The notes under the pieces are model-generated. The model had not been told where the DNA came from. It was given only the letters and a program-made list of their open reading frames with translations, and searched no databases. Below are positions 1-64,000 of a stretch of DNA of 64,000 bases, piece after piece; the stretch's first letter is position 1, and each line of letters begins with the position of its first letter. The position numbers were made by a program, and so were the translations under genes. The DNA comes from Bacteroidia bacterium (lineage in GTDB: Bacteria > Bacteroidota > Ignavibacteria > SZUA-365): NCBI GenBank assembly GCA_027493955.1, contig JAOSJT010000001.1, positions 3,211,131-3,275,130 on the forward strand. Direction: 5' to 3'.

Positions 1-156
1 GCGATGTGTTTTAAAAGTTATCGACGAGGCAAGAGCAACAAACCGACGTTGTGGTCTGAATTGCTTGATGCTCTCGTGCGAACAAGAATATGGATACCAC
101 CTTTTACCTATGATCCGGATTTATTGGCATCGTATAAAGCCCCGCTAAAACCCTGA
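1..156 (+). CDS. 3' end of an unidentified gene (partial)
   Basis: Frame 1 is open from the first base to a TGA at 154-156, giving 51 residues of a C-terminus that begins before the window. The peptide contains basic and aromatic stretches (SYRRGKSNK, TRIWIPPFTYDP). I do not recognise the family and no domain can be assigned from so short a piece. The base composition is more A+T-rich than the genes after 1338. It could also be a chance open frame; only sequence upstream of the window would decide. Confidence 0.4.
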   Translation, partial: AMCFKSYRRGKSNKPTLWSELLDALVRTRIWIPPFTYDPDLLASYKAPLKP

Positions 157-473
157 TGATGGCAGCGATTCCAATCATCGAGCGTTTTCCTGTTGACTAG
201 CAGTCGGTTGCTCGGTGGTAGTACTGTACCTTTCCGCGATATGCATCAACCAGTTGTGTTGGCAACACCCTCGAGGTTTCGCTCCGATATGTTGCTCAGA
301 TCGGGTGGGGATCACCGATCACTATCGTCAGAGTGCACCGTCCTCATTGTTATTATCTTTCAGGATACCCATCGTTTCCTCATGGGAGGGCGAGTCATGA
401 AACTCCCATGTTCTTTTTTGTACCTACGTGGATGGTCACAGATGTGTGCGGAGTTTTGGCGGGCTCCATTACT
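157..473. other. Non-coding tract before the tandem array
   Basis: No convincing gene was found. The short open frames here have no ribosome binding site and no recognisable protein similarity. The stretch has mixed composition and contains one hairpin followed by a T-run (381-419, listed separately) whose loop resembles the palindromic repeats further on. Confidence 0.5.
381..419 (+). terminator. Terminator-like hairpin, possibly a REP-like palindrome
   Basis: CATGGGAG (381-388) pairs with CTCCCATG (403-410) and is followed by TTCTTTTTT. The loop contains GGGCGAGTCATGAAACTCCC, which resembles the palindromes of the adjacent array, so it may be a member of that repeat family that happens to be able to terminate. 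It lies about 225 bases after the only upstream gene end. Confidence 0.35.
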
Positions 474-1065
474 ATCGGAGGTTCATGGAGCTCCCACTTT
501 TGCAGCATATGTGGGAGCTTCATGGAACGCCCACTTTTGCAGCATATGTGGGAGCTTCATGGAACGCCCACTTTTACAGCACATGTGAGAGCTTCATGGA
601 ACGCCCACTTTTGCAGCATATGTAGGAGCTTCATGGAACGCCCACTTTTACAGCACATGTGGGAGCTTCATGGAACGCCCACTTTCGCAGCACATGTGGG
701 AGCTTCATGGAACGCCCACTTTTGCAGCATATGTGGGAGCTTCATGGAACGCCCACTTTTACAGCACATGTGGGAGCTTCATGGAACGCCCACTTTCGCA
801 GCACATGTGGGAGCTTCATGGAACGCCCACTTTTGCAGCATATGTGGGAGCTTCATGGAACGCCCACTTTTACAGCACATGTGGGAGCTTCATGGAACGC
901 CAACTTTTGCAGCATATGTGGGAGCTTCATGAAACGCCCACTTTTACAGCACATGTGGGAGCTTCATGGAACGCCCACTTTCGCAGCGGATGTGGGAGCT
1001 TCATGGAACGCCCACTTTCGCAGCACATGTGGGAGCTTCATGGAACGCCCACTTTTGCAGCATAT
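474..1065. repeat. 37-bp tandem array, 16 units, with a 111-bp higher-order period
   Basis: Units start every 37 bases (511, 548, 585 and so on to 1029) with no insertion or deletion, preceded by a degenerate unit at 474-510 and followed by a broken one at 1066. Each unit has GTGGG near its start, a CATG centre and CCCAC, forming an imperfect palindrome, then a 13-bp linker. The linker has three versions: TTTTGCAGCATAT (G), TTTTACAGCACAT (A) and TTTCGCAGCACAT (C). Their order is G G A G A C G A C G A G A C* C G (C* is a one-off TTTCGCAGCGGAT), so part of the array repeats as G-A-C blocks of 111 bases. Because 37 is not a multiple of 3, forward frames read through as repetitive peptides; I regard these as artefacts. 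There are no unique spacers, so it is not a CRISPR array. Confidence 0.95.
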
Positions 1066-1337
1066 GTGGGTGGTTCGTGATTCGCCCGGATCCCGCAGGA
1101 TACGTGCGCGGATGGACACGGATTGGGGCGGAGCTACGCGGGGCTCTTTGATGTAGGTGGTTTATGAATCATCCACTTTTTGTGCACCCGAACGGGCCCT
1201 GCGCGATTTCGGCTACGCTCAACGAATACCGAGAGACGCTCCCTGAGCGAGTTTTCGACTACGCTCAACCTCCGCCAAAGGGTGGTCACCGGACGGGCGG
1301 CTCCGCTCATGCTCTCCGAATTTTTCCGTACATTAGG
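1066..1337. repeat. Degenerate palindromes between the array and the phosphatase gene
   Basis: This gene-free stretch begins with a broken array unit (1066-1090, ending TGATTCGCCC) and carries a further palindrome around 1156-1176 (GTGG-TTTATGAATCATCCAC). At 1205-1223 and 1251-1269 there are two copies of a motif reading TTTCGRCTACGCTCAAC. The second is preceded by CTGAGCG, so TGAGCG and CGCTCA form an inverted repeat. These look like dispersed extragenic repeats. No coding sequence is supported here. Confidence 0.6.
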
Positions 1338-2168
1338 ATGATGGATGCGATTGAAACACACCGTCTGCTCTCAACCGCACAGCGCGCCGCCCGCGAAGCC
1401 GGCCATGTCCTGCTCTCGCATCTCGGCCGCCTGCGCAGCATTGAAACCAAGAACGGACAGCAACTGAATCTGGTCACCGTAGCTGATCGCGAATCCGAGC
1501 AGCGGGTCATTGACGTTATCCGCGCGGAGTGGAGCGACCATGCCATTCTCGGTGAGGAAGGCGGGGCACACAGCGGCTCGGCGCCCTACACCTGGATTAT
1601 CGATCCGCTGGACGGCACAACGAATTTCACGCACGCGTTTCCCCTCTTCAGCGTGTCCATAGCAGTCGAACATCGCGGCGACATCGTCGCGGGAGTCGTG
1701 TACGATCCTGTTCGCGACGAGATGTTCCATGCCGTTCGCGGCGGAGGCGCATGGCTCAACGACTCGCGCTTGCAGGTATCGGAAACCGCGGATATCGGAC
1801 GCGCGATGCTCGTGACAGGCTTCCCGTACAATGTGCGGGAGAACCCGGATTACTGCCGCGAGCGCTTCATCGCCTTCCTCCAGGAGGCGCAGGCAGTGCG
1901 TCGGCTCGGAAGCGCGGCGCTCGACTGCGCCTGGGTGGCGGCGGGACGCCTCGACGGATTCTGGGAAGTGGCGCTGCAACCGTGGGACAAAGCGGCCGGT
2001 GTATTGCTCATCGAGGAGGCCGGTGGCCGCGTGAGCGATTTTCGCGGCGGACCACATTCCGTGTACGACGCGCCCTTCCTCGCGAGCAACGGCCATATTC
2101 ACGATACCATGGTGCGGATACTCGCCGAGGCGACATCTATCACCATCACCTTGCAACCGCGGCCCTGA
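1338..2168 (+). CDS. Inositol monophosphatase family protein (SuhB-like)
   Basis: The 276-residue product is a Mg-dependent sugar/inositol phosphate phosphatase. The family metal site is visible: LGEEGG around residue 70, the core IDPLDGTTNF around residue 90, and WDKAAG plus EEAGG near residue 220. Typical members are 260-275 residues, so it is full length. I chose the ATG at 1338 (a second ATG follows at 1341), because the open frame further upstream runs through dispersed repeats. It precedes a PfkB kinase by 33 bases and is probably co-transcribed with it. The substrate cannot be told from sequence: inositol-1-phosphate, histidinol phosphate and PAP phosphatases share this fold. Confidence 0.9.
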   Translation: MMDAIETHRLLSTAQRAAREAGHVLLSHLGRLRSIETKNGQQLNLVTVADRESEQRVIDVIRAEWSDHAILGEEGGAHSGSAPYTWIIDPLDGTTNFTHAFPLFSVSIAVEHRGDIVAGVVYDPVRDEMFHAVRGGGAWLNDSRLQVSETADIGRAMLVTGFPYNVRENPDYCRERFIAFLQEAQAVRRLGSAALDCAWVAAGRLDGFWEVALQPWDKAAGVLLIEEAGGRVSDFRGGPHSVYDAPFLASNGHIHDTMVRILAEATSITITLQPRP

Positions 2169-2201
2169 ACGCCGCATCATTCCTGTTAACCGGAGAATTT
2201 C

Positions 2202-3107
2202 ATGAGTGTTCTGATTGTCGGTTCCGTGGCATTGGATTATCTCGAAACGCCGTTCGGCGTCATGGAGCAGGCGCTGGGCGGCTCCGCCACGTTTTGTTCC
2301 GTTGCAGCCAGCTATCTCTGTGAGGAGGTGCGCTTCACCGGCATCGTCGGCGGCGATTTCCCGCAGGCGCATGTCGATTATCTCACGTCACGCGGCGTTG
2401 ATCTGCTGGGATTGGTGCGCGAGAGCGAAGGGAAAACCTTTTCCTGGGGAGGAAAATATCACGAGGATATGAATACCCGCGACACGCTGTACACGGAACT
2501 GGGCGTGTTCGAACATTTCCACCCCGTGATACCCGATGCCTGGAAGCAGAGCGAATTCGTACTGCTCGGCAACATCCACCCCGCGCTGCAGATGGAGGTG
2601 CTCGAACAGATAGAGCAACCGAAACTGGTCGTCTGCGATACGATGAATCTGTGGATAAACATCAGTCTGAAAGAACTGAAAAAAGTTCTCAAACGTGTGG
2701 ACGTGCTCATCCTCAACGACGAGGAGGCGCGCATGCTGACCGGCTTGCGCAACCTTCCCGCGGCGGGCAACGCCCTTCTGCGCATGGGACCGAAAGTGGC
2801 CGTCATCAAGAAGGGCGAGCATGGCGCAGTATTGATGACACGTGACTCCTATTTTTCCGCACCGGCCTATCCGCTCGAAACCGTGAAGGATCCCACCGGC
2901 GCGGGCGACACGTTCGCGGGAGGCTTTGTCGGTTGGCTTGCGCGCACGGGCGACGTCACCACCGCGAATATGCGCAAAGCTGTGGTGTACGGCAGCGTGC
3001 TTGCGTCGTTTTGCGTGGAGGAATTCTCCATCGACGGCATCCGTGCGCTCGATGACGACCGTATCGCGGAGCGCTTCAATCTGTTCAGGAAAATCACCGC
3101 CTTCTGA
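2202..3107 (+). CDS. PfkB-family carbohydrate/nucleoside kinase
   Basis: This 301-residue ribokinase-fold kinase shows the N-terminal substrate region with a GGS motif (residues 27-29) and the C-terminal signature DPTGAGDTFAGGF, where GAGD supplies the anion hole and catalytic Asp. The ATG at 2202 has a GGAG upstream. Substrate is unknown. It lies 17 bases before mtnA, so a role in phosphorylating a sugar or nucleoside of the methylthioadenosine/5-deoxy-sugar salvage route is plausible but inferred. The standard methylthioribose kinase MtnK belongs to another family. Adenosine kinase or a generic sugar kinase are alternatives. Confidence 0.88.
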   Translation: MSVLIVGSVALDYLETPFGVMEQALGGSATFCSVAASYLCEEVRFTGIVGGDFPQAHVDYLTSRGVDLLGLVRESEGKTFSWGGKYHEDMNTRDTLYTELGVFEHFHPVIPDAWKQSEFVLLGNIHPALQMEVLEQIEQPKLVVCDTMNLWINISLKELKKVLKRVDVLILNDEEARMLTGLRNLPAAGNALLRMGPKVAVIKKGEHGAVLMTRDSYFSAPAYPLETVKDPTGAGDTFAGGFVGWLARTGDVTTANMRKAVVYGSVLASFCVEEFSIDGIRALDDDRIAERFNLFRKITAF

Positions 3108-3124
3108 TTCACCGGAGTGCATCC

Positions 3125-4177
3125 ATGGCCGCCTACAGAGACAACGTCATCGGGTTGGACGGCGAGGGATTACGCTTCATCGACCAGACCCTGCTGCCGG
3201 GAGAGCTGCGCATCGTGCGCACGCGCGATTACCGCGATGTGCTGGAAGCGATACGAACGCTCCGCTTGCGGGGTGCGCCTCTGATCGGCATATCCGCCGC
3301 ATACGGCGTCGCCCTCGCCGCGAGGGAAATGCATACCGCACAGGCAGTCGACAGCGAGCGCCTGCTTGCGGTATGCAACGAATTTGCGGCCACGCGCCCC
3401 ACCGCCGTCAATCTCTTCTGGGCTCTGGAAATCGTGCGCACACTGATTCTCCGGAATGAGCCCTCCGCTCTTCCCGTCGTGCTCGAAGAAAACGCACGCG
3501 CCCTGCATGCGGACGACGCGCGCCGCTGCGCCGCTATAGGACTGCACGGCGCGGATCTGCTCCCGCGCAACGCCGGTGTGATCACCCATTGCAATACCGG
3601 CGCCTTCGCAACAGGCGGAGACGGGACCGCCTTTTCCGTGCTGCTCGAGGCGCATCGCCGGGGTCGCGGCATCCATGTGTATGCGGACGAAACCCGTCCC
3701 CTTCTGCAGGGCGCGCGGCTCACTATGTGGGAATTGCGCGAACACGGCATTCCCGCCACGCTGATCACCGACGGCACCGCGGCGATGCTGATGCGTCAGG
3801 GCGGCATAGGCGCTGCCATAAGCGGTGCGGATCGCATCGCGGCGAACGGCGATAGTGCGAACAAAATCGGGACCTACGCCCTCGCCATAGCGGCACACGC
3901 GCATGGCATTCCCTTTTACATTGCGGCGCCTCTGTCCACGGTGGATCTTTCCGTTTCGGATGGTTCACGCATTCCTATCGAACAGCGTGCGGCGAGTGAG
4001 GTTCTGACCTGTCACGGAACGACCATCGCTCCGGAGAACTCGGCGGTCTATGCGCCCGCTTTCGATGTCACGCCGGCGGAGCTGATCAGCGGCATCATCA
4101 CCGAGCAGGGTGTGTCGTATCCGCCGTATAACGAAACTCTCGCCGGTGTCCATCCGTACAAGAGCGGCTCGGAATGA
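3125..4177 (+). CDS. mtnA: S-methyl-5-thioribose-1-phosphate isomerase
   Basis: MtnA converts methylthioribose-1-phosphate to methylthioribulose-1-phosphate in cytoplasmic methionine salvage. The 350-residue product shows RLRGAPLIGISAAYG (from residue 47), HCNTGAFATGG with the catalytic Cys156, YADETRPLLQGARLT, and SGADRIAANGDSANKIGT with the catalytic Asp236. These separate it from eIF2B-related paralogues. Length is normal. The ATG at 3125 is 17 bases after the kinase stop, and the gene end overlaps recO by ATGA, so the three are likely one operon. No other methionine-salvage gene is visible, so the pathway is completed elsewhere or the enzyme works in a shunt. Confidence 0.95.
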   Translation: MAAYRDNVIGLDGEGLRFIDQTLLPGELRIVRTRDYRDVLEAIRTLRLRGAPLIGISAAYGVALAAREMHTAQAVDSERLLAVCNEFAATRPTAVNLFWALEIVRTLILRNEPSALPVVLEENARALHADDARRCAAIGLHGADLLPRNAGVITHCNTGAFATGGDGTAFSVLLEAHRRGRGIHVYADETRPLLQGARLTMWELREHGIPATLITDGTAAMLMRQGGIGAAISGADRIAANGDSANKIGTYALAIAAHAHGIPFYIAAPLSTVDLSVSDGSRIPIEQRAASEVLTCHGTTIAPENSAVYAPAFDVTPAELISGIITEQGVSYPPYNETLAGVHPYKSGSE

Positions 4178-4950
4178 TAGAAAAAACGGAAGCTGTGGTT
4201 CTGAAATCCATAAAGTACGGCGATACCAGCCGCATCGTAACCTTATATACAAGGGAATTCGGCAAGATGAGCGTCATCGCCAAGGGTGCACGCGCGGCCA
4301 AATCCCGCTTCGGCGCCGCGCTCGACGTGATGAGCCGCAGCGATATTGTACTCTATCGCAAAGAGCATCGCGAATTGCAGCTGCTCTCGCAGGCGGATCT
4401 GCTGCAGCAATACAAGAAACTGATCGCGGATCCCCCGCGCCTGATGGCCGGTTTCGCCGTGCTGGAATTCACCCATGCGGCCGTGCAAGGTGAGGAAGCC
4501 CATGAAGAACTCTACGAACTCCTCACCTCCGCGCTCGCCCGTCTGGATGAGAGCCGCGAAGACGCGCTGATCACCCTGCTGCGCTTTCTTATCGGTCTCA
4601 CACACGCCCTCGGCATCGGTTTCGACATGCTGCATTGTATCAATTGCCGGACAGCCCTTTCGGAAGCGGGAGCGCTGCGCGACCGGGCGGCATTTTCCAT
4701 TGCCCACGGCGGCTGTACCTGTTCGTCCTGCACACCGAAAGCGGACAGCTTCCGCATCGACCTCGGTACCGTACAGCTGCTTCAGGTTTTGCGACCGTCA
4801 GCGGAGATTCCATCCGTGAATCCGGACACGCCGCATCGCATCACACAAGAGGGTGTGTACCTGCTGCACAAGCATCTCTCCGCGCATATCGACGGCATGC
4901 GACGGGTAAAATCCATGCGCCTGCTCGATGCCTTCGACGAAGGTCGCTGA
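4174..4950 (+). CDS. recO: DNA repair protein RecO
   Basis: RecO (258 residues) works with RecF and RecR to load RecA on SSB-coated single-stranded DNA and to anneal strands. The N-terminal OB-fold is recognisable by the KTEAVVLKSIKYGDTSRIVT opening and the following FGKMSVIAKGAR. The C-terminal zinc site is represented by CINC and the CTCSSC cluster. Length is typical (about 240-260). The start overlaps the mtnA stop by four bases (ATGA), indicating translational coupling. The 153 bases after it lead to the protease gene and contain no clear terminator. Confidence 0.93.
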   Translation: MIEKTEAVVLKSIKYGDTSRIVTLYTREFGKMSVIAKGARAAKSRFGAALDVMSRSDIVLYRKEHRELQLLSQADLLQQYKKLIADPPRLMAGFAVLEFTHAAVQGEEAHEELYELLTSALARLDESREDALITLLRFLIGLTHALGIGFDMLHCINCRTALSEAGALRDRAAFSIAHGGCTCSSCTPKADSFRIDLGTVQLLQVLRPSAEIPSVNPDTPHRITQEGVYLLHKHLSAHIDGMRRVKSMRLLDAFDEGR

Positions 4951-5103
4951 ACAGCCACCGGCACACCCGAAGAGAAGGAGCAGCACGGCGCTATCGTGGA
5001 CAACAGTCCCGGCATTTTTTCCGCTCCGGCAGTGTTATACAGGAAGTTTGCGATTTTTTTCATATAACGGCATATCACCGTAGTATTCCAGGAGGTAGTA
5101 TCC

Positions 5104-6648
5104 ATGTCCAAACGAGCAGTTCTCACAGCCATCGTATTAGTCACGACAGGAATCCTTTTCGGGGCGGTGCTGGTCACAAGTTTCAGCGGCATCGGGCTTT
5201 CCCTCGCCGGTCCGACGGTTCAGTTCAATACATCGGCCCCGGTGACGCCCTCGGCGAGCGTGGCGGAGCTGAATCAGGCCTTCCGCGACGTTGCCGCCGT
5301 GGTTACACCGCAGGTTGTCTTCATTTCTGTGAAGACGAAAGCCGAATCCGCACCGCAGATGGAGTTCTTCCGCCGCTTCGGCATCCCGGAACAGGAAGGG
5401 CAGGAGGAAAACCTGCAACAAGGTAACGGTTCCGGTATCATCCTCACGTCGGACGGTTACATCCTCACCAACCGGCATGTGGTTGAAAACGCGGTGGAAA
5501 ACGGAATCACCGTCACACTCAACGATTCGCGCGAATTTTCCGCAACGGTTATCGGGGAAGACGAGAACACCGACATCGCCGTTATCAAAATCGAGGCCAG
5601 CGGTTTGAGCGCCGCAGCACTCGGGAACTCCGACGATGTGCAGGTCGGCGACTGGATCCTTGCCGTCGGTAATCCGCTGGGGTATCTCTCCTTTTCCGTC
5701 ACCTCCGGTATCGTCTCGGCTATCAGCCGCAACATCGGCGTGATCGGCGACAGACGCAGTGGCCTGGGCATCGAGAATTTCATTCAAACCGACGCCGTCA
5801 TCAATCCCGGTAATTCAGGCGGACCGATGGTCAATCTGAAAGGACAGGTGATCGGCGTCAACACCGCGATCGCCACCAGCGGTTTCGGCCGCAGCTACAT
5901 CGGTTACGGCTTCGCGGTGCCTATCAATCTGGCAAAGACCATCGCCAACGTACTGATAAAAGAAGGGAAATTCGTGCGCGGCTACATCGGCGTGAACATT
6001 CGCGACATCGACGCCAAAATGGCCGAAGCGCTCGGTCTCGACCGCTACCGCGGCGTGCTCGTCGAAAAACTGGTTGACGGTGGAGCGGGCGAAGCCGCCG
6101 GCATCAAGGTGGGCGACGCAATCGTGGAAGTTGACGGTAAACCGGTGGAAAGCGCCAATCAACTCCAGGCACGCGTGGGCATGCACCGACCGGGGGAAAC
6201 GATCGCTCTCAAACTGATGCGCGAAGGCGTGTACAAAACCATCAGCGTCACTCTCAAGGGTCGCGACAATGAGACCGTTGCCGAGACGAACAATGATAAA
6301 AAGGACGAAAAGAAAGACGCCAAACCCGAAACCCTCGATCCGGTGAACTTCGACAACAGCGGCTTCACCGTGCGACCGCTCAATGAGCAGCAGAAAAAGC
6401 AGTTCAAAATCGAGAGCGGAGTGCTGGTCGAGCGCGTCAAGCGCAACAGTCCCGCCTGGGACAGCGGTCTGCCGCAAGGCGTGGTGATTTTCGAGGCGAT
6501 TCGCAAGGGCAAGAAAACACCGATCGAATCCGTCTCGGACCTGAAGAAATTCGTGGGAAGTCTTTCCAAAGACGAATCCGTGCTCCTGCGCGTGCAGCTC
6601 CCTGATGGCGAAGCGCGTTTCGTCCCGATGAAAGCGCCCATAGACTAA
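5104..6648 (+). CDS. htrA: Periplasmic HtrA/Deg serine protease with two PDZ domains
   Basis: This 514-residue envelope quality-control protease has one N-terminal hydrophobic segment (residues about 5-25) serving as a signal anchor. The trypsin-like domain shows the triad His125 (LTNRHVVEN), Asp157 (NTDIAVIKI) and Ser238 (NPGNSGGP). PDZ1 covers about residues 290-390 (GYIGVNIRDID onward). A lysine/aspartate-rich linker (NNDKKDEKKDAKPE) leads to a more divergent PDZ2 ending at the C-terminus. The ATG has a very strong AGGAGG upstream. A terminator follows at 6724-6755, so the gene is probably the last of its transcript or monocistronic. Degradation of misfolded exported proteins is inferred from the family. 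Confidence 0.95.
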   Translation: MSKRAVLTAIVLVTTGILFGAVLVTSFSGIGLSLAGPTVQFNTSAPVTPSASVAELNQAFRDVAAVVTPQVVFISVKTKAESAPQMEFFRRFGIPEQEGQEENLQQGNGSGIILTSDGYILTNRHVVENAVENGITVTLNDSREFSATVIGEDENTDIAVIKIEASGLSAAALGNSDDVQVGDWILAVGNPLGYLSFSVTSGIVSAISRNIGVIGDRRSGLGIENFIQTDAVINPGNSGGPMVNLKGQVIGVNTAIATSGFGRSYIGYGFAVPINLAKTIANVLIKEGKFVRGYIGVNIRDIDAKMAEALGLDRYRGVLVEKLVDGGAGEAAGIKVGDAIVEVDGKPVESANQLQARVGMHRPGETIALKLMREGVYKTISVTLKGRDNETVAETNNDKKDEKKDAKPETLDPVNFDNSGFTVRPLNEQQKKQFKIESGVLVERVKRNSPAWDSGLPQGVVIFEAIRKGKKTPIESVSDLKKFVGSLSKDESVLLRVQLPDGEARFVPMKAPID

Positions 6649-6723
6649 CGCATCGGTGGAGAACGACGCGGGTATAAGAACCGCATCGTTCGTCCGCTCC
6701 CGATTTCGACAGAGCCAATACAG

Positions 6724-6755
6724 GTGGAACGGCGACATCCGTTCCACTTTTTTTT
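6724..6755 (+). terminator. Rho-independent terminator after htrA
   Basis: A perfect 9-bp stem, GTGGAACGG (6724-6732) with CCGTTCCAC (6739-6747), closes a 6-base loop and is followed by eight T residues. It lies 76 bases after the protease stop codon. Confidence 0.9.
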
Positions 6756-6825
6756 CTCGTCCTCTGCCATCATGCAGCGGAGCGGCGATTTTCTTCTCTG
6801 CCTTCCGCATCCTATTTTTTCTCGC

Positions 6826-8067
6826 ATGAAGATACGGAACATCCTTCTCGTCCTGTTACTCTCCTGCCTCACGCGCGCGGCGCTCGCTCAGGTGCACACC
6901 GACACCATTGCGGTCAGGAAGCTCACCCACAGCACCTGGCATGCGGCAGTGGATGAAAACGGTAACGGTTTGTATTGCGTTGTCTGGACGCAACGCGGCG
7001 AAGGCGTTTCGAAGATCCGGGCACTGTTCCTGCGGCAAGGGCAGCGGGAGGAGATCCGCGTCTTCGATGTAAGCGCTCCGAATCCGGGCTTCGAAGACAG
7101 CAAACCCGCTGTCACCTTCCTCAACTGCGATACGGCGATTGTGGCCTGGCAGCGTGGCGGTGATGGGCGACAGCGTGTGCTGTATCGTCTGCTCGCCGGC
7201 AATGGTCAAGCGCTCTCCGACGAGGGGTGGATCAGTGACGCGGAGGCGGACGCCATGCTTCCCGCGTTACGACGAACGCCCGTCGGAGCCCTCGCCGTGT
7301 GGCAGGATTTTCGCAACCTCCAACTCGATATCTATGCGCGCCCGATGAATGCGGAAGGACTGCCCGAAGGTCACGCGTCCATGCTCAACGACGATGGAGG
7401 GAGAGCGCTGCAGGGCCAGCCCAAACTCTCGGCAGGGAGCTGTCCGGCCGCTCTCGCCGTCTGGTCCGACAATCGCGTGGACGGAAAGTGGAAGTTCTAT
7501 TATCAACTCTGGCGCGCCGGTCCCGTCGGAGAGAATGTGCTGCTCGATTCCGCGCAGCGGAAAAACATGACCACACTGGCCGCCGCTGCGTGGATGTCGC
7601 AGGACACGGCCGTGTTCGTCTGGAAGGATTATCGCGAAGGGCATAGTAATATCTACCGGCGCGTTGCGGACATTTCGCGTTCCACGCTCACTCCCGCGCA
7701 ACGCATCAACGACGACGATGGTGACCGTTGGCAGCGGCTACCCGTTATCGCCGGCGACGGCAGGGGAAATATGGTGATGTGCTGGGAGGACTATCGCAAT
7801 ACGGAGACAAATCAGCAGGGAGATACCTACATGCAGGTCTTCGAGCGGGACGGTTCACCGCGGGGCGGAAATCAGCGCGTGAATGACCGCGACGACAGAA
7901 TTCCGCGAAAAGCGCCCGTCATCGCCATGGCCGTGGACGGCGTATACCTCATTGTCTGGCATCAGGGTGAGGAGAGCAGCTTCGATCTGGTCGGGCAATG
8001 GTTTCGGTATCCGGACGAGCGGCTCGGCGAAAATTTCTGTTTGACATGCAGGGAGAAGAAACAATGA
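6826..8067 (+). CDS. Secreted protein with seven W-x-D-x-R type repeats (propeller-like)
   Basis: The start was set at 6826 because it gives a clear signal peptide (MKIRNILLVLLLSCLTRAALA, cleavage before the next Gln). The frame upstream crosses the terminator. The mature protein shows about seven repeats built around V/A-W-x-D-x-R followed by a hydrophobic strand: VWTQRGEG, AWQRGGDG, VWQDFRN, VWSDNRVD, VWKDYRE, CWEDYRN and VWHQGEE. This resembles sialidase/BNR-like beta-propellers, and seven repeats suggest a seven-bladed propeller (inference). It has no T9SS tail. The end overlaps the next gene by ATGA, so the two products are probably made together. Ligand and function are unknown. Confidence 0.75.
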   Translation: MKIRNILLVLLLSCLTRAALAQVHTDTIAVRKLTHSTWHAAVDENGNGLYCVVWTQRGEGVSKIRALFLRQGQREEIRVFDVSAPNPGFEDSKPAVTFLNCDTAIVAWQRGGDGRQRVLYRLLAGNGQALSDEGWISDAEADAMLPALRRTPVGALAVWQDFRNLQLDIYARPMNAEGLPEGHASMLNDDGGRALQGQPKLSAGSCPAALAVWSDNRVDGKWKFYYQLWRAGPVGENVLLDSAQRKNMTTLAAAAWMSQDTAVFVWKDYREGHSNIYRRVADISRSTLTPAQRINDDDGDRWQRLPVIAGDGRGNMVMCWEDYRNTETNQQGDTYMQVFERDGSPRGGNQRVNDRDDRIPRKAPVIAMAVDGVYLIVWHQGEESSFDLVGQWFRYPDERLGENFCLTCREKKQ

Positions 8068-8705
8068 GTATGGATCGCCGTGAATTCATGCGGCTCGGAT
8101 TCCTCCGACTGCGTGACCGTGCGCATAAGACCGTGCCCGAACCCATTCGCAAGCAATTCGATCCCGTGCGTCTGGACGTGAGTATACTCACCGATCACCC
8201 CGACGACGCGGACAGAATTGCGGAGGAATCCCTGCCCGAGCATTTCAGCGGCAAGTTTTTCCGTCTGAAGCAGAGTCAGCTCACTGGTGTGTTCCCCGGC
8301 GGCGTGCTGCTCTTCGAGCAGAACACACTTCGCGACTACCGTGACGGGGCTTCGATGTTTTACTCCGCTCTGCGACAGATACACGACGACCTTGAACTGA
8401 CCCGCCTGCAAAGTGACCCGACCCTGTTGCGCTTCGTGAACATCATACCCTCGTTCAGCCGCACGGCGGAGGTATTCCATAAGAATGTGCGTGTCAACGC
8501 CATTCCGTTGTATGAGGATGGTCGCTTCATTATCGAGGGGACTATCGGACAGATGCGCATCGTCGTCGCAAATCAGCGACTCGTTGTCGTGGACGCACCC
8601 TGTGCCCATGGCATCTGCAAAGCCCATCCGCCCATCATCACGCCCGGCCAGCGCATCACCTGTGTGCCCAATGAAATCAGTATCGTGATCGGAGTTGGCG
8701 ATTGA
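8064..8705 (+). CDS. NusG domain II-containing protein
   Basis: The 213-residue product has a C-terminal segment matching NusG domain II (a domain also found alone in electron-transport and envelope proteins, distinct from NusG itself). Its features are G-x-I-G-QMRIVVANQRLVVVDAP, a CAHGIC cysteine pair, and PGQRITCVPNEISIVI. The N-terminus begins DRREFMRLG, a Tat-like twin-arginine pattern, but no hydrophobic core follows, so export is doubtful. The middle section is unfamiliar. The ATG overlaps the stop of the secreted propeller gene by four bases. The earlier in-frame start was rejected because it lies inside that gene. A bidirectional hairpin follows. Confidence 0.7.
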   Translation: MSMDRREFMRLGFLRLRDRAHKTVPEPIRKQFDPVRLDVSILTDHPDDADRIAEESLPEHFSGKFFRLKQSQLTGVFPGGVLLFEQNTLRDYRDGASMFYSALRQIHDDLELTRLQSDPTLLRFVNIIPSFSRTAEVFHKNVRVNAIPLYEDGRFIIEGTIGQMRIVVANQRLVVVDAPCAHGICKAHPPIITPGQRITCVPNEISIVIGVGD

Positions 8706-8730
8706 CGAAAGACGATTCGGGGGAAAACAG

Positions 8731-8762
8731 AAGAGGTGAGAAACCATCGTTTCTCACCTCTT
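8731..8762. terminator. Bidirectional terminator hairpin between convergent genes
   Basis: A perfect 14-bp stem (AAGAGGTGAGAAAC at 8731-8744, pairing with 8749-8762) closes a 4-base loop, CATC. It sits between the NusG-domain gene (+) and frr (-), which converge here. A strong T-run is absent on both sides, so it may act as an RNA-protecting hairpin as much as a terminator. Confidence 0.7.
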
Positions 8763-8796
8763 CTCACCCTTTGGTTCTCCGTTTTCGCGGACGACG

Positions 8797-9354
8797 CTAC
8801 ACTTCCATGACCTCTTTTTCCTTGTGCTTGAGCAATTCCTCGACATGCTCGATATGTTTGTTGGTCATGTCCTGTACATCCTTTTCGGCCTTGATGCGTT
8901 CGTCTTCGGACACGTGATCATCCTTCTCGGCTTTTTTCAGCTGATCGTTCGCATCGCGACGGATGTTACGGATGGCGACGCGCGTATCCTCACCAAAGCG
9001 CTTGACAAGCTTCACGATATCCCGACGCCGTTCTTCATTGAGTGCGGGAATGGGGACGCGGATGAGATTTCCGTCGTTACCGGGATTGAGGCCAAGGTCC
9101 GCGCTGCGGATGGCTTTCTCGATGGGATTGAGCGCGGTCTTGTCCCAGGGCTGTATGCCCAGCGTGTGCGCGTCGAGAACGGTCACACTCGCCATTTGTT
9201 GCAGCGGGGTCATCGCGCCGTAGTACTCCACTTTTACGCCGTCGAGTAATGCCGTCGTCGCCTTGCCCGTGCGAATCTTGCTGAGTTCCTGCCGCAGGGC
9301 CTCGATGGATTTGTCCATACGGTCGGCGGCATCCTTGAGAATATCTTTCATCAT
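8797..9354 (-). CDS. frr: Ribosome recycling factor
   Basis: Frr (185 residues, the usual length) splits post-termination ribosomes together with EF-G. The sequence shows [23 protein letters not shown], the [14 protein letters not shown] segment, [24 protein letters not shown], and the charged coiled-coil tail with [15 protein letters not shown]. The start lies inside ATGATGA at the end of pyrH, so it is translationally coupled; the second ATG at 9351 is an equal alternative. It is the last gene of the rplM-rpsI-rpsB-tsf-pyrH-frr block. Confidence 0.97.
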
Positions 9355-10106
9355 GGCAGCAGCTCCGTGCTTGTTGAAGTCGTTGCGGTTGCAGTATCGC
9401 TCACCAGTGTGCCGACATCCTCGCCGAGCAACAGCTTTTTAAGGTTGCCTCTGGTGTTGATGTTAAAGACAATAATAGGAAGTTTGTTTTCGCGACACAA
9501 TGTTATGGCGGTGAGGTCCATCACACGCAGGTCCTTTTGCAGGACGTCGAGATAGTTGATTTCCTGAAAACGGAACGCGTCGGGATTTTTTTCGGGATCG
9601 CAATCGTACACACCGTCCACACGCGTGCCCTTGAGAATCACGTCGGCTTCGATCTCGACAGCCCGCAATGCGGCGGCGGTGTCGGTAGTGAAGTAGGGAT
9701 GGCCGGTACCGGCACCCATGATCACGACGCGGCCTTTTTCCAGATGTCGGATAGTGCGACGGCGAATATAGGGCTCAGCGATCTGATTCATTTCAATCGC
9801 GCTGGCGAGCCGCGTATACACGCCACGCTCTTCGAGCATATTCTGCAGGGCCAGGGAGTTGATCATGGTGGCGAGCATGCCCATCTGGTCACCCGAGGCC
9901 TTGTGAATACCCTGCGCGGCGGCGGCGACGCCGCGGTAAATGTTTCCTCCGCCGAGTACGATACCGACCTCGACACCGAGCTCGCGCGCGGAGATGATTT
10001 CGTCCGCGTACATGCGCAGCGTGTCGGGATCAATCCCGTACTCGCGATCACCCATCAGCGACTCGCCGCTGAGTTTGAGGAGAATGCGTTTGAATTTTGC
10101 TTCCAT
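9351..10106 (-). CDS. pyrH: UMP kinase
   Basis: PyrH phosphorylates UMP to UDP. The 251-residue amino-acid-kinase-fold protein shows [13 protein letters not shown] at the N-terminus, [29 protein letters not shown], and [19 protein letters not shown], which are diagnostic for bacterial PyrH. The start at 10106 follows a good GGAGG and excludes an upstream extension that would read through the terminator hairpin at 10122-10156. It overlaps frr at its end. Confidence 0.97.
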
Positions 10107-10121
10107 GAGGCGCCTCCGCAT

Positions 10122-10156
10122 AAAAAGAGCCTTCTGGCGATGTCGCCAAAAGGCTC
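10122..10156 (-). terminator. Terminator or attenuator between tsf and pyrH
   Basis: On the minus strand, AGAGCCTTTTGGCGA pairs with CGCCAGAAGGCTCT across a short loop and is followed by TTTT. It lies directly after tsf and immediately before the pyrH ribosome binding site, so it should reduce or stop read-through into pyrH-frr. Confidence 0.75.
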
Positions 10157-10175
10157 TGCTCAACAAACCGTGAAA

Positions 10176-11018
10176 TTACGCTCCGACCTGGAAGCGCTCG
10201 AAACGGACGACGGTCAGAGTGCCGCCGACATTCTTGCCGACCTCTTCGACATGCTCCTTCACCGTCTTCGTGGTGTCGCGAAGGAAGGTCTGCTCCAGCA
10301 GGGTGTACTCCTGGAAGTACTTGTTGAGCTTCCCTTCGGCGATGCGGTCCACCATATTCTCGGGTTTACCCTGCTCCAGCGCCTGCTGGCGGTAAATCTC
10401 GAGTTCCTTCTGCGTGATCTCCGCGGGCACGGAGCTGCGATCGATGGCCACGGGGCTCATGGCGGCAACCTGCATGGCGAGGTCCTTGCCCAGTGTGGAC
10501 ACGGCGTCACCGGTAGCGCCGCTGATCTCGAGCATTACACCCAATTTGGCACCCGGGTGGATGTAGTCGATGAGCGCGCCGTCAGTGGCGAACGTGGCGA
10601 AACGCTTGACTTCGATTTTCTCACCGATTTTTCCGACGAGTTCCTGAAGATAATCGCCAACAGTGAGGTCACCGCTTTTCGCCTGCAGAAGAGCAGCGAC
10701 ATCGGCGGGGGCCTGCGATTTTACGGCTTCAAGAGCGCGATTCGCGAAGCTGAGGAAGTCCTCGCTGCGTGCGACGAAATCGGTTTCGCAGTTCACTTCC
10801 ACGATAACGCCCTTGCCGTTGTCGATGCTGGTGAGCACGACACCTTCGTTTGCAGTGCGATCCGCACGTTTTTCGGCGGTGGCGGCGCCTTTTTTGCGCA
10901 GGTATTCGATGGCCTGCTCCATGTCGCCGTTGGTTTCGTTCAGCGCTTTCTTGCAATCCATCATACCGGCGCCGGTGCGCTCGCGAAGTTCCTTGACAGT
11001 GGCGGCTGTGATTTCCAT
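10176..11018 (-). CDS. tsf: Translation elongation factor Ts
   Basis: EF-Ts recycles EF-Tu-GDP. The 280-residue protein begins with the canonical VKELRERTGAGMMDCKKAL (residues 8-26), followed by EYLRKKG and the EVNCETDFVARSEDF signature that contacts EF-Tu. A C-terminal QTFLRDTTKTVKEHVEE completes the second core repeat. Length is normal. It follows rpsB by 80 bases containing a hairpin and is followed by a terminator before pyrH. Confidence 0.97.
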   Translation of the reverse strand: MEITAATVKELRERTGAGMMDCKKALNETNGDMEQAIEYLRKKGAATAEKRADRTANEGVVLTSIDNGKGVIVEVNCETDFVARSEDFLSFANRALEAVKSQAPADVAALLQAKSGDLTVGDYLQELVGKIGEKIEVKRFATFATDGALIDYIHPGAKLGVMLEISGATGDAVSTLGKDLAMQVAAMSPVAIDRSSVPAEITQKELEIYRQQALEQGKPENMVDRIAEGKLNKYFQEYTLLEQTFLRDTTKTVKEHVEEVGKNVGGTLTVVRFERFQVGA

Positions 11019-11066
11019 GTGATGTCTCTATTGCGTGTTATAGAAAAAAAATCTTGCGTATTACAA

Positions 11067-11091
11067 AGAATGGCTGCGGAACAGCCATTCT
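11067..11091 (-). terminator. Hairpin between rpsB and tsf
   Basis: AGAATGGCTG (11067-11076) pairs with CAGCCATTCT (11082-11091), a perfect 10-bp stem with a 5-base loop. On the minus strand the bases after it are not a clean T-run, although a run of eight T residues occurs about 20 bases on. It may be an attenuator or an mRNA-processing hairpin rather than a full terminator. Confidence 0.45.
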
Positions 11092-11098
11092 GATCAAC

Positions 11099-11869
11099 TT
11101 ACTGCTGCTCTTCTTCCTCGTCTGTCGCATCGGTTTCCTTCGCGATGCGCTCTTCTTCGGCGGCCTGCTCGGCCTTCATGGTGCGGCCCTGCTCTTTGCC
11201 TTCGTTGATGGCTTCCACCAACGCTTTGGTCATCAGCTCGATGGTGCGGGCGGAGTCATCGTTACCGGGAATGACATGATCCACATTGTCGGGATCACAA
11301 TTGGTGTCCACGATGGCGTACACGGGAATATTGAGCAGGTTGGCTTCCTTGACGGCGATATGCTCTTTCTTGATATCCACCACGAACAATGCGCCGGGGA
11401 GACGGCTCATATCGACAATGCCGCTCAGGATTTTGTTCAGACGCTCTTTCTCGCGGGAGATCATGAGGCGTTCTTTTTTCGTAATCTGCTCGAAGGTACC
11501 GTCGGTCTCCATTTTCTCGATATTGGTGAGACGCTTGATGCTCTTGCGAATCGTCGAGAAATTGGTGAGCATGCCGCCGAGCCAGCGCTCGACAACATAG
11601 TGCTGACCGCTTTCGGTCGCGGCCTGACGAACGATATCTTTTGCCTGTTTTTTCGTTCCGACGAACAGGATACGCTTCCCTTCGGAGATGACCTGCGCAA
11701 CCTTGGCGCAGGCTTCGTCGAGCTGCTCCTGCGTTTTTTTCAGGTCGATGATGTGAATGCCATTGCGCTCCATGAAGATGTAGGGTTTCATCTTCGGATT
11801 CCAACGGCGCGTCAGGTGACCGAAATGGGTACCGGACGCGAGAAGACTTTCGAGGGATACTCTGGGCAT
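11099..11869 (-). CDS. rpsB: 30S ribosomal protein S2
   Basis: S2 (256 residues) is identified by the [19 protein letters not shown] opening, [44 protein letters not shown], and [18 protein letters not shown] through VDTNCDP. The C-terminus is extended and strongly acidic (ATDEEEEQQ). The start at 11869 has GGAG upstream; the longer open frame adds residues foreign to the family. It stands 139 bases downstream of rpsI and just before tsf, the usual rpsB-tsf order. Confidence 0.98.
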
Positions 11870-12007
11870 GATGACTCCTATTGTGTTTATGCCGCTGCGC
11901 CCGTCATTCCGTCTCCGATATCCCGCGGGATACACACGGGAGGCGGTCGGAGCGCATGTGTGATAGAGGCGGAAAACGGTGCGCCGGGGCGCACCGTCCG
12001 CAGGGAA

Positions 12008-12394
12008 TTAACGTTTGCTGAACTGGAAGCGCTTGCGTGCCTTTTTCTGTCCGTATTTCTTACGCTCGACCATACGGGAGTCGCGTGTAAGCAAACCGGC
12101 GCGACGCAGGCGGCTGCGGAATTCTTCGTCCGCTTCCACCAGAGCGCGGGCGATGCTCATGCGGACGGCACCGGCCTGACCGTGTGTGCCACCACCGCGA
12201 ACGCGGATGTGTGTATCGTAACGGTCGTTTGTTTCGGTGACGGTAAAGGGCAAGCGGACTTCATCGAGCAACAGCTCGGTCGGGAAGTACTGCGTGACGT
12301 CTTTGCCGTTGACCGTCATCTTCCCGCTGCCGGGAGTGATGAACGTACGGGCGACTGCCGTTTTCCTGCGCCCGACTGTGATCTTATGATTCAT
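12008..12394 (-). CDS. rpsI: 30S ribosomal protein S9
   Basis: This 128-residue protein is S9: GRRKTAVARTFITPGSGKMTVNGKDV at the start, RVRGGGTHGQAGAVRMSIARAL in the middle, and the basic tail ending KKARKRFQFSKR that reaches the P-site tRNA. It lies 30 bases after rplM, the standard L13-S9 pair. Confidence 0.98.
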   Translation of the reverse strand: MNHKITVGRRKTAVARTFITPGSGKMTVNGKDVTQYFPTELLLDEVRLPFTVTETNDRYDTHIRVRGGGTHGQAGAVRMSIARALVEADEEFRSRLRRAGLLTRDSRMVERKKYGQKKARKRFQFSKR

Positions 12395-12424
12395 GAGATA
12401 CCTTGCAAGAAGAATGTATTGTTA

Positions 12425-12883
12425 TCACTGTTCTCTGTCGAAGGTCAGGACTTCCGGCATTTGCGCCTGATGCGGGTGGTTGCCGTCTGCATAGACTTTC
12501 AACTTCTTGATGATCTGGCGCCCGAGGCGGTTGTGCGGCAGCATGCCCTTGACGGCGTGCTCGATGACGTAGCGCGGATTGCTCTTGACGAGATCCTTGA
12601 ACATGCGGGTCTTCGCACCACCAGGATAGCCGGAATGCGTGAAGTACGATTTCTGTTCGAAACGCTTACCCGTCACGCGAACCTTATCCGCGTTGATCAC
12701 GATGACGAAGTCGCCCGTGTCGACATGCGGCGTAAAGATCGGCTTGTGCTTGCCGCGCAGGATACGCGCGACGTTCGCGGCCAGCCGACCGAGCACAAGT
12801 CCGTCGGCGTCGACGACATACCATTTCTTGTCGACCTCGACTTCCTTTGCCTGAAAGGTTCGCTGGGTGGTACGGTTGCTCAT
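12425..12883 (-). CDS. rplM: 50S ribosomal protein L13
   Basis: L13 (152 residues): [57 protein letters not shown] and [14 protein letters not shown] are family signatures. The start at 12883 follows AAAGG. The open frame extends far upstream but that part is unlike L13 and covers the promoter region. It is the first gene of the translation block. Confidence 0.98.
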
Positions 12884-13344
12884 ATGTAGCCTTTGTAATT
12901 CAGTTAAGTGTCGATAAAAATAAACCGATCTACAAAGTAATATCGCTATAGGGAAAAAGTCAAGGTGCAGGAAAATCCTTTTGGCCACACTTCTGTTGCG
13001 ATACTGCAAACAGGGGGCCAACGCGAGGTGGGTGTGATGAAAATAATTCTGTTCCCGTTGTGCGATTCCATGATCTGTATCGCGGTTCGCAGGAAAAATT
13101 ATCTCCAAATCCTGGCAGCGTTCCGGAGAGGCCTCCCCGGCGTGAACGTGCACGAACGCGTTTCCCGCCCGATCATGCGCCCCACCCGGATGCGTCGCGC
13201 GATGTGTGTACGGGCAAAACGTTGCTGCGAACGACCGGCGCACGATCTGCGCGCAGCCCTTGTACGGCGCCACGTTTTGTTGACTCTCTTCAATCGCGTA
13301 TTTTTTCAGGCACGTATCTTCAACTTCCGCGACAGGAACAGCGC
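12884..13344. other. Divergent intergenic region between rplM and the aminotransferase gene
   Basis: No gene is supported; the open frames crossing it are extensions of genes on either side. It should hold divergent promoters for the translation block (-) and the aminotransferase (+). A candidate for rplM is listed at 12935-12963. Toward the right end TTGACT is visible at about 13279, but no good -10 follows at standard spacing. Confidence 0.6.
12935..12963 (-). promoter_or_regulatory. Candidate promoter of the rplM block
   Basis: On the minus strand TTGACT (12963-12958) is followed, after 15 bases, by TATTAC (12942-12937), or after 17 bases by TTACTT. It lies about 50 bases upstream of the rplM start. 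The assignment assumes sigma-70-like recognition. Confidence 0.45.
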
Positions 13345-14820
13345 ATGAATCCACTCCTTACCGTCTCGCACCGATGTCACTGGACGCTCAACGACCTCCG
13401 CTCGAATATCATGGGCATAGATACCAAGGTGCCGTTGCTGGATGGAAGCAGCGTCGAATATGTGTTCCTGGACAATGGAGCGAGCACTCCGTCGTTCCGC
13501 CACGCATACGAAGTCATGGCGGAATTCATGCCGTTCTACTCCGGTGTGCACCGTGGCACCGGCTTCAAGTCACTGCTGGCCACGCATGTGTTTGACGAAG
13601 CGCACGACATTGCGGGACGCTTTGTCGGTGCGGACCTTGATCGCAACACGGTCATTTTTCTCAAGAACACCACCGAGGCCGTGAACAAACTTGCGAACCG
13701 TTGCGACTGGCGTGAAGGGGACGTCGTCATCACGACGCTCATGGAGCATCACTCCGACGACCTGCCCTGGCGCAAGCATGCGAAGGTCATTCACATCGGC
13801 GTGGACGACAAGGGCTACCTGAACATGCAGCATCTGCGAGAAACCTTCGCCGCTCATCGCGGGCATGTGCGATTTCTCGCGGTGACGGGCGCCTCCAACA
13901 TCACAGGCATCATCAATCCCGTACATGACCTTGCGGCTCTGGCGCATGAACATGGCGCCTACATTTTCGTGGATGCGGCGCAGCTGGCTCCGCACCGCCC
14001 CATCAATGTGCTTCCCGACGGCGACGCGGGGCATATCGATTTTATCGCCTACTCGGCGCACAAAATGTACGCGCCATACGGCATCGGCGTGCTTGTCGGA
14101 CCGCGCGACTACTTTTCGCAGGGTGATCCGGACATGGTCGGCGGCGGCGTTGTGGATATTGTTGAGGAAGATTTTGTCGCATTTTCCGCGCCTCCCGCGC
14201 GCGAAGAAGCCGGCAGCCCCAACGTGCCCGGTGCGGTCGGTTTGGCGGCCGCCATACACATGCTTCAGGCCGCGGGCATGGAAAAGATAGCGGAACACGA
14301 ACATGAGATGGTGTCCTATGCGGTACGCCGTATGAAGGAGGTACCGGGTTTGATACTCTTCGGTCCGACGGAAGAACACGAGCTCGCGAATAAGGTCGGG
14401 GTCTTGTCCTTCGAAATGCAGGGAACACCGCATGCGAAAGTTGCGGCCATTCTGAGCGCGGAGGGCGGAATCGGCGTGCGTAACGGCTGTTTCTGCGCGC
14501 ATCCGTACGTCAAGCGACTGCTGCAGGTGGACGAGGAATCCTCAAAAGCGCTGACGGAAGAGATTCTCGGCGGCGACAGGACCAATCTGCCCGGTATGGT
14601 ACGCGCAAGTTTTGGCTGTTACAACAACCGCGAGGATGTGGACCGGCTCGTGGACATGCTGCATCGCATTGCACGAGGTGAATTTGCGGACAGTTATGTG
14701 CTGGATCGGCGCAGCGGTACGTACTGGCCGAAAGATTTCGACTACGACTTTGCGTCATACTTCCCGCACTTCCAGTTCAAGCCTACGACGGAACTTCGCG
14801 AGTTCAGCGAAGCGAGCTGA
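13345..14820 (+). CDS. Class V aminotransferase, cysteine-desulfurase-like
   Basis: This PLP enzyme (491 residues) has the NifS/SufS-type fold: [11 protein letters not shown] at residues 41-51, [23 protein letters not shown] (the PLP-stacking His), [11 protein letters not shown] with the PLP-binding Asp210, and [16 protein letters not shown] with the Schiff-base Lys240. [10 protein letters not shown] motif with Cys382/Cys384 sits where desulfurases carry the catalytic Cys. It is about 80 residues longer than SufS, with a C-terminal extension ([13 protein letters not shown]) outside the core. The ATG at 13345 has AGGAA upstream; a later ATG at 13411 is possible. Sulfur transfer is likely but not proven, since other class V enzymes share this motif set. 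Confidence 0.85.
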
Positions 14821-14996
14821 GACAATACGGATTACTTACGCAGCCTGCCTGTTGCGATAGAGCGAACCGTGTCCATCGGCGGACGGCGATGTGCCGGCGA
14901 ACGACCGCACACGGCTTCTGTCCGACACGCCTTTGTACCGTCCCGTGCACACGGCACGAATCCTGATGCAACGCTGCGACTGGCCGCGCATCCGGC

Positions 14997-15344
14997 TCAT
15001 CGTTCCGGATGATAACGGATAACCTCCACTTTTTCCCTGGTGACCAGACCGCCGCAGCCGGCGATGTCAAACAATCCGTCGAGCACGGAGAGGAAGGCCT
15101 CGATACGTTCCTCCTTGTCGACGAATTCGACAACAATCGAAAGATCCGTAGAGAGCCGCAGCAAGCGCGCGGTGTGCAAGCGGCTGGAGGCGCCGTACCC
15201 CTCGATACCCCGGAGCACCGTGGCGCCGGCAAGGCCTTCGGCGCGGGCCGCGTTCACGATGGCTTCATACAGGGGTTTCCCCTCATGACGATCGCTTTCG
15301 CCGAGAAAGATGCGCAACAGCACCGCTTCACCACTGATATGCAT
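14997..15344 (-). CDS. DUF190 family protein (PII-like)
   Basis: This 115-residue protein matches DUF190: GEAVLLRIFLGESDRHEGKPLYEAIV, then AEGLAGATVLRGIEGYGASS and LSTDLSIVVEFVDKEERI. The family has a PII-like ferredoxin fold and is frequently next to fluoride channel genes, as here (crcB ends 19 bases upstream). A regulatory or ligand-sensing role for the channel is inferred from that association. Confidence 0.85.
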   Translation of the reverse strand: MHISGEAVLLRIFLGESDRHEGKPLYEAIVNAARAEGLAGATVLRGIEGYGASSRLHTARLLRLSTDLSIVVEFVDKEERIEAFLSVLDGLFDIAGCGGLVTREKVEVIRYHPER

Positions 15345-15362
15345 GGTTGCCTCCTGTGTGTC

Positions 15363-15746
15363 TCAGATGACGCGGGCGAGCAACATACCGAGCCAGATTC
15401 CAAGAATGCACAATCCGACGCTCCCGGCGACGTTCAGAAGAGCCTGCAGATAGACGCCGTCGGAAAGCAAGCGCATCGTTTCGTAGCTGAAGGTGGAGAA
15501 TGTCGTAAAACCCCCGCACAATCCGACGCCGAGAAAGAGACGAAGCATGGGAGCGGCGCTCGTACCGTATTCGGTGGCCTCCATCAGCCAGCCCAGAATC
15601 ACTGAACCGAGCAGATTTACCGCCAGCGTTCCGTACGGAAAATCCGTCCCGAGCACGCGGTATACCGCGCCGGAGAGCAGGTAGCGCAGGGCGGCACCTA
15701 TTCCGCCTCCGATGGCGACAGCTAGAACAGGGTAGAATTGTGGCAT
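15363..15746 (-). CDS. crcB: Fluoride ion channel CrcB/Fluc
   Basis: A small membrane protein (127 residues) with four hydrophobic helices and the Fluc signatures GGGIGAALRYLLS, GTLAVNLLGSVILGWLM (conserved Asn in the pore) and GLCGGFTTFSTFSYE. Fluc dimers export fluoride from the cytoplasm. It lies upstream of the DUF190 gene. I looked for the fluoride riboswitch in front of it and did not see it. Confidence 0.93.
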   Translation of the reverse strand: MPQFYPVLAVAIGGGIGAALRYLLSGAVYRVLGTDFPYGTLAVNLLGSVILGWLMEATEYGTSAAPMLRLFLGVGLCGGFTTFSTFSYETMRLLSDGVYLQALLNVAGSVGLCILGIWLGMLLARVI

Positions 15747-15825
15747 GACGCGGGAATGTTGAAATCGTCCTTTGTGTTGGCTATCATGGAAAGGTACCTA
15801 TTGTTTCATACTGAGCAAAGTAACG

Positions 15826-16533
15826 ATGAAATCCATTCTCATACCGGGCGGCACCGGTGCGCTTGGCAGTGTTGTCGTTCAGCGGCTCGTGGCCGACGGC
15901 TATCGCTGTGTCGTTCCCTATAATTCCGTTGATGAGGCACAGAAGCTGCGGACGCATTTCGCACCGCAGCAACGTGATCAACTCCTGCTGATCGAAGCGG
16001 ACATGCTCGACGAGCATGCCGTTGCGCTGGTATTCGACGCCGCGGTGAGCGGAGGCACTCTGTATGGACTCGTGCATCTGCTGGGTGGGATTCGCGGGTT
16101 TCAGCATATCGAGGAAACGTCCGTCGAGGACTGGGATTTCCTGCTCAATCTGAACCTTCGTTCGCTGTTTCTCACCGCGCGTCTCGCCATGAAGGAATTT
16201 TCCGGCAACGGCAGCGGCCGTATCGTCACCATCGGAGCTATGGCCAGCGTCAAGCCCGCGGCGTCGCAGGCGGGATATGGCGTGGCGAAAGCCGGCGTTT
16301 CAGCTCTGACGAAAATCCTTGCGGATGAGGGCAGAAAGAACGGCGTCACCGCCAACTGCATTCTGCCGGGAATAATCGTGACCGAGGCGAATCTGTCGTG
16401 GGGAGCGGAGGAAGATATTCCGAAATGGACGCCGCCTTCCGACATTGCCGCGGCGGTGTCGTATTTGCTGAGTGATGCCGCCGCTTCGGTGAATGGCAGC
16501 GATATAAAGCTGTTCGGCGGCCTCAACATCTGA
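15826..16533 (+). CDS. Short-chain dehydrogenase/reductase
   Basis: An NAD(P)-binding Rossmann enzyme of 235 residues. GGTGALGSVV at residues 8-17 is the dinucleotide-binding glycine motif, LNLRSLFL matches the usual central Asn region, and YGVAKAG is the catalytic Tyr-x-x-x-Lys with a Ser just before it (GAMASV). The ATG at 15826 gives a normal N-terminus. Resemblance is to the FabG/3-oxoacyl-ACP reductase branch, but the substrate cannot be assigned. The next gene on the strand starts about 160 bases later. Confidence 0.88.
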   Translation: MKSILIPGGTGALGSVVVQRLVADGYRCVVPYNSVDEAQKLRTHFAPQQRDQLLLIEADMLDEHAVALVFDAAVSGGTLYGLVHLLGGIRGFQHIEETSVEDWDFLLNLNLRSLFLTARLAMKEFSGNGSGRIVTIGAMASVKPAASQAGYGVAKAGVSALTKILADEGRKNGVTANCILPGIIVTEANLSWGAEEDIPKWTPPSDIAAAVSYLLSDAAASVNGSDIKLFGGLNI

Positions 16534-16695
16534 ACGAAAATATGTGCTAGTGTGAACGAATACCTTGCGGCCGTTGTTTTACTGCTGCTTTCTTCGGATG
16601 TTTGTAGAATAGTTGTCTTTTGAACATTGAATATCATCGAAACACAGCAGAACAATACAGCACCTCGCCACGGCAGCATTTCACACGACGAACGC

Positions 16696-17508
16696 ATGAA
16701 CATTGATTCGGCTGTCAGCAGCATGCCGCGTACGCGAGTCCGCATCGGGGACGTGGAATTCGGCGGTGAGGAATTCATCGTCATTGCCGGTCCCTGTGCC
16801 GTCGAGTCGCGCGAGCAGATCAGCAGCGCCGCACAATTGGTTGCCTCCCGGGGCGCCCGCGTCTTGCGCGGCGGCGCTTTCAAGGCCCGCACCTCCCCCT
16901 ACACCTTCCAGGGGCTGGGCCTCGATGGCGTACATCTGATGCGCGAAGCGGCGGACCAGTACGGCATTCGCATGATCACGGAAGTGCTGTCGGAAAAAGA
17001 CGTCGAAGAGATGGAACCGTATGTAGACGCGTTCCAGGTCGGTTCGCGCAACATGGACAACACGGCCCTGCTCAAGGAGCTTGGCCATGTGAGCAAACCG
17101 GTGATGATAAAACGAGGTTTCGCCGCCACGATAAAAGAGTGGTTGCTCGCCGCGGAATACGTTATCGTCGGGGGAAACGAGCAGGTGATACTCTGCGAGC
17201 GCGGCATACGGACGTTTTCCAACGAGACCCGTTTCACCCTCGATCTTGCCGGCGCGGTACTTGCGCGCCAGCAGACGCACCTTCCCGTCATAGTTGATCC
17301 GTCACATGCCACCGGGAATCCTGTGCTCATTCCGGCACTCGCCGCCGCCACGCTCGCGGCCGGTCTGGACGGTCTGATGGTGGAGGTCCACCCCGATCCC
17401 TCCATAGCGCTCTCCGATGCGGATCAGGCGTTACCGCCCGCGCTGTTTTCGGAGATGATGGATCAGCTTCACCGTGTTGCCGAAGCGACCGGCCGTCGCT
17501 TCGCCTGA
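16696..17508 (+). CDS. aroF: 3-deoxy-7-phosphoheptulonate synthase (DAHP synthase)
   Basis: This enzyme joins phosphoenolpyruvate and erythrose-4-phosphate, the first step to chorismate. The 270-residue TIM-barrel of the class I beta/KDOPS-like branch shows IAGPCAVES (metal-binding Cys), GGAFKARTSPYTFQGLG, QVGSRNMDN, KPVMIKRGF and PVIVDPSHATG. It lacks the N-terminal ferredoxin-like regulatory domain of Thermotoga-type enzymes and has no chorismate mutase domain, so no feedback site is visible. The start is uncertain: I use ATG 16696, but the frame opens from a TTG at 16627. It supplies chorismate, the precursor of the menaquinone pathway encoded nearby. Confidence 0.93.
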   Translation: MNIDSAVSSMPRTRVRIGDVEFGGEEFIVIAGPCAVESREQISSAAQLVASRGARVLRGGAFKARTSPYTFQGLGLDGVHLMREAADQYGIRMITEVLSEKDVEEMEPYVDAFQVGSRNMDNTALLKELGHVSKPVMIKRGFAATIKEWLLAAEYVIVGGNEQVILCERGIRTFSNETRFTLDLAGAVLARQQTHLPVIVDPSHATGNPVLIPALAAATLAAGLDGLMVEVHPDPSIALSDADQALPPALFSEMMDQLHRVAEATGRRFA

Positions 17509-17539
17509 TGTTGTTTTCTCAGACTTTCGTGAGACCCGT

Positions 17540-18229
17540 ATGAGTCGGCACGTGCACGACATGTTTTCGGACATTGCGGGCAGTTACGACCGCGCCAACA
17601 GCGTATTGTCTCTCGGCGTCCACCACCGCTGGCGTAAGCGCACCGTCCGTGAGAGCGGCATTTCTCAGGGAGGTGTCGTGCTGGATTGTGCGACAGGCAC
17701 CGGAGACCTGGCCATAGAATTCAAACGGGCTGCGGGAAAAACGGGGCGCGTGGTCGGCACGGATTTCAACGCAGACATGCTTGCCTTCGCGCCGGAAAAA
17801 TCACGGAAACTCGGACTGGACATCGAGTGGGAGGTGCAGGACGCCATGCACCTGACCTACGCGAACGACACCTTCGATGCGGCCTCCATTGCTTTCGGCA
17901 TACGCAATGTGGATGATCCCGTGCAGGCCTTGCGGAGCATGGCTCGCGTGGTGCGTCCGGGAGGCTTGGTACTGGTGCTGGAGTTCGGTACGCCCGAGTG
18001 GTGGATGCGTCCGCTTTTCCGCTTCTACAGCGCCGTGGTCATCCCCTTCGTCGGTGGTTTCATTTCCGGGAAACGTGACGCGTACCGCTACCTCACCCGC
18101 ACTTCGGCGGCTTTCCCTACCGGTGACGACTTCCTTTCGCTCATGGACGCCAGCGGGGGCTTTTCCTCGCGCCGCACTATCTCCCTCACCGGCGGTATCG
18201 CCTATCTGTACGTGGGTGTAGTGAAATAA
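17540..18229 (+). CDS. menG: Demethylmenaquinone methyltransferase
   Basis: MenG/UbiE performs the last menaquinone step, SAM-dependent C-methylation of demethylmenaquinone. The 229-residue protein shows MFSDIAGSYDRANSVLSLGVHHRWR, the SAM-binding LDCATGTGDLA, DFNADMLAFA, IAFGIRNVDD and RVVRPGGLVLVLEFGTP, which are diagnostic of the UbiE/MenG family. It starts 31 bases after the DAHP synthase stop and is the only menaquinone gene here on the plus strand; the others follow on the opposite strand. Confidence 0.95.
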   Translation: MSRHVHDMFSDIAGSYDRANSVLSLGVHHRWRKRTVRESGISQGGVVLDCATGTGDLAIEFKRAAGKTGRVVGTDFNADMLAFAPEKSRKLGLDIEWEVQDAMHLTYANDTFDAASIAFGIRNVDDPVQALRSMARVVRPGGLVLVLEFGTPEWWMRPLFRFYSAVVIPFVGGFISGKRDAYRYLTRTSAAFPTGDDFLSLMDASGGFSSRRTISLTGGIAYLYVGVVK

Positions 18230-18316
18230 TTTACGACGTATGATTGACGATGCGAAGCCTGTGAAGTTCACTTGTAGAGTCGTAATTCCTTGTGATCTGG
18301 AATTGTTAATCGTGAA

Positions 18317-18386
18317 CGCAGAATTCTCAGAAAACACAGAGCACGCAGAAACGCAGAATTCTCAGAAAACACAGAACACGCAGAAA
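18317..18386. repeat. 35-bp direct repeat, two copies
   Basis: Two adjacent 35-base copies (18317-18351 and 18352-18386) begin CGCAGAATTCTCAGAAAACA and differ at one base. They contain an ACACAGAGCACGCAG-type motif similar in style to the repeats at 38554-38601. They lie between the convergent menG and menE genes. Confidence 0.85.
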
Positions 18387-18487
18387 TGACAGCACCGAAG
18401 GATGAGCCGCCACATGGGGATGCTCCGGCGGGCAGGCAACTTCAAGCCGCCAAATCGGAAATCTTCAAGTCGACAATCGTAAATCGA

Positions 18488-19927
18488 TTAGTTGCTGAAC
18501 AGGGCCTTGGCGGCGAGGCGGTCGGGTTTGCCTGACGCTGTGCGCGGAATATCCGTGACAAATTTCCAGAGTCTGGGTGTTTTCAGAGGACCGAGGCGAT
18601 TCCTGCACCAGGGCAGCAGTTCCTCTTCCACCGATGCCTCGCCCTGTATCACGGCGGCAAGGCGCTGCCCCCACTCTTCGTCCGGCACACCGACAACGAT
18701 CGCGCCCTCGATCTGCGGATGCATGTGCAGCACCGCTTCAATCTCCGCGGGATAGATGTTCTCACCACCGCTTATCACGACGTCATCACGCCGTCCCAGC
18801 ACGTTGAGCGCGCCGTTATCATCGATACTGCCGATGTCACCCGTGCGGAACCATCCGTCAACGAAGCGCTCGGAGTTCGCCGAAGGATTTCCGAGATAGC
18901 CCGACATCACCATGGGTCCCCGCACAAGAATCTCTCCCGCACCGGAAGCCGGACAAGGATTTCCCTTCTCGTCCACAATGCGAAGCTCCGCGCCGGGGAT
19001 TGGCACACCTGCGGTGCCGGCGTAGCGCGCGGTATTGCTGATCGGCGCGGTACAGATTTGCGAGCAGCTCTCGGTCATGCCGTAGGTGCCGAGTACGGGC
19101 ATCCCGCGTCTGACGATTTCTTCCCACAGCAGGGGACTCGCCGCCGCGCCGCCGAGCAGAATGGCTCTGAGTTTCGGACAGTTGGATCCGTTAAGTTCCG
19201 GGTCGCGTCGAAACATCCGATGCAGCATGGTCGGCACGAGCGAGGCGAGCGTTATTCCGTCCCTGCATTCGCGCGCGAGTGTCTCCGGCGTATTGTCCGC
19301 AGGCAGCACCACTGCGCTGCCGTAGAGCAGACTGCGCACGACGATGGCAAATCCGCCGATATGAAACAACGGGATGACGCAGAGCCAGGCATCGTCCGGT
19401 TGCGTTCCAAGATTCTCGCGCGATCCCCGGGAGCTTGCACGATGTTGCGCCCATGTATGCGGCACGGCCTTGGGTGCGGCTGTGCTGCCCGACGTGAACA
19501 GTATGGACAACAGATCATCGTCTGTACAGGGAGATGTTTCGAGATACGCAGCATCCCCTGGCGGTGGGGCTGCGCGCAGATCCCGCATCGGAACGGAACA
19601 GGATTCCACGTTCGCATTGTCACTGAGAAGCAGCACGGGCCGAACGAGATCGAGCTGCGCCGCGCGTTCCGCCGCGGACAGCCTCGTATTGAGTGGAACA
19701 ACCGTGGCACCGAGCAGCATCAGCGCATGCAGCGCCACGACATGACGGGAGCTGTTTTCCGCGAGCGTCGCCACCCGCAGGCCTTTCCGTATCCCGAACG
19801 CGGAATGCAATTCCGCCGCTAGTGCCGAGGCCTCCCGGTAGAGTCGGGCGTAGCTCCAGATTTCCTGTCCCTCACGCAGCGCCTGGCGATCCGGAACCGC
19901 GCGGGCGAGCGCTTCAAGCGGATGCAC
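18488..19927 (-). CDS. menE: o-Succinylbenzoate-CoA ligase
   Basis: MenE adenylates o-succinylbenzoate and transfers it to CoA. The 479-residue ANL-superfamily enzyme shows the P-loop SILFTSGSTAAPKAVPHTW, VLGTYGMTESCSQ, DGWFRTGDIG, RRDDVVISGGENIYPAEIE and the C-terminal catalytic Lys in RTASGKPDRLAAK. I placed the start at GTG 19927 (VHPLEALARAVPDRQ), overlapping the menC stop by 14 bases. The longer open frame would run inside menC and adds residues unlike the family. It is the last gene of the men cluster. Confidence 0.92.
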   Translation of the reverse strand: MHPLEALARAVPDRQALREGQEIWSYARLYREASALAAELHSAFGIRKGLRVATLAENSSRHVVALHALMLLGATVVPLNTRLSAAERAAQLDLVRPVLLLSDNANVESCSVPMRDLRAAPPPGDAAYLETSPCTDDDLLSILFTSGSTAAPKAVPHTWAQHRASSRGSRENLGTQPDDAWLCVIPLFHIGGFAIVVRSLLYGSAVVLPADNTPETLARECRDGITLASLVPTMLHRMFRRDPELNGSNCPKLRAILLGGAAASPLLWEEIVRRGMPVLGTYGMTESCSQICTAPISNTARYAGTAGVPIPGAELRIVDEKGNPCPASGAGEILVRGPMVMSGYLGNPSANSERFVDGWFRTGDIGSIDDNGALNVLGRRDDVVISGGENIYPAEIEAVLHMHPQIEGAIVVGVPDEEWGQRLAAVIQGEASVEEELLPWCRNRLGPLKTPRLWKFVTDIPRTASGKPDRLAAKALFSN

Positions 19928-21002
19928 GGGCGGCCCCCAGCTCCGGAATAATGCCGATGCCCGATTGTTTCGAAAGCACGAAGCATCCTCCGGTGATGGT
20001 GTCCCGGGCAAAATCGGTGGCGAACAAAGCGCCCGTGGCGATACCATGATGACGGGTAAGGTGCGGCATGGCGGCGCAGATATGGGCTACGGTGTTTCTT
20101 CCAATGGCCGAATCGATGAAGGAAGTAAAAACCACGTCTATGCCGAACAGGTGCGCCAGTTCGGTAAGCGCTATCGTCTGGATGATTCCGCCGAACGCCA
20201 TCGGTTTGAGGACGACAATATCCGCCGCGCCTTCCATTATCACGCTTTCTGCCTGGCTATGGCGCTGCGCGCTTTCATCCGCCGCAATGGGAATGATTTG
20301 GGCATCCCGGAGCTCGAGCATTCCATCGATGTCCGCAACCGGCTGCTCGATGTACTCGATGTCGAACGGGGAGAGTTTCTCCATCATGGAGTATGCTTTC
20401 TTCAGTTTCCAGGCCCCATTGGCGTCGAGCCGGATCAGGATATCGGGACCGGCCAGTTCACGGACGGCCCGTACCCGCTCGATGTCGTCTTCGCCCGGCA
20501 TGGCGCCGACCTTGAGTTTGAGGCAGGAGAAACCGTCTTCCAGTGCTGCTTCCGCACCGAGCAGCGTTGTCTGCACATCGCCGCTGCTCAGTATCGCGTT
20601 GACGGGAATGGACGTACAGACGTCTGCGTTGGCCAGGACCCTGGCGAGCGGAACGCCCGCTATCCGTGCGAGCAAGTCGAACGTGGCTGTCTCCACCGCG
20701 CAGCTTGCGGTTGGGGTTCCACGCAACCTGTCGAGGACGAGTTTACCGCAGGACTCCGAGAATTCGAGGAGATTGATATCACTCCCGTCGTACTCCCGCG
20801 CGAATTGACGCAGCGCTTCGGCGGCCTCGTCGAAGGATTCCGTGCCGAATGCTTTCAGCGGAGCGGCTTCTCCGTAGCCGCTGAGACCGGAAACAGTATC
20901 TTCGATGCGAACGATAAGCACCTCGCGCTCCAGAATGCTCCATCCCGCAGTGCGAAACGGCGCCCGAAGCGGCAACGTGTGTTGATGTACAGAGACGTTC
21001 AT
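19914..21002 (-). CDS. menC: o-Succinylbenzoate synthase
   Basis: MenC dehydrates SHCHC to o-succinylbenzoate. It is an enolase-superfamily protein of 362 residues with the catalytic K-x-K motif (CLKLKVG), metal ligands in RLDANGAW, YIEQP and AADES, and the second Lys in VVLKPMAFGG. Context between menA and menE supports MenC over the related muconate cycloisomerase or dipeptide epimerase. Confidence 0.93.
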   Translation of the reverse strand: MNVSVHQHTLPLRAPFRTAGWSILEREVLIVRIEDTVSGLSGYGEAAPLKAFGTESFDEAAEALRQFAREYDGSDINLLEFSESCGKLVLDRLRGTPTASCAVETATFDLLARIAGVPLARVLANADVCTSIPVNAILSSGDVQTTLLGAEAALEDGFSCLKLKVGAMPGEDDIERVRAVRELAGPDILIRLDANGAWKLKKAYSMMEKLSPFDIEYIEQPVADIDGMLELRDAQIIPIAADESAQRHSQAESVIMEGAADIVVLKPMAFGGIIQTIALTELAHLFGIDVVFTSFIDSAIGRNTVAHICAAMPHLTRHHGIATGALFATDFARDTITGGCFVLSKQSGIGIIPELGAARASA

Positions 21003-21006
21003 ACAA

Positions 21007-21930
21007 TTACCCGAATGTGATGGCCACCGACAGCAGCGTCGCGTATATCGCCAGCAGACGCCCGGTCATGGCAAGTGCGTGATTCAATGCCTGCCCGTCG
21101 CTCTGCGATGCAACAATCCTTGCAGCATAAAAGGCAAGCGGAGCGGTGAGCAAGGGAAAAACGTAGAGGAGAGAATGACCGGCCAGGAGATGAAGGGTCG
21201 GATACAGAAACGCGCCGGCCAGCAGTACGTAGTATTGCGTTCGTGTTGCGCTTTTCCCTATCCGTACGGCCAGAGTGCGTTTCCCGGTAAGCTTGTCCGT
21301 GTCAATGTCGCGATAATTGTTCACCACCAGAATGGCGGTGGAAAGCGCGCCGATGGGCAAGGAGGCCAGCAGTGCGTCGGGCGACCAGTACAGCGCCTGC
21401 ACGAAGTGCGTACCTGTCACCGCCACTATCCCGAAAAACAGGAACACGAAAACGTCGCCAAGTCCGACATAGGCAAGCGGCCACGGGCCCGCCGTGTACA
21501 GCACCGCGCAGACGAGCGAAGCGATGCCGATAAGCAGCACCGGCCATCCTCCGAGATACACCAGATACAGTCCGAGCAAAAAAGTCACCGCCAGCACCCC
21601 GATCATGACATTGCGCACGGTTTCCGGAGGGATAAGACCGCTCTGGACCACGCGCACGGGACCGATGCGATGCTCCGTATCCGCTCCCTTGATGTAGTCG
21701 AAGTAGTCGTTGGCCAGGTTGGTTGCAATCTGAATCAATAACGCGCAGAGCAGCGCCATGACCGCCGGAAGCGGTGTGAAGGCGCCTTCGGCGTATGCGA
21801 CGGCGGTGCCCACCATCACAGGAGCGAAGGCGGCGGGGAGCGTCTTCGGCCGCGACGCAAGAAGCCACGCTTGCGCGCGACTGATTGCGGGGGGAGCGGA
21901 GACCGGTAGGTGCGTTTGCGCTCTCACCAC
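21007..21930 (-). CDS. menA: 1,4-Dihydroxy-2-naphthoate polyprenyltransferase
   Basis: MenA attaches the polyprenyl tail to DHNA in the inner membrane. The 307-residue UbiA-family protein has eight or nine hydrophobic helices and the two Mg-prenyl-diphosphate motifs [11 protein letters not shown] and [22 protein letters not shown]. It begins at GTG 21930, or at GTG 21927, which overlaps the menB stop as GTGA. It ends 5 bases before menC starts. Confidence 0.95.
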
Positions 21931-22775
21931 GGAAGCCAGGGATACTTCCGAAAATCGGGCGCGCGTTTTTCCACGTAGGCTTTCTTGCCCTCCTGCGCCT
22001 CCTCGGACATGTAATACAACAATGTCGCATTCCCGGCGAGCTCCTGTATCCCTGCCTGTCCGTCAAGTTCGGCATTGAAGGCGGATTTCAGAAGTCGTAT
22101 GGACAGGGGTGATTTCTCCAAAATTTCGCGCGCCCACTGCACGCCTTCCTCCTCCAGGCGCTCCACGGGAACAATCGTATTCACCAGGCCCATGTCAAAC
22201 GCCTCCTGCGCGGAATACTGCCGGCAAAGATACCAGATTTCGCGGGCGCGTTTCTGGCCGACGAGACGCGCGAGATACGACGCTCCGAAGCCGCCGTCGA
22301 AACTGCCCACTCTGGGACCCGTCTGACCGAATACCGCGTTGTCTGCGGCGATTGTCAGATCGCACACCACATGCAGGACATGTCCGCCGCCGATAGCATA
22401 GCCGGCGACAAGCGCGATGACCGGTTTGGTCATGGTACGTATGAGACGCTGCAATTCCAGAATATGCAGACGCGGCGCACCACCCTCCTGCGCCATGTAG
22501 CCGGCGTCGCCGCGTATTTTCTGGTCTCCCCCGCTGCAGAACGCCCATTTTCCGTCGCGCGAGGGTCCTTCACCCGTCAGCAGCACCACGCCGATGGAGG
22601 TATCCAGCGCCGCGATGCGAAAGGCGTCGAGGAGCTGATCCACCGTCTCCGGGCGAAAGGCGTTGCGGACTTCCGGCCTGTTGATGGCGATACGCATGAT
22701 ACCTTCATCGCTTTTCCGGAATGTGATGTCGGAATATTCTTTGACCGTTGTCCATGTAATTGAAGTGCTTGTCAT
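21924..22775 (-). CDS. menB: 1,4-Dihydroxy-2-naphthoyl-CoA synthase
   Basis: MenB closes the second ring of o-succinylbenzoyl-CoA. The 283-residue crotonase-fold protein shows [65 protein letters not shown] and the [10 protein letters not shown] ending typical of MenB. The ATG at 22775 follows an excellent AAGGAG. It lies 137 bases after the menD-menH gene and overlaps menA. Confidence 0.97.
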
Positions 22776-22912
22776 TGTATCTCCTTGTCGTTCGGGTTCG
22801 ATGAGCTTTCCTCCTGAAAACAGCAGCGGGACGCCGTCGGGTTCAACCATCGCAAGGCAGACGATGTGCGGTACCTCATGATCGTGGCTGTCCGCACATG
22901 CAATCACCGGCG

Positions 22913-25597
22913 CTACGGCTGCCGGTTCTCAACCCCGGTCCAGAATGTCGTCAGCGCCAGGGCCAGCGCGATTGGCTGCTCCAGAGGGAGATCGTGGCCG
23001 CAGTTCTCGAACAGGCACAGTTCCGCCTCCTTCTCTGACGCAATGCGTCTTGCCACATCAGCATATACCGGATCCTGCGTTCCTGCGGCGGCAAAGACCG
23101 GGCACGCGAGTTCCGCGAGCTGCTTCCACATGGACTCCTGGGCACCTTGTCCGCTGCCGCGCAAGGATGACGCAAAACCCCGGGAGCATCCCTTCCTCCG
23201 TTCCGCGACGGCCTTACGCCAGGCGGAGGGATGGGCATACCGCTGCGCCTCGAATAACGGCGCGATGCTCCAGGCCTGCACAAAACGCGCAAGTCCGTCT
23301 GTGAGAATGGTTTCCGCAAGCTGTGCGTCCTGCTGAGAGCGAGCGGAACGCATGGCGGCATCCTCCATGCCGGGATTTCCGCTGAGCAGCGCGAGCGAAG
23401 CAAGGCGCTTCGGATAGCCGAGGGCAAAGGTCAATGCTGTTCTGGCACCGAGAGAGTAGCCGACGATATGCGCACGGGCGATACCCAGCGTTTTCAGGAC
23501 GTCCTCAATGCGCATCGCGGCGCCATCAAGCGTCCATGTCTCGGGGAAGCGCTCATACGCCGGCGAAGGCGAGGCGCCATGTCCCATAAGGTCGATGGTA
23601 ATGATCCGCCGTGCTCCCAGCGCTCGATGCAGCGCGCGCCACGACGAAGCGTCGCGGGTAAATCCATGCAGCAACACCACCGGCAGACCCTCACCACCGT
23701 GATCGTTCCAGCTCAAGGGAAATGGGATGCGCAGGTCGGATGGTTGCCTGGAATGGCCTTTCATGGCGGCATCCACGACCTCTGCGACATCCCGGAGCAC
23801 GGCGCGACGGAGTTCACCGCTGGATCGGATTTCCGTGCGCACTTCTATGACGGCAACACCGTCGTGCCTCAGCGCCTCCCTGAAGCTGCCGTCGAAATGC
23901 TCCCAGCTCTGCGCGACGGTGTGCTTCACCCCGAAGGCAGTGAACAGAGCCGGGAAATTCGTCGAATGTGGCGTAACAAAATGTTTCGTGAAAGCCGGTT
24001 CGAAATCTCGCACCGGCAACAGTTCGAAAATCTCGCCGCCGGAGTTGTTCAGCAGCACAACGGTCAGTTTCAGCGCGCGCAGTCCCTCGCCGGCAAGCGC
24101 ATTGAGATTGTGCAGCACGGCAACATCCCCCGTAACAAGAACACACGGTCTCTCCCGCGCGACCCCCAAGGCGGTGGATAGAATTCCGTCGATGCCGTTG
24201 ACGCCACGATTGAAAAACACCGCTGTATCCTTTTCACTGACGGCGAGAAAGGTCTCCGCGTCGCGAATCGGCATACTGGAAGAGAGGAAGAGCGCTCCGT
24301 CAACCGGAAGCAGCGATCTCAGACGCGCGAACACCTTCCCCTCGAAGGACTCCTCGATGCCAGCAAGTGCGGTATCCAGCCCGCTTCTTGCCGCAGCGTC
24401 GGCATCGCGGAACATCGGCAACCAGTCCGTATCGCGTCCGGCAGGAGGATAGTTGCGCATGGCTGTCGCCAGATCGCCGATAATGGCGCAGGGCTGTCCG
24501 ATGACATGCAGCGTTGCGCGATGCGAAGGATCGGCGCGGTCGGCCGTGGGCGTGAGCACGACGAAGGGCACATCGTCTAGTTCATCGATGAAACGCTGCA
24601 TCGCACTGTTGGTCGGCGCACTACCGATCTGCACGAGTAGATCCGGTTTCACGCGCGAGCGAAAGACACCGCTCCGCAACAGGAGATCCGAGCTCCCGAA
24701 CACCAACGGCGAAGGCGGCCCGTAACGGACATTCGAGGCCGCCTCGGCCAGTACCGGCACACTGTGTTCCTCGGCGAAGGCGAGCAGCGCGTCGCGGTAG
24801 CCGTCGTCGGGAGTGTGTGGACCGGCAAGTATCAGCGGCCGCTGCGCACGCAGCAGGAGATCGAGCAATTGAAAACGCAGGGCTTCGCTGTGCGCGGAAT
24901 TACCCCAGTGCATCGTCGAAGTCCAGGCCCTGCCGTCCCTGCGTCCAGCCACCTCCTCCTCGACGCTGTCAGTCCAGTCCGGAGGTAGTGCGTCGAAGGA
25001 CCGCTCCGGAGGCAGCGGTTCAAGGGGTTTGCGAAACGGGATGTTCAGATGCACCGGACCGGGCAGCGGACCCAGCGCCCGCGCAACAGCGTGACAAACG
25101 ATGGCTCGGAGGGCGCGCAGCTTGGCGCGGTCCGCTTCCGCCTGTGGAAGATCATGGAAGTACCGTGCGCGATTTCCATACAGCCCGGCCTGATCCATGG
25201 TTTGCGGCGCACCGGAATGGCGCAGCTCCGTCGGACGATCCGCGGTGCACACGATGAGTGGGACATGCGCGGCATCGGCCTCGCAGAGCGCGGGGAGGTA
25301 GTTCGCCGCGGCGGTACCGGAAGTGCACAGCAGCGCCACCGGTCTGCGACTCGCTTTGGCGATGCCGAGCGCATGGAAGGCAGCGGAGCGCTCGTCAATG
25401 ACGGAATGGTCTTCGATGTCGGGATGCGCTGCGAAAGCCAGTACGAGCGGGGTCGATCGCGAACCGGGAGAAATCACCACATCGCGCACGCCGCTGCGCG
25501 CGAGTTCCTCGACGAGAACCCGCGCCCAGAAAGTGTTGATGTTCGCGTGTGTAATCACTGCTGTGAGCGTGAAAGGAAAAAGCCGCGCGATGCGCAT
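22913..25597 (-). CDS. menD: MenD-MenH fusion: SEPHCHC synthase plus SHCHC synthase
   Basis: One 894-residue frame joins two consecutive menaquinone enzymes. Residues about 1-610 are MenD, a thiamine-diphosphate enzyme adding 2-oxoglutarate to isochorismate: [23 protein letters not shown] (cofactor Glu), [28 protein letters not shown], and the ThDP/Mg motif [11 protein letters not shown] to LNNSGGEIF. Residues about 622-894 are an alpha/beta-hydrolase of the MenH type: LLHGFTRDA, nucleophile elbow GYSLG (about Ser715), TQDPVYAD (about Asp842) and CGHDLP (about His868), removing pyruvate to give SHCHC. Fusion of these two is known in plant PHYLLO proteins and some bacteria. Start at ATG 25597; menF ends 34 bases upstream. 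Confidence 0.95.
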
Positions 25598-25631
25598 GTA
25601 CCGAAAATAGTGAATCCCGCGTCGTCACGCA

Positions 25632-26786
25632 TCATCTGGGCCTGAGGACGTCGTGCACCATGCGCATTTTGGCTTCCGTCTCGGCAAGCTCCACTGCCGG
25701 ATCACTGTCCCGCACAATGCCTGCCCCGGCAAACACCGTTGCGGTCCCGTCGCGCAGAAGTGCGGAACGTATGGTCACGGCGGCGTCACCATCTCCTGCG
25801 CCGTCCATCCATCCCGCCACCCCGGCGAACAGTCCGCGATCAAAGCCCTCGATCTCCGCTATTGCGGTCATGGCGGTTTCCCGTGGCACACCGGCCACCG
25901 CCGGCGTGGGATGCAGCAGCGCAACGACGTCGCCGATGCGTACGCCCTCGCACAACTGTGCGGTGATGTCGGTTTTCAAATGATGCACATGCGGCAGAGT
26001 GATCGTTTTCCGGTCCCCCACCATTATCCCGTTGCTGACGCCGGACAGCGCGTCATGAATCATATTCACGACATACGTATGCTCTTCTTCTTCTTTTCGG
26101 CTTTCCGACAGGGTTCGGCTTGCTTCGTGATCATCGGAGCCATCCGATCTTCGAAGGGCTGTCCCGGCTATGGCCGCGGTGAAGGCAGTGCCGTTTTCGA
26201 CGCGCACGAGACGCTCGGGGGTTATCGAAAGAAAGACCTTCTCACCATCGGGTGAGAACAGCACGCGAAACGCATTCCGCACCGCGAGCACCCGCTGCAG
26301 AAGGTGATCGAAATCCGATGTGAAAGACCAGGTTTTCCTTCTGGACAGTACGATTTTCTGCAATCCTCCCGCGTGCAGTGTGCGCAGACCCGCCGTCACT
26401 GAATGCAGGTAGCCTTCGTCAAAGACGTCATTGCCGGAGCCGTTCGCGGGCGTATCCTGGATGAGAGACGACTCCTCAACGGTGGCCGGGATGCGAAGTA
26501 TTTCTTGCGGCTCGAACGCCCACGCGCGCGGCATGCCGGCCCAGAGTCGGTCCGGCACCGCCGGAGGATCGAATGCGAGGAGGAAAAACAGTGTCCCGTC
26601 GTTTGCCGATGGTCGCAACGAAGGCAGCCATCGGCGCCATTCCGACGCTTCGGATGGCTGATGGATAGTGCGCGCACCCGCCGCGAGCAGCATGTCTTCC
26701 CCGGGTGCACTCCAGAGCAACCAGGGAGGCCCCTGCGTTTCGCGCAGTTCCCGGAAGAGTGCTATGCCGTCCGTCGGAGAACTCAC
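25632..26786 (-). CDS. menF: Isochorismate synthase
   Basis: MenF converts chorismate to isochorismate, the entry to menaquinone. The 384-residue protein has the chorismate-binding domain: LQKIVLSRRKTW, PERLVRVENGTAFTAAIAGT, the SRKEEEEHTYVV segment, LHPTPAVAGVPRE, and FAGAGIVRDSDPAVELAETE. The start is a GTG at 26786 whose GTGA overlaps the stop of the upstream T9SS protein gene. The N-terminal third is divergent, as usual. Context with menD makes MenF more likely than a salicylate or siderophore isochorismate synthase. Confidence 0.93.
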   Translation of the reverse strand: MSSPTDGIALFRELRETQGPPWLLWSAPGEDMLLAAGARTIHQPSEASEWRRWLPSLRPSANDGTLFFLLAFDPPAVPDRLWAGMPRAWAFEPQEILRIPATVEESSLIQDTPANGSGNDVFDEGYLHSVTAGLRTLHAGGLQKIVLSRRKTWSFTSDFDHLLQRVLAVRNAFRVLFSPDGEKVFLSITPERLVRVENGTAFTAAIAGTALRRSDGSDDHEASRTLSESRKEEEEHTYVVNMIHDALSGVSNGIMVGDRKTITLPHVHHLKTDITAQLCEGVRIGDVVALLHPTPAVAGVPRETAMTAIAEIEGFDRGLFAGVAGWMDGAGDGDAAVTIRSALLRDGTATVFAGAGIVRDSDPAVELAETEAKMRMVHDVLRPR

Positions 26787-29700
26787 CTGAGCACGACAGT
26801 TGTCACACGCGCTTCCGGCATGCCGGCATCCGACAGCGAACGCAGCACGGTGAAGTACACACCCGGGAGCAGTCCGTCTGTCGACAGCGCGATTTCCCGC
26901 GTCCCGCCCGCTTCGCCAGTCAGCGCGACGCGCTTCCGCGTACGCCCGAGCATATCGTAGAGCACGAGTTCCGCCATTGTGCCTTGCGGCATGGAAACCG
27001 AATACCAGGCCACGCTGTGCGCGTGCAGGGACACGGGATTGGGATAATTCTGCGAAAGCGCCAGACTTGCCGGAGAGGCAGGGGCTCCCGCATTGAGCGT
27101 TGTCGCTCTGCCAATGAGGCGTATGGTGTAGGTCCCATTCACCAGATCATCGGAAGAAACGAGAATCTCGGCGGATTTGGGTCCGTAGTTCGTCGGCCTC
27201 AGGGTGATGTCGAGGTTAAGGGCATCCCCCGGATTCAGCGTCTTCGCGCCGGGATTGATCCAATGGAACATCGCGGCGTCGGGTCCTGCCGGCTGCCACG
27301 CGCTGATGTGCAGCGGAGCGCTGCCGACATTGCGTATCACTGCCGTGCGCGTGCGGGACGTGTCAATGTACATCCAGTCGAAATCCACGGTTTCGGGGTC
27401 GGAGCGTATGACGGGAGTAACGGCACTGCCGCGAACGACAATGTAATAGAACGGCTCCACGATGTCGTTGCTTTCGACCAGCAGACGGGACTGAAACGTT
27501 CCCGCCCTGAGCGGACTGAAGGTGATCTGTATGGAATCCGTTTTTCCGGCGGCGTAGAAAAACGTGGACTCCAATGTCACCATGAACATGGTCGAATCCC
27601 CGCCGCGCATCTCCTGTCTGTTGATGAGCAGCGGCTGCGTGCCCCGATTGTTCAGCGTGACGAAGCGGGATTCATAGGTACCGAGCTGCAGCGTTCCGAA
27701 ATCGAGCGTATCCGGCGTGTGGATCAGCGCCGAGGTGCCCTGTGGTACGCCCCGGCCTTCCAGATCGATGAACGGCACACCCAATTCCGCATTGGAGTAA
27801 ACGGTGGCGAGTCCGTACACTTTTCCGGTATCCTGCGGTGCGAAACGCAACGTCAGTTCCCTGCTGTCACCGGGTGCGAGTGGGGAAAGATCGCCGCCCG
27901 CGAAGAGAAATCCGCTTCCTATGGCGGCGACGGCACTGATGTTCATATCCACTTCGCCGCGGTTGCTCACGGTGAAGTTCAATTCCCGGAATTTATTCAC
28001 CGCCACGTCACCGAAGTTCAGCACCGCGGGTTGAAGATACACCGCCGCGGTCGGCGTGTAGCGCTGCACGACACCGAACTGACCGGCGATCCAGAGGTAC
28101 CCATCGGCGGTTGCGTCCATGTCCTCGAGTCCGACCGCCGGATAATCGGTGCGGTAGAAACTGGCTCCTCCGTCGCTCGTTCTCGCGATGGAGCGGCTCA
28201 GCATGAAAAAGCCATGCTGGCTGTCGGTAAAATCGATGTCGTACACCACATCCAGTCCTGTGAGCACGGTGTGTTCCGTCCAGGTCTGTCCGCCGTCGCT
28301 GGTGCGCAGCAGCACCTGCTGACCGCCGGCCCAACCATCGGTGGCGGAAAGAAATTCGACGGTATTCAGATTCGTGATGGCGGGGTTCGTCTGCTCCATC
28401 CAGGTCTGACCGGCGTCGGTGGTATGGTAAATTTTTCCGCCGTTGCCCACGACCCACGCGGTAGAGGGCGACACCGCTGAAATGCCGTTGAAGTCATGAT
28501 TCACGCCCGCGCTCAGCTCTTCCCAGGTGCTCCCGCCGTCTGTGGTTCGCGCGAGGGTGCCATGCGCGCCGGCGAGCCAGCCGTTGTCGGCATCGAGGAA
28601 CATGATGTCCTCTATTTGTCCTGCCGCACTCAGCACTTGCGTAGTCCAGCTCGCGCCTCCATCGGTAGAAAGCATGACCTGCCCCTGCGACCCCGCGCCG
28701 ATCAGGCGGGATTCTGACAGCGCCCGTCCGAAGCGGAAACCGGTGAGGGAAATCGTATCACTGCCGGTCCAGGACTGTCCGCGGTTGTTGGTGAAAAACG
28801 CGCTTTTGTCTCCGAACACCCAGGCGCTGCTGTCGCTCAGGGCATTGATCGCACGGAAGTGGGCCCGGGAAATCGCGTCGCCTTTCTGCGACCAGTTCGC
28901 TCCGCCGTCGGCGGTCATGAATACCGCTCCGCCCGTCCCGACCAGCAGCGCCTCGCTGTCGTTGAAGGAATACACACTATACATGGTCGTGCGCCGGGGG
29001 CGCTCCACTTCGACAAAATTCCAGCTCGCTCCGGCGTCGGTGGTTTTGAACACGGAGCCGGGACTGTTGCTCAGCAGCCAGCCCGTGTTGTTCCCGGAAA
29101 AGCGCACCTGCGTGAATTCGTTGACGGCAAACGATGTATCGCTCCAGCTCTGTCCGCCGTCCGTCGTGCGGAGGAGATACTTCGGCAATTGCACGGCGAG
29201 TCCGTGCGTGGCGTCGGCAAAGTCCACGGAGACGATATCCGTTCCCAACGGCGCCGCCACGCTGTTCCACTGCTGTCCTCCGTCGGTGCTCCGGAGAATG
29301 ACACCTCCTCCACCCGTGGCGATAATGGTCGAAGCATCGGGAAAAGCGATATCGTAGAGCACGGTGCTGACTCCGGAGTTCATACTCGTCCATTTCGCAC
29401 CACCGTCGGTGCTGCGCGCGATGATGCCCACATTCCCGCAACCCCACAGCGAACCGTCGGGTGCGAGACGCAGGGTACGCAGTGTGAAACCCGTGCGCGG
29501 CAGCAGATCCCAGGTGAAGCCGCCGTCGGTGCTGCGGAGCATCGAGCCGTTGTTCATCGCGATCACTCCGGTCATGGCATCGGTAAACGCGATGCTCAGG
29601 CCGAGGAAAGGCGTCGTGCGCAGTGGATTGCCCTGCGACTTCCAGGTCGCTCCGCCATCGGTGCTGCGCAGTACGGCGCCGTTGCCGCCCACCACCCATC

Positions 29701-29836
29701 CGTTATCGGCATCGATGAAGGTTGCGGCAAAGAGCTCGTTGCCTTCGGGCAGAGGATTCAGCCATTGCCATTGCGCCTGTGCGGCGTTCGCCAGCAACAG
29801 CAGGACGATTGCGAAGAGTAGTCGATGTGCGCTCAT
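26783..29836 (-). CDS. T9SS-sorted secreted protein with Ycf48/BNR-like repeats and anchor-D domains
   Basis: The 1017-residue product has a signal peptide (MSAHRLLFAIVLLLLANAAQAQ). About residues 25-600 contain repeated S/T-x-DGG-x-x-W motifs (RSTDGGATW, RTTDGGQSW, KTTDAGASW and others), the Ycf48/BNR propeller type. Residues about 610-900 hold three HYDIN/anchor-D-like beta domains, each beginning with a variant of LNFGDV: LNFGDVAVNK, LDFGTLQLGT, VDFDWMYID. The C-terminus has the type A T9SS signal (LSQNYPNP, LVLYDMLGR, LLPGVYF), so it should cross the outer membrane and be surface-attached or released. Ligand unknown. It overlaps menF by GTGA, an unexpected partner for a quinone pathway. 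Confidence 0.9.
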   Translation of the reverse strand: MSAHRLLFAIVLLLLANAAQAQWQWLNPLPEGNELFAATFIDADNGWVVGGNGAVLRSTDGGATWKSQGNPLRTTPFLGLSIAFTDAMTGVIAMNNGSMLRSTDGGFTWDLLPRTGFTLRTLRLAPDGSLWGCGNVGIIARSTDGGAKWTSMNSGVSTVLYDIAFPDASTIIATGGGGVILRSTDGGQQWNSVAAPLGTDIVSVDFADATHGLAVQLPKYLLRTTDGGQSWSDTSFAVNEFTQVRFSGNNTGWLLSNSPGSVFKTTDAGASWNFVEVERPRRTTMYSVYSFNDSEALLVGTGGAVFMTADGGANWSQKGDAISRAHFRAINALSDSSAWVFGDKSAFFTNNRGQSWTGSDTISLTGFRFGRALSESRLIGAGSQGQVMLSTDGGASWTTQVLSAAGQIEDIMFLDADNGWLAGAHGTLARTTDGGSTWEELSAGVNHDFNGISAVSPSTAWVVGNGGKIYHTTDAGQTWMEQTNPAITNLNTVEFLSATDGWAGGQQVLLRTSDGGQTWTEHTVLTGLDVVYDIDFTDSQHGFFMLSRSIARTSDGGASFYRTDYPAVGLEDMDATADGYLWIAGQFGVVQRYTPTAAVYLQPAVLNFGDVAVNKFRELNFTVSNRGEVDMNISAVAAIGSGFLFAGGDLSPLAPGDSRELTLRFAPQDTGKVYGLATVYSNAELGVPFIDLEGRGVPQGTSALIHTPDTLDFGTLQLGTYESRFVTLNNRGTQPLLINRQEMRGGDSTMFMVTLESTFFYAAGKTDSIQITFSPLRAGTFQSRLLVESNDIVEPFYYIVVRGSAVTPVIRSDPETVDFDWMYIDTSRTRTAVIRNVGSAPLHISAWQPAGPDAAMFHWINPGAKTLNPGDALNLDITLRPTNYGPKSAEILVSSDDLVNGTYTIRLIGRATTLNAGAPASPASLALSQNYPNPVSLHAHSVAWYSVSMPQGTMAELVLYDMLGRTRKRVALTGEAGGTREIALSTDGLLPGVYFTVLRSLSDAGMPEARVTTVVLR

Positions 29837-30210
29837 GTTGCACCCTTTCAGTTCGTATCAGACATAACGAAGAATATAATCAGAATCCACGTTCAGCGCG
29901 ATACGGAAACTATGCCCGATCTTTCAGATCCTGATGTGCCGAGACCGCTGGCCGTGAAACAGTCAGATCTACCAAGCTACTCCGGATCCGGCATCAGGAC
30001 GCGGTTGTCCCAGCCGGCTCCGTCAATCCGCGGAAGCAATGAGATATCCAGGAGTCGCATATTTACGTTACTTACAAGTAAAATTCGTGAAAAAAAAAGC
30101 AAACAAATTTATATTGGTAGCTGCAACCCATTGTCAGCAAATGAGTTGCAGGAATATTTTTGCAACCCAACTTTTCGAAAATTCTCGTTGGTTCTGGCTC
30201 GTCCAGGTTG

Positions 30211-30257
30211 GGAGTTAACATATTTAGGAGTTAACATGTTTAGGAGTTAACATATCC
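30211..30257 (+). repeat. Three 16-bp direct repeats with GTTAAC centres
   Basis: GGAGTTAACATATTTA, GGAGTTAACATGTTTA and GGAGTTAACATATCC follow one another at an exact 16-base period. Each contains the palindrome GTTAAC. They end 6 bases before a TTGACA hexamer, so they could be operators for the downstream protease gene. Confidence 0.85.
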
Positions 30258-30263
30258 GAATAC

Positions 30264-30292
30264 TTGACATTTACAGACTGAAAGGGTACATT
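30264..30292 (+). promoter_or_regulatory. Candidate promoter of the metzincin-like gene
   Basis: TTGACA (30264-30269) and TACATT (30287-30292) are separated by exactly 17 bases and lie about 45 bases before the start codon at 30335. Confidence 0.55.
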
Positions 30293-30334
30293 CAGTGAGC
30301 CTGAGTTCAATCGTCAACAACCGAGTAGCCGCAC

Positions 30335-33300
30335 ATGAAACAAGTCTGTTATATCCTGATCATTCTCATTGCGCTTATCAATTCGACGCCCGCAATCTCT
30401 CAAGTTGGTGGGCAATGGCCAATCTCCTCTCCTCCGCACGATCTTTATCTCGTTGTAGAAGAACCCAATACCGGCAGTTGCGCTGATTGTTTGAAACTCC
30501 AGGGTCACGATGGTTACTACTTCACTTCTTTGAACCAAAACACGGCATGGGCGTTGCTTCGCAATCTAAGCCTGACCCTTCTCAATCGATGGCTGATTCA
30601 AGCTGAATGCACTGATGTTATCAACGTCATCCTCGTAGATGAGAATGATGCGCCACCCGTTGGGGCATGGAGCATCACAGTTGTGTGGGATCCGTATATC
30701 GGAATCAACGGTGAACCACTTTCCAAAATCGATGGATTTCCAAGCGTTTCTAAAACGCAAGTCGCCGTTCAAGTGAACTCCGATCGAACTCAGATATGGT
30801 GGACACTAAAAAGCGATGAAGCGCTGACCTCTATTCCCTCCCCGCCAGTCCTGCCTATTACTCATGCCGGGATCGAAGCCGCACTCTCGCATGAACTTGG
30901 CCATGCGTTAGGACTTGCCCATCATGCGGCAAGTTCAAACGTCATGTCTGGAACATATGGCAACAAAAGGTATCCGCAGTTCGATGAGAGAAAGACGCTG
31001 TACGAGCTCTATCACCCCGGCAATTCCTTTTACTACTGCAATGTCACCAATCAGTTTGGCGACGATCCTGCCGACCGTGGTGGATGGTTCAGGTACAACG
31101 ACGAATTACGATCCGGTGGAAGCGCATCGGAGCCCGGTAGCTTCATCTACACATCCGACGACCTCCCGACTCTGACCGCTCTCGATAATCAAAAATTTCC
31201 AAATTCGAATGGGCCAACATACTACTACTACGAATGGCGGAAGGATGGAGGCGTTAATCCTCTCGCATGGTGGACACCAACGAATCAAGATTACGACATT
31301 GTACCTCCCACACCCAACAGTCTCTACATCGCGTACAACGAACTCCCTTCCAACATTCAGCTCCTGTCCGGGACGACGTGTTTGGGCACTTCGGGAGGGA
31401 GCTACCTTGTCCATGACGGCTTCGACGAGGAACTGTTGAGTGGTGCGTCCGGAGACTTCGATTTTCTCTTCAATCGCTGCAATGGCAGTTATACCATACA
31501 GGCGATTCCGGATGCCGGATATCGCTTCCTGCGTTGGAGCGACAACAACACGACGAACCCCAGAACGATCACAACGAAGGGCGACTTGACCCTGCATGCG
31601 GTGTACACACCGCATCTGCTTTCCGACGATGCCGTGAGCGATATCGAATCTATCGGTCCCACCAGCGTCAATTCGCAACGCAAACTCACGTCCAATGATT
31701 ATGGCGGTGGTACGATTCTCTATCATCAGGTGTACACCGCCTGCGGAAGTGTGTTCTACAATCATTCCACAGACGATGGGCTGAGCTGGTCCGACGAGAC
31801 GCAACTCTCGTTTACGGGGATGCAAGCCACGAATCCTTCCATACACGCTTACGGCGATTCCGTGTGGGTAGTGTGGAATAATCCCGGCAATGGACTCGAA
31901 CTGGTCAAATTTCACTATCTCGATCCATCTGGGTTGCGACAATCCTACTATTTTTCAAACGTGACACCGCCTCGGGATGATAGTGCTCCGGTTGTCTCCG
32001 GTATGCATGCGGTGGGTGCTTCCCATATTGTCGTTGCGTATGAAGCACAGGGCACCGAAATCGAATATGTCCATTTTTGGGATGGACATATGCATGAAAC
32101 CGGGCAGGTTTCACTGTACTCGGCGGCGGATATCCAACGTTTCCCCGCACTGTCGGTGTCCGGAAATTTAATCGAACTTGCGTGGCATGACGCCGGAGAT
32201 GTGCGCTACAGGTGCGCGAACATCATCTGGAATCAGTACGCGCCTTCGATTCAGTTTAACGGTCCGGAGGAAATTGTGGATCTTGCCGGCGCGGTCGCGG
32301 TTGGCGCGCCGAGCATAGCTCCCAATGTTCATAATTCCGGAATTGGACTTGGTTGTGTTGTGGCCACCGAAACGGCCGGTTTTACCGGGAATTCCGGCGT
32401 AACGGTGACGATGCGTCAGTCTGCTGGATGGAGCAATCCGCAGTCCTTTATGCACATCAGCGAAGATGGCAGGTTGTGGGCTCCATCGGTTGGTCAGATT
32501 GATATTATTCCCGCAGTCAACGCATTCGAGAACTTCCGCATGGGCGTCAATTATACCCGGCCAAGCGGCAATCCCACCACCCGGGAAGCGCATCTGATTC
32601 AGGCATATCCCATGGGTGGTCAGATCCTGTATCAGACCCATATTCTTTTTCCTATAGGTGAGGCGTTGCATCCGTCGGTAACACAAACACCGACCTTCCT
32701 TTCCGGTCTTTCTATCTTTTCAGGTAATCCTGGTGGTACATTCTCGACTATCGAGTCTTCCCCATCGGGGTTCAGGAAAGTGGCAAATACGGTCGTACGG
32801 CATGAGAAGGAGCTTCAAGTGAAGCGCGACACTTCACGGATAATGTTCGGCCTCTCCGGTATCGAGATACATGGAGCCGGTGGCTGGCAATCGGTAGATT
32901 GGAAGCACAAGGCCGACACCACAGTACTTGGCCACAGCAGAAACACTCAGGAGGAATTCAGAACCAACTCGTTCACGTATCAGGGAAGCGCTCCGCTACG
33001 TTTTGTCGTCTCCGAGTCGCGCAACGGCGCAAGCACATTCCCCGCGAATCTCTCCGTGCAATTGCAACTTGTGGATGCACAGACGCATGCAGTCCTGTCG
33101 CAGGTCGCCTCGTTGGCGATGAATCAAGTGGCCACGGGAAGCAGAAGGAATCAGGTTGCTCACAATCTCTCAACTCACCCGGGACGTCAGGTGTACTTGC
33201 GTCTCTCCATGACCGGCTTGGATACTAGTGTGAGCGTGCTCGCCCACGATATCTGGGTATTCGGCGCAACGGACAGTCTCACTTCACCAAAGCAGACTGG

Positions 33301-33598
33301 AGACGGAAGCGAATTCGCAATCTCGATGTGCCCCACCGAGAACGCGCTGTACCAAAACTGGCCGAATCCGTTTAACCCAACTTCGACGATTCGGTACGTG
33401 CTTGTTCAGGCGGGTAATGTTACACTTGCGGTGTACGATCTGGTGGGTCGCCAACGTGCCATACTGTATTCCGGTTATGCCGAGTCGGGACTTCACAGTG
33501 TTTCCCTTGACGCGACGCAACTGGAATCGGGTACTTATTACTATCGTCTCGTGACGGCGCACGGCACACTTCAACGCAGAATGAATGTCGTGAAGTAG
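30335..33598 (+). CDS. T9SS-sorted metzincin-like metalloprotease
   Basis: The 1087-residue product starts with a signal peptide (MKQVCYILIILIALINSTPAIS). The zinc site HELGHALGLAH (residues 186-196) followed by a Met-turn-like NVMSG (Met204) is the metzincin/matrixin arrangement. Around residues 400-430 an InlB-B-like repeat occurs (AGYRFLRWSDN to LTLHAVYTP), followed by sialidase-like strands with DDGLSWSDE. The C-terminus is a type A T9SS signal (QNWPNPFNPTSTIRYVL, VYDLVGRQ, LESGTYYYRL). It should be an extracellular protease or adhesin-protease. Codon use is more A+T-rich than in the men genes, suggesting acquisition. Confidence 0.85.
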   Translation: MKQVCYILIILIALINSTPAISQVGGQWPISSPPHDLYLVVEEPNTGSCADCLKLQGHDGYYFTSLNQNTAWALLRNLSLTLLNRWLIQAECTDVINVILVDENDAPPVGAWSITVVWDPYIGINGEPLSKIDGFPSVSKTQVAVQVNSDRTQIWWTLKSDEALTSIPSPPVLPITHAGIEAALSHELGHALGLAHHAASSNVMSGTYGNKRYPQFDERKTLYELYHPGNSFYYCNVTNQFGDDPADRGGWFRYNDELRSGGSASEPGSFIYTSDDLPTLTALDNQKFPNSNGPTYYYYEWRKDGGVNPLAWWTPTNQDYDIVPPTPNSLYIAYNELPSNIQLLSGTTCLGTSGGSYLVHDGFDEELLSGASGDFDFLFNRCNGSYTIQAIPDAGYRFLRWSDNNTTNPRTITTKGDLTLHAVYTPHLLSDDAVSDIESIGPTSVNSQRKLTSNDYGGGTILYHQVYTACGSVFYNHSTDDGLSWSDETQLSFTGMQATNPSIHAYGDSVWVVWNNPGNGLELVKFHYLDPSGLRQSYYFSNVTPPRDDSAPVVSGMHAVGASHIVVAYEAQGTEIEYVHFWDGHMHETGQVSLYSAADIQRFPALSVSGNLIELAWHDAGDVRYRCANIIWNQYAPSIQFNGPEEIVDLAGAVAVGAPSIAPNVHNSGIGLGCVVATETAGFTGNSGVTVTMRQSAGWSNPQSFMHISEDGRLWAPSVGQIDIIPAVNAFENFRMGVNYTRPSGNPTTREAHLIQAYPMGGQILYQTHILFPIGEALHPSVTQTPTFLSGLSIFSGNPGGTFSTIESSPSGFRKVANTVVRHEKELQVKRDTSRIMFGLSGIEIHGAGGWQSVDWKHKADTTVLGHSRNTQEEFRTNSFTYQGSAPLRFVVSESRNGASTFPANLSVQLQLVDAQTHAVLSQVASLAMNQVATGSRRNQVAHNLSTHPGRQVYLRLSMTGLDTSVSVLAHDIWVFGATDSLTSPKQTGDGSEFAISMCPTENALYQNWPNPFNPTSTIRYVLVQAGNVTLAVYDLVGRQRAILYSGYAESGLHSVSLDATQLESGTYYYRLVTAHGTLQRRMNVVK

Positions 33599-33776
33599 GA
33601 ACAGTGCGCAGCGTAAGCCTCCCATCCCGCTTCCATCGATTTCTGGTCCGGGATCCCGGTTCAAGTGCCGGGATTCCAACCGGAACTCCATCCCCTGATA
33701 CACTGGCAATACCGCTCGTTGCTTATAGGTCGCAATTCATTCGGCGGGAATCACCTCAATATGGAGAGTAAATAGC

Positions 33777-34859
33777 ATGAGACCAGATATGACATATTCA
33801 GTTTATTCTTTCATTCGATTTTCACTCACCGTGTTGTTTTGTGTGCTTATATTTTCTATGTGCGACGAAAAGGAACAGGTAGTCGTGGCCCCGCTTATCG
33901 ATGGAACTCAGTTAGATTCCTGGCGGATTGATACGCTACCTCCCCAAGGTAATCCTGGTGGTCTTCATCTGTTTTGCATGCTGGTTATAGATACAAACCA
34001 CATAGTTGTTGGAGGCCACGGGATTGGTTCGGTAATCAAACTGATTGAATTCAAGGAGGATTCAATGATCAATTGGTCCACTTCCGCAGGTGTCTATGAC
34101 TTAGCCTCCGCCGCCGACGGGTTTTACTCCTGTGAACACTTTTTTCCGGGTGCTGTTACATACAACCTCAAAGGAAATAAAATACTCTACCGAACCGACA
34201 ACCTAGACGATATCGCTTATTCGATTTTCCGTCGATCAGAAGGGACATATTTCGTGGGTGTTACCAGGGCAGGCATATACCGTTTTGATGGATCAACATT
34301 TAAACGCGATACAATAATTGCGAGATTGAATGGAAGCGACAGAATGTTTTTCTTCACGGATTTCGCAGAGCATAGAGGTTCGAATTATGCTATAGCATTA
34401 TATTATATCCGTGATGGCGCCGAGGAGAGGGGGTACCTTTTGAAGGAAACCAGTTCTCGACGTTGGGAGTATATCGACAGTTGCAGCTACGCCTGGAACG
34501 AGAGCTTCGATAGACCCCACTTCGGTACACAAAAACTGCATGCAACGAAGGATGGAGCACTGTTCTCCATCGGTGCCGGCGGCGCTTTCCGCATGCGCGA
34601 CGACGAGACTTGGGAATCGCTGGTGCGAATGGAGCTCGGCGTAGGCATCGGAGGCACAAGCAGCAAGGACATGTACTTCGGAAGCAACAACGGACACTTT
34701 TATTACTACGATGGTACCACCGTAAAAGAAATCAGCATACCGACACTCTCACCCAAAACGATGATCGCCGAGATCGTGGTCATAGGAGGAAAAATCTTCA
34801 TACTTACGCAAGACTGGGGGAACAATGTATCCTACCTGTTGCGGGGGGAGAGGAGGTAG
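33777..34859 (+). CDS. Putative lipoprotein of unknown function
   Basis: This 360-residue protein has a hydrophobic N-terminal segment (SLTVLFCVLIFSMC) followed by charged residues (DEKEQ). It looks like a lipoprotein signal, but Met occupies the -1 position where Gly/Ala/Ser is usual, so lipidation is uncertain. The rest has repeated short beta-rich segments with FDG, YYDGTTV and GGKIF turns, possibly a propeller. No family is recognised and there is no T9SS tail. GGAG lies a few bases before the ATG. Base composition is noticeably A+T-rich. Confidence 0.6.
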   Translation: MRPDMTYSVYSFIRFSLTVLFCVLIFSMCDEKEQVVVAPLIDGTQLDSWRIDTLPPQGNPGGLHLFCMLVIDTNHIVVGGHGIGSVIKLIEFKEDSMINWSTSAGVYDLASAADGFYSCEHFFPGAVTYNLKGNKILYRTDNLDDIAYSIFRRSEGTYFVGVTRAGIYRFDGSTFKRDTIIARLNGSDRMFFFTDFAEHRGSNYAIALYYIRDGAEERGYLLKETSSRRWEYIDSCSYAWNESFDRPHFGTQKLHATKDGALFSIGAGGAFRMRDDETWESLVRMELGVGIGGTSSKDMYFGSNNGHFYYYDGTTVKEISIPTLSPKTMIAEIVVIGGKIFILTQDWGNNVSYLLRGERR

Positions 34860-35172
34860 TACGTCCGCATCGTGATCCATAGGTGCTTGACTTATAATCG
34901 CAGGAGCTGGAGAATTTCCGGCTCTCGTTTACAGACCCCAAACCACCAGCATGTTGGAACCAACTCGTGCGCGGTTTGCCCGGAGCAATGCTCGCCGAGG
35001 AGTACTTCCGCTCGCGATGGAACCTGAAGGAGCATTGCTTTACGAAACGGGCGTTGCGGTGCATTTCCCTCCATTTGTCTTTCTCTTCGCAAAACCCCAC
35101 ATTCCCAGTACGAAAGCCGTTACACGGCACATAGCACAGCACTTTCCATCGGGTTTGCCGCAGGAGCATTGC
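34860..35172. other. Intergenic region before ppa
   Basis: No gene is supported; the open frame that runs into ppa from upstream has no ribosome binding site and no family similarity. A TATAAT hexamer occurs at 34893-34898, without a good -35 at standard distance. The phrase GGAGCATTGC appears twice (near 35032 and 35164), the second forming the ppa ribosome binding region. Confidence 0.45.
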
Positions 35173-35784
35173 ATGTCCTTTCCTTCGCCGTTTTATCGCT
35201 GGAGACCGCATCCCTGGCATGGCCTCAACGTCGGTCCCAACGCGCCGTCGCTGGTCCACGCCTATATCGAAATCACACCGTTCGACATGGTGAAGTACGA
35301 GTTGGACAAAATCACCGGCTACCTCCATGTCGACAGGCCGCAGCGTTCGTCCGCACTCCCGCCCACGCTGTACGGCTTCGTACCGCGCACGTACTGCGGC
35401 CGCAGGGTCGGTGCGCTCATGCCCAATGCCGGCAAAGGCGACGGCGATCCGCTGGACATCTGCGTACTCAGTGAGCGGCCGATCAATCGCTCGGATGTCG
35501 TGCTTCAGGCACGCGTAGTGGGCGGCCTGCCCATGATGGACGGCAACGAAGCCGACGATAAAATCATTGCCGTACTCAACGGCGATCATTTCTGGGCAGA
35601 CGTACAGGATATCTCCGGCCTCCCGTCCGTGATGGTCGAGCGGCTCCGACATTATTTCAGCACCTATAAGCTCATTCCCGGCGAATCCCCGCATGTCCAC
35701 ATCGGCGAAACCTACAACCGCGAGCATGCCGAAGCCGTCATCCGCGCGGCGATGGAGGACTATCAGGAAGAGTATGGAGGATAG
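35173..35784 (+). CDS. ppa: Inorganic pyrophosphatase (family I)
   Basis: The 203-residue cytoplasmic enzyme hydrolyses pyrophosphate to drive biosynthesis. Family I features are visible: [16 protein letters not shown] near residues 40-55, [11 protein letters not shown], the metal-binding [11 protein letters not shown] with its Asp residues, and [13 protein letters not shown]. The start at 35173 follows AGGAG at good spacing; the upstream extension has no similarity. The motif arrangement (DRP, YCG) is closer to eukaryote-like/plant-type bacterial enzymes than to short E. coli Ppa (about 175 residues). Confidence 0.9.
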
Positions 35785-35851
35785 GGGATCAGGAAGTTCA
35801 CGGCAGAAGCGAAGTGGTGCTGCGCCGTAGGGCGCCTCACCATTCGATGGT

Positions 35852-35883
35852 AAAAAGGCGAGACACAGCGTGCCCGCCTTTTT
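35852..35883. terminator. Bidirectional rho-independent terminator
   Basis: AAAAAGGCG (35852-35860) pairs with CGCCTTTTT (35875-35883). Read on either strand it is a short G+C stem ending in a T-run, so it can end both ppa (+) and the lipoprotein transcript (-) that converge here. Confidence 0.75.
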
Positions 35884-35932
35884 GCGTATCGTCTCAGTCT
35901 TTCTACCGGCGAGGCAATTTCCCGGCGATGGT

Positions 35933-36454
35933 CTACCGCTTGAATTGCACGAGCAATTGCCGCGTACGATCGGCCATCCCTTCACTGGTCTTGTATTTCA
36001 GGGAAGAAAAGCGATCGTCGCCCGGCGCGAGGTTCACCCAGCCGGCCTCGGAACCCAGCACCCTCCCCGTCTGAATACCGAGCAGCTCGAAAGCGTCGCC
36101 GGCGGGATAATCGGCGTTGAGATCGCAGATCAGAATCTCGGCCACAGCGGTTTTAGCATTGGTGGGAAAAATGCAGGTGATCGAATCGCAAATGCCGAAA
36201 TCCCGAACCACGGGAGGATCGGTTTTGGCGAAGGTCGCGAAGAGGCGGTCGAAGTCCTCCCAGGTCATATCCTTCCAGCGTCCGAGATCCACGCCGACCG
36301 CTTCATCCGGCTGCACTTGTTGCAAAGCGGATTTGTCGGAATCTGCGTCTTTGTTGACGGGAGCATTGTCGTCCTGCCTGCAAGCAGAGAGACTCAGGAG
36401 CACGGCGAGGGTGAGCGCCGCCGCAAGCGCTGTGGAGCGTGTGGTGTGTTTCAT
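35933..36454 (-). CDS. Small lipoprotein coupled to a membrane Fe-S protein
   Basis: This 173-residue product has a good lipoprotein signal ([12 protein letters not shown], lipobox Cys at residue 25) and an acidic linker. The mature part has a W-x-x-M-x-x-x-x-F segment and a CDSITC cysteine pair ([13 protein letters not shown]); no family is recognised. Its ATG overlaps the stop of the Fe-S membrane gene upstream (ATGA), so it probably serves that complex or is exported alongside it. This is inference from arrangement only. Confidence 0.75.
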
Positions 36455-38463
36455 TTTCTCATCGCTTCATACACGAGTTCCGCAATATCCTTCACAACCA
36501 CTTCCTCTTGTTTTCCTTTTTCCTTGACGCCGTCCGTCATCATGGTCATGCAGAACGGGCAAGCCGACGCGATGGTTTCCGCTCCGGTCGCAAGGGCTTC
36601 CTCGGTTCTTTCGATGTTGACGCGTTTGCCTTCTGTTTCTTCCATGAACATCTGTCCGCCGCCGGCGCCGCAGCAGAAGCCCTTGTCGCGGCTGCGCGGC
36701 ATTTCCACGGTTTCCGCTCCGGGGATATGCATCAACGTCTGACGCGGCTGTTCGTAAATGTCGTTGTAACGGCCGAGATAGCAGCTGTCGTGGAAGGTCA
36801 CCGAGCCCTCCAGCGGCTTCTCGAGCTGAATGATGCCGAGTCCGAGCAATTCGCTGATCAGCTCGGAATGATGGATGACGCGATAATTCCCACCGAACTG
36901 CGGGAATTCGTTCTTGAGGGAATGCAGGCAATGCGGGCAGGCGGTGACGATGTTTTTCACATTGTAGGAATTCAGGCGCTCGATGTTCTCCTGCATCAGC
37001 GTTTGTGCGAGGTATTCGTTGCCCGTTCGGCGTGCGGGATCGCCATTGCATTTTTCTTCGCGTCCGAGAATCGCGAAACGCAATCCGGCCTTTTTCATGA
37101 TGGATGAAAAGGCCACACTCACCTTTTTGTAGCGCGCATCGAAGGAGCCGGCGCAGCCAACCCAGAACAGGTAATCAATGTCTTTGGCGTCGCCGAGCTG
37201 CGACAGCTCGGGAATATCCATACCATCCGCCCAGGCCGCCCGGTCGTCGGGACTGAATTGCCACGGAGCGAAATTGTTCTCGAGATTCCGGTACAGCAGT
37301 TGCAGTTGCTCGGGGAATTCGCCTTCCGTCAGCGTGAGGTAGCGGCGCAGGTCCACAATCTCGTCCACATGCTCGATCATCACCGGACATTCCTGCACAC
37401 AGGCCCGGCAGGTTGTGCAGGCCCACAGCTCCTGAGGAGTGATGAAATCGTGCAGAAGCTGCCTCTGCAGTTCGGGCGCATCGGTGCTGCCCGCTACGAG
37501 CAGAGGCGCCTTTTCCTCGAAGCGCGTACGCGTATCGACAATGATTTTTTTCGGTGAAAGCAGCTTGCCCGTGAGGTTTGCCGGGCAAACGGAGGTGCAG
37601 CGGCCGCAGTGCGTACAGGTGTAACTGTCAAAGAGCTGTTTCCAGGTGAGATCCTCCACATCCGAAGCGCCGAATTTTTCCGCCGTTTCATCCTCAAGAT
37701 CGAGGGGCTTCAGCGCTCCGTCGCCTTCCTTGTGAATGCCCCGGTTACTGAAATACACATTCGGTACCGAGGTGATGACGTGGAAATGTTTGGAATACGG
37801 AAGGAAGTTCAGGAAGCCGAGCACCAGCAGAATATGCACCCACCAGGAAATCTCGAAGACCATATTCGTGCCCGCGCCGGGAGCGAACATGTTGGAGAGT
37901 GCCAGACTGACCGGTCGCCAATCCCCCGCGTACTGCGCGCCATCACCCATCGAAATGCGCGTCGCGTTCTGCACGAAGAGCGAAAGCATGATCAGTGCGA
38001 TGGTGCAGAGAATCACGGTCGCATCCATCTGCGAGGGCTTGTCCAGTGTGCGCAGTCGGTCAGGTCCCGATATGTGCCGGCGGTACAAGGCCGTCAGCAC
38101 GGCAAGCAACACCACCACGGCTATCAGATCCGAAAGTACGGCGATGATGTTGTACACCGGTCCGAGAAAGGCGAAGGAAAATCCGGGGATCAGTCCTTCA
38201 CCTATCGCTTCAAGTACGGACAGCAGGAGTATGACGAAGCCCCAGAAAATGCCGGCATGCACCGGACCCGCTATCGGATCGCGCAGGATTTTCGTCTGGC
38301 CAAGAGCGATGGCCAGTACATTGGAAATACGCTTCTCGAAATGATCAAATCGGTTTTCCGCCTTACCGATGCGCAGATAACCGAGTACCTTTCGTGCGGT
38401 GAAGGCGAAGCCGCCAAAAGCAGCGAGAAGTACGGCGAGGAAAATGAATTGCTTGAGTTCCAT
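36451..38463 (-). CDS. Membrane-bound (Fe-S) oxidoreductase, FadF/HdrD-like
   Basis: The 670-residue protein joins an N-terminal cytochrome-b-like region of five or six helices (residues about 1-240) to a cytoplasmic part with two [4Fe-4S] motifs, [12 protein letters not shown] and [12 protein letters not shown]. Two cysteine-rich (CCG) domains follow: VGCAGSFD to [10 protein letters not shown] to TACPHCLHS, and [10 protein letters not shown] to GFCCGAGGG to ACPFCMTM. This architecture is that of FadF/EMO-type proteins that pass electrons from electron-transfer flavoprotein to menaquinone, and of HdrD relatives. I chose ATG 38463 (MELKQFIF); ATG 38490 is possible. It pairs logically with the menaquinone genes in this window. 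The exact donor is unknown. Confidence 0.85.
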
Positions 38464-38553
38464 GGGGTCCGGATGGGTATGAACGGGCATGGGTTCGGGG
38501 ATCTTCCCCGTCAGACGAAATTACGGAGAGATCAGGTCAGGACCAATACAGGA

Positions 38554-38601
38554 AACACGGAGGACACAGAGGGAGGGAACACAGAGGACACAGAGGGAGG
38601 A
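38554..38601. repeat. 24-bp direct repeat, two copies
   Basis: Two near-identical 24-base units (38554-38577 and 38578-38601) contain AACACRGAGGACACAGAGGG. They lie in the gap between the Fe-S protein gene and the Omp28-like gene. The style matches the ACACAGAG repeats at 18317-18386, pointing to a dispersed extragenic repeat class. Confidence 0.8.
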
Positions 38602-38618
38602 GGGTTGACGAGCTCAAT

Positions 38619-38650
38619 AAAGAAAAGGGCCACGCCTGAGCATGGCCCTC
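38619..38650 (-). terminator. Terminator of the Omp28-like gene
   Basis: On the minus strand AGGGCCA pairs with TGGCCCT across a 10-base loop and is followed by TTTCTTTATT. It lies about 30 bases after the stop codon of the T9SS gene ending at 38680. Confidence 0.75.
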
Positions 38651-38679
38651 CCGGAGAAACGGGAATCGGAGAGTTGCTC

Positions 38680-40746
38680 TCAGCGAACGACCTGCATGAT
38701 GTTCATTCCAGTGATGCGGCCGCCGTCCATGAGACGATAGGTGTACATACCGGGACGCAATCCGGAGACGTCGATGCGCGCCTGGGTGTGGCCCGGAGCT
38801 ATAGTCATCGTCTGCGCAAGACGACCGGCGATGTCGTAGATCTCAAGCCGACGTTCACGCGCCGCGGCTCCCAGCTGTATCAGGGAGAACTCGCTGGCGG
38901 GATTGGGATAGTTCTGCGTCAGCGTGAGGGACGCGACGGCACCATCGAATTCCACCGAGCTGATAATACCGTGGAACCACTGCCACACCAGCTTCATCAG
39001 CTCCTCGCGCACGGTGGCGTCCGCAACCTGTTCAATACCAAAGCCAAGATTCACGGTTTTAAAGTCGTTCTTCGCTCCCCGAATCATCGCCCCCGCAGTC
39101 GGGTCGCTTCCGTAGTATGCGACGGTGACGCCCTCCGGCGTCGGTCGGAGATTGTCCGGATAGAAGTACGGTACGCCCTGAGTATTGCTGCCGTACACAT
39201 TCTGCAAACGGAAGGATGGTACCTTCCCGAACAGCGGATCGCTGCCGACAACCGTGACATTGGTGTTGGTTGCCGTGCCGTCACTCACGTAATTCGAGAA
39301 GAGGTAGTTGCGGTAAAACGCGCGCGAAGCCGATGTGCCATGTCCGGCGGCATCGAAGGTATCCCAACCAAGATCCTGTCCGGCAATGAAGAGATTGCCG
39401 CCGGTATTGAGATGTGTGATGAAGGCGGATGAAAGCTCGGCCGTGAGCGCGGGGAAGGCCCAGCCGACGTTGTAGTATATATGTTTCACGTCGTCAAGCT
39501 TTCCGAGCTTCCAGCCACGCTGAAATAACGAAAGACTTGTGGAAGCGATGGTTGTGCTTCCGCCGACGCGCAACCCCCCGAGATAGGCAGCCTCAAAATC
39601 CGCTGCGTTCGTTCCATCATCCGCGCCCCAGCTGTTGTCATTGTTGATGAGCAGGTCGGTGACGTTCGATATGATGTTGGTGATGGCATGCTGTGGATTG
39701 AGCTCGGTGTTGTCGAGGTTGTGCATAGCCACAGCGTACTCGCCAAGACCCGAAAGCGCGCCCGGGACAACGGCTATACCTACCGGAACACTGGCATTGG
39801 CCGGTACCAATACATCGACATCGGCAGTGGCGGGTGTGCCATCCACACTGAAACTGGCGTTCCAGTCGGCCGGCTGCTCAGCGTTGAAACTGAGCTTCAC
39901 ATTCTGATCGACATCCCCGAGATTCTGTACCAACAAAGAAAAATTGGTTGGCGTCTGGGCGCTTCCTTTCACGAAAATGTCCCCTTCGGTAATCAACTCC
40001 ACCGCAGGCATGAAGGCAGCTGAAGCGTTTATCACTTCCTTGGTGCTTTCGAGCTGAATCCACACGACGGTGAAAATTTTCGACGCGTCCCATTCCGTGT
40101 TCAGATCATATTCGAAATTCAGCGATGTGGTTTGTCCGATCGGCGCCGGAGTGAACGACTGACCGGCGGGAGTGTTGATAAAGCGGCGGAAGACATTCGG
40201 AAAATCCTTCTCGCCATTCGTGCCGGGCGCTGTCGCGTAACTGATGTCGCTTTCGACCACGGCACCCCGCAGCACGAGACCCGCGGTACCGATCTGACCG
40301 AGCGTGGTGACATCAACATCCACCTGGCGTGTGGTGCCATTGGTGTTTTCACGAACCCGGATGCGCAGGGGACTCGTTTCCGAAGCGGCGCGATTGACGA
40401 TGTCCTGCGTCACTCCTGCGGGACCTCCACGGTACTGCCCGCCCAACATGACCATATCGGGTACGCCGGTGACGGTATAGTAGCTTACCCGTGCGGCGAC
40501 GTCCTCTTTATTGTGCGCGTTCATCGGATCGCGGCCCGGCCACACAGTGTGGTAGGCGATATGCAGCATGTTGCCCTTGTTCTTGGCAAGAATGTTGTCC
40601 TGGAATGCGGGATTCTGTCCCGCGCAAGGACCGCAACTGGCATTGGTAAAATGCTCGAAAAGCACTATGCGGCGTGCCTGGGCCAGAAGCTCCGCAGGAG
40701 CGAAGGTCACGGCGATGAGAGACAGAAGCAGAAGCAGTCGTGTCAT
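38680..40746 (-). CDS. Omp28-related T9SS-sorted protein with thioredoxin-like domain
   Basis: This 688-residue protein has a signal peptide (LLLLLSLIAVTFAPAELLAQ). It opens with a thioredoxin-like/Omp28 segment: VLFEHFTNASCGPCAGQNP with the CGPC pair (Cys38, Cys41), and TGVPDMVMLGG containing the cis-Pro region. The central part (about residues 260-590) is beta-rich and unassigned. The C-terminus carries a type A T9SS signal (LTQNYPNPASE, LEIYDIAGR, LRPGMYTYRL). Omp28-like proteins of Bacteroidota are outer-membrane or surface proteins; a redox role is suggested only by CGPC. AAGGAG precedes the start. A terminator follows. Confidence 0.85.
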   Translation of the reverse strand: MTRLLLLLSLIAVTFAPAELLAQARRIVLFEHFTNASCGPCAGQNPAFQDNILAKNKGNMLHIAYHTVWPGRDPMNAHNKEDVAARVSYYTVTGVPDMVMLGGQYRGGPAGVTQDIVNRAASETSPLRIRVRENTNGTTRQVDVDVTTLGQIGTAGLVLRGAVVESDISYATAPGTNGEKDFPNVFRRFINTPAGQSFTPAPIGQTTSLNFEYDLNTEWDASKIFTVVWIQLESTKEVINASAAFMPAVELITEGDIFVKGSAQTPTNFSLLVQNLGDVDQNVKLSFNAEQPADWNASFSVDGTPATADVDVLVPANASVPVGIAVVPGALSGLGEYAVAMHNLDNTELNPQHAITNIISNVTDLLINNDNSWGADDGTNAADFEAAYLGGLRVGGSTTIASTSLSLFQRGWKLGKLDDVKHIYYNVGWAFPALTAELSSAFITHLNTGGNLFIAGQDLGWDTFDAAGHGTSASRAFYRNYLFSNYVSDGTATNTNVTVVGSDPLFGKVPSFRLQNVYGSNTQGVPYFYPDNLRPTPEGVTVAYYGSDPTAGAMIRGAKNDFKTVNLGFGIEQVADATVREELMKLVWQWFHGIISSVEFDGAVASLTLTQNYPNPASEFSLIQLGAAARERRLEIYDIAGRLAQTMTIAPGHTQARIDVSGLRPGMYTYRLMDGGRITGMNIMQVVR

Positions 40747-40838
40747 GGGGTCTCCTTGCGGTGAAATGAGCGATTCAGTGTAAAAACTTTAATATGAAAC
40801 GATAGATGCTTACGGTCAATGGATTAATTGCGTACCCG

Positions 40839-41708
40839 TCAGCGCCGCTCGATTATTTCGGTAACGGTACAGCCGGCGGCACGAAGCAGGCTGAGAATGC
40901 CCTCTTCACCCGGTAGATGCCCCGCACCCACAGCGAACAGCGTCGACCGCTTGCCGGCGAACTCGAGTATGCGCGGGATCCACCTGTGGTTACGTTCCCG
41001 CAGCAAGGCATCGTCGTAGCGGCCGTACTCCGACTCGCTCTCCTGTGCCAGGGCGAGCAATGTGTCGAGATCGGCGCGTGCGTACGCGTCGTCAAGACGG
41101 CGGAAGGACTCGCGGGTTTTGTCCATTTCGCGAATCATATCCAGCACCATGTGTGCCTGCTCGCGCAACGGAATCGTGGCGAATGCGTGAAACTGCTCTT
41201 CCACGGTTTCGATACCGACTATCTCCTTCCCTTTCGCTTTGGCCACGGCCATGAGTCGGTCCTCATATGCGACGGGCGTGCAGCCGAGTACTTTCCCGAT
41301 CAGAAGTCCTATGAGGAACAGCGGCCGCATGGACTCGACATTGGGGATGGCCATGGACACGGAGTCACGCAGATAGCTGCTGAGGGTATCGTACGCACCT
41401 TCGGAGAGGAGAACGCGCAGAGAGCTGTCCCGAGGCATGAAAGCATATTTCGCGATTCCCCCGGGCAACGCAGGATCGTCGAGGTCCAATTCCAGCGCGA
41501 GCACTTCCGCAGTGTTGACCGCTTCGAGGAGCGCATCGGAGAAGCGAATGTCCTTTGCGCAGCGCGCGTGCATGGTGCCGAATACCCACGATGGCGCGTC
41601 CGTTCCGGGTATTTCAACACGCCAGAGGAGGGATTGGGCGGAAGCAAATGCGGGAATCAGAATGAGGAGAGAGAGCAAAAGTGCGACGGTCGATCGAACG
41701 AAAGACAT
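40839..41708 (-). CDS. TraB/GumN family protein
   Basis: The 289-residue protein is exported (MSFVRSTVALLLSLLILIPAFASA signal). It shows the TraB/GumN/Tiki features: a GTMHARC motif near the mature N-terminus, LALELDLDD with conserved acidic residues, EIVGIETVEEQF, and FAVGAGHLPGEEGILSLLRAAG near the end. The family is related to metalloproteases of the Tiki/PrgY group. I chose ATG 41708 because it follows GAGGA; the frame continues to a TTG at 41732. It faces away from the two-component genes. Confidence 0.88.
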   Translation of the reverse strand: MSFVRSTVALLLSLLILIPAFASAQSLLWRVEIPGTDAPSWVFGTMHARCAKDIRFSDALLEAVNTAEVLALELDLDDPALPGGIAKYAFMPRDSSLRVLLSEGAYDTLSSYLRDSVSMAIPNVESMRPLFLIGLLIGKVLGCTPVAYEDRLMAVAKAKGKEIVGIETVEEQFHAFATIPLREQAHMVLDMIREMDKTRESFRRLDDAYARADLDTLLALAQESESEYGRYDDALLRERNHRWIPRILEFAGKRSTLFAVGAGHLPGEEGILSLLRAAGCTVTEIIERR

Positions 41709-41945
41709 GGTGATCCTCGATTGAATCTTCAATCATACGAAACATGCGCACGACGATCAACGTCTCTACGCTCCAGGCCGGGCGCCGTTTGCAGGAGAAC
41801 CGCAGGTGCTCTGAGCATGTCGGCAACGAAGAACCGGGGGAAACGAACGCTTGACCATGGGTGGAAGCTTCCTGTTCCTGCCGGGTTGAGCTGTTCCCGC
41901 AGATCGTCAATCCGTATATTGGAGGAATTATCAGGATGCAATGGA

Positions 41946-42620
41946 ATGCGTATTCTTATCATAGAAGACGAGCGCAAAGTAGCGGATTTCGTTTCCCGGG
42001 GACTGTCCGAGGCCGGCCATGCCGTCCATGTGGTATACGACGGCCCGAAGGGGCTGGAACGCGCACGAGCAGACAACTACGATCTTCTCATTCTTGATGT
42101 TATGCTTCCGGGAATGGACGGTTTTGAGATCCTCGAACAATTGCGCTCGGAGGGTAGTCCTTCCCGCATTTTGCTTCTCACCGCGCTTGAGCAGACGCAG
42201 GATAAAATCCGGGGATTGAATCTCGGAGCGGACGATTACCTCACCAAACCGTTCGACTTTGAGGAGTTGATCGCCCGTGTGAATGCGTTGCTCCGCCGCG
42301 GTAACCAGGTGCAACAGGACCGCTACGAGGTGGCTGATCTCACATTGGACATACGAACCCAGGTGGTAATCCGTGCGGACAGGCGCATTGATTTAACGCA
42401 TCGTGAATTCATGTTACTACGGTATCTGTTCGAGCACCGGGATCAGGTAATCTCGCGCGCGATGATCGGACGTCAGGTTTGGAATCTGGGTTACGAAACC
42501 GGCACGAATGTCATCGATGTGTACATCAATTACCTCAGACGAAAAATCGATGACGGGTTTGAACACAAGCTCATACAGACCGTCCGCGGTCAGGGATATC
42601 GGTTCGGGGACGCCCCATGA
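41946..42620 (+). CDS. OmpR-family response regulator
   Basis: The 224-residue protein has a receiver domain with the acidic pocket IIEDE, phospho-acceptor Asp51 (LILDVMLPGMDG), switch Thr (LLLTALEQ) and Lys (LTKPFDF). A winged-helix DNA-binding domain follows (LTHREFMLLRYLFEH and VYINYLRRKIDDG, ending VRGQGYRFG). The frame is open far upstream, but ATG 41946 gives the canonical MRILIIEDE start after GGAGG. The stop overlaps the kinase gene start by ATGA. An 11-bp-spaced direct repeat after the kinase (43981-43998) could be its binding site. Confidence 0.95.
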   Translation: MRILIIEDERKVADFVSRGLSEAGHAVHVVYDGPKGLERARADNYDLLILDVMLPGMDGFEILEQLRSEGSPSRILLLTALEQTQDKIRGLNLGADDYLTKPFDFEELIARVNALLRRGNQVQQDRYEVADLTLDIRTQVVIRADRRIDLTHREFMLLRYLFEHRDQVISRAMIGRQVWNLGYETGTNVIDVYINYLRRKIDDGFEHKLIQTVRGQGYRFGDAP

Positions 42621-43975
42621 AGGCCTTATCCTTGCGAACCCGGATTGTCGGGATCTTCGTCATTTTTTACGGGACGCTTTTCGTGATGCTGCTCATGTGG
42701 ATGATGTTCCATCTTCGCGAGGATTTTCTCAAGGAGGTAGACGAGGGAATCGACGCTGCCGCAGCGGACTTGAGTCTCACTCTTGAGCGGGGTGGCTCCG
42801 GGGTGGACTCCCTCGGGCGAGCTCTCGAACAAACATCCGCCCGAATTGCGCTCGCAAGGCATGTGAGTATCGAGCACGAGGGAGGGACGTTATACTCATG
42901 CACAGACTTTCCACCCGAAGCACGTGCGGTCAGGAAAGGCGAGTATGTCACTGTCTTCAGCGATCCCTTGTGGCATCGCGTTCACGTCCGGCAGGTAGGG
43001 ATATACACGCTGACGATTGCAGAAGGGATAACCGCCATGGAGCACACTCTCGAAGAATCCTTTCTCCTCATTATCATCTCGATTCCGATTGTCGTTTTTC
43101 TTTCGGTCATCGGCGGTAATTATGTTGTGCGGAGATTGCTGCACCCCATCGATCAGATAATAACCAAAGCACGACGCATCACCTCGGAGAATCTCGGTGA
43201 GCGTCTGCCACTTCCCGGTGCCAACGACGAAATCGGGAGACTCGTGGACACGCTCAACGAAATGATCGAAAGACTCGAACACTCCTTCACGCAGTTGGAG
43301 CAATTCAGTGCGAATGCCGCGCACGAGCTCCGGACGCCGCTGACGATACTAAAGGGTGAGCTGCAGGTCGCGCTCGACAGTGATCTTGATGGAGATGTGG
43401 CCAAAGCCATACTCGAGAGCAATCTTGAAGAGGTAGATCGTATATCACGCACCGTAGAAAACCTGTTCATGCTCTCGCGCATCGACAATCGTCTTGTGGG
43501 GTACGAGTTCGAAGCTGTGGAGCTTCGGATGCTGCTTGAGGAAATCGTTCAGGGGTGCGCATCGCTCGCTACGCAGCGACAGATCAAACTCAGGTTGGAG
43601 GCCACCGCATCTTGCATCGTACACGGTGACGCGCTCATGCTCATGCAACTGTTTCTCAATCTTGTGGAGAACGCGATCAAGTATAATCATGAGAAAGGAA
43701 GTGTTACCGTCTTATTATCACAATCGGATGCATCCGTTCGGGTCAAGGTATGCGACACGGGAATCGGCATACCCCAAGACCAGCATGCCAGAATTTTTGA
43801 ACGCTTTTACCGGGTGAACAAGCAGCTCACACGCGAACGTAGCGGGGCGGGGCTCGGCCTCAGTCTGGCGCAATGGATCGCGAACATGCACGGCGGCCGG
43901 ATTGCCATAGTCAGTGCTCCTGGCGAGGGGAGTACGTTTACCGTCACTCTTCCAATACACCTCCCCACGAATTAA
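42617..43975 (+). CDS. Sensor histidine kinase
   Basis: The 452-residue inner-membrane kinase has two transmembrane helices (about 10-32 and 147-168) around a periplasmic sensor region of about 115 residues. A HAMP domain (PIDQIITKARRITSENLGERL) follows, then the H-box AAHELRTPLT with phospho-acceptor His236, and an ATPase domain with the N box NLVENAIKYN, G1 DTGIGIP, F box FERFYRV and G2 GAGLGLSLA. It is translationally coupled to the response regulator. The signal sensed is unknown; the next gene encodes an octaheme cytochrome, which makes redox or electron-acceptor sensing a reasonable guess. Confidence 0.95.
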   Translation: MKALSLRTRIVGIFVIFYGTLFVMLLMWMMFHLREDFLKEVDEGIDAAAADLSLTLERGGSGVDSLGRALEQTSARIALARHVSIEHEGGTLYSCTDFPPEARAVRKGEYVTVFSDPLWHRVHVRQVGIYTLTIAEGITAMEHTLEESFLLIIISIPIVVFLSVIGGNYVVRRLLHPIDQIITKARRITSENLGERLPLPGANDEIGRLVDTLNEMIERLEHSFTQLEQFSANAAHELRTPLTILKGELQVALDSDLDGDVAKAILESNLEEVDRISRTVENLFMLSRIDNRLVGYEFEAVELRMLLEEIVQGCASLATQRQIKLRLEATASCIVHGDALMLMQLFLNLVENAIKYNHEKGSVTVLLSQSDASVRVKVCDTGIGIPQDQHARIFERFYRVNKQLTRERSGAGLGLSLAQWIANMHGGRIAIVSAPGEGSTFTVTLPIHLPTN

Positions 43976-43980
43976 TACTG

Positions 43981-44002
43981 CTCTAATTGTCCTCTAATCT
44001 TT
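43981..44002 (+). promoter_or_regulatory. Direct repeat with 11-bp period, candidate OmpR-family site
   Basis: CTCTAAT occurs at 43981-43987 and again at 43992-43998, exactly 11 bases apart, the spacing used by OmpR/PhoB-type regulators. It lies just after the histidine kinase stop and about 200 bases before the cytochrome start. Confidence 0.35.
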
Positions 44003-44207
44003 CCGGCTTCAATTTGCTACAAGACGGGTCCGGATTAACCGGCTTTTCGTACCATGCTAGGCCTGTCAACGGTGCAGGTTGATTCCACCGATTCGATCCG
44101 GTCGGATTACCTTCAGTTTGCAGAACGAACAAAATTACTCCGGGTATCCCGAGCTGTACGAGGCACTCGATCTGAGAACGCGTATGATCTCATTTTCAGG
44201 AGAATCT

Positions 44208-45677
44208 ATGAAAAAACAATCGCTACTGTTAGCAGCTGCAACCACCTTCTTCCTGTGCGTGTTCGTGAACGTCACGGTGGCGCAGGACTATGTCGGTAGT
44301 CAAAGTTGCGCTATGTGCCACAATGCTGTGCACACCGACTGGAAGGCCTCCGGTCATCCGTATAAACTTCAGAAACTGTCCGGCGGACAGCCTCCCGCGT
44401 ATCCCGCCGGACTCTCATCGCGCAAACAGGTAGGCCCGCAGGTGGACTACACCATCCAGCCCGGTGTACCGCAACCCCCTCAAGGGTACTCGTGGGACCA
44501 GATTGGCTGGGTCCTCGGCGGTTATCACTCCAATGCGCGTTTTCTGGATACCGAAGGGTACGTGATCATCGGTCCCGCCGCTCAGTATAATCGACCAACC
44601 AACCGTTATGTGAATTACGAACAGGCAACCCCCGGCAAAAAGCGCTATGATTTCTCCTGTTATCGCTGTCATACGACCGGCGCGAGCAAGGACAAAACAC
44701 CCGCTTTTGAAGCATTCCCCGGCATCGAAGGCAGCTGGGCTGAAACCGGTGTCGGCTGCGAAGGCTGTCACGGGCCCGGCAGCGCGCATGTTGCAAATCC
44801 GACCAACAAGCCTCCGAAAGATGGTCTCGCGACTTGCAACAACTGTCACGCCCGCGACAGAACAGACACGAATCAGCGTGTCGAGTGGCTTCCAATGACG
44901 GTGAACAGTATCGCGACGGGCTTTATCCGTCATCGTGAACAGGGTGATATGATGGCCGCATCGCAGCATGGCAAGGGCTCGATGACCTGCGCAACCTGCC
45001 ACAATCCCCACAAAAGCGTCTATTATGAAGCCGGCGGCATCAAGGCCGCGCCGAATTGCCAAACGTGCCATCCCTCGAAGTCCATACCGGGTCACACCGC
45101 CGCGACGTGCACGGATTGTCACATGCCCAAGGCGGCGAGGAATGCAGACGGCCTCAGTCCGTATGTCTCAGAGCAAAGCGCGCACTTCTGGAAAATTCTC
45201 ACTGATCCGATTACGCGTTTCGACAACCTCGATACAACCTTCGTTGCCGGCAAGAAATACATCAGTGTTGATGGCGACGGGTTATCCGGGATGACACTCG
45301 ACTACACATGTCTCCAGTGTCATGTCAGTCAGGACGTGACATGGGCTTCCGGGTATGCGAAAGACATCCACACTATTGGTGTCAGCGTTGAGAACGTCCA
45401 CGGCTTGCCCACAGCGTTCGGTTTGACGCAAAACTTCCCCAACCCCTTCAATCCGTCCACAACCATCGGCTACAATGTGCCCGTGCGTACCCATGTGCGT
45501 CTCGAAGTACTCGACAGCCAGGGTCGTCTGATCACAACATTGGTTGATCAGACCATGGAGCCGGGACGATACAATGCCGTATTCCACGCGGAATCCACGC
45601 CGAGCGGAATCTACTTCTACCGCATGCAATCGCAGCATGGACCCACGCTGAGCAAGAAGATGGCGCTGGTGAAATAG
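44208..45677 (+). CDS. Octaheme c-type cytochrome with T9SS sorting domain
   Basis: The 489-residue protein has a signal peptide (LLLAAATTFFLCVFVNVTVAQ) and eight CxxCH heme-binding motifs: CAMCH at residue 34, then CYRCH, CEGCH, CNNCH, CATCH, CQTCH, CTDCH and CLQCH. After the last heme comes a full type A T9SS tail (LTQNFPNPFNPSTTIGYNVP, LEVLDSQGR, TPSGIYFYRM), so the hemes should end up on the cell surface or outside. CEGCHGPGSAH and HMPKAARN segments resemble multiheme cytochromes of the c554/NrfA-like pool. Start at ATG 44208 after AGGAG. A strong terminator follows. Electron transfer to an external acceptor is inferred. Confidence 0.93.
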   Translation: MKKQSLLLAAATTFFLCVFVNVTVAQDYVGSQSCAMCHNAVHTDWKASGHPYKLQKLSGGQPPAYPAGLSSRKQVGPQVDYTIQPGVPQPPQGYSWDQIGWVLGGYHSNARFLDTEGYVIIGPAAQYNRPTNRYVNYEQATPGKKRYDFSCYRCHTTGASKDKTPAFEAFPGIEGSWAETGVGCEGCHGPGSAHVANPTNKPPKDGLATCNNCHARDRTDTNQRVEWLPMTVNSIATGFIRHREQGDMMAASQHGKGSMTCATCHNPHKSVYYEAGGIKAAPNCQTCHPSKSIPGHTAATCTDCHMPKAARNADGLSPYVSEQSAHFWKILTDPITRFDNLDTTFVAGKKYISVDGDGLSGMTLDYTCLQCHVSQDVTWASGYAKDIHTIGVSVENVHGLPTAFGLTQNFPNPFNPSTTIGYNVPVRTHVRLEVLDSQGRLITTLVDQTMEPGRYNAVFHAESTPSGIYFYRMQSQHGPTLSKKMALVK

Positions 45678-45698
45678 CATTTGCAACCCCAAAAGAGA

Positions 45699-45733
45699 AA
45701 CCGGAGCTCGATGTTTGAGCTCCGGTTTTTTTT
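45699..45733 (+). terminator. Rho-independent terminator after the octaheme cytochrome
   Basis: AACCGGAGCTC (45699-45709) pairs perfectly with GAGCTCCGGTT (45717-45727) around a 7-base loop and runs into an uninterrupted T-tract. Confidence 0.95.
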
Positions 45734-45885
45734 CTGATGAAAGTCGTTACGACATGGGAAATCCGGTACTCAGCACCCTCGCCAGCCCGTTTCAGAGCGG
45801 CCGTTACAGCGTTTCTTCAGTCCTTCCCCAAGCAGGTATTTGTCGAAGAGAAACACCTTCAGACGTGATTCGGTGCGGGCAGACT

Positions 45886-46563
45886 CTACGGGATTCGAAA
45901 CACGAAACCATCCATGCCTTTCTCGCGCAGGGTCTTCAGCTTCCACAGTGCATCCGCCTCACTCTCGTAGCCGCCCAGTACGAGACGATGGACGAGCTTC
46001 CCGGATACCGTCGCGAGTTGCACATGTGCATCCGGGATCCCCGCTTCCTTGAGCCGATCCATGTGATGGATGAGATTCGCCATATTTTCGAACGATGCGA
46101 TTTGCACACCGTAGCCCCGAAGTTGCTTGCGTTCCAGGTTGACGGCGTAGAACTCGGTATTCCCCTTTTCCTTTGCGAAGTCGGGCCGGTTATCCTGCTC
46201 GATCACTTCCAGCTTTACCTTCGCGGTCCCCGGCTTGATCATGTCTATTTTTGCGGCGGCTCCGCGGGATAGATCGATGATACGTCCTTTGAGATGCGGT
46301 CCATGGTCATTGATGCGGACAACGACGCTGAGGTTATTGGAGAGATTCGTCACTCTGACGAGGGATTGGAGCGGGATAGACTTATGAGCTGCGGTCAGTG
46401 CCCACATATTGTACACTTCTCCGCTTGAAGTTTTTTTTCCGTGAAAATCGCTTCCGTAATACGATGCGATACCGGTTTGGGTAAAACCGGATTGGGCATA
46501 ACCCGTGATGGAAAGCAGCAGCGCGAAGAGCAGTGGGAGCAGCAGGCGGGAGGTGAGTCTCAT
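45886..46563 (-). CDS. rlpA: RlpA-like septal ring lipoprotein/lytic transglycosylase with SPOR domain
   Basis: This 225-residue exported protein has a signal peptide ([19 protein letters not shown]). A double-psi beta-barrel domain follows ([55 protein letters not shown]), including the His and Asp positions of RlpA. A C-terminal SPOR domain ([15 protein letters not shown] to [11 protein letters not shown]) binds denuded peptidoglycan. The start at 46563 excludes an upstream frame that runs through palindromic repeats. No lipobox Cys is visible, so it may be a soluble periplasmic form. Confidence 0.93.
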
Positions 46564-47029
46564 TGCAATGCGCGGTAATTGAGGATTCCGTTTGGGAGAA
46601 TATAGCGAGCCTCGTCGAGGGATCAAACCGCAAAACGATACCGGGCAGGGAGCGAGGCGCGTTGGGTATCGCTGCATTCCCGCAGCTGAACATGAAATGG
46701 GCGATACATGAATCGCCATAGGAGCGGGAACGCTACCGGAGGTGGGCGTTTCATGAGTCGCCCTTTTCCGGAATCCAGGTAAGAAATGGGCGATACATGA
46801 ATCGCCCATTTCCCACCCCGGAAGCGATTACCATTCCGACAAATCCGCATCCGACACCATACATCCCCCACAAACGCCCCCCTCACTCGCCCTGCCGCAG
46901 CACTCGCTACCCTCTCCCCAGACCCATTTCCACGACTCACCCAAAACGCTCTCTCTCCGCTCGGCCCGCAAGGACCCGGAGTGCCTCTGTTACCATGGAC
47001 GAACGCGAAATCTGTGCGCCCGATCACGC
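46564..47029. other. Repeat-bearing intergenic region between rlpA and the RAYT relative
   Basis: No gene is supported. The left half holds three REP-like palindromes (46695-46811, listed separately). The right half (about 46812-47000) is strikingly C-rich on the plus strand with runs such as CCCCAGACCC, and shows no protein-like signal on either strand. The open frames here translate the repeats. Confidence 0.6.
46695..46811. repeat. Three REP-like palindromes
   Basis: Element 1 (core 46699-46717) and element 3 (46788-46807) share GGGCGATACATGAATCGCC. Element 3 extends to a 28-base near-perfect palindrome from 46784 to 46811. Element 2 (46744-46763) is GGGCGTTTCATGAGTCGCCC. Centres are about 46-50 bases apart. 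The reverse-complement unit of the array at 474-1065 contains GTGGGCGTTCCATGAAGC, closest to element 2, so both loci seem to belong to one palindromic family. Confidence 0.85.
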
Positions 47030-47797
47030 TTACTCGGAAAGATAGATCCTGCCCGGACCCAGATTCCGTATCACCCTGCCCGATCTGTCGCTAATACCAC
47101 CGGCGCCGCCGCCCCGCCGCGCGCCCGTCAGCAGCAACACGCGACCGAGAAACATCGTCTCGCCGAATACTTCCGCCATGGCTCCCGCGGAGACCTGCTT
47201 CACCCTGCGCTTTCCCGCGCCGCCGAATTCCGAGCGCAACGCCGTCTGGAGCGTCGATGCCCGCTGCTCCTTCCTCCGCGACGCCGGGGAAACCACCACG
47301 TGACGCCACTCTTCCCGCAGCGCCGCACAGACCGCGGCGAACTCCTTTTCGTCTGCCAGAACGCATGAGGCGTAACGCCGTGCCCACACGTCACCACCGC
47401 TTGTACCCTGCAGTTCATTGATTCGATGTGCGCTGTTCATCTTCAAATACCCCATGAACACCGGAAGGGTCATGATCCGGCGGTAGTGCACCCATTCATC
47501 GCTGTCTCGCGGCGGCTCCTCCTGAATGTTGCGCCGCTTGGTGATTTCAAGCGCGAGTTCCACCTCTGAGGGACGAATGCTTAGCTCGTGAATACTGATG
47601 CACCGGAAATTCTGCAGCGCCTGACCGAGCACATCGAGAAATGCGCGTCCGATATCGCTGAGCGTGGTCACGCCGTTTTTCGTCGTTCCCAGGATCTCCG
47701 CATCGCCCTCGGTCTTGAAGACGACCAGATGCTTCGCGGGCTGCGAATAGTCATAATCCGGGTCGCGACGCGTGCTCAATTGTGTAAGTCGTTTCAT
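47030..47797 (-). CDS. RAYT (REP-associated tyrosine transposase) relative lacking the HUH motif
   Basis: The 255-residue protein aligns by eye with the Y1/IS200-like RAYT family: RRDPDYDYSQPAKHLVVFKT matches the RAYT opening (Y-D-Y-S-Q-x-G-x-Y-F-V-T), then TTLSDIGRAF. IHELSIRPSEVELALEI lies where active members have a MPNHxHxxI motif. MGYLKMNSAHRINELQGT and DVWARRYASCVLADEKEF match the GT-x-x-VWQRxYY region with the catalytic Tyr (Tyr142). Both metal-binding His residues are replaced by Glu (Glu78, Glu80), so DNA nicking by the usual mechanism should be lost. The last 80 residues are rich in Gly/Arg and unfamiliar. Start at ATG 47797 after GGGAG. Three REP-like palindromes lie about 220 bases downstream, fitting the RAYT-REP pairing. 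Confidence 0.75.
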   Translation of the reverse strand: MKRLTQLSTRRDPDYDYSQPAKHLVVFKTEGDAEILGTTKNGVTTLSDIGRAFLDVLGQALQNFRCISIHELSIRPSEVELALEITKRRNIQEEPPRDSDEWVHYRRIMTLPVFMGYLKMNSAHRINELQGTSGGDVWARRYASCVLADEKEFAAVCAALREEWRHVVVSPASRRKEQRASTLQTALRSEFGGAGKRRVKQVSAGAMAEVFGETMFLGRVLLLTGARRGGGAGGISDRSGRVIRNLGPGRIYLSE

Positions 47798-48149
47798 GTT
47801 CATGCTCCCTGATGAATTCATGCAAAACGCGAAATTGAAAAGTATCGGTACTCTCGAAAAGCATGCAAGGCAGAAATCCGTAGCCGCTGATGCCGCAGAA
47901 GTTTAACGGTAGTTGTGCTCGCTCATGCGGTATCCATATCTCCATGGGAGCCGGCAACTCACTGCGCACAGTACTGAAACTCCTCTCGTGTATGTCGTCG
48001 GACCTTCCGGACTTCGCCGCTCGGGCCGGTACAACGGGATGCACACATAACTCGTGTATCGAAGCTATGGTCGTGCATCAACTGTTTTTCGTATTTGTAT
48101 CTGTGTACTTTCCCATATTCACAAGTAAACCTCGTGCGAAAGGAATCCC
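47798..48149. other. Divergent intergenic region
   Basis: Between the RAYT relative (-) and the DUF1801 gene (+). I see no gene and no clear repeat. The last 80 bases before 48150 are A+T-richer (TTTTTCGTATTTGTATC, CCCATATTCACAAG) and probably contain the promoter of the DUF1801 gene, but no convincing -35/-10 pair stands out. Confidence 0.45.
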
Positions 48150-48569
48150 ATGGCTGAGCTTAAAACACGACCAACGGAAGTGGATGTCCACGCATTTCTT
48201 GAGTCCATCCCTGATGCGGCGCGTCGTGAAGACTGTAAAGTGCTCTACGCTCTCATGAAAAATGCGACTGGCCTGGAAGGATGCATGTGGGGTGACAGTA
48301 TCGTGGGCTTCGGTACGTATCATTACGTCTACGACAGCGGGAGAGAGGGCGACTGGTTTCTGACGGGCTTTTCCCCACGAAAACAGAATCTCACGCTCTA
48401 CATCATGTCCGGATTCAGAAATTATCAGGACCTCCTGAAAGGTCTTGGTCCATGCAAGACCGGTTCTTCCTGTCTCTATGTAAAACGGCTTTCCGATATC
48501 GATCAGTCGATCCTCACCAGAATGATCGACGATTCCATCCGATACCTCAGAAAAAAATATGGCGGATGA
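48150..48569 (+). CDS. DUF1801 (YdhG-like) domain protein
   Basis: The 139-residue protein shows DVHAFLESIPDAARREDCKVL, then GCMWGDSIVGFGTYHYVYDSGREGDWFLTGFSPRKQNLTLYIM and LGPCKTGSSCLYVKRLSDID, the pattern of DUF1801/YdhG-like proteins. These have an iron-chaperone-like fold of uncertain function. Start is at ATG 48150 after AAAGGA. It stands alone, so context gives no further hint. Confidence 0.88.
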   Translation: MAELKTRPTEVDVHAFLESIPDAARREDCKVLYALMKNATGLEGCMWGDSIVGFGTYHYVYDSGREGDWFLTGFSPRKQNLTLYIMSGFRNYQDLLKGLGPCKTGSSCLYVKRLSDIDQSILTRMIDDSIRYLRKKYGG

Positions 48570-49002
48570 CGTATCCGGATGCTTCGGGCTTTGACAGACT
48601 GAAACCCATGGCAGTTCAACACCCCGATCTCACTCGACGCCCGGCACCATTGAAACGCTACTCTGCTATCTCCTGATAACGCCTGCGCTTGTCATCACCG
48701 TACACTTTCCGAGTACCCGGAGTCACTGTACACCTCCGACTGGAACAGCGAAATGGGCAATGTTGAGGCAACAACTTCTGTAAAGCGCAGTTGCCGAAGA
48801 ATGCCCGGGAATCAACGGGCTCGGCAAATGCAATGAAAAATGGATACCTGCATTTTGTTCTGCATTTGTGTACCTTTCCGCATCAATATCTTGCTCACGG
48901 CTGTTTGATTGAGGAAGTCTTCGTGTTTCATGTGCTACCGGAGTTGCCGCAGGCATCGCTCGGGAAAAGTCATACGTCTTTACTCGGCCAAAGGAGTCCG
49001 CC
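48570..49002. other. Intergenic region between DUF1801 and STAS-like genes
   Basis: No gene, tRNA or clear repeat was found. An open frame reading CHF/YLH residues from about 48791 has no ribosome binding site and is rejected. The region ends in a very strong AAAGGAG in front of the next gene. Confidence 0.45.
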
Positions 49003-49368
49003 ATGCATTACCATATGGATATTCCTGACCATGGTACCTACGTTCGTGTGATCGTGACTGGCAATATCACGCGTGAATTTGCGGGCCGCTACTCCGTCGC
49101 ATCCAAGGCTCTGGCCGATCAGCACGGACTGAAGCGCTTCCTCTTCGACCTTCGGGGTGCGCGCAACGTAGAGTCGACGATTCAGAACTACCAGTACGCG
49201 TACACCGATATGCCGCGCTTCGAACTGGATCGCCTTTCGCGTGCGGCAATCATTCGTGACGTGGATGATCATAGTCATGACTTCATCGAATTGGTGGCAC
49301 GCAACGCGGGATACAACGTACGTATCTTCGTATCAGAGGATACGGCCATCGCCTGGCTGCAAGAGTAG
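49003..49368 (+). CDS. SpoIIAA/STAS-like domain protein
   Basis: The 121-residue protein has alternating strands and helices with the pattern KRFLFDLRGARNVES, YQYAYTDMPRFELDR, DVDDHSHDFIELVARNAGYNVRIF and AIAWLQE. This resembles SpoIIAA-like/STAS-type proteins of environmental bacteria, which may act as phospho-dependent switches or lipid-binding modules. An AAAGGAG ribosome binding site precedes the ATG. Function unknown; the family call is moderately sure. Confidence 0.7.
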   Translation: MHYHMDIPDHGTYVRVIVTGNITREFAGRYSVASKALADQHGLKRFLFDLRGARNVESTIQNYQYAYTDMPRFELDRLSRAAIIRDVDDHSHDFIELVARNAGYNVRIFVSEDTAIAWLQE

Positions 49369-49838
49369 GCGTAAGGATGGTACGCTGAACTCATCCAGGC
49401 CATCCGCTTACTGTACACTGCTGATGCGATACATTGCTTGACGTTCCGGCGTTTTGTTTCGGCGAAGTTTTTCCGACGAACCTTGTCGCCTGACGCTGCC
49501 GGCTCCCCCAAGCTCTGCCAACCATGCATTCGTCTCTCATGCCCTGGACCTGGCGGAGAAAAGGTTGCACGATACCGGGCTGTCGACATTCCGTCCGCCC
49601 CTCCGCGAACAGCCTCCCTCGCAAACATCTCCTGCGTACGGAAGCCGTAGTGTTACGCAGCTCTCCCATCACCCACCTGAGCCCGGGTCCACCACCTTCC
49701 TTCGGTTTCCGGGTCCTCTTCCACCTCACCGGACCGAACGCCGGATTGTGTTTGAGCGCAACAGGTCTTGATTTTCCGCCTTCTGAATTTCAGGGAGGTT
49801 CACTATATTGTAAAATTGTAACACCCGCAGTCTCTTAC
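49369..49838. other. Non-coding region before the polysaccharide locus
   Basis: No gene is supported; the frame upstream of rmlB and the minus-strand frames here lack ribosome binding sites and look unstructured. The first part is C- and G-rich and the last 60 bases before rmlB are A+T-rich, with a TATATT at 49804-49809 that could be a -10 element. A promoter for the locus probably lies here. Confidence 0.5.
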
Positions 49839-50873
49839 GTGAATTCACCTTCCCCATTTTCAGCCACCTCTCTACTTATCACGGGCGGTGCCGGTTTTAT
49901 CGGCAGCAATTTTGTGCGCCATTTTCTTGAAACCCGCGGCGAAGCCACGTCACTGACCGTACTCGATGCCTTGACCTACGCGGGGAATCTCGAGAACCTG
50001 GCCGATATTCTCGATTCCATCCATTTCGTGAAAGCGGATATACGTGATGCCGATGCAGTGGGCCGGGTCATGGAGGAGCAACGTATTGATGCCGTGGTGC
50101 ATTTCGCCGCCGAATCGCATGTAGACAGAAGCATACTCGGCCCGATGGTATTCACTGAAACGAATGTGCTCGGTACACATGTGCTGCTCGAGCAGGGACG
50201 GAAGCATGGCATTCAGCGCTTTGTCCACGTTTCCACCGACGAAGTCTACGGCTCACTTGGTCCCGAAGGCCGATTCAGCGAACTCTCGCCTCTGGACCCA
50301 ACCTCCCCCTATGCCGCGAGCAAAGCCGCCTCGGATATGCTCGTCCAGTCCTATGCGAAGACCTTCGCTTTCCCCGCCATGATCACGCGTTGCTCCAACA
50401 ACTACGGACCCTGGCAATTCCCGGAAAAACTCATTCCTCTCATGCTCATTAATGCAATGAATGACAAACCGTTGCCGGTGTACGGTGACGGCTTGAATGT
50501 TCGGGACTGGATTCATACGCGTGACCACGTGGATGCCATCATTGCCGTGCTCGAATATGGGCAGTCGGGACGCGTGTACAATATCGGCAGCGATAATGAG
50601 TGGCCGAATATTGACATCGTGAAATTGATATTGCGTACGCTCAACAAACCGGAATCGCTCATCCGCTACGTTGCGGATCGTCCCGCGCATGATCGTCGTT
50701 ACGCCATCGAATCCGAGCGTATCCGCGTCGAACTCGGCTGGTCACCAAAGATTCCATTCGAAGAAGGTATCGCGGAAACGATCGCATGGTATCAGGAACA
50801 CCAGAATTGGTGGACGCGGGTGATGAGCGGCGCGTATGCGGACTACTACCAGACCCAGTATGGAAATCGATAA
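49839..50873 (+). CDS. rmlB: dTDP-glucose 4,6-dehydratase
   Basis: RmlB makes dTDP-4-keto-6-deoxyglucose, the precursor of rhamnose and other deoxysugars. The 344-residue extended SDR shows LLITGGAGFIGSNFVRHFLE, DALTYAGNLENL, HFAAESHVDRSI, the catalytic STDEVYG and YAASKAASD (Tyr-x-x-x-Lys), RCSNNYGPWQFPEKLIPL and RPAHDRRYAI, all diagnostic. I placed the start at GTG 49839 (NSPSPFSATSLLITGG); the open frame further upstream is non-coding in character. First gene of the polysaccharide locus; rmlA, C and D are not in the window. Confidence 0.95.
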   Translation: MNSPSPFSATSLLITGGAGFIGSNFVRHFLETRGEATSLTVLDALTYAGNLENLADILDSIHFVKADIRDADAVGRVMEEQRIDAVVHFAAESHVDRSILGPMVFTETNVLGTHVLLEQGRKHGIQRFVHVSTDEVYGSLGPEGRFSELSPLDPTSPYAASKAASDMLVQSYAKTFAFPAMITRCSNNYGPWQFPEKLIPLMLINAMNDKPLPVYGDGLNVRDWIHTRDHVDAIIAVLEYGQSGRVYNIGSDNEWPNIDIVKLILRTLNKPESLIRYVADRPAHDRRYAIESERIRVELGWSPKIPFEEGIAETIAWYQEHQNWWTRVMSGAYADYYQTQYGNR

Positions 50874-51162
50874 CATGGTACTGCTTCGCCGGCCTCTGCC
50901 GGTATCATCGTTGCCAGGGTATGCGCAGGACGTCACCGTGCGCCGGACCGCGCGGCGGGGTGTCGCGGACAGTGTCGGCGACGTCGGGATACGTCAGAAG
51001 CCTGCATCGTCGTGTTCGTTGACGATGAACGCATGGAGCGCACACCATGGCTCGACGCAATTTGCGTGTACTGCGGCGCCGACGGACGGACGCCCTGCCA
51101 GATCATGAAGCCGGACAATTTTTTTGCGCACTTCTCTTAACGCGAAATACAATCCAACAACT

Positions 51163-52485
51163 ATGACTCTCGAACAAAAAATCACTGCGAAACAGATCAC
51201 GATCGGCGTGATCGGTCTCGGGTATGTCGGTCTCCCCCTTGCGGTGGAGTATGCAGCAAAAGGATTTACCACCATCGGCATTGATGTCGACAAGAAAAAG
51301 GCCGCAATGATCAACAAGGGCAAAAACTACATCGACGATGTGGACAGCGCTTTGCTCGCACAGGTGGTAGAGGCCGGCGCGTTGCGCGCCGAGGATCACT
51401 ACCGAAGCGTTCCCGATCTCGACGTGCTCTTCATTTGCGTTCCGACGCCGTTTACGGAGACAAAGGATCCCGACATCTCCTATATCATCAATGCCGCGGA
51501 GGGTATCGCGGCCGGTTTGCGTAAGGACCACATCGTGATCCTGAAAAGCACGACCTTCCCCAACACCACGCAGGGATATGTGCAGCCGATCCTGGAGCGC
51601 GGCGGTAAAAAGGCCGGGAAGGATTATTATCTCGCGTTTTCTCCCGAACGCATCGATCCGGGCAACAAGGTGTGGGGCACGGCAAACACGCCCACCGTGG
51701 TCGGCGGCGTGACGAAGCAGTGCACCAGGTACACGAAGATGGTTACGGAACTCATCATCGACAACGTCGTCGTCGTTTCCAATCCGAAAATCGCCGAGAT
51801 GGAAAAACTGCTGGAGAATATTTTCCGCAGCGTGAACATCGCCTTGCTGAACGAAATGGCCATGCTCTGCGATCGAATGGAAGGCATCAATATCTGGGAA
51901 GTGGTGGAAGCCGCAAGAACCAAACCGTTCGGCTTCATGCCCTTCTATCCCGGTCCCGGCATCGGCGGACATTGTATCCTGATCGATCCTTTCTATCTGT
52001 CCTGGATTGCCCGAAAGTACGATTTCCAGACCAACTTCATCAACCTCGCGGCCGAGACCAACGAGGGCATGCCCTTTTACGTCAAGAACATGATTTTCCG
52101 TGAAATCAGCATGCAGCCCATTTCCGTGAAAGACGCTCAGGTGCTCATGCTCGGCGTGGCATTCAAACGGGATGTGGACGATACCCGTCATTCACCGGCG
52201 TTACGCATCATGGAATTGCTGCTGGAGGACAATGTCCGACATTTGCATTACAACGATCCCCGCGTTCCCGAAGTGCAGGTGAATGGCAAGAAACTCAAAT
52301 CCCGGCGTCTGACGCCCGCACTCCTCGAATCCATGGACTGCGTCGTGATCACGACCGATCACTCGGATTACGACTACGAGATGATTGTTGCGCACAGCAA
52401 AACCGTGATTGACACTCGCAATGCGACGAAGGATGTCAAAGGATCCAAGCGCAACGTCACTGTGTTGGGAGACGGAAAGAAATAA
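51163..52485 (+). CDS. UDP-N-acetylhexosamine 6-dehydrogenase (WbpA/WecC family)
   Basis: The 440-residue protein is an NAD-dependent nucleotide-sugar dehydrogenase: GVIGLGYVGLPLAVEYA (Rossmann), VPTPFTETKDPD, LKSTTFPNTT, LAFSPERIDPGN, LLENIFRSVNIALLNEMA, PGPGIGGHCILIDPFYLSW with the catalytic Cys, and LGVAFKRDVDDTRHSPA. The FSPERIDPGN signature and overall length favour the WbpA-like branch that oxidises UDP-GlcNAc, but UDP-ManNAc dehydrogenase (WecC) cannot be excluded. It abuts wecB, so together they could supply UDP-GlcNAcA or UDP-ManNAcA. Start at ATG 51163. Confidence 0.92.
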   Translation: MTLEQKITAKQITIGVIGLGYVGLPLAVEYAAKGFTTIGIDVDKKKAAMINKGKNYIDDVDSALLAQVVEAGALRAEDHYRSVPDLDVLFICVPTPFTETKDPDISYIINAAEGIAAGLRKDHIVILKSTTFPNTTQGYVQPILERGGKKAGKDYYLAFSPERIDPGNKVWGTANTPTVVGGVTKQCTRYTKMVTELIIDNVVVVSNPKIAEMEKLLENIFRSVNIALLNEMAMLCDRMEGINIWEVVEAARTKPFGFMPFYPGPGIGGHCILIDPFYLSWIARKYDFQTNFINLAAETNEGMPFYVKNMIFREISMQPISVKDAQVLMLGVAFKRDVDDTRHSPALRIMELLLEDNVRHLHYNDPRVPEVQVNGKKLKSRRLTPALLESMDCVVITTDHSDYDYEMIVAHSKTVIDTRNATKDVKGSKRNVTVLGDGKK

Positions 52486-53589
52486 ATGCTCACTTTCCTC
52501 TCTGTCGTCGGCGCGCGTCCCAATTTCATGAAGGTGGCGCCTCTGCACCGGGCCCTTGAAGCGCATGCAGACCGCGTCCGGCATCTCATCTGTCACACCG
52601 GACAGCATTACGACGAGAAAATGTCGAAAATCTTTTTCGACGATCTCGAACTGCCCCAGCCGCATATCTACCTTGGCGTCGGCTCAGGATCGCATGCCGA
52701 ACAAACCGCGAAAGTCATGACGGCCTTCGAGCAGGTACTCCTCGAGCACAAGCCCGACCTCGTCATCGTCGTCGGCGACGTCAACAGCACGCTGGCCTGC
52801 TCCGTCACGGCAGCCAAGCTGCACATCCCGGTCGCACACGTCGAAGCAGGCCTCCGCAGCTACGACCGCGACATGCCGGAAGAAATCAACCGGCTGGTCA
52901 CGGATGTCCTGTCGGATTATCTTTTCGTGACGGAGGACGCCGGACTGCAAAACCTGCACAGGGAAGGTGTAGCCGATGAAAAAGTGTTTTTTGTCGGGCA
53001 TGTGATGATAGACTCCCTTGTTCACTACCGCGGCAAGGCCGCTGCATCGACGATACTGCATGAATTCGGGCTCGCACAACGTGCCTATACGCTCGTGACC
53101 CTGCACAGGCCCAGCAATGTGGATTCGCGTGAGCATCTCGAGCTCATCCTCGGCATTTTTGAGGAATTGCAGCATGAAACCCGCTTCATCTTTCCGGTGC
53201 ATCCGCGTACGCGTGCCCGCATCGCCGAGTTCGGACTGCGAGATCGCGTGGAGGCGATCAGCAGTCTCGTCCTCTGTGACCCCATCGGGTATCTGGACTT
53301 CCTGAAGCTGATGGACAATGCCGCTCTTATTCTCACGGACTCTGGCGGTATTCAGGAGGAATCGACCTACCTGCAGGTTCCCTGCATCACGCTGCGTGAG
53401 AATACCGAGCGTCCCGTTACCGCCGAGATCGGCAGCAACGAAGTCGTGGGACTGAATGCCGCTCTGGCAGTGGAAAAATCCCGCGCCGCATTGAACGGGA
53501 ACGCAAAACGTGGTAGTATACCTGTTTTGTGGGACGGCATGGCCGCCCAACGTATCGTGGACATTCTTCTCAACAAGCTGAACGCATGA
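52486..53589 (+). CDS. wecB: UDP-N-acetylglucosamine 2-epimerase (non-hydrolysing)
   Basis: WecB interconverts UDP-GlcNAc and UDP-ManNAc. The 367-residue protein shows VGARPNFMKVAPLHRAL, CHTGQHYDEKMSK, VVGDVNSTLACSVTAAKL, HVEAGLRSYDRDMPEEINR, TLHRPSNVD and LILTDSGGIQEESTYL, characteristic of the family. It starts directly after the dehydrogenase stop and overlaps the SLBB gene by ATGA. Confidence 0.97.
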   Translation: MLTFLSVVGARPNFMKVAPLHRALEAHADRVRHLICHTGQHYDEKMSKIFFDDLELPQPHIYLGVGSGSHAEQTAKVMTAFEQVLLEHKPDLVIVVGDVNSTLACSVTAAKLHIPVAHVEAGLRSYDRDMPEEINRLVTDVLSDYLFVTEDAGLQNLHREGVADEKVFFVGHVMIDSLVHYRGKAAASTILHEFGLAQRAYTLVTLHRPSNVDSREHLELILGIFEELQHETRFIFPVHPRTRARIAEFGLRDRVEAISSLVLCDPIGYLDFLKLMDNAALILTDSGGIQEESTYLQVPCITLRENTERPVTAEIGSNEVVGLNAALAVEKSRAALNGNAKRGSIPVLWDGMAAQRIVDILLNKLNA

Positions 53590-55307
53590 AACACGTACTC
53601 CTCTCGCTGTGCATTGTAGCACTGCTCCTCCAATCTGCGCCGGTTGCGGCGCAAAGCGATATCGGTACGTCACCGCTGCAGTCGCTTACCGGCACCGAGC
53701 GAAGCGGACAGTCGGCCACCGCACTGCTCTCGCGTGAAGGCGTACCCGTAGCACGGACCATCGATCCCGAGTTGTATTACTGCGGCGCCGGTGACGTGCT
53801 ATCACTTGTGCTGACGATGCCGCTCAACCTCGAAGCCTTGCTTCAGGTCACGGCCGACGGAGCGCTGGTAATCCCCCGTCTCGGAGCAGTGCAGACGGCG
53901 GGAAAGACACTTGCGCAGGTCAAACAGGATGTATTCACGGCAATGCGCAAAAAGTGGCAGTCGGCCGAAGGGACGCTCTCGCTGGCACAGGCCCGACCCA
54001 TCATCGTTTCCATCATGGGCGAGGTCAAGACTCCCGGTCTGCTGACTCTTACCGCCGCGACTCCTGTTTCTATCGCACTGCTCATGGCCGATGTCAGTGA
54101 ACAAAAGCCCGCTCCCACATCAGCGCTGCAGACGCAAGGTGAAGCAGGCAACGATCCGGGCTATCGGGCACGCCTGAGTAACCGCTACTTTGGTACAACC
54201 GATACCGAAACGCGTGCGGTACGGCGCATCGTCGTGCAACACGCGGACGGCAGCACCTCGCGTGCGGATATCCCGCTGTACGAGGCTACGCGCGACGGAC
54301 GACACGATCCACTGCTTCGCGAGGGAGATGTCATCGTGGTACCGGCGCGTGATGTGTCCGCTCCGCGTATCGCGGTGTTGGGAGCGGTACGGCGCCCCGG
54401 TGTTTTCGACTTCATCGAAGGTGATAAACTGTCGGATTTGCTTCGCATGGGCTTTGGCGTGGATGAGTCCCGCATAATCGTCGGTGGGGAATTGACACGC
54501 GATGGCATGGCTCCCATGACGCTGAATACGTCTGAACTTCGTTCCGCTTCCTTCGCAGACGACATACTCCTTCGACCAGGTGACCGCCTCATCGTCCATG
54601 CGGAGCGGCGTCGCGAGCGTAACGGCAGCGCCGTTGCGGATGGTGAGGTCGCCCGGCCCGGGACCTACCCGATCACTCCGGGAAAGACCACGCTCCGCGA
54701 ATTGATAGACCTGGCAGGTGGTTTCACGCAGGATGCATGGCCCGGCCTGAGCGAGCTGTACCGCAGACAGGTAGGTACCGATGGACTGCCCCTGGACCTG
54801 TCCAGAGAGAAAGAGAAAAATTTTGAGAAAAGCGGCCTCTATAGCGAGGACACTCTGAACTGGTCCGTCAGCTCCCGAATGCGCGAAGGTCAGGTGGCGG
54901 TGGACTTCTACCGTCTTTTTATTCGGCGGGATGGCGGCGCGGATGTGCCTCTGGAGGATGGTGACATTCTTCTCGTCCCGCGAAATACCGGTACGGTCTA
55001 CGTGTACGGCCAGGTGAACAACGGCGGTTTTGTACCCTGGTCGGAAGACAAGGATTTTGATTGGTATGTCGAACAGGCAGGCGGATTTTCAGCCTCCGCG
55101 ACAAAAAATCGCGCTTCCGTGATCAAAGCCAATACCCGGGCCTGGGTGCACGCGGATGATGCGGTGATCGAACCCGGCGACATGATTTTCGTACCGGCGG
55201 AGCCGCTCGTTGCTCTGGCGAAGACAACAGACATCCTGGCTGTCGCCGCCGCAGTCGTCGGTGGTCTCGCCGGTGTCGTGGGTCTCGTTATCTCGCTGTC
55301 GAGATAA
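53586..55307 (+). CDS. Polysaccharide export protein with SLBB domains (Wza-like)
   Basis: The 573-residue protein has a signal peptide (MKHVLLSLCIVALLLQSAPVAAQ). It shows the polysaccharide biosynthesis/export motif (YYCGAGDVLSLVL to GALVIPRLGAVQTAGKTLAQVKQDV), then several SLBB-type segments (GDVIVVPARDVSAPRIAVLGAVRRPG, DGDILLVPRNTGTVYVYGQVNNGG, PGDMIFVPAEPL). It ends with a hydrophobic helix (LAVAAAVVGGLAGVVGLVISLS). This is an outer-membrane/periplasmic export channel of the Wza type, but larger, with extra SLBB repeats and a C-terminal membrane segment. No lipobox Cys is seen. Confidence 0.9.
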   Translation: MKHVLLSLCIVALLLQSAPVAAQSDIGTSPLQSLTGTERSGQSATALLSREGVPVARTIDPELYYCGAGDVLSLVLTMPLNLEALLQVTADGALVIPRLGAVQTAGKTLAQVKQDVFTAMRKKWQSAEGTLSLAQARPIIVSIMGEVKTPGLLTLTAATPVSIALLMADVSEQKPAPTSALQTQGEAGNDPGYRARLSNRYFGTTDTETRAVRRIVVQHADGSTSRADIPLYEATRDGRHDPLLREGDVIVVPARDVSAPRIAVLGAVRRPGVFDFIEGDKLSDLLRMGFGVDESRIIVGGELTRDGMAPMTLNTSELRSASFADDILLRPGDRLIVHAERRRERNGSAVADGEVARPGTYPITPGKTTLRELIDLAGGFTQDAWPGLSELYRRQVGTDGLPLDLSREKEKNFEKSGLYSEDTLNWSVSSRMREGQVAVDFYRLFIRRDGGADVPLEDGDILLVPRNTGTVYVYGQVNNGGFVPWSEDKDFDWYVEQAGGFSASATKNRASVIKANTRAWVHADDAVIEPGDMIFVPAEPLVALAKTTDILAVAAAVVGGLAGVVGLVISLSR

Positions 55308-55571
55308 GTCCCCCGTGTCCGACGAAAAAGATCACGCATGCGTCAGACAGCCTGTCCGACAGTACCATATCCTGGGTGGCGTGGTGATGTTCGTAGCTGA
55401 AAAGGCCACCGCGAACGACTTCTCCGGATTTACATGGTGAGCATAGATTTTTTCTGTCGGCATGGCAGTATGAGAAGGGCAGCAAGCCATCTCCTGCTCA
55501 ACCAGCGCACATACAGCTAACCTCACGAAGCAATTCGCACAAAGCATCTGTACTCAGTAAAGCAACATCGT

Positions 55572-56753
55572 ATGGCAGATCAAGCAAACGTGTCTGATAA
55601 TCGCCCCTTTGTCCGCTCGGTATTCATCCTTTTGCGGCACTGGCGTTTTCTCCTCGGTGTCAGTGCGGCGGCTGCCGTACTGGGCGTTGTCTTTGCCCTG
55701 TTGATGCCCAACTGGTATAAATCGACCGCGACCTTTCTTCCGCCCAATCGTGAAGCCGGGCTGCTCGAACGTATGGCTGGAGGTTTATCCAGCACGCTCA
55801 AGACCTTCGGTATCGCGGGGAGCAAGGGCAGTGACGGATACAGCTATGTGTCGATTCTTGAGAGCCGCCGCATGGCCGAAATACTGGTGAAGGAATTCGA
55901 TTTGATGAAGGTGTATGAAATCGAAGACGGGTCTATGGAGAAAACCATTAAGGCGCTGTCGGAGAATTCCGCCTTTGCGTTCGACGAAGACGGCCGCGTC
56001 GTCATCGATGTGTGGGACAAAGACCCCAAGCGTGCGGCGGAGATTGCCAACGCCTATTTCAAGCATCTCAATGAAATCAGCACGGAGCTGAACGCCACGG
56101 AAGCACGGAGCAATCGTGAATTCGTGGAGCTGCAGTACCGTACCGTACAGGACAGTCTCCGTACCCTGGAAGAGCAATTTGCCGCGTTCCAGCGACGTAC
56201 AAAAATTTACTCGCTGGAAGAACAAACCAAGGCCACCATCTCCGCCGCTGGCGAGCTGTATGCCACGCTCGGTCTGCAAAAGGTACGCCTGAGTATGCTC
56301 GAACGGAGCCTTGGACCGGACGACGCCGAAGTGCGCGCCTTGCGCATCGCCGTGGCCGAGCTGGAAAAACAGGTGCCGGGATTGGGCGACAATGATCTCG
56401 CCGGCTTGTTGGGTGATAAAGTTGATGATTTGCCCAACGAGGGTTTGACCTATCTCCGTCTGTACCGCGACATAGAAATTCTCAGCAAGCTGCAGGGCTT
56501 CATGCTCCCCATGTACCAACAGGCGGTGATTGACGAACAGAAACAGCTCAATGTGCTCGTGCCCCTGGATGTTGCACAACCCGCCGAACGAAAAGACAGA
56601 CCGAAGCGCTCTGTGATCGTTCTTGCCGCAGGCTTCAGCGTCTTCGTGTTGGCAATAATGTTTCTTCTCATTCGCGAGCGTTTTCGCTGGTATGCAGTTG
56701 TACATCCCGACGAGTGGGCAAGTGTACGGCGCACCCTGAAGCGCAAGAGCTAG
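55572..56753 (+). CDS. Chain-length determinant (Wzz-like) protein
   Basis: The 393-residue inner-membrane protein has transmembrane helices near both ends (about residues 20-42 and 345-366) and a large periplasmic loop with coiled-coil character (NATEARSNREFVELQYRTVQDSLRTLEEQF). The TM1 neighbourhood (WRFLLGVSAAAAVLGVV to MPNWYKSTATFLPPNRE) is the Wzz signature. No cytoplasmic tyrosine-kinase domain follows, so chain length control must rely on a separate kinase or on none. It lies 264 bases after the export protein gene. Confidence 0.88.
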   Translation: MADQANVSDNRPFVRSVFILLRHWRFLLGVSAAAAVLGVVFALLMPNWYKSTATFLPPNREAGLLERMAGGLSSTLKTFGIAGSKGSDGYSYVSILESRRMAEILVKEFDLMKVYEIEDGSMEKTIKALSENSAFAFDEDGRVVIDVWDKDPKRAAEIANAYFKHLNEISTELNATEARSNREFVELQYRTVQDSLRTLEEQFAAFQRRTKIYSLEEQTKATISAAGELYATLGLQKVRLSMLERSLGPDDAEVRALRIAVAELEKQVPGLGDNDLAGLLGDKVDDLPNEGLTYLRLYRDIEILSKLQGFMLPMYQQAVIDEQKQLNVLVPLDVAQPAERKDRPKRSVIVLAAGFSVFVLAIMFLLIRERFRWYAVVHPDEWASVRRTLKRKS

Positions 56754-56955
56754 CAGCATTCGGCAGGTGGTTTACAGTGCCGCTCCCGGATCCGGATCTG
56801 TGCAACGCTCAGCGGGCGATACTTCCCGGAATCTCACACACTCCAATGAAAGTGCGTTTTTGAGAACATCCGGCCACGGCTGGCAATCCCCTATACTGAC
56901 GATCCCGCTGCCCCCGGAACCCCATCCGTTCATGTAGAACAAGCACGGCTGAAGA

Positions 56956-58404
56956 ATGCTACGCCTGGAACAGGCACTCACCCAATCCGATGTACCCGTA
57001 TCCCGCCGAGGGACACTGGTGTTCGTTGTCGCGACGTTGGGTGTAATGGCTTTGGCGTTCATGCTGCGGCTGGAATACCCATTGTTCCTCGCAGTGTGCG
57101 GACTGTTCGGCGCTTTCCTTGTCTGGCAGCATCCGGTGGTTTGGATTACTGTGTCGATACTTCTATTCCTGCCCGTGTTCTGGAATATTCAGGAAGGTCT
57201 GACTCCGGGGGAAATTCTGCACACCATGGTGTACTACGGGGGATTGCTCTGGTGGTTTTTCCATCGCCTGATTGTCGCACGTGAACGCATACGCTGGTCG
57301 GCGGGCGGTATACTGCTCGCGCTCTTACTGCTGCAGATGCTGTTGCTTGGTCCGGTCTCCATCGGCATCAACGCGGATCCCTATGTCTGGCTGCGCGAGA
57401 TAGTCATTCTTTCAACTCCGCTGCTCCTCATCCCGATTTCCCATGAATGCACGACGCGCCCGCGGCAGTACTCCATCGGCGCGGCAACGGTGCTCGTGCT
57501 TACCGCACTGTCGTTGAAAAACATCTATCAGTACAAGCAAAAGGTGGTAGAGGCGGTCTGGGTCTGGCAGGTAGGCGCCAGCAGAGCATCGGAGTCGTTT
57601 TTTCTGATCTTTGCACTGGCTGTCATCGGACTCGCCGTTCTTCTCTCGATGCGCCGGCCTCTGTCGACGCTCATTTCGGCGGCTGTCGTCACCGCCGGAG
57701 TCGCTGCAACTGTTCTTTCGTTTTACCGGACCATCTGGGTAGCCGCCCTCGTGGGCTACGTGCTGATGGGTCTCATGCTCGGTGGACTTTTCTGGAAACG
57801 CGCACTGGGTTACCTCGCCATCGTGATAGTGGTTGCCGGAATCAGCTACCCGCTTTTCCTTGCCGATGTGGTTCCGCTCGATGTGATGTGGACCTCGGTC
57901 AGCAGTCGCTTCACATCCATCGGCAAGTATCGACAGGATCTTTCCGTCACAAACCGCGATGCCGAGGCCCAGACGATTCTTGACGATGTCGAAGGTCACT
58001 GGCTTCTCGGGAAGGGCATTGCCGTCACAACACCCTTCAGAAAACTGACCTCAAAGACCACAATTTACCCAACCTGGACGCACAATGGGTATGCGTGGGT
58101 ACTGAAGCACTATGGAGTGATAGGTACGCTGCTGTTATTCTCTGCATGGTTGTATTATGCATTCATCGGCTTACAAATTGCACGCCGGTTTGGGAAGACA
58201 CGAAACCGAAGCGACGAGGATGTGGTGCGGGTGCGTCTGCTGGCCGCAGCAGGTTCGGCGGTCATTTTGAGCACCTTCCTGGTGTCCATCACCATCAATC
58301 AGTTTTTGAGCCACGAATCCGGTTTTATTTTTGCCGTGGTATTCGGACTCTTCGAAGTCTGGTATAGGGAAGAAAAAAGCGTGACCGCCGGCGGACAGAT
58401 ATGA
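56956..58404 (+). CDS. O-antigen polymerase/ligase-like membrane protein (Wzy/WaaL)
   Basis: The 482-residue protein has about 10-12 hydrophobic helices and a large loop near residues 300-360 (LGKGIAVTTPFR, TWTHNGYAWVLKHYG), the arrangement of Wzy polymerases and O-antigen ligases. Position between Wzz and the flippase favours Wzy, but the two types are not separable by sequence alone. The stop overlaps the flippase start by ATGA. Confidence 0.85.
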   Translation: MLRLEQALTQSDVPVSRRGTLVFVVATLGVMALAFMLRLEYPLFLAVCGLFGAFLVWQHPVVWITVSILLFLPVFWNIQEGLTPGEILHTMVYYGGLLWWFFHRLIVARERIRWSAGGILLALLLLQMLLLGPVSIGINADPYVWLREIVILSTPLLLIPISHECTTRPRQYSIGAATVLVLTALSLKNIYQYKQKVVEAVWVWQVGASRASESFFLIFALAVIGLAVLLSMRRPLSTLISAAVVTAGVAATVLSFYRTIWVAALVGYVLMGLMLGGLFWKRALGYLAIVIVVAGISYPLFLADVVPLDVMWTSVSSRFTSIGKYRQDLSVTNRDAEAQTILDDVEGHWLLGKGIAVTTPFRKLTSKTTIYPTWTHNGYAWVLKHYGVIGTLLLFSAWLYYAFIGLQIARRFGKTRNRSDEDVVRVRLLAAAGSAVILSTFLVSITINQFLSHESGFIFAVVFGLFEVWYREEKSVTAGGQI

Positions 58405-59882
58405 AAGAAGAACAGAGCAGCGGGGGCGTACTCTCTCAAGGTGTTGTGTCGCTGCTTGCGTATGGCGTGAATTTCCTGGCGAGTTTTGTCGCCATCATCG
58501 GCATGATACGCATCATGGGCAAGGAGCCGTACGGCGTCTTCGCTCTCGCCTTGCAGATTTCTGCGTTCACCTCCATGCTGGCGGACTTCGGAATCGGTCC
58601 TGTGATCATGCGCCGTCTTGCCATTATGCCACAGCGCGCGGCCACCATCGTGCTGGAAGCCTCTATGCTCCGTCTGCTGCTCATGCTCCCCGCATGGTTG
58701 CTGACACTCGGGATCGGATGGTTACTGGAGCCGGGATGGACCTTCTTTCTCATGCTGAATCTGATGCTTTGTAATATGATCGTCTCTTCGAAGCTGCCCG
58801 TGCTCCGCGGAACGATCGAAGCGCTGTACCGCTCTCAATCGCGCATGGGTATCCCGACCATTGCCATGGCTGTGGATTCGATCGTACTTCTCGGGATGGT
58901 TGTACTCGCACCGGCGTTGTTTCGCGACCCGGTGCAGGCCATGCTTTTGTACACGATAAGCAACGTGGTCGGAGCGGTCGCACTTGCTGCGGGCGGTTGG
59001 TCTCTGACAAAACGCATCAGTACGGAGGCCGCACGAATCAGTTGGTCAGGCATGAAGGAACTTCTCTGGAGCGCGTCTCCCCTGGCCTTGTTCCTCATGC
59101 TGAACGCGCTGCACGTCAGTATCGACACAGTCTATCTCAAAATTTTCCATGGAAACGGAGAAGTCGGTGTATTCAATGCCGCGCTCCGGTTTATGGCGCC
59201 GCTGGCGGTGTTCCCGACGATTATCGCCATTTCGGCTTCTCCCTACTTCGCGCGCGCGAGTGCCGCGGCAGGATCGGGTCAGGAAGACGCCGTGACGAGG
59301 TTGTTTGCCCAATCCGTCAAAACGCTTCTTATCGGATCAGTACTCCTTGCGGGACTTGGCGCAACCAACGCCCGCGAACTGATCGGCGCGCCCCTCAAGT
59401 ACGCGTTCGAGGATGCGGTGCTACCGCTGATACTCCTGTTCATCGTGTTCTTGCCGATGTCGATGAACATGTTCCTCGTTGAAGTGAACAATGCGCGTGG
59501 TAATATCGTGACCAACAGCAAGGCGGCCGCGATTCTCGCAGTGGTAAGTGTGATAGCTGGCATTCCTCTTGTCTTCTATTACGCTTCCATCGGCGCCGCA
59601 TTGAGCAAACTTCTTGCCACCTCGCTCTGTCTGATTTTTCTGTTAGCCAGGTCACGCGCAGGGATACACCTCGCGATGACTCCGCTGGTGCGGAAAAGTG
59701 CCATCCTGCTCGCACTTCTGGTGTCTTTTCGTCTCTTGCTCGATGACTTTGGCCTCATTATTTCGAACGGCCTCGCTGTTGCTGTCGTCATTTCCGGAAT
59801 GTTTACGCAACAAATATTCAGCCCCGAGGAACTGCGGCAATGGAAGGAGCAAATATCGTCGATGTTCGGGAGACGACGTTGA
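58401..59882 (+). CDS. Polysaccharide flippase (Wzx-like)
   Basis: The 493-residue protein has 12-14 hydrophobic helices typical of the MOP superfamily: an early GVVSLLAYGVNFLASFVAIIG and repeated FG-x-G-x-V and YFARASA-like segments. It moves undecaprenyl-linked repeat units to the periplasmic face in Wzx/Wzy systems. It is coupled to Wzy by ATGA and its end overlaps the glycosyltransferase gene by 43 bases. Confidence 0.88.
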   Translation: MKEEQSSGGVLSQGVVSLLAYGVNFLASFVAIIGMIRIMGKEPYGVFALALQISAFTSMLADFGIGPVIMRRLAIMPQRAATIVLEASMLRLLLMLPAWLLTLGIGWLLEPGWTFFLMLNLMLCNMIVSSKLPVLRGTIEALYRSQSRMGIPTIAMAVDSIVLLGMVVLAPALFRDPVQAMLLYTISNVVGAVALAAGGWSLTKRISTEAARISWSGMKELLWSASPLALFLMLNALHVSIDTVYLKIFHGNGEVGVFNAALRFMAPLAVFPTIIAISASPYFARASAAAGSGQEDAVTRLFAQSVKTLLIGSVLLAGLGATNARELIGAPLKYAFEDAVLPLILLFIVFLPMSMNMFLVEVNNARGNIVTNSKAAAILAVVSVIAGIPLVFYYASIGAALSKLLATSLCLIFLLARSRAGIHLAMTPLVRKSAILLALLVSFRLLLDDFGLIISNGLAVAVVISGMFTQQIFSPEELRQWKEQISSMFGRRR

Positions 59883-60787
59883 CAGGACTCGACCTGGTTA
59901 CCGCCGGAATACTCAGTTATAACCGCGTAACGGATTTACGACGGACCCTTACCGCAGTACTCTCCATCGAGAACCTCGCGGTACTTGTGCTCGACAATGG
60001 TTCAAGCGATGGCTCGCGCGAGCTGCTGGAGGAGGCGGTGACGCGCTATCCAACACGACTCACCGTACAGCTGAGAAACGAGAACATCGGCATAGCCGCG
60101 CGTAACGAGATGTTTGCGCATGTTACAACCCCATTTCTTCTCTCGTTGGACGATGACAGTTGGCCGCGCTCCGCCGAGGATGTGCATGCGATGCTCCGTC
60201 TCATGCAGAGTGACGACACAATCGCGGCGGTCTGCGCGTCCTGTGTCCATCCTGACACGGGCGTTGCGGAAACGGCAGGTATCGAGCGCTTTGCCGGAGG
60301 CGGCTCTGCGGACACGGGCTATGACGTGGTGAATATTGCCGCGGGAGGGACCATGCTGCGCATGGCAGCTGTGCGTGAAACCGACGGTTATGGCGCTGAT
60401 TTTTTCTGGGGTCGGGAAGAGAACGACCTCGCCTTTCAACTTCTCAGCAAGGGTTGGCGCGTCGTGTACTATCCTTCCGCCCTCGTCTGGCATGCCATGT
60501 CCCCCGTGGGTCGCGACGTGTACGGACGGCTGCGCATGGTAACGCGCAACTCTCTGTGGCTCCTCTGGAAGTACTTTCCTCTCACCGTATCCCTGCCTTT
60601 GGCGCTGCTGTTCGCGCTTCGCCGTCTTCTTCCTGTCGTAAAGGACTTCCGCCGACTGCGGCCCGTCCTCGACGGCTTGCGTGAGGGATTCGGCGGGATG
60701 GGCCGGATGCGCGCATATGCCATGGTGTTTGATACCGCTATGACGTTGCGCCTTCGCCATTGGTTTCTGAAATTGCTGTATGAGTAG
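59840..60787 (+). CDS. Family 2 glycosyltransferase
   Basis: The 315-residue GT-A protein shows AGILSYNRVTDLRRTL, VLDNGSSDGSRELLEE, ENIGIAARNEMF, LSLDDDSWPRSAED (the DDD metal site) and the FWGREENDLAFQLLSKGW acceptor region. C-terminal helices (WLLWKYFPLTVSLPLALLFALRR) suggest membrane attachment. It overlaps the flippase gene by 43 bases, so the start may be a little further in; a GTG or TTG start inside the overlap is possible. Donor sugar unknown. Confidence 0.85.
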   Translation: MEGANIVDVRETTLTGLDLVTAGILSYNRVTDLRRTLTAVLSIENLAVLVLDNGSSDGSRELLEEAVTRYPTRLTVQLRNENIGIAARNEMFAHVTTPFLLSLDDDSWPRSAEDVHAMLRLMQSDDTIAAVCASCVHPDTGVAETAGIERFAGGGSADTGYDVVNIAAGGTMLRMAAVRETDGYGADFFWGREENDLAFQLLSKGWRVVYYPSALVWHAMSPVGRDVYGRLRMVTRNSLWLLWKYFPLTVSLPLALLFALRRLLPVVKDFRRLRPVLDGLREGFGGMGRMRAYAMVFDTAMTLRLRHWFLKLLYE

Positions 60788-61985
60788 TCCGCTCCGCATA
60801 CTGCAAATAGCACCGCGACTGCCCTGGCCGCTGAGCATTGGGGGCAACATCGGCATTTTCAATATCACGCGTGCCCTCTCACGGCTCGGCCACGAGATTA
60901 CTTTTGTATGCTTTGCCACAGATACGTCGGATCCCTCACCGATGAGTACATTCTGTGATGTGCGTATCGTCCGTCACGACACGAGCACACGGGCGCTGTC
61001 GCTGTTCACGAATCTGTTTTCGACGTGGCCGTACACAATATCCAAGTACCGTTGTGCAGCCATGCACGACACTCTCAGGAAACTCTGTCGGGAGCGCAGC
61101 TTCGACGTCGTGCATGTCGACCATATTCACATGGCGCCGTACGGCGTGATGCTGAAGGAAGAATTCGGACTGCCGCTTATCATACGCGAGCACAACTTCG
61201 AAACCACGATTTACGAACGTTTTGCGCTGCAGCAGACGTTCCCTCCCCTCGCGTGGTACATGCATATGCAGACGCGGCGTCTGCTGCGCTTCGAAACGCG
61301 GCATGTTCTTCAGGCAGATGTCGTTGCGGCGATTACCGACGAAGATGCTGCTCGCATTCGGCAGGCGGCCGTCGTGCGGCATATGGAAATCGTGCCCGCC
61401 GGCGTTGACCTCGACGCGCACAATCCCTCGGACCCTTCCCTCGAGCACAGTGCAACGATCACACTCCTTGGCAGTATGGCCTGGGAGCCCAATCTTGACG
61501 CTGTGCTGTGGTTCGTTTCTCAGATCTGGCCGCGCATCGCCGGGCAGCATACCGGTGCGCGTTTGATCATCGCAGGAGCTGCGCCACCGCGACGCATACG
61601 TGAACTCGCTTCGGAACGCATCGAAGTCCGGGGCTTCGTGGAAGATCTTTCGGGATTATTGGCGTCCAGCACGGTTCTTGCTGTTCCGTTGCGCGTGGGG
61701 GGCGGAATGCGTATCAAGTTGCTCGAGTACTTCGCACGGGCGAAAGCCGTTGTATCCACCAGCATCGGAGCGGAAGGAAATCTTGGCCGCGATGGTGCGC
61801 ATCTGCTGATCGCCGACGATGCGGAGGATTTCGCAGCCGCGACGCTTCGCCTTCTGCATGACCCGCAATTACGGAGACGGCTCGGCGCCGCTGCGCGAAA
61901 GCTGACGGAAGAGGTCTATTCGTGGGAGGTTATCGGACGGAGTTTCGTGCAATGCTATCACAACGCATTGGGAGAACGGCGATGA
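60780..61985 (+). CDS. Family 4 glycosyltransferase (GT-B)
   Basis: The 401-residue protein shows the N-terminal APRLPWPLSIGGNIGIFNITRALSRLGHE, VVHVDHIHMAP, and the C-terminal GT4 segments VPAGVDLDAHNP, RLIIAGAAPPRRI, EVRGFVEDLSGLLASSTVLAVPLRVGGGMRIKLLEYFARAKAVVSTSIGAEG (the E-x7-E-like region) and LEYFARAK. It overlaps the previous glycosyltransferase by 8 bases and acts in the cytoplasm on the growing repeat unit. Sugar specificity unknown. Confidence 0.9.
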   Translation: MSSPLRILQIAPRLPWPLSIGGNIGIFNITRALSRLGHEITFVCFATDTSDPSPMSTFCDVRIVRHDTSTRALSLFTNLFSTWPYTISKYRCAAMHDTLRKLCRERSFDVVHVDHIHMAPYGVMLKEEFGLPLIIREHNFETTIYERFALQQTFPPLAWYMHMQTRRLLRFETRHVLQADVVAAITDEDAARIRQAAVVRHMEIVPAGVDLDAHNPSDPSLEHSATITLLGSMAWEPNLDAVLWFVSQIWPRIAGQHTGARLIIAGAAPPRRIRELASERIEVRGFVEDLSGLLASSTVLAVPLRVGGGMRIKLLEYFARAKAVVSTSIGAEGNLGRDGAHLLIADDAEDFAAATLRLLHDPQLRRRLGAAARKLTEEVYSWEVIGRSFVQCYHNALGERR

Positions 61986-62179
61986 AGCACGCAACCCTGA
62001 ATGGATCCGGCGCGAAGCACTCATGCAGGAGGATGCATGGTCCCGTCGGAACATCCAATGGTATAATGCCTGCGCCGGCCGGTTTCGCACCTGTGCGACC
62101 GTTCGCACAGGTCTGTACCCGATCCGGTGATCCCATCGCCGGCAGTATTGACGTCTGCCAGCAACGGAGGCAGTGCTGA
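61982..62179 (+). CDS. Possible small ORF between two glycosyltransferase genes
   Basis: A 65-residue frame starts at an ATG that overlaps the upstream stop (ATGA) and ends just before the next gene. The peptide (MKHATLNGSGAKHSCRRMHG to VCQQRRQC) is Cys/Pro/Arg-rich and unlike any family I know. The fit between the genes is suggestive, but codon use looks unselected. I rate it as more likely a leftover than a gene. Confidence 0.2.
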   Translation: MKHATLNGSGAKHSCRRMHGPVGTSNGIMPAPAGFAPVRPFAQVCTRSGDPIAGSIDVCQQRRQC

Positions 62180-62181
62180 CG

Positions 62182-63351
62182 ATGAGCACACCGCAACTTC
62201 TCCTATTCCTGATCGGCACATTGAGTGCGATCGCGATTCTTACGACATACGTCGTGTATCCTTTGCTCATTGCGTTGTACGCGCGTTTCTTCCCTCGCCG
62301 ATGGAAAACAGATGAGAACGCGCTCCCGCCCGTAACCATGCTCGTCGCGGCATACAATGAAGCGGAGGTTCTGGAAGAAAAAATCCGGAACTTTCTGGCG
62401 ATGGACTATCCTCCGGACCGGCTCAGACTGCTCATCGGCAGCGATGGCTCCACAGACGGGACACAGGAACTACTCGATCGGCTGTGTGATGGCGAGAGGG
62501 TGCGCTATTTCGCCTTCGGTCGTGGCGGAAAAATGAAAACCGTCAATCAGCTCGCGACACAGGTCACGACGCCCTACATCATTTTTTCCGATGCCAACAC
62601 GATGTATCACCCGCAAGCCGCGCGGAAACTGCTGCGCCACTTCGCGGACGACAGCATTGGCGGCGTATGCGGCAAACTGGTCTTGCGGCCCGTGAATGAA
62701 AGCTCCGGAGGACGCGGGGAGCACACCTACTGGTCGTTCGAGAATCTGATCAAGCAGTGGGAAGGCAATGCCGCAACAACGCTCGGAGCCACGGGCGGCA
62801 TCTACGCAATACGGACGGAGTTTTTTGAGCCGCAGCCGGAAGAAGGGTACGTGGCGGATGACTTCCTCCTCCCTATGCGCATTCTCCTGCGCGGGAAACG
62901 CTTCGTTTTCGATGGCGAGGCGCTTGCGACGGAAGACACCATGCCCGATATGCGCAGGGAATACCACCGCAAGATCCGCGTCGCCATCAGCACCTTCAAT
63001 GCCATGCGCGAGCTTCGTCCACGACTGCACGAGCTGCCTTTTTCCGTACGGCTGATGCTGTTCGGCCACAAAACGCTGCGGTGGCTGGTACCATTTTTCC
63101 TCGTCGCAATTCTGTTGAGCGCGGCGCTGCTCGCTTCACTGCCGTGGGTATGGAACTGGGTGCTTATCCCATCAGTCATATTTTCGGTTCTTGCGCTGCT
63201 CGCCTATGTGGCGGAGAGTTTCGGCAAGCGTCTGGGCGTGCTCTCGTTGCCGCTGTACTTCATTTCCATAAACGTCGCATTACTCGTCGGCTGGTGGAAA
63301 TTCCTTTCGGGAGCCAAGGCCTCCACGTGGGAGCGTTCACCGAGATCGTAG
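62182..63351 (+). CDS. Membrane family 2 glycosyltransferase
   Basis: The 389-residue processive-type GT2 has an N-terminal membrane helix (LLLFLIGTLSAIAILTTYVVYPLLIALY) and the motifs VTMLVAAYNEAEVLEEKI, IGSDGSTDGTQELLD, FSDANTMYHPQAARKLL, ATGGIYAIRTEFFEPQ, and VADDFLLPMRILLRGKRFVFD. Three more helices near the C-terminus follow, as in EpsH/HAS-like transferases. The ATG at 62182 was chosen over a GTG at 62173 because GGAGG at 62166-62170 is better spaced. Product and sugar unknown. Confidence 0.88.
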   Translation: MSTPQLLLFLIGTLSAIAILTTYVVYPLLIALYARFFPRRWKTDENALPPVTMLVAAYNEAEVLEEKIRNFLAMDYPPDRLRLLIGSDGSTDGTQELLDRLCDGERVRYFAFGRGGKMKTVNQLATQVTTPYIIFSDANTMYHPQAARKLLRHFADDSIGGVCGKLVLRPVNESSGGRGEHTYWSFENLIKQWEGNAATTLGATGGIYAIRTEFFEPQPEEGYVADDFLLPMRILLRGKRFVFDGEALATEDTMPDMRREYHRKIRVAISTFNAMRELRPRLHELPFSVRLMLFGHKTLRWLVPFFLVAILLSAALLASLPWVWNWVLIPSVIFSVLALLAYVAESFGKRLGVLSLPLYFISINVALLVGWWKFLSGAKASTWERSPRS

Positions 63352-63473
63352 TGCCGCACCCTGTTCCCGGTTTTCGCAATTGACTCCGTACAGCGTATCT
63401 TAAAAGTTTCTACCGGCGCGGACGGAAAATCCGCGACGGGCGCAACCGAAGAACGTACAGTCTCGAAGCAGCG

Positions 63474-64000
63474 ATGGACAAAAAGCGCACAATCATTGAT
63501 TTTTTCGACCGTGAAGCCCCTGCGCGCAGCAGAAAGCGGAAGCGCTTCGGCTACTTTTACCGGTTGACCGAAAATTATCTGCGCTTTTATGTGCCCGAAG
63601 GTTCGTCCGTCCTGCTCGTCGGCTGCGGCACCGGTGAGATGCTGCACGCGCTCAAGCCCTCCCGCGGCGTGGGCATTGATATCAGTGGGGGCATGATCGA
63701 GCAGGCGAGAAAGAACTTCCCGCAGTATGAATTCCACACCCAGGATGTCGAATCGTTGCATCTGGACGAGACTTTCGATGTGGTGATTTTTTCCGATGTC
63801 ATCGGGTATCTTAACGACATCCAGACGACGCTTTCGCGTATTCAGAGCGTTTGTGATGAAAACACGCGCGTGATGATCACCTATTTCAGCATTTTCTGGC
63901 AATTCCCGTTGCGACTGGCGGAAAAGGCCGGGCTGAAAATGACCTCGCCGTTTTTCGCCTGGCTGGAACCGGACGACATCGCGAATCTGCTGGATCTGGC
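63474..64000 (+). CDS. SAM-dependent methyltransferase (5' part, cut by window end)
   Basis: A frame open from ATG 63474 to the end of the window gives 175 residues. VLLVGCGTGEMLHAL is the SAM-binding motif I, GVGIDISGGMIEQARKNFP motif II, and FDVVIFSDVIGYLNDIQTTLSRI motif post-III, so it is a class I methyltransferase. Position at the end of the polysaccharide locus suggests methylation of the glycan or lipid carrier, or a small-molecule role; the C-terminus is missing. Confidence 0.85.
   Translation, partial: MDKKRTIIDFFDREAPARSRKRKRFGYFYRLTENYLRFYVPEGSSVLLVGCGTGEMLHALKPSRGVGIDISGGMIEQARKNFPQYEFHTQDVESLHLDETFDVVIFSDVIGYLNDIQTTLSRIQSVCDENTRVMITYFSIFWQFPLRLAEKAGLKMTSPFFAWLEPDDIANLLDL

Follow-up and report, generated by a model that had tools for sequence, protein, structure and literature searches.

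The gene under study lies on the minus strand of the window (the whole 64,000-nucleotide stretch of DNA analysed here) at positions 47030-47797, exactly where the preliminary description had placed it without giving a strand, and its 255-codon frame is intact, as had also been described, with AGGGAGC before the ATG (Table 1). The protein opens with DPDYDYSQ, carries the motifs LKMNSAHRIN and VWARRY, and in place of the MPNHxH of RAYTs it has RPSEVEL, with Glu78 and Glu80 standing at the two columns of the HUH histidines, a replacement already recognized in the first reading of the sequence.

Table 1. Coordinates in the window of the HUH-less RAYT-like gene, its diagnostic codons and the flanking elements of its repeat unit.
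Feature	Position	Strand	Basis
CDS, HUH-less RAYT-like protein, 255 aa (stop included)	47030..47797	-	ORF, fold match, paralogues
Codon 78, Glu, first HUH His column; relatives His 40/40; paralogues E/C/S (n=14 aligned)	47564..47566	-	alignment
Codon 80, Glu, second HUH His column; relatives His 40/40; paralogues E 13/14, H in L030	47558..47560	-	alignment
Codon 159, Ala, catalytic Tyr column (Y115, E. coli TnpA-REP); relatives Tyr 40/40	47321..47323	-	alignment; model helix 150-164
Codon 163, Glu, third metal-ligand column (N119, E. coli TnpA-REP, PMC6006769); relatives Asn 40/40	47309..47311	-	alignment
Codon 139, Ala, Q95 column (GTAG-reading region); relatives Gln 36/40, paralogues 0/14	47381..47383	-	alignment
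Codon 148, Ala, R104 column (GTAG-reading region); relatives Arg 39/40, paralogues 0/14	47354..47356	-	alignment
Codon 142, Tyr, structural aromatic rather than nucleophile	47372..47374	-	alignment
Ribosome-binding site AGGGAGCATGAAC, conserved across subfamily A copies	47798..47810	-	
Conserved 5' leader of unit (TTTCTGCCTTG at the left edge, near -86); by eye resembles a promoter	47798..47883	-	
3' untranslated stretch common to copies, stop codon to palindromes	46808..47029	-	
REP-like palindrome GGGCGATACATGAATCGCCC	46788..46807	.	
REP-like palindrome GGGCGTTTCATGAGTCGCCC	46744..46763	.	
REP-like palindrome GGGCGATACATGAATCGCCA	46699..46718	.	

The structure prediction that the preliminary description had proposed was carried out as an AlphaFold (AF2) model of the window protein, built from its 15 paralogues alone, in which residues 10-165 mostly reach pLDDT 70-91 and the C-terminal ~85 residues (169-255) stay below 50. 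When the core of this model was searched with Foldseek, the 30 PDB chains found were all Y1 transposases (probability 1.00, E <= 1e-3), including ISDra2, IS608, a Sulfolobus enzyme and the RAYT 4er8, and since only paralogues entered the model, this assignment to the family is independent of the motif alignment. By its modelled fold, that of Y1 transposases, the window protein is a relative of RAYT/TnpA-REP without HUH. It is not matched by Pfam PF01797 (Y1_Tnp) at the cut-off of 23 bits, to which L022 and L027 reach about 12-13 bits, and sequence searches of Pfam, NCBIfam and PDB gave no real match for it; those to DLG guanylate kinases, at E about 0.1, were rejected as chance.

In an alignment of 40 RAYTs, from the same genome and from other, related genomes, with 14 of the HUH-less paralogues (the truncated L029 was omitted), His78 is present in 40/40 RAYTs against 0/14 of the clade, and His80 in 40/40 against 1/14, the single case being L030, which rules out the shift of the HUH alignment that had been named as a possible refutation. 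The nucleophilic Tyr of column 159, where the window protein has Ala, and the third metal-ligand Asn of column 163 are likewise found in all 40 RAYTs and in none of the 14; the assignment of E. coli Y115 to column 159 depends on the Y---NP motif (catalytic Tyr, then Asn), of which the clade has neither residue (Tyr 0/14, Asn 0/14). The preliminary description held that the catalytic Tyr was retained, as Tyr142, but this column, Y in 35 and F in 5 of the active relatives, is a structural one, and the loss of the Tyr as well makes the case for the loss of nicking stronger. The equivalents of the GTAG readers have also gone: the Q95 column holds Gln in 36/40 relatives and the R104 column Arg in 39/40, each against 0/14 in the clade. 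These losses, common to 15 paralogues in one genome, are far beyond chance, and from their sequences the window protein and its paralogues are predicted to be unable to cut and rejoin single-stranded REP DNA.

The complete genome of 5.24 Mb contains 15 such paralogues, forming two subfamilies and a singleton: (i) subfamily A, with nine members (the window copy, L017 at 98% identity, and seven at 65-69%) plus a short A fragment, L031; (ii) subfamily B, with five at 35-38% identity; and (iii) the singleton L030, at 25%. The frames are intact in 13/15, the exceptions being L021, whose third codon is TGA, and the truncated L029, and two HUH-bearing RAYTs, L032 and L034, are found in the same genome. 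The maximum-likelihood tree places 14 HUH-less proteins in a single clade (support 100/96, in all bootstrap trees), sister to the HUH-bearing L043/L044 of two other genera of the same family (97/93), to be read with the long stem of the clade and the long branch of L030 in mind; in this tree none of the closest HUH-bearing relatives was located in the host genome. Common descent with the RAYTs of the phylum, and from a single ancestor, is thus shown at the level of sequence phylogeny. The search for HUH-less homologues, also proposed in the preliminary description, returned the 15 paralogues of the host genome; several hundred genomes from the order, class and phylum of the host yielded no further member, in searches that reach close relatives best, and all the RAYT relatives inspected in other genomes retain HUH. 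A motif scan of GTDB contigs, a collection that may leave out the host genome, gave no match, and none was found in a search for plasmid relatives. The beginning of the window itself (1-153 and 388-1050, L130) comprises the 3' end of L030 (C1:3210621-3211283) and GGGAGCTTCATGGAACGCCC palindromes arrayed in tandem every 37 bp; L030, without HUH, keeps a single His (LPASAHI) and has arrays at both sides.

Selection on the paralogues, another check proposed at the outset, was measured pairwise as dN/dS by Nei-Gojobori counts, with Fisher tests on whole-gene pairs. Among the close A pairs (dS about 0.1-0.18) the dN/dS of the core is 0.05-0.2, between L025 and L026 it is 0.04, and between the window copy and the other, divergent A copies 0.14-0.2, with the C-terminal tail looser (0.15-0.6) and Fisher tests on five close whole-gene pairs giving p from 3e-6 to 5e-19; between L017 and the window copy there are 2 synonymous and 4 nonsynonymous changes (p 0.45), too few for a signal of selection. 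These comparisons show, through their substitution counts, strong purifying selection on the catalytic core among the intact members of A and B, and since the catalytic loss is older than these splits, the product conserved is a protein without its catalytic residues.

On the 3' side of each A copy there are two to seven palindromes of the GGGCGATACATGAATCGCCC type, at a spacing of 45 bp, and of the 48 exact A palindromes in the genome 33 lie beside or 3' of ten A copies and 15 are orphans, spread over six loci that have no RAYT gene. Every exact copy of the B palindrome, TTCGATTCATGAATCGA, is 3' of the five B genes, with none away from them, and L030 sits between arrays of GGGAGCTTCATGGAACGCCC. 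Single-stranded A and B palindromes fold into 12-bp hairpins, the L030 form being weak. The palindromes are specific to A, B and the singleton, and between A and B both arms have changed in step, while a CATG centre is common to all of them and to the REP of L044; this HUH-bearing sister is flanked by GTAGGGCGGATTCATGAATCCGCCCTAC, with the identical TTCATGAA centre and GTAG at both feet. The GTAG tag, present at the HUH-bearing L044, L032 and L034 (the latter two with palindromes of a different type, GTAGAGAC...GTCTCTAC), occurs at 0/33 A sites near genes, 0/15 orphan A sites and 0/13 B matches. An exact scan for the 22-base palindrome in the GTDB contigs, which may not include the host genome, gave no match. 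Longer tandem units contain some of the orphan A palindromes (151 bp in L114, 137 bp in L115, 118 bp in L116 and 126 bp in L117), and there are large orphan arrays at L118 (C1:783083-783768), L124 (C1:1217899-1218762) and L125 (C1:2117662-2118087), those of L118 and L125 with a period of mostly 37 bp, with no RAYT-like gene near the three within the stretches analysed.

On the left, the homology of the A copies stops at a common edge, 86 bases upstream of the start codon, and on the right that of some of them extends past the array; no terminal inverted repeats of the units were seen. The ~220 nt that follow the stop codon (L018-L024 and the window) are conserved, G-rich and C-poor, with a core like GCGGGGAGG..AGCGT that is common even to subfamilies A and B; a conserved RNA fold there is unsupported by covariation (term +0.67), and no Rfam family was found. 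A 1112-bp block (-13 to +1099) is 98.65% identical between the window copy and L017, while their leaders, each homologous to those of other A copies (z about 3-6), have diverged from one another. Recent transposition was rejected as the origin of this pair, because diverged but homologous leaders precede the near-identical block, which from its sequence is best read as the result of gene conversion. Five A units (L018-L021 and L023; dS about 0.1-0.18) dispersed after catalysis was lost, so that they were moved by something besides their own protein or copied by another process. That the spread of a unit encoding a non-nicking protein needs another mover counts against the reading favoured below.

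Among the known systems, the nearest is class 2 of RAYT/TnpA-REP, and within it subclass 2.4, of Bacteroidetes and Cyanobacteria, with long double-foot REPs (Quentin et al., PMC6006769). The dead clade shares with class 2 the fold, the DYS opening, the KxxSAxRIN helix, the W-x-x-x-Y motif, the flanking palindromes and the kinship with the HUH-bearing L043/L044; it differs from it in lacking HUH, the catalytic Tyr and the ligand Asn, in having neither the WQ nor the R of the GTAG reader and no GTAG in its palindromes, in an additional C-terminal tail of about 85-110 residues, and in a copy number of about 15 in this genome, where RAYTs are usually one to few. Copies of the flanking palindromes elsewhere in the genome, a RAYT-like trait, are found for A (the 15 exact orphans at six loci) but not for B. 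The IS200/IS605 TnpA proteins (IS608, ISDra2) have the Y1 transposase fold in common with the window protein, but they are catalytically competent and belong to true insertion sequences, whereas the dead clade lacks all the catalytic residues. The TIRYTs (tyrosine transposases with terminal inverted repeats; PMC3733652) likewise present a RAYT-like gene in a unit without GTAG repeats; however, every aligned member retains HUH and Tyr, and their terminal repeats contrast with the palindromic arrays on the 3' side of the dead-clade units. The RAYT/TIRYT survey found HUH and Tyr conserved throughout its aligned members (PMC3733652), and the main phylogenomic survey of RAYTs excluded sequences without the core motifs as non-functional (PMC6006769). 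No description of an HUH-less, selected, multi-copy RAYT family was found among the open-access papers searched, which is weak evidence of absence. By descent and fold, the window protein is, on these comparisons, a RAYT; by the residues that define the function, it is not a working one.

Beyond the observed residue losses, fold, single ancestry, purifying selection and GTAG-less pairing of protein and palindrome subfamilies, we consider it probable that a nicking-dead RAYT has been retained and multiplied as a putative REP-palindrome-binding protein. A RAYT of the Bacteroidota type, with HUH-bearing sisters in related genera, would have lost both His, the nucleophilic Tyr and the ligand Asn, together with the readers of the GTAG tag, while keeping the fold; from then on it would have bound its own REP-like palindromes, with specificity for their structure or their sequence, as hairpins or as duplex; kept for this, it would have multiplied within one genome to about 15 units, each consisting of leader, gene, 3' stretch and palindrome array. 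The bound protein could act on the expression of its own unit (autoregulation), on the 3' ends of messengers, or on the organization of the DNA or nucleoid. That cutting residues, tag-reading residues and the tag itself were lost together agrees with a shift from cutting to binding, and in the TnpA-REP of S. maltophilia, changes in GTAG block cleavage and leave binding unaffected (PMC8266576); intact copies under selection, with palindrome families of their own, suggest a cutter turned DNA-binding protein. The view that the protein was dead or repurposed, for example as a putative REP-binding or regulatory protein, is thus the best supported, with the catalytic residues gone, selection strong and subfamily-specific palindromes adjoining the genes, and the argument against simple decay is upheld by the open frames and by a dN/dS well below 1.

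Gene and palindromes travel as one unit, so their proximity alone is no proof of recognition, and it could be that the palindromes are no longer bound, that arrays and genes simply belong to one repeated unit of old date, and that the protein was preserved for something unrelated, such as a protein partner or general binding of single-stranded DNA. The arrays do fall inside the duplicated unit and some palindromes are far from any copy; but A and B, only 35-38% identical, have different and intact palindromes in which the CATG centre was kept, and the tag-reading residues were lost in parallel with the tag, so that we regard this explanation as unlikely, though worth keeping in view. We would also give only a small chance to the idea that the dead protein is selected because, once on its palindromes, it recruits or guides another machine for copying the unit, whether the replication or repair apparatus of the host or a different transposase acting in trans; if true, the element's own function would have passed from the transposase to a binder derived from it, and a family of dead transposases would still be spreading.

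It is quite improbable that the dead clade acts as a dominant negative or repressor, competing with L032 and L034 for palindromes and limiting transposition: the two HUH-bearing RAYTs coexist with it in the genome, but they adjoin different, GTAG-tagged palindromes, and the closest HUH-bearing relatives of the clade were not found there. An active enzyme with replaced chemistry, in which Glu78 and Glu80 or another set of residues would hold the metal, with a new nucleophile, and the units would be self-mobile, might account for a dispersal later than the loss and for the Glu80 kept in 13/14 aligned paralogues; nevertheless, position 78 varies between E, C and S and position 159 between E, R, A and L, no new conserved nucleophile was found in the Tyr helix of the 14 aligned proteins, and the clade-specific invariants are just R89, T110 and Y117, so that this is very improbable. 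That these are decaying pseudogenes of an extinct RAYT, intact-looking through youth or gene conversion, as the stop in L021, the truncation of L029, the fragment L031 and the apparently recent conversion of the window copy and L017 might suggest, is barely credible, being contradicted by the sequence evidence for selection, with 13/15 frames open and dN/dS far below 1 in many pairs at dS from 0.08 to 1.2.

RAYTs have been described as domesticated transposases whose function has not been pinned down, with the cutting of REP DNA assumed to be central, and evolution appears here to have split binding from cutting. The clade would offer a testable case for a host role of RAYTs beyond nicking, in which the A and B subfamilies are a natural swap of specificity. 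The RAYT ORF of the HUH-bearing L034 itself contains a GTAG-tagged palindrome, GTAGAGACAAGGCATGCCTTGTCTCTAC (2885-2913), as reported for subclass 2.4. Elsewhere in the window, positions 44079-45677 encode a protein resembling multihaem cytochromes; at its end it carries a sorting signal like those of type IX secretion (FPNPFNPST...), which points to a host of the Bacteroidota type.
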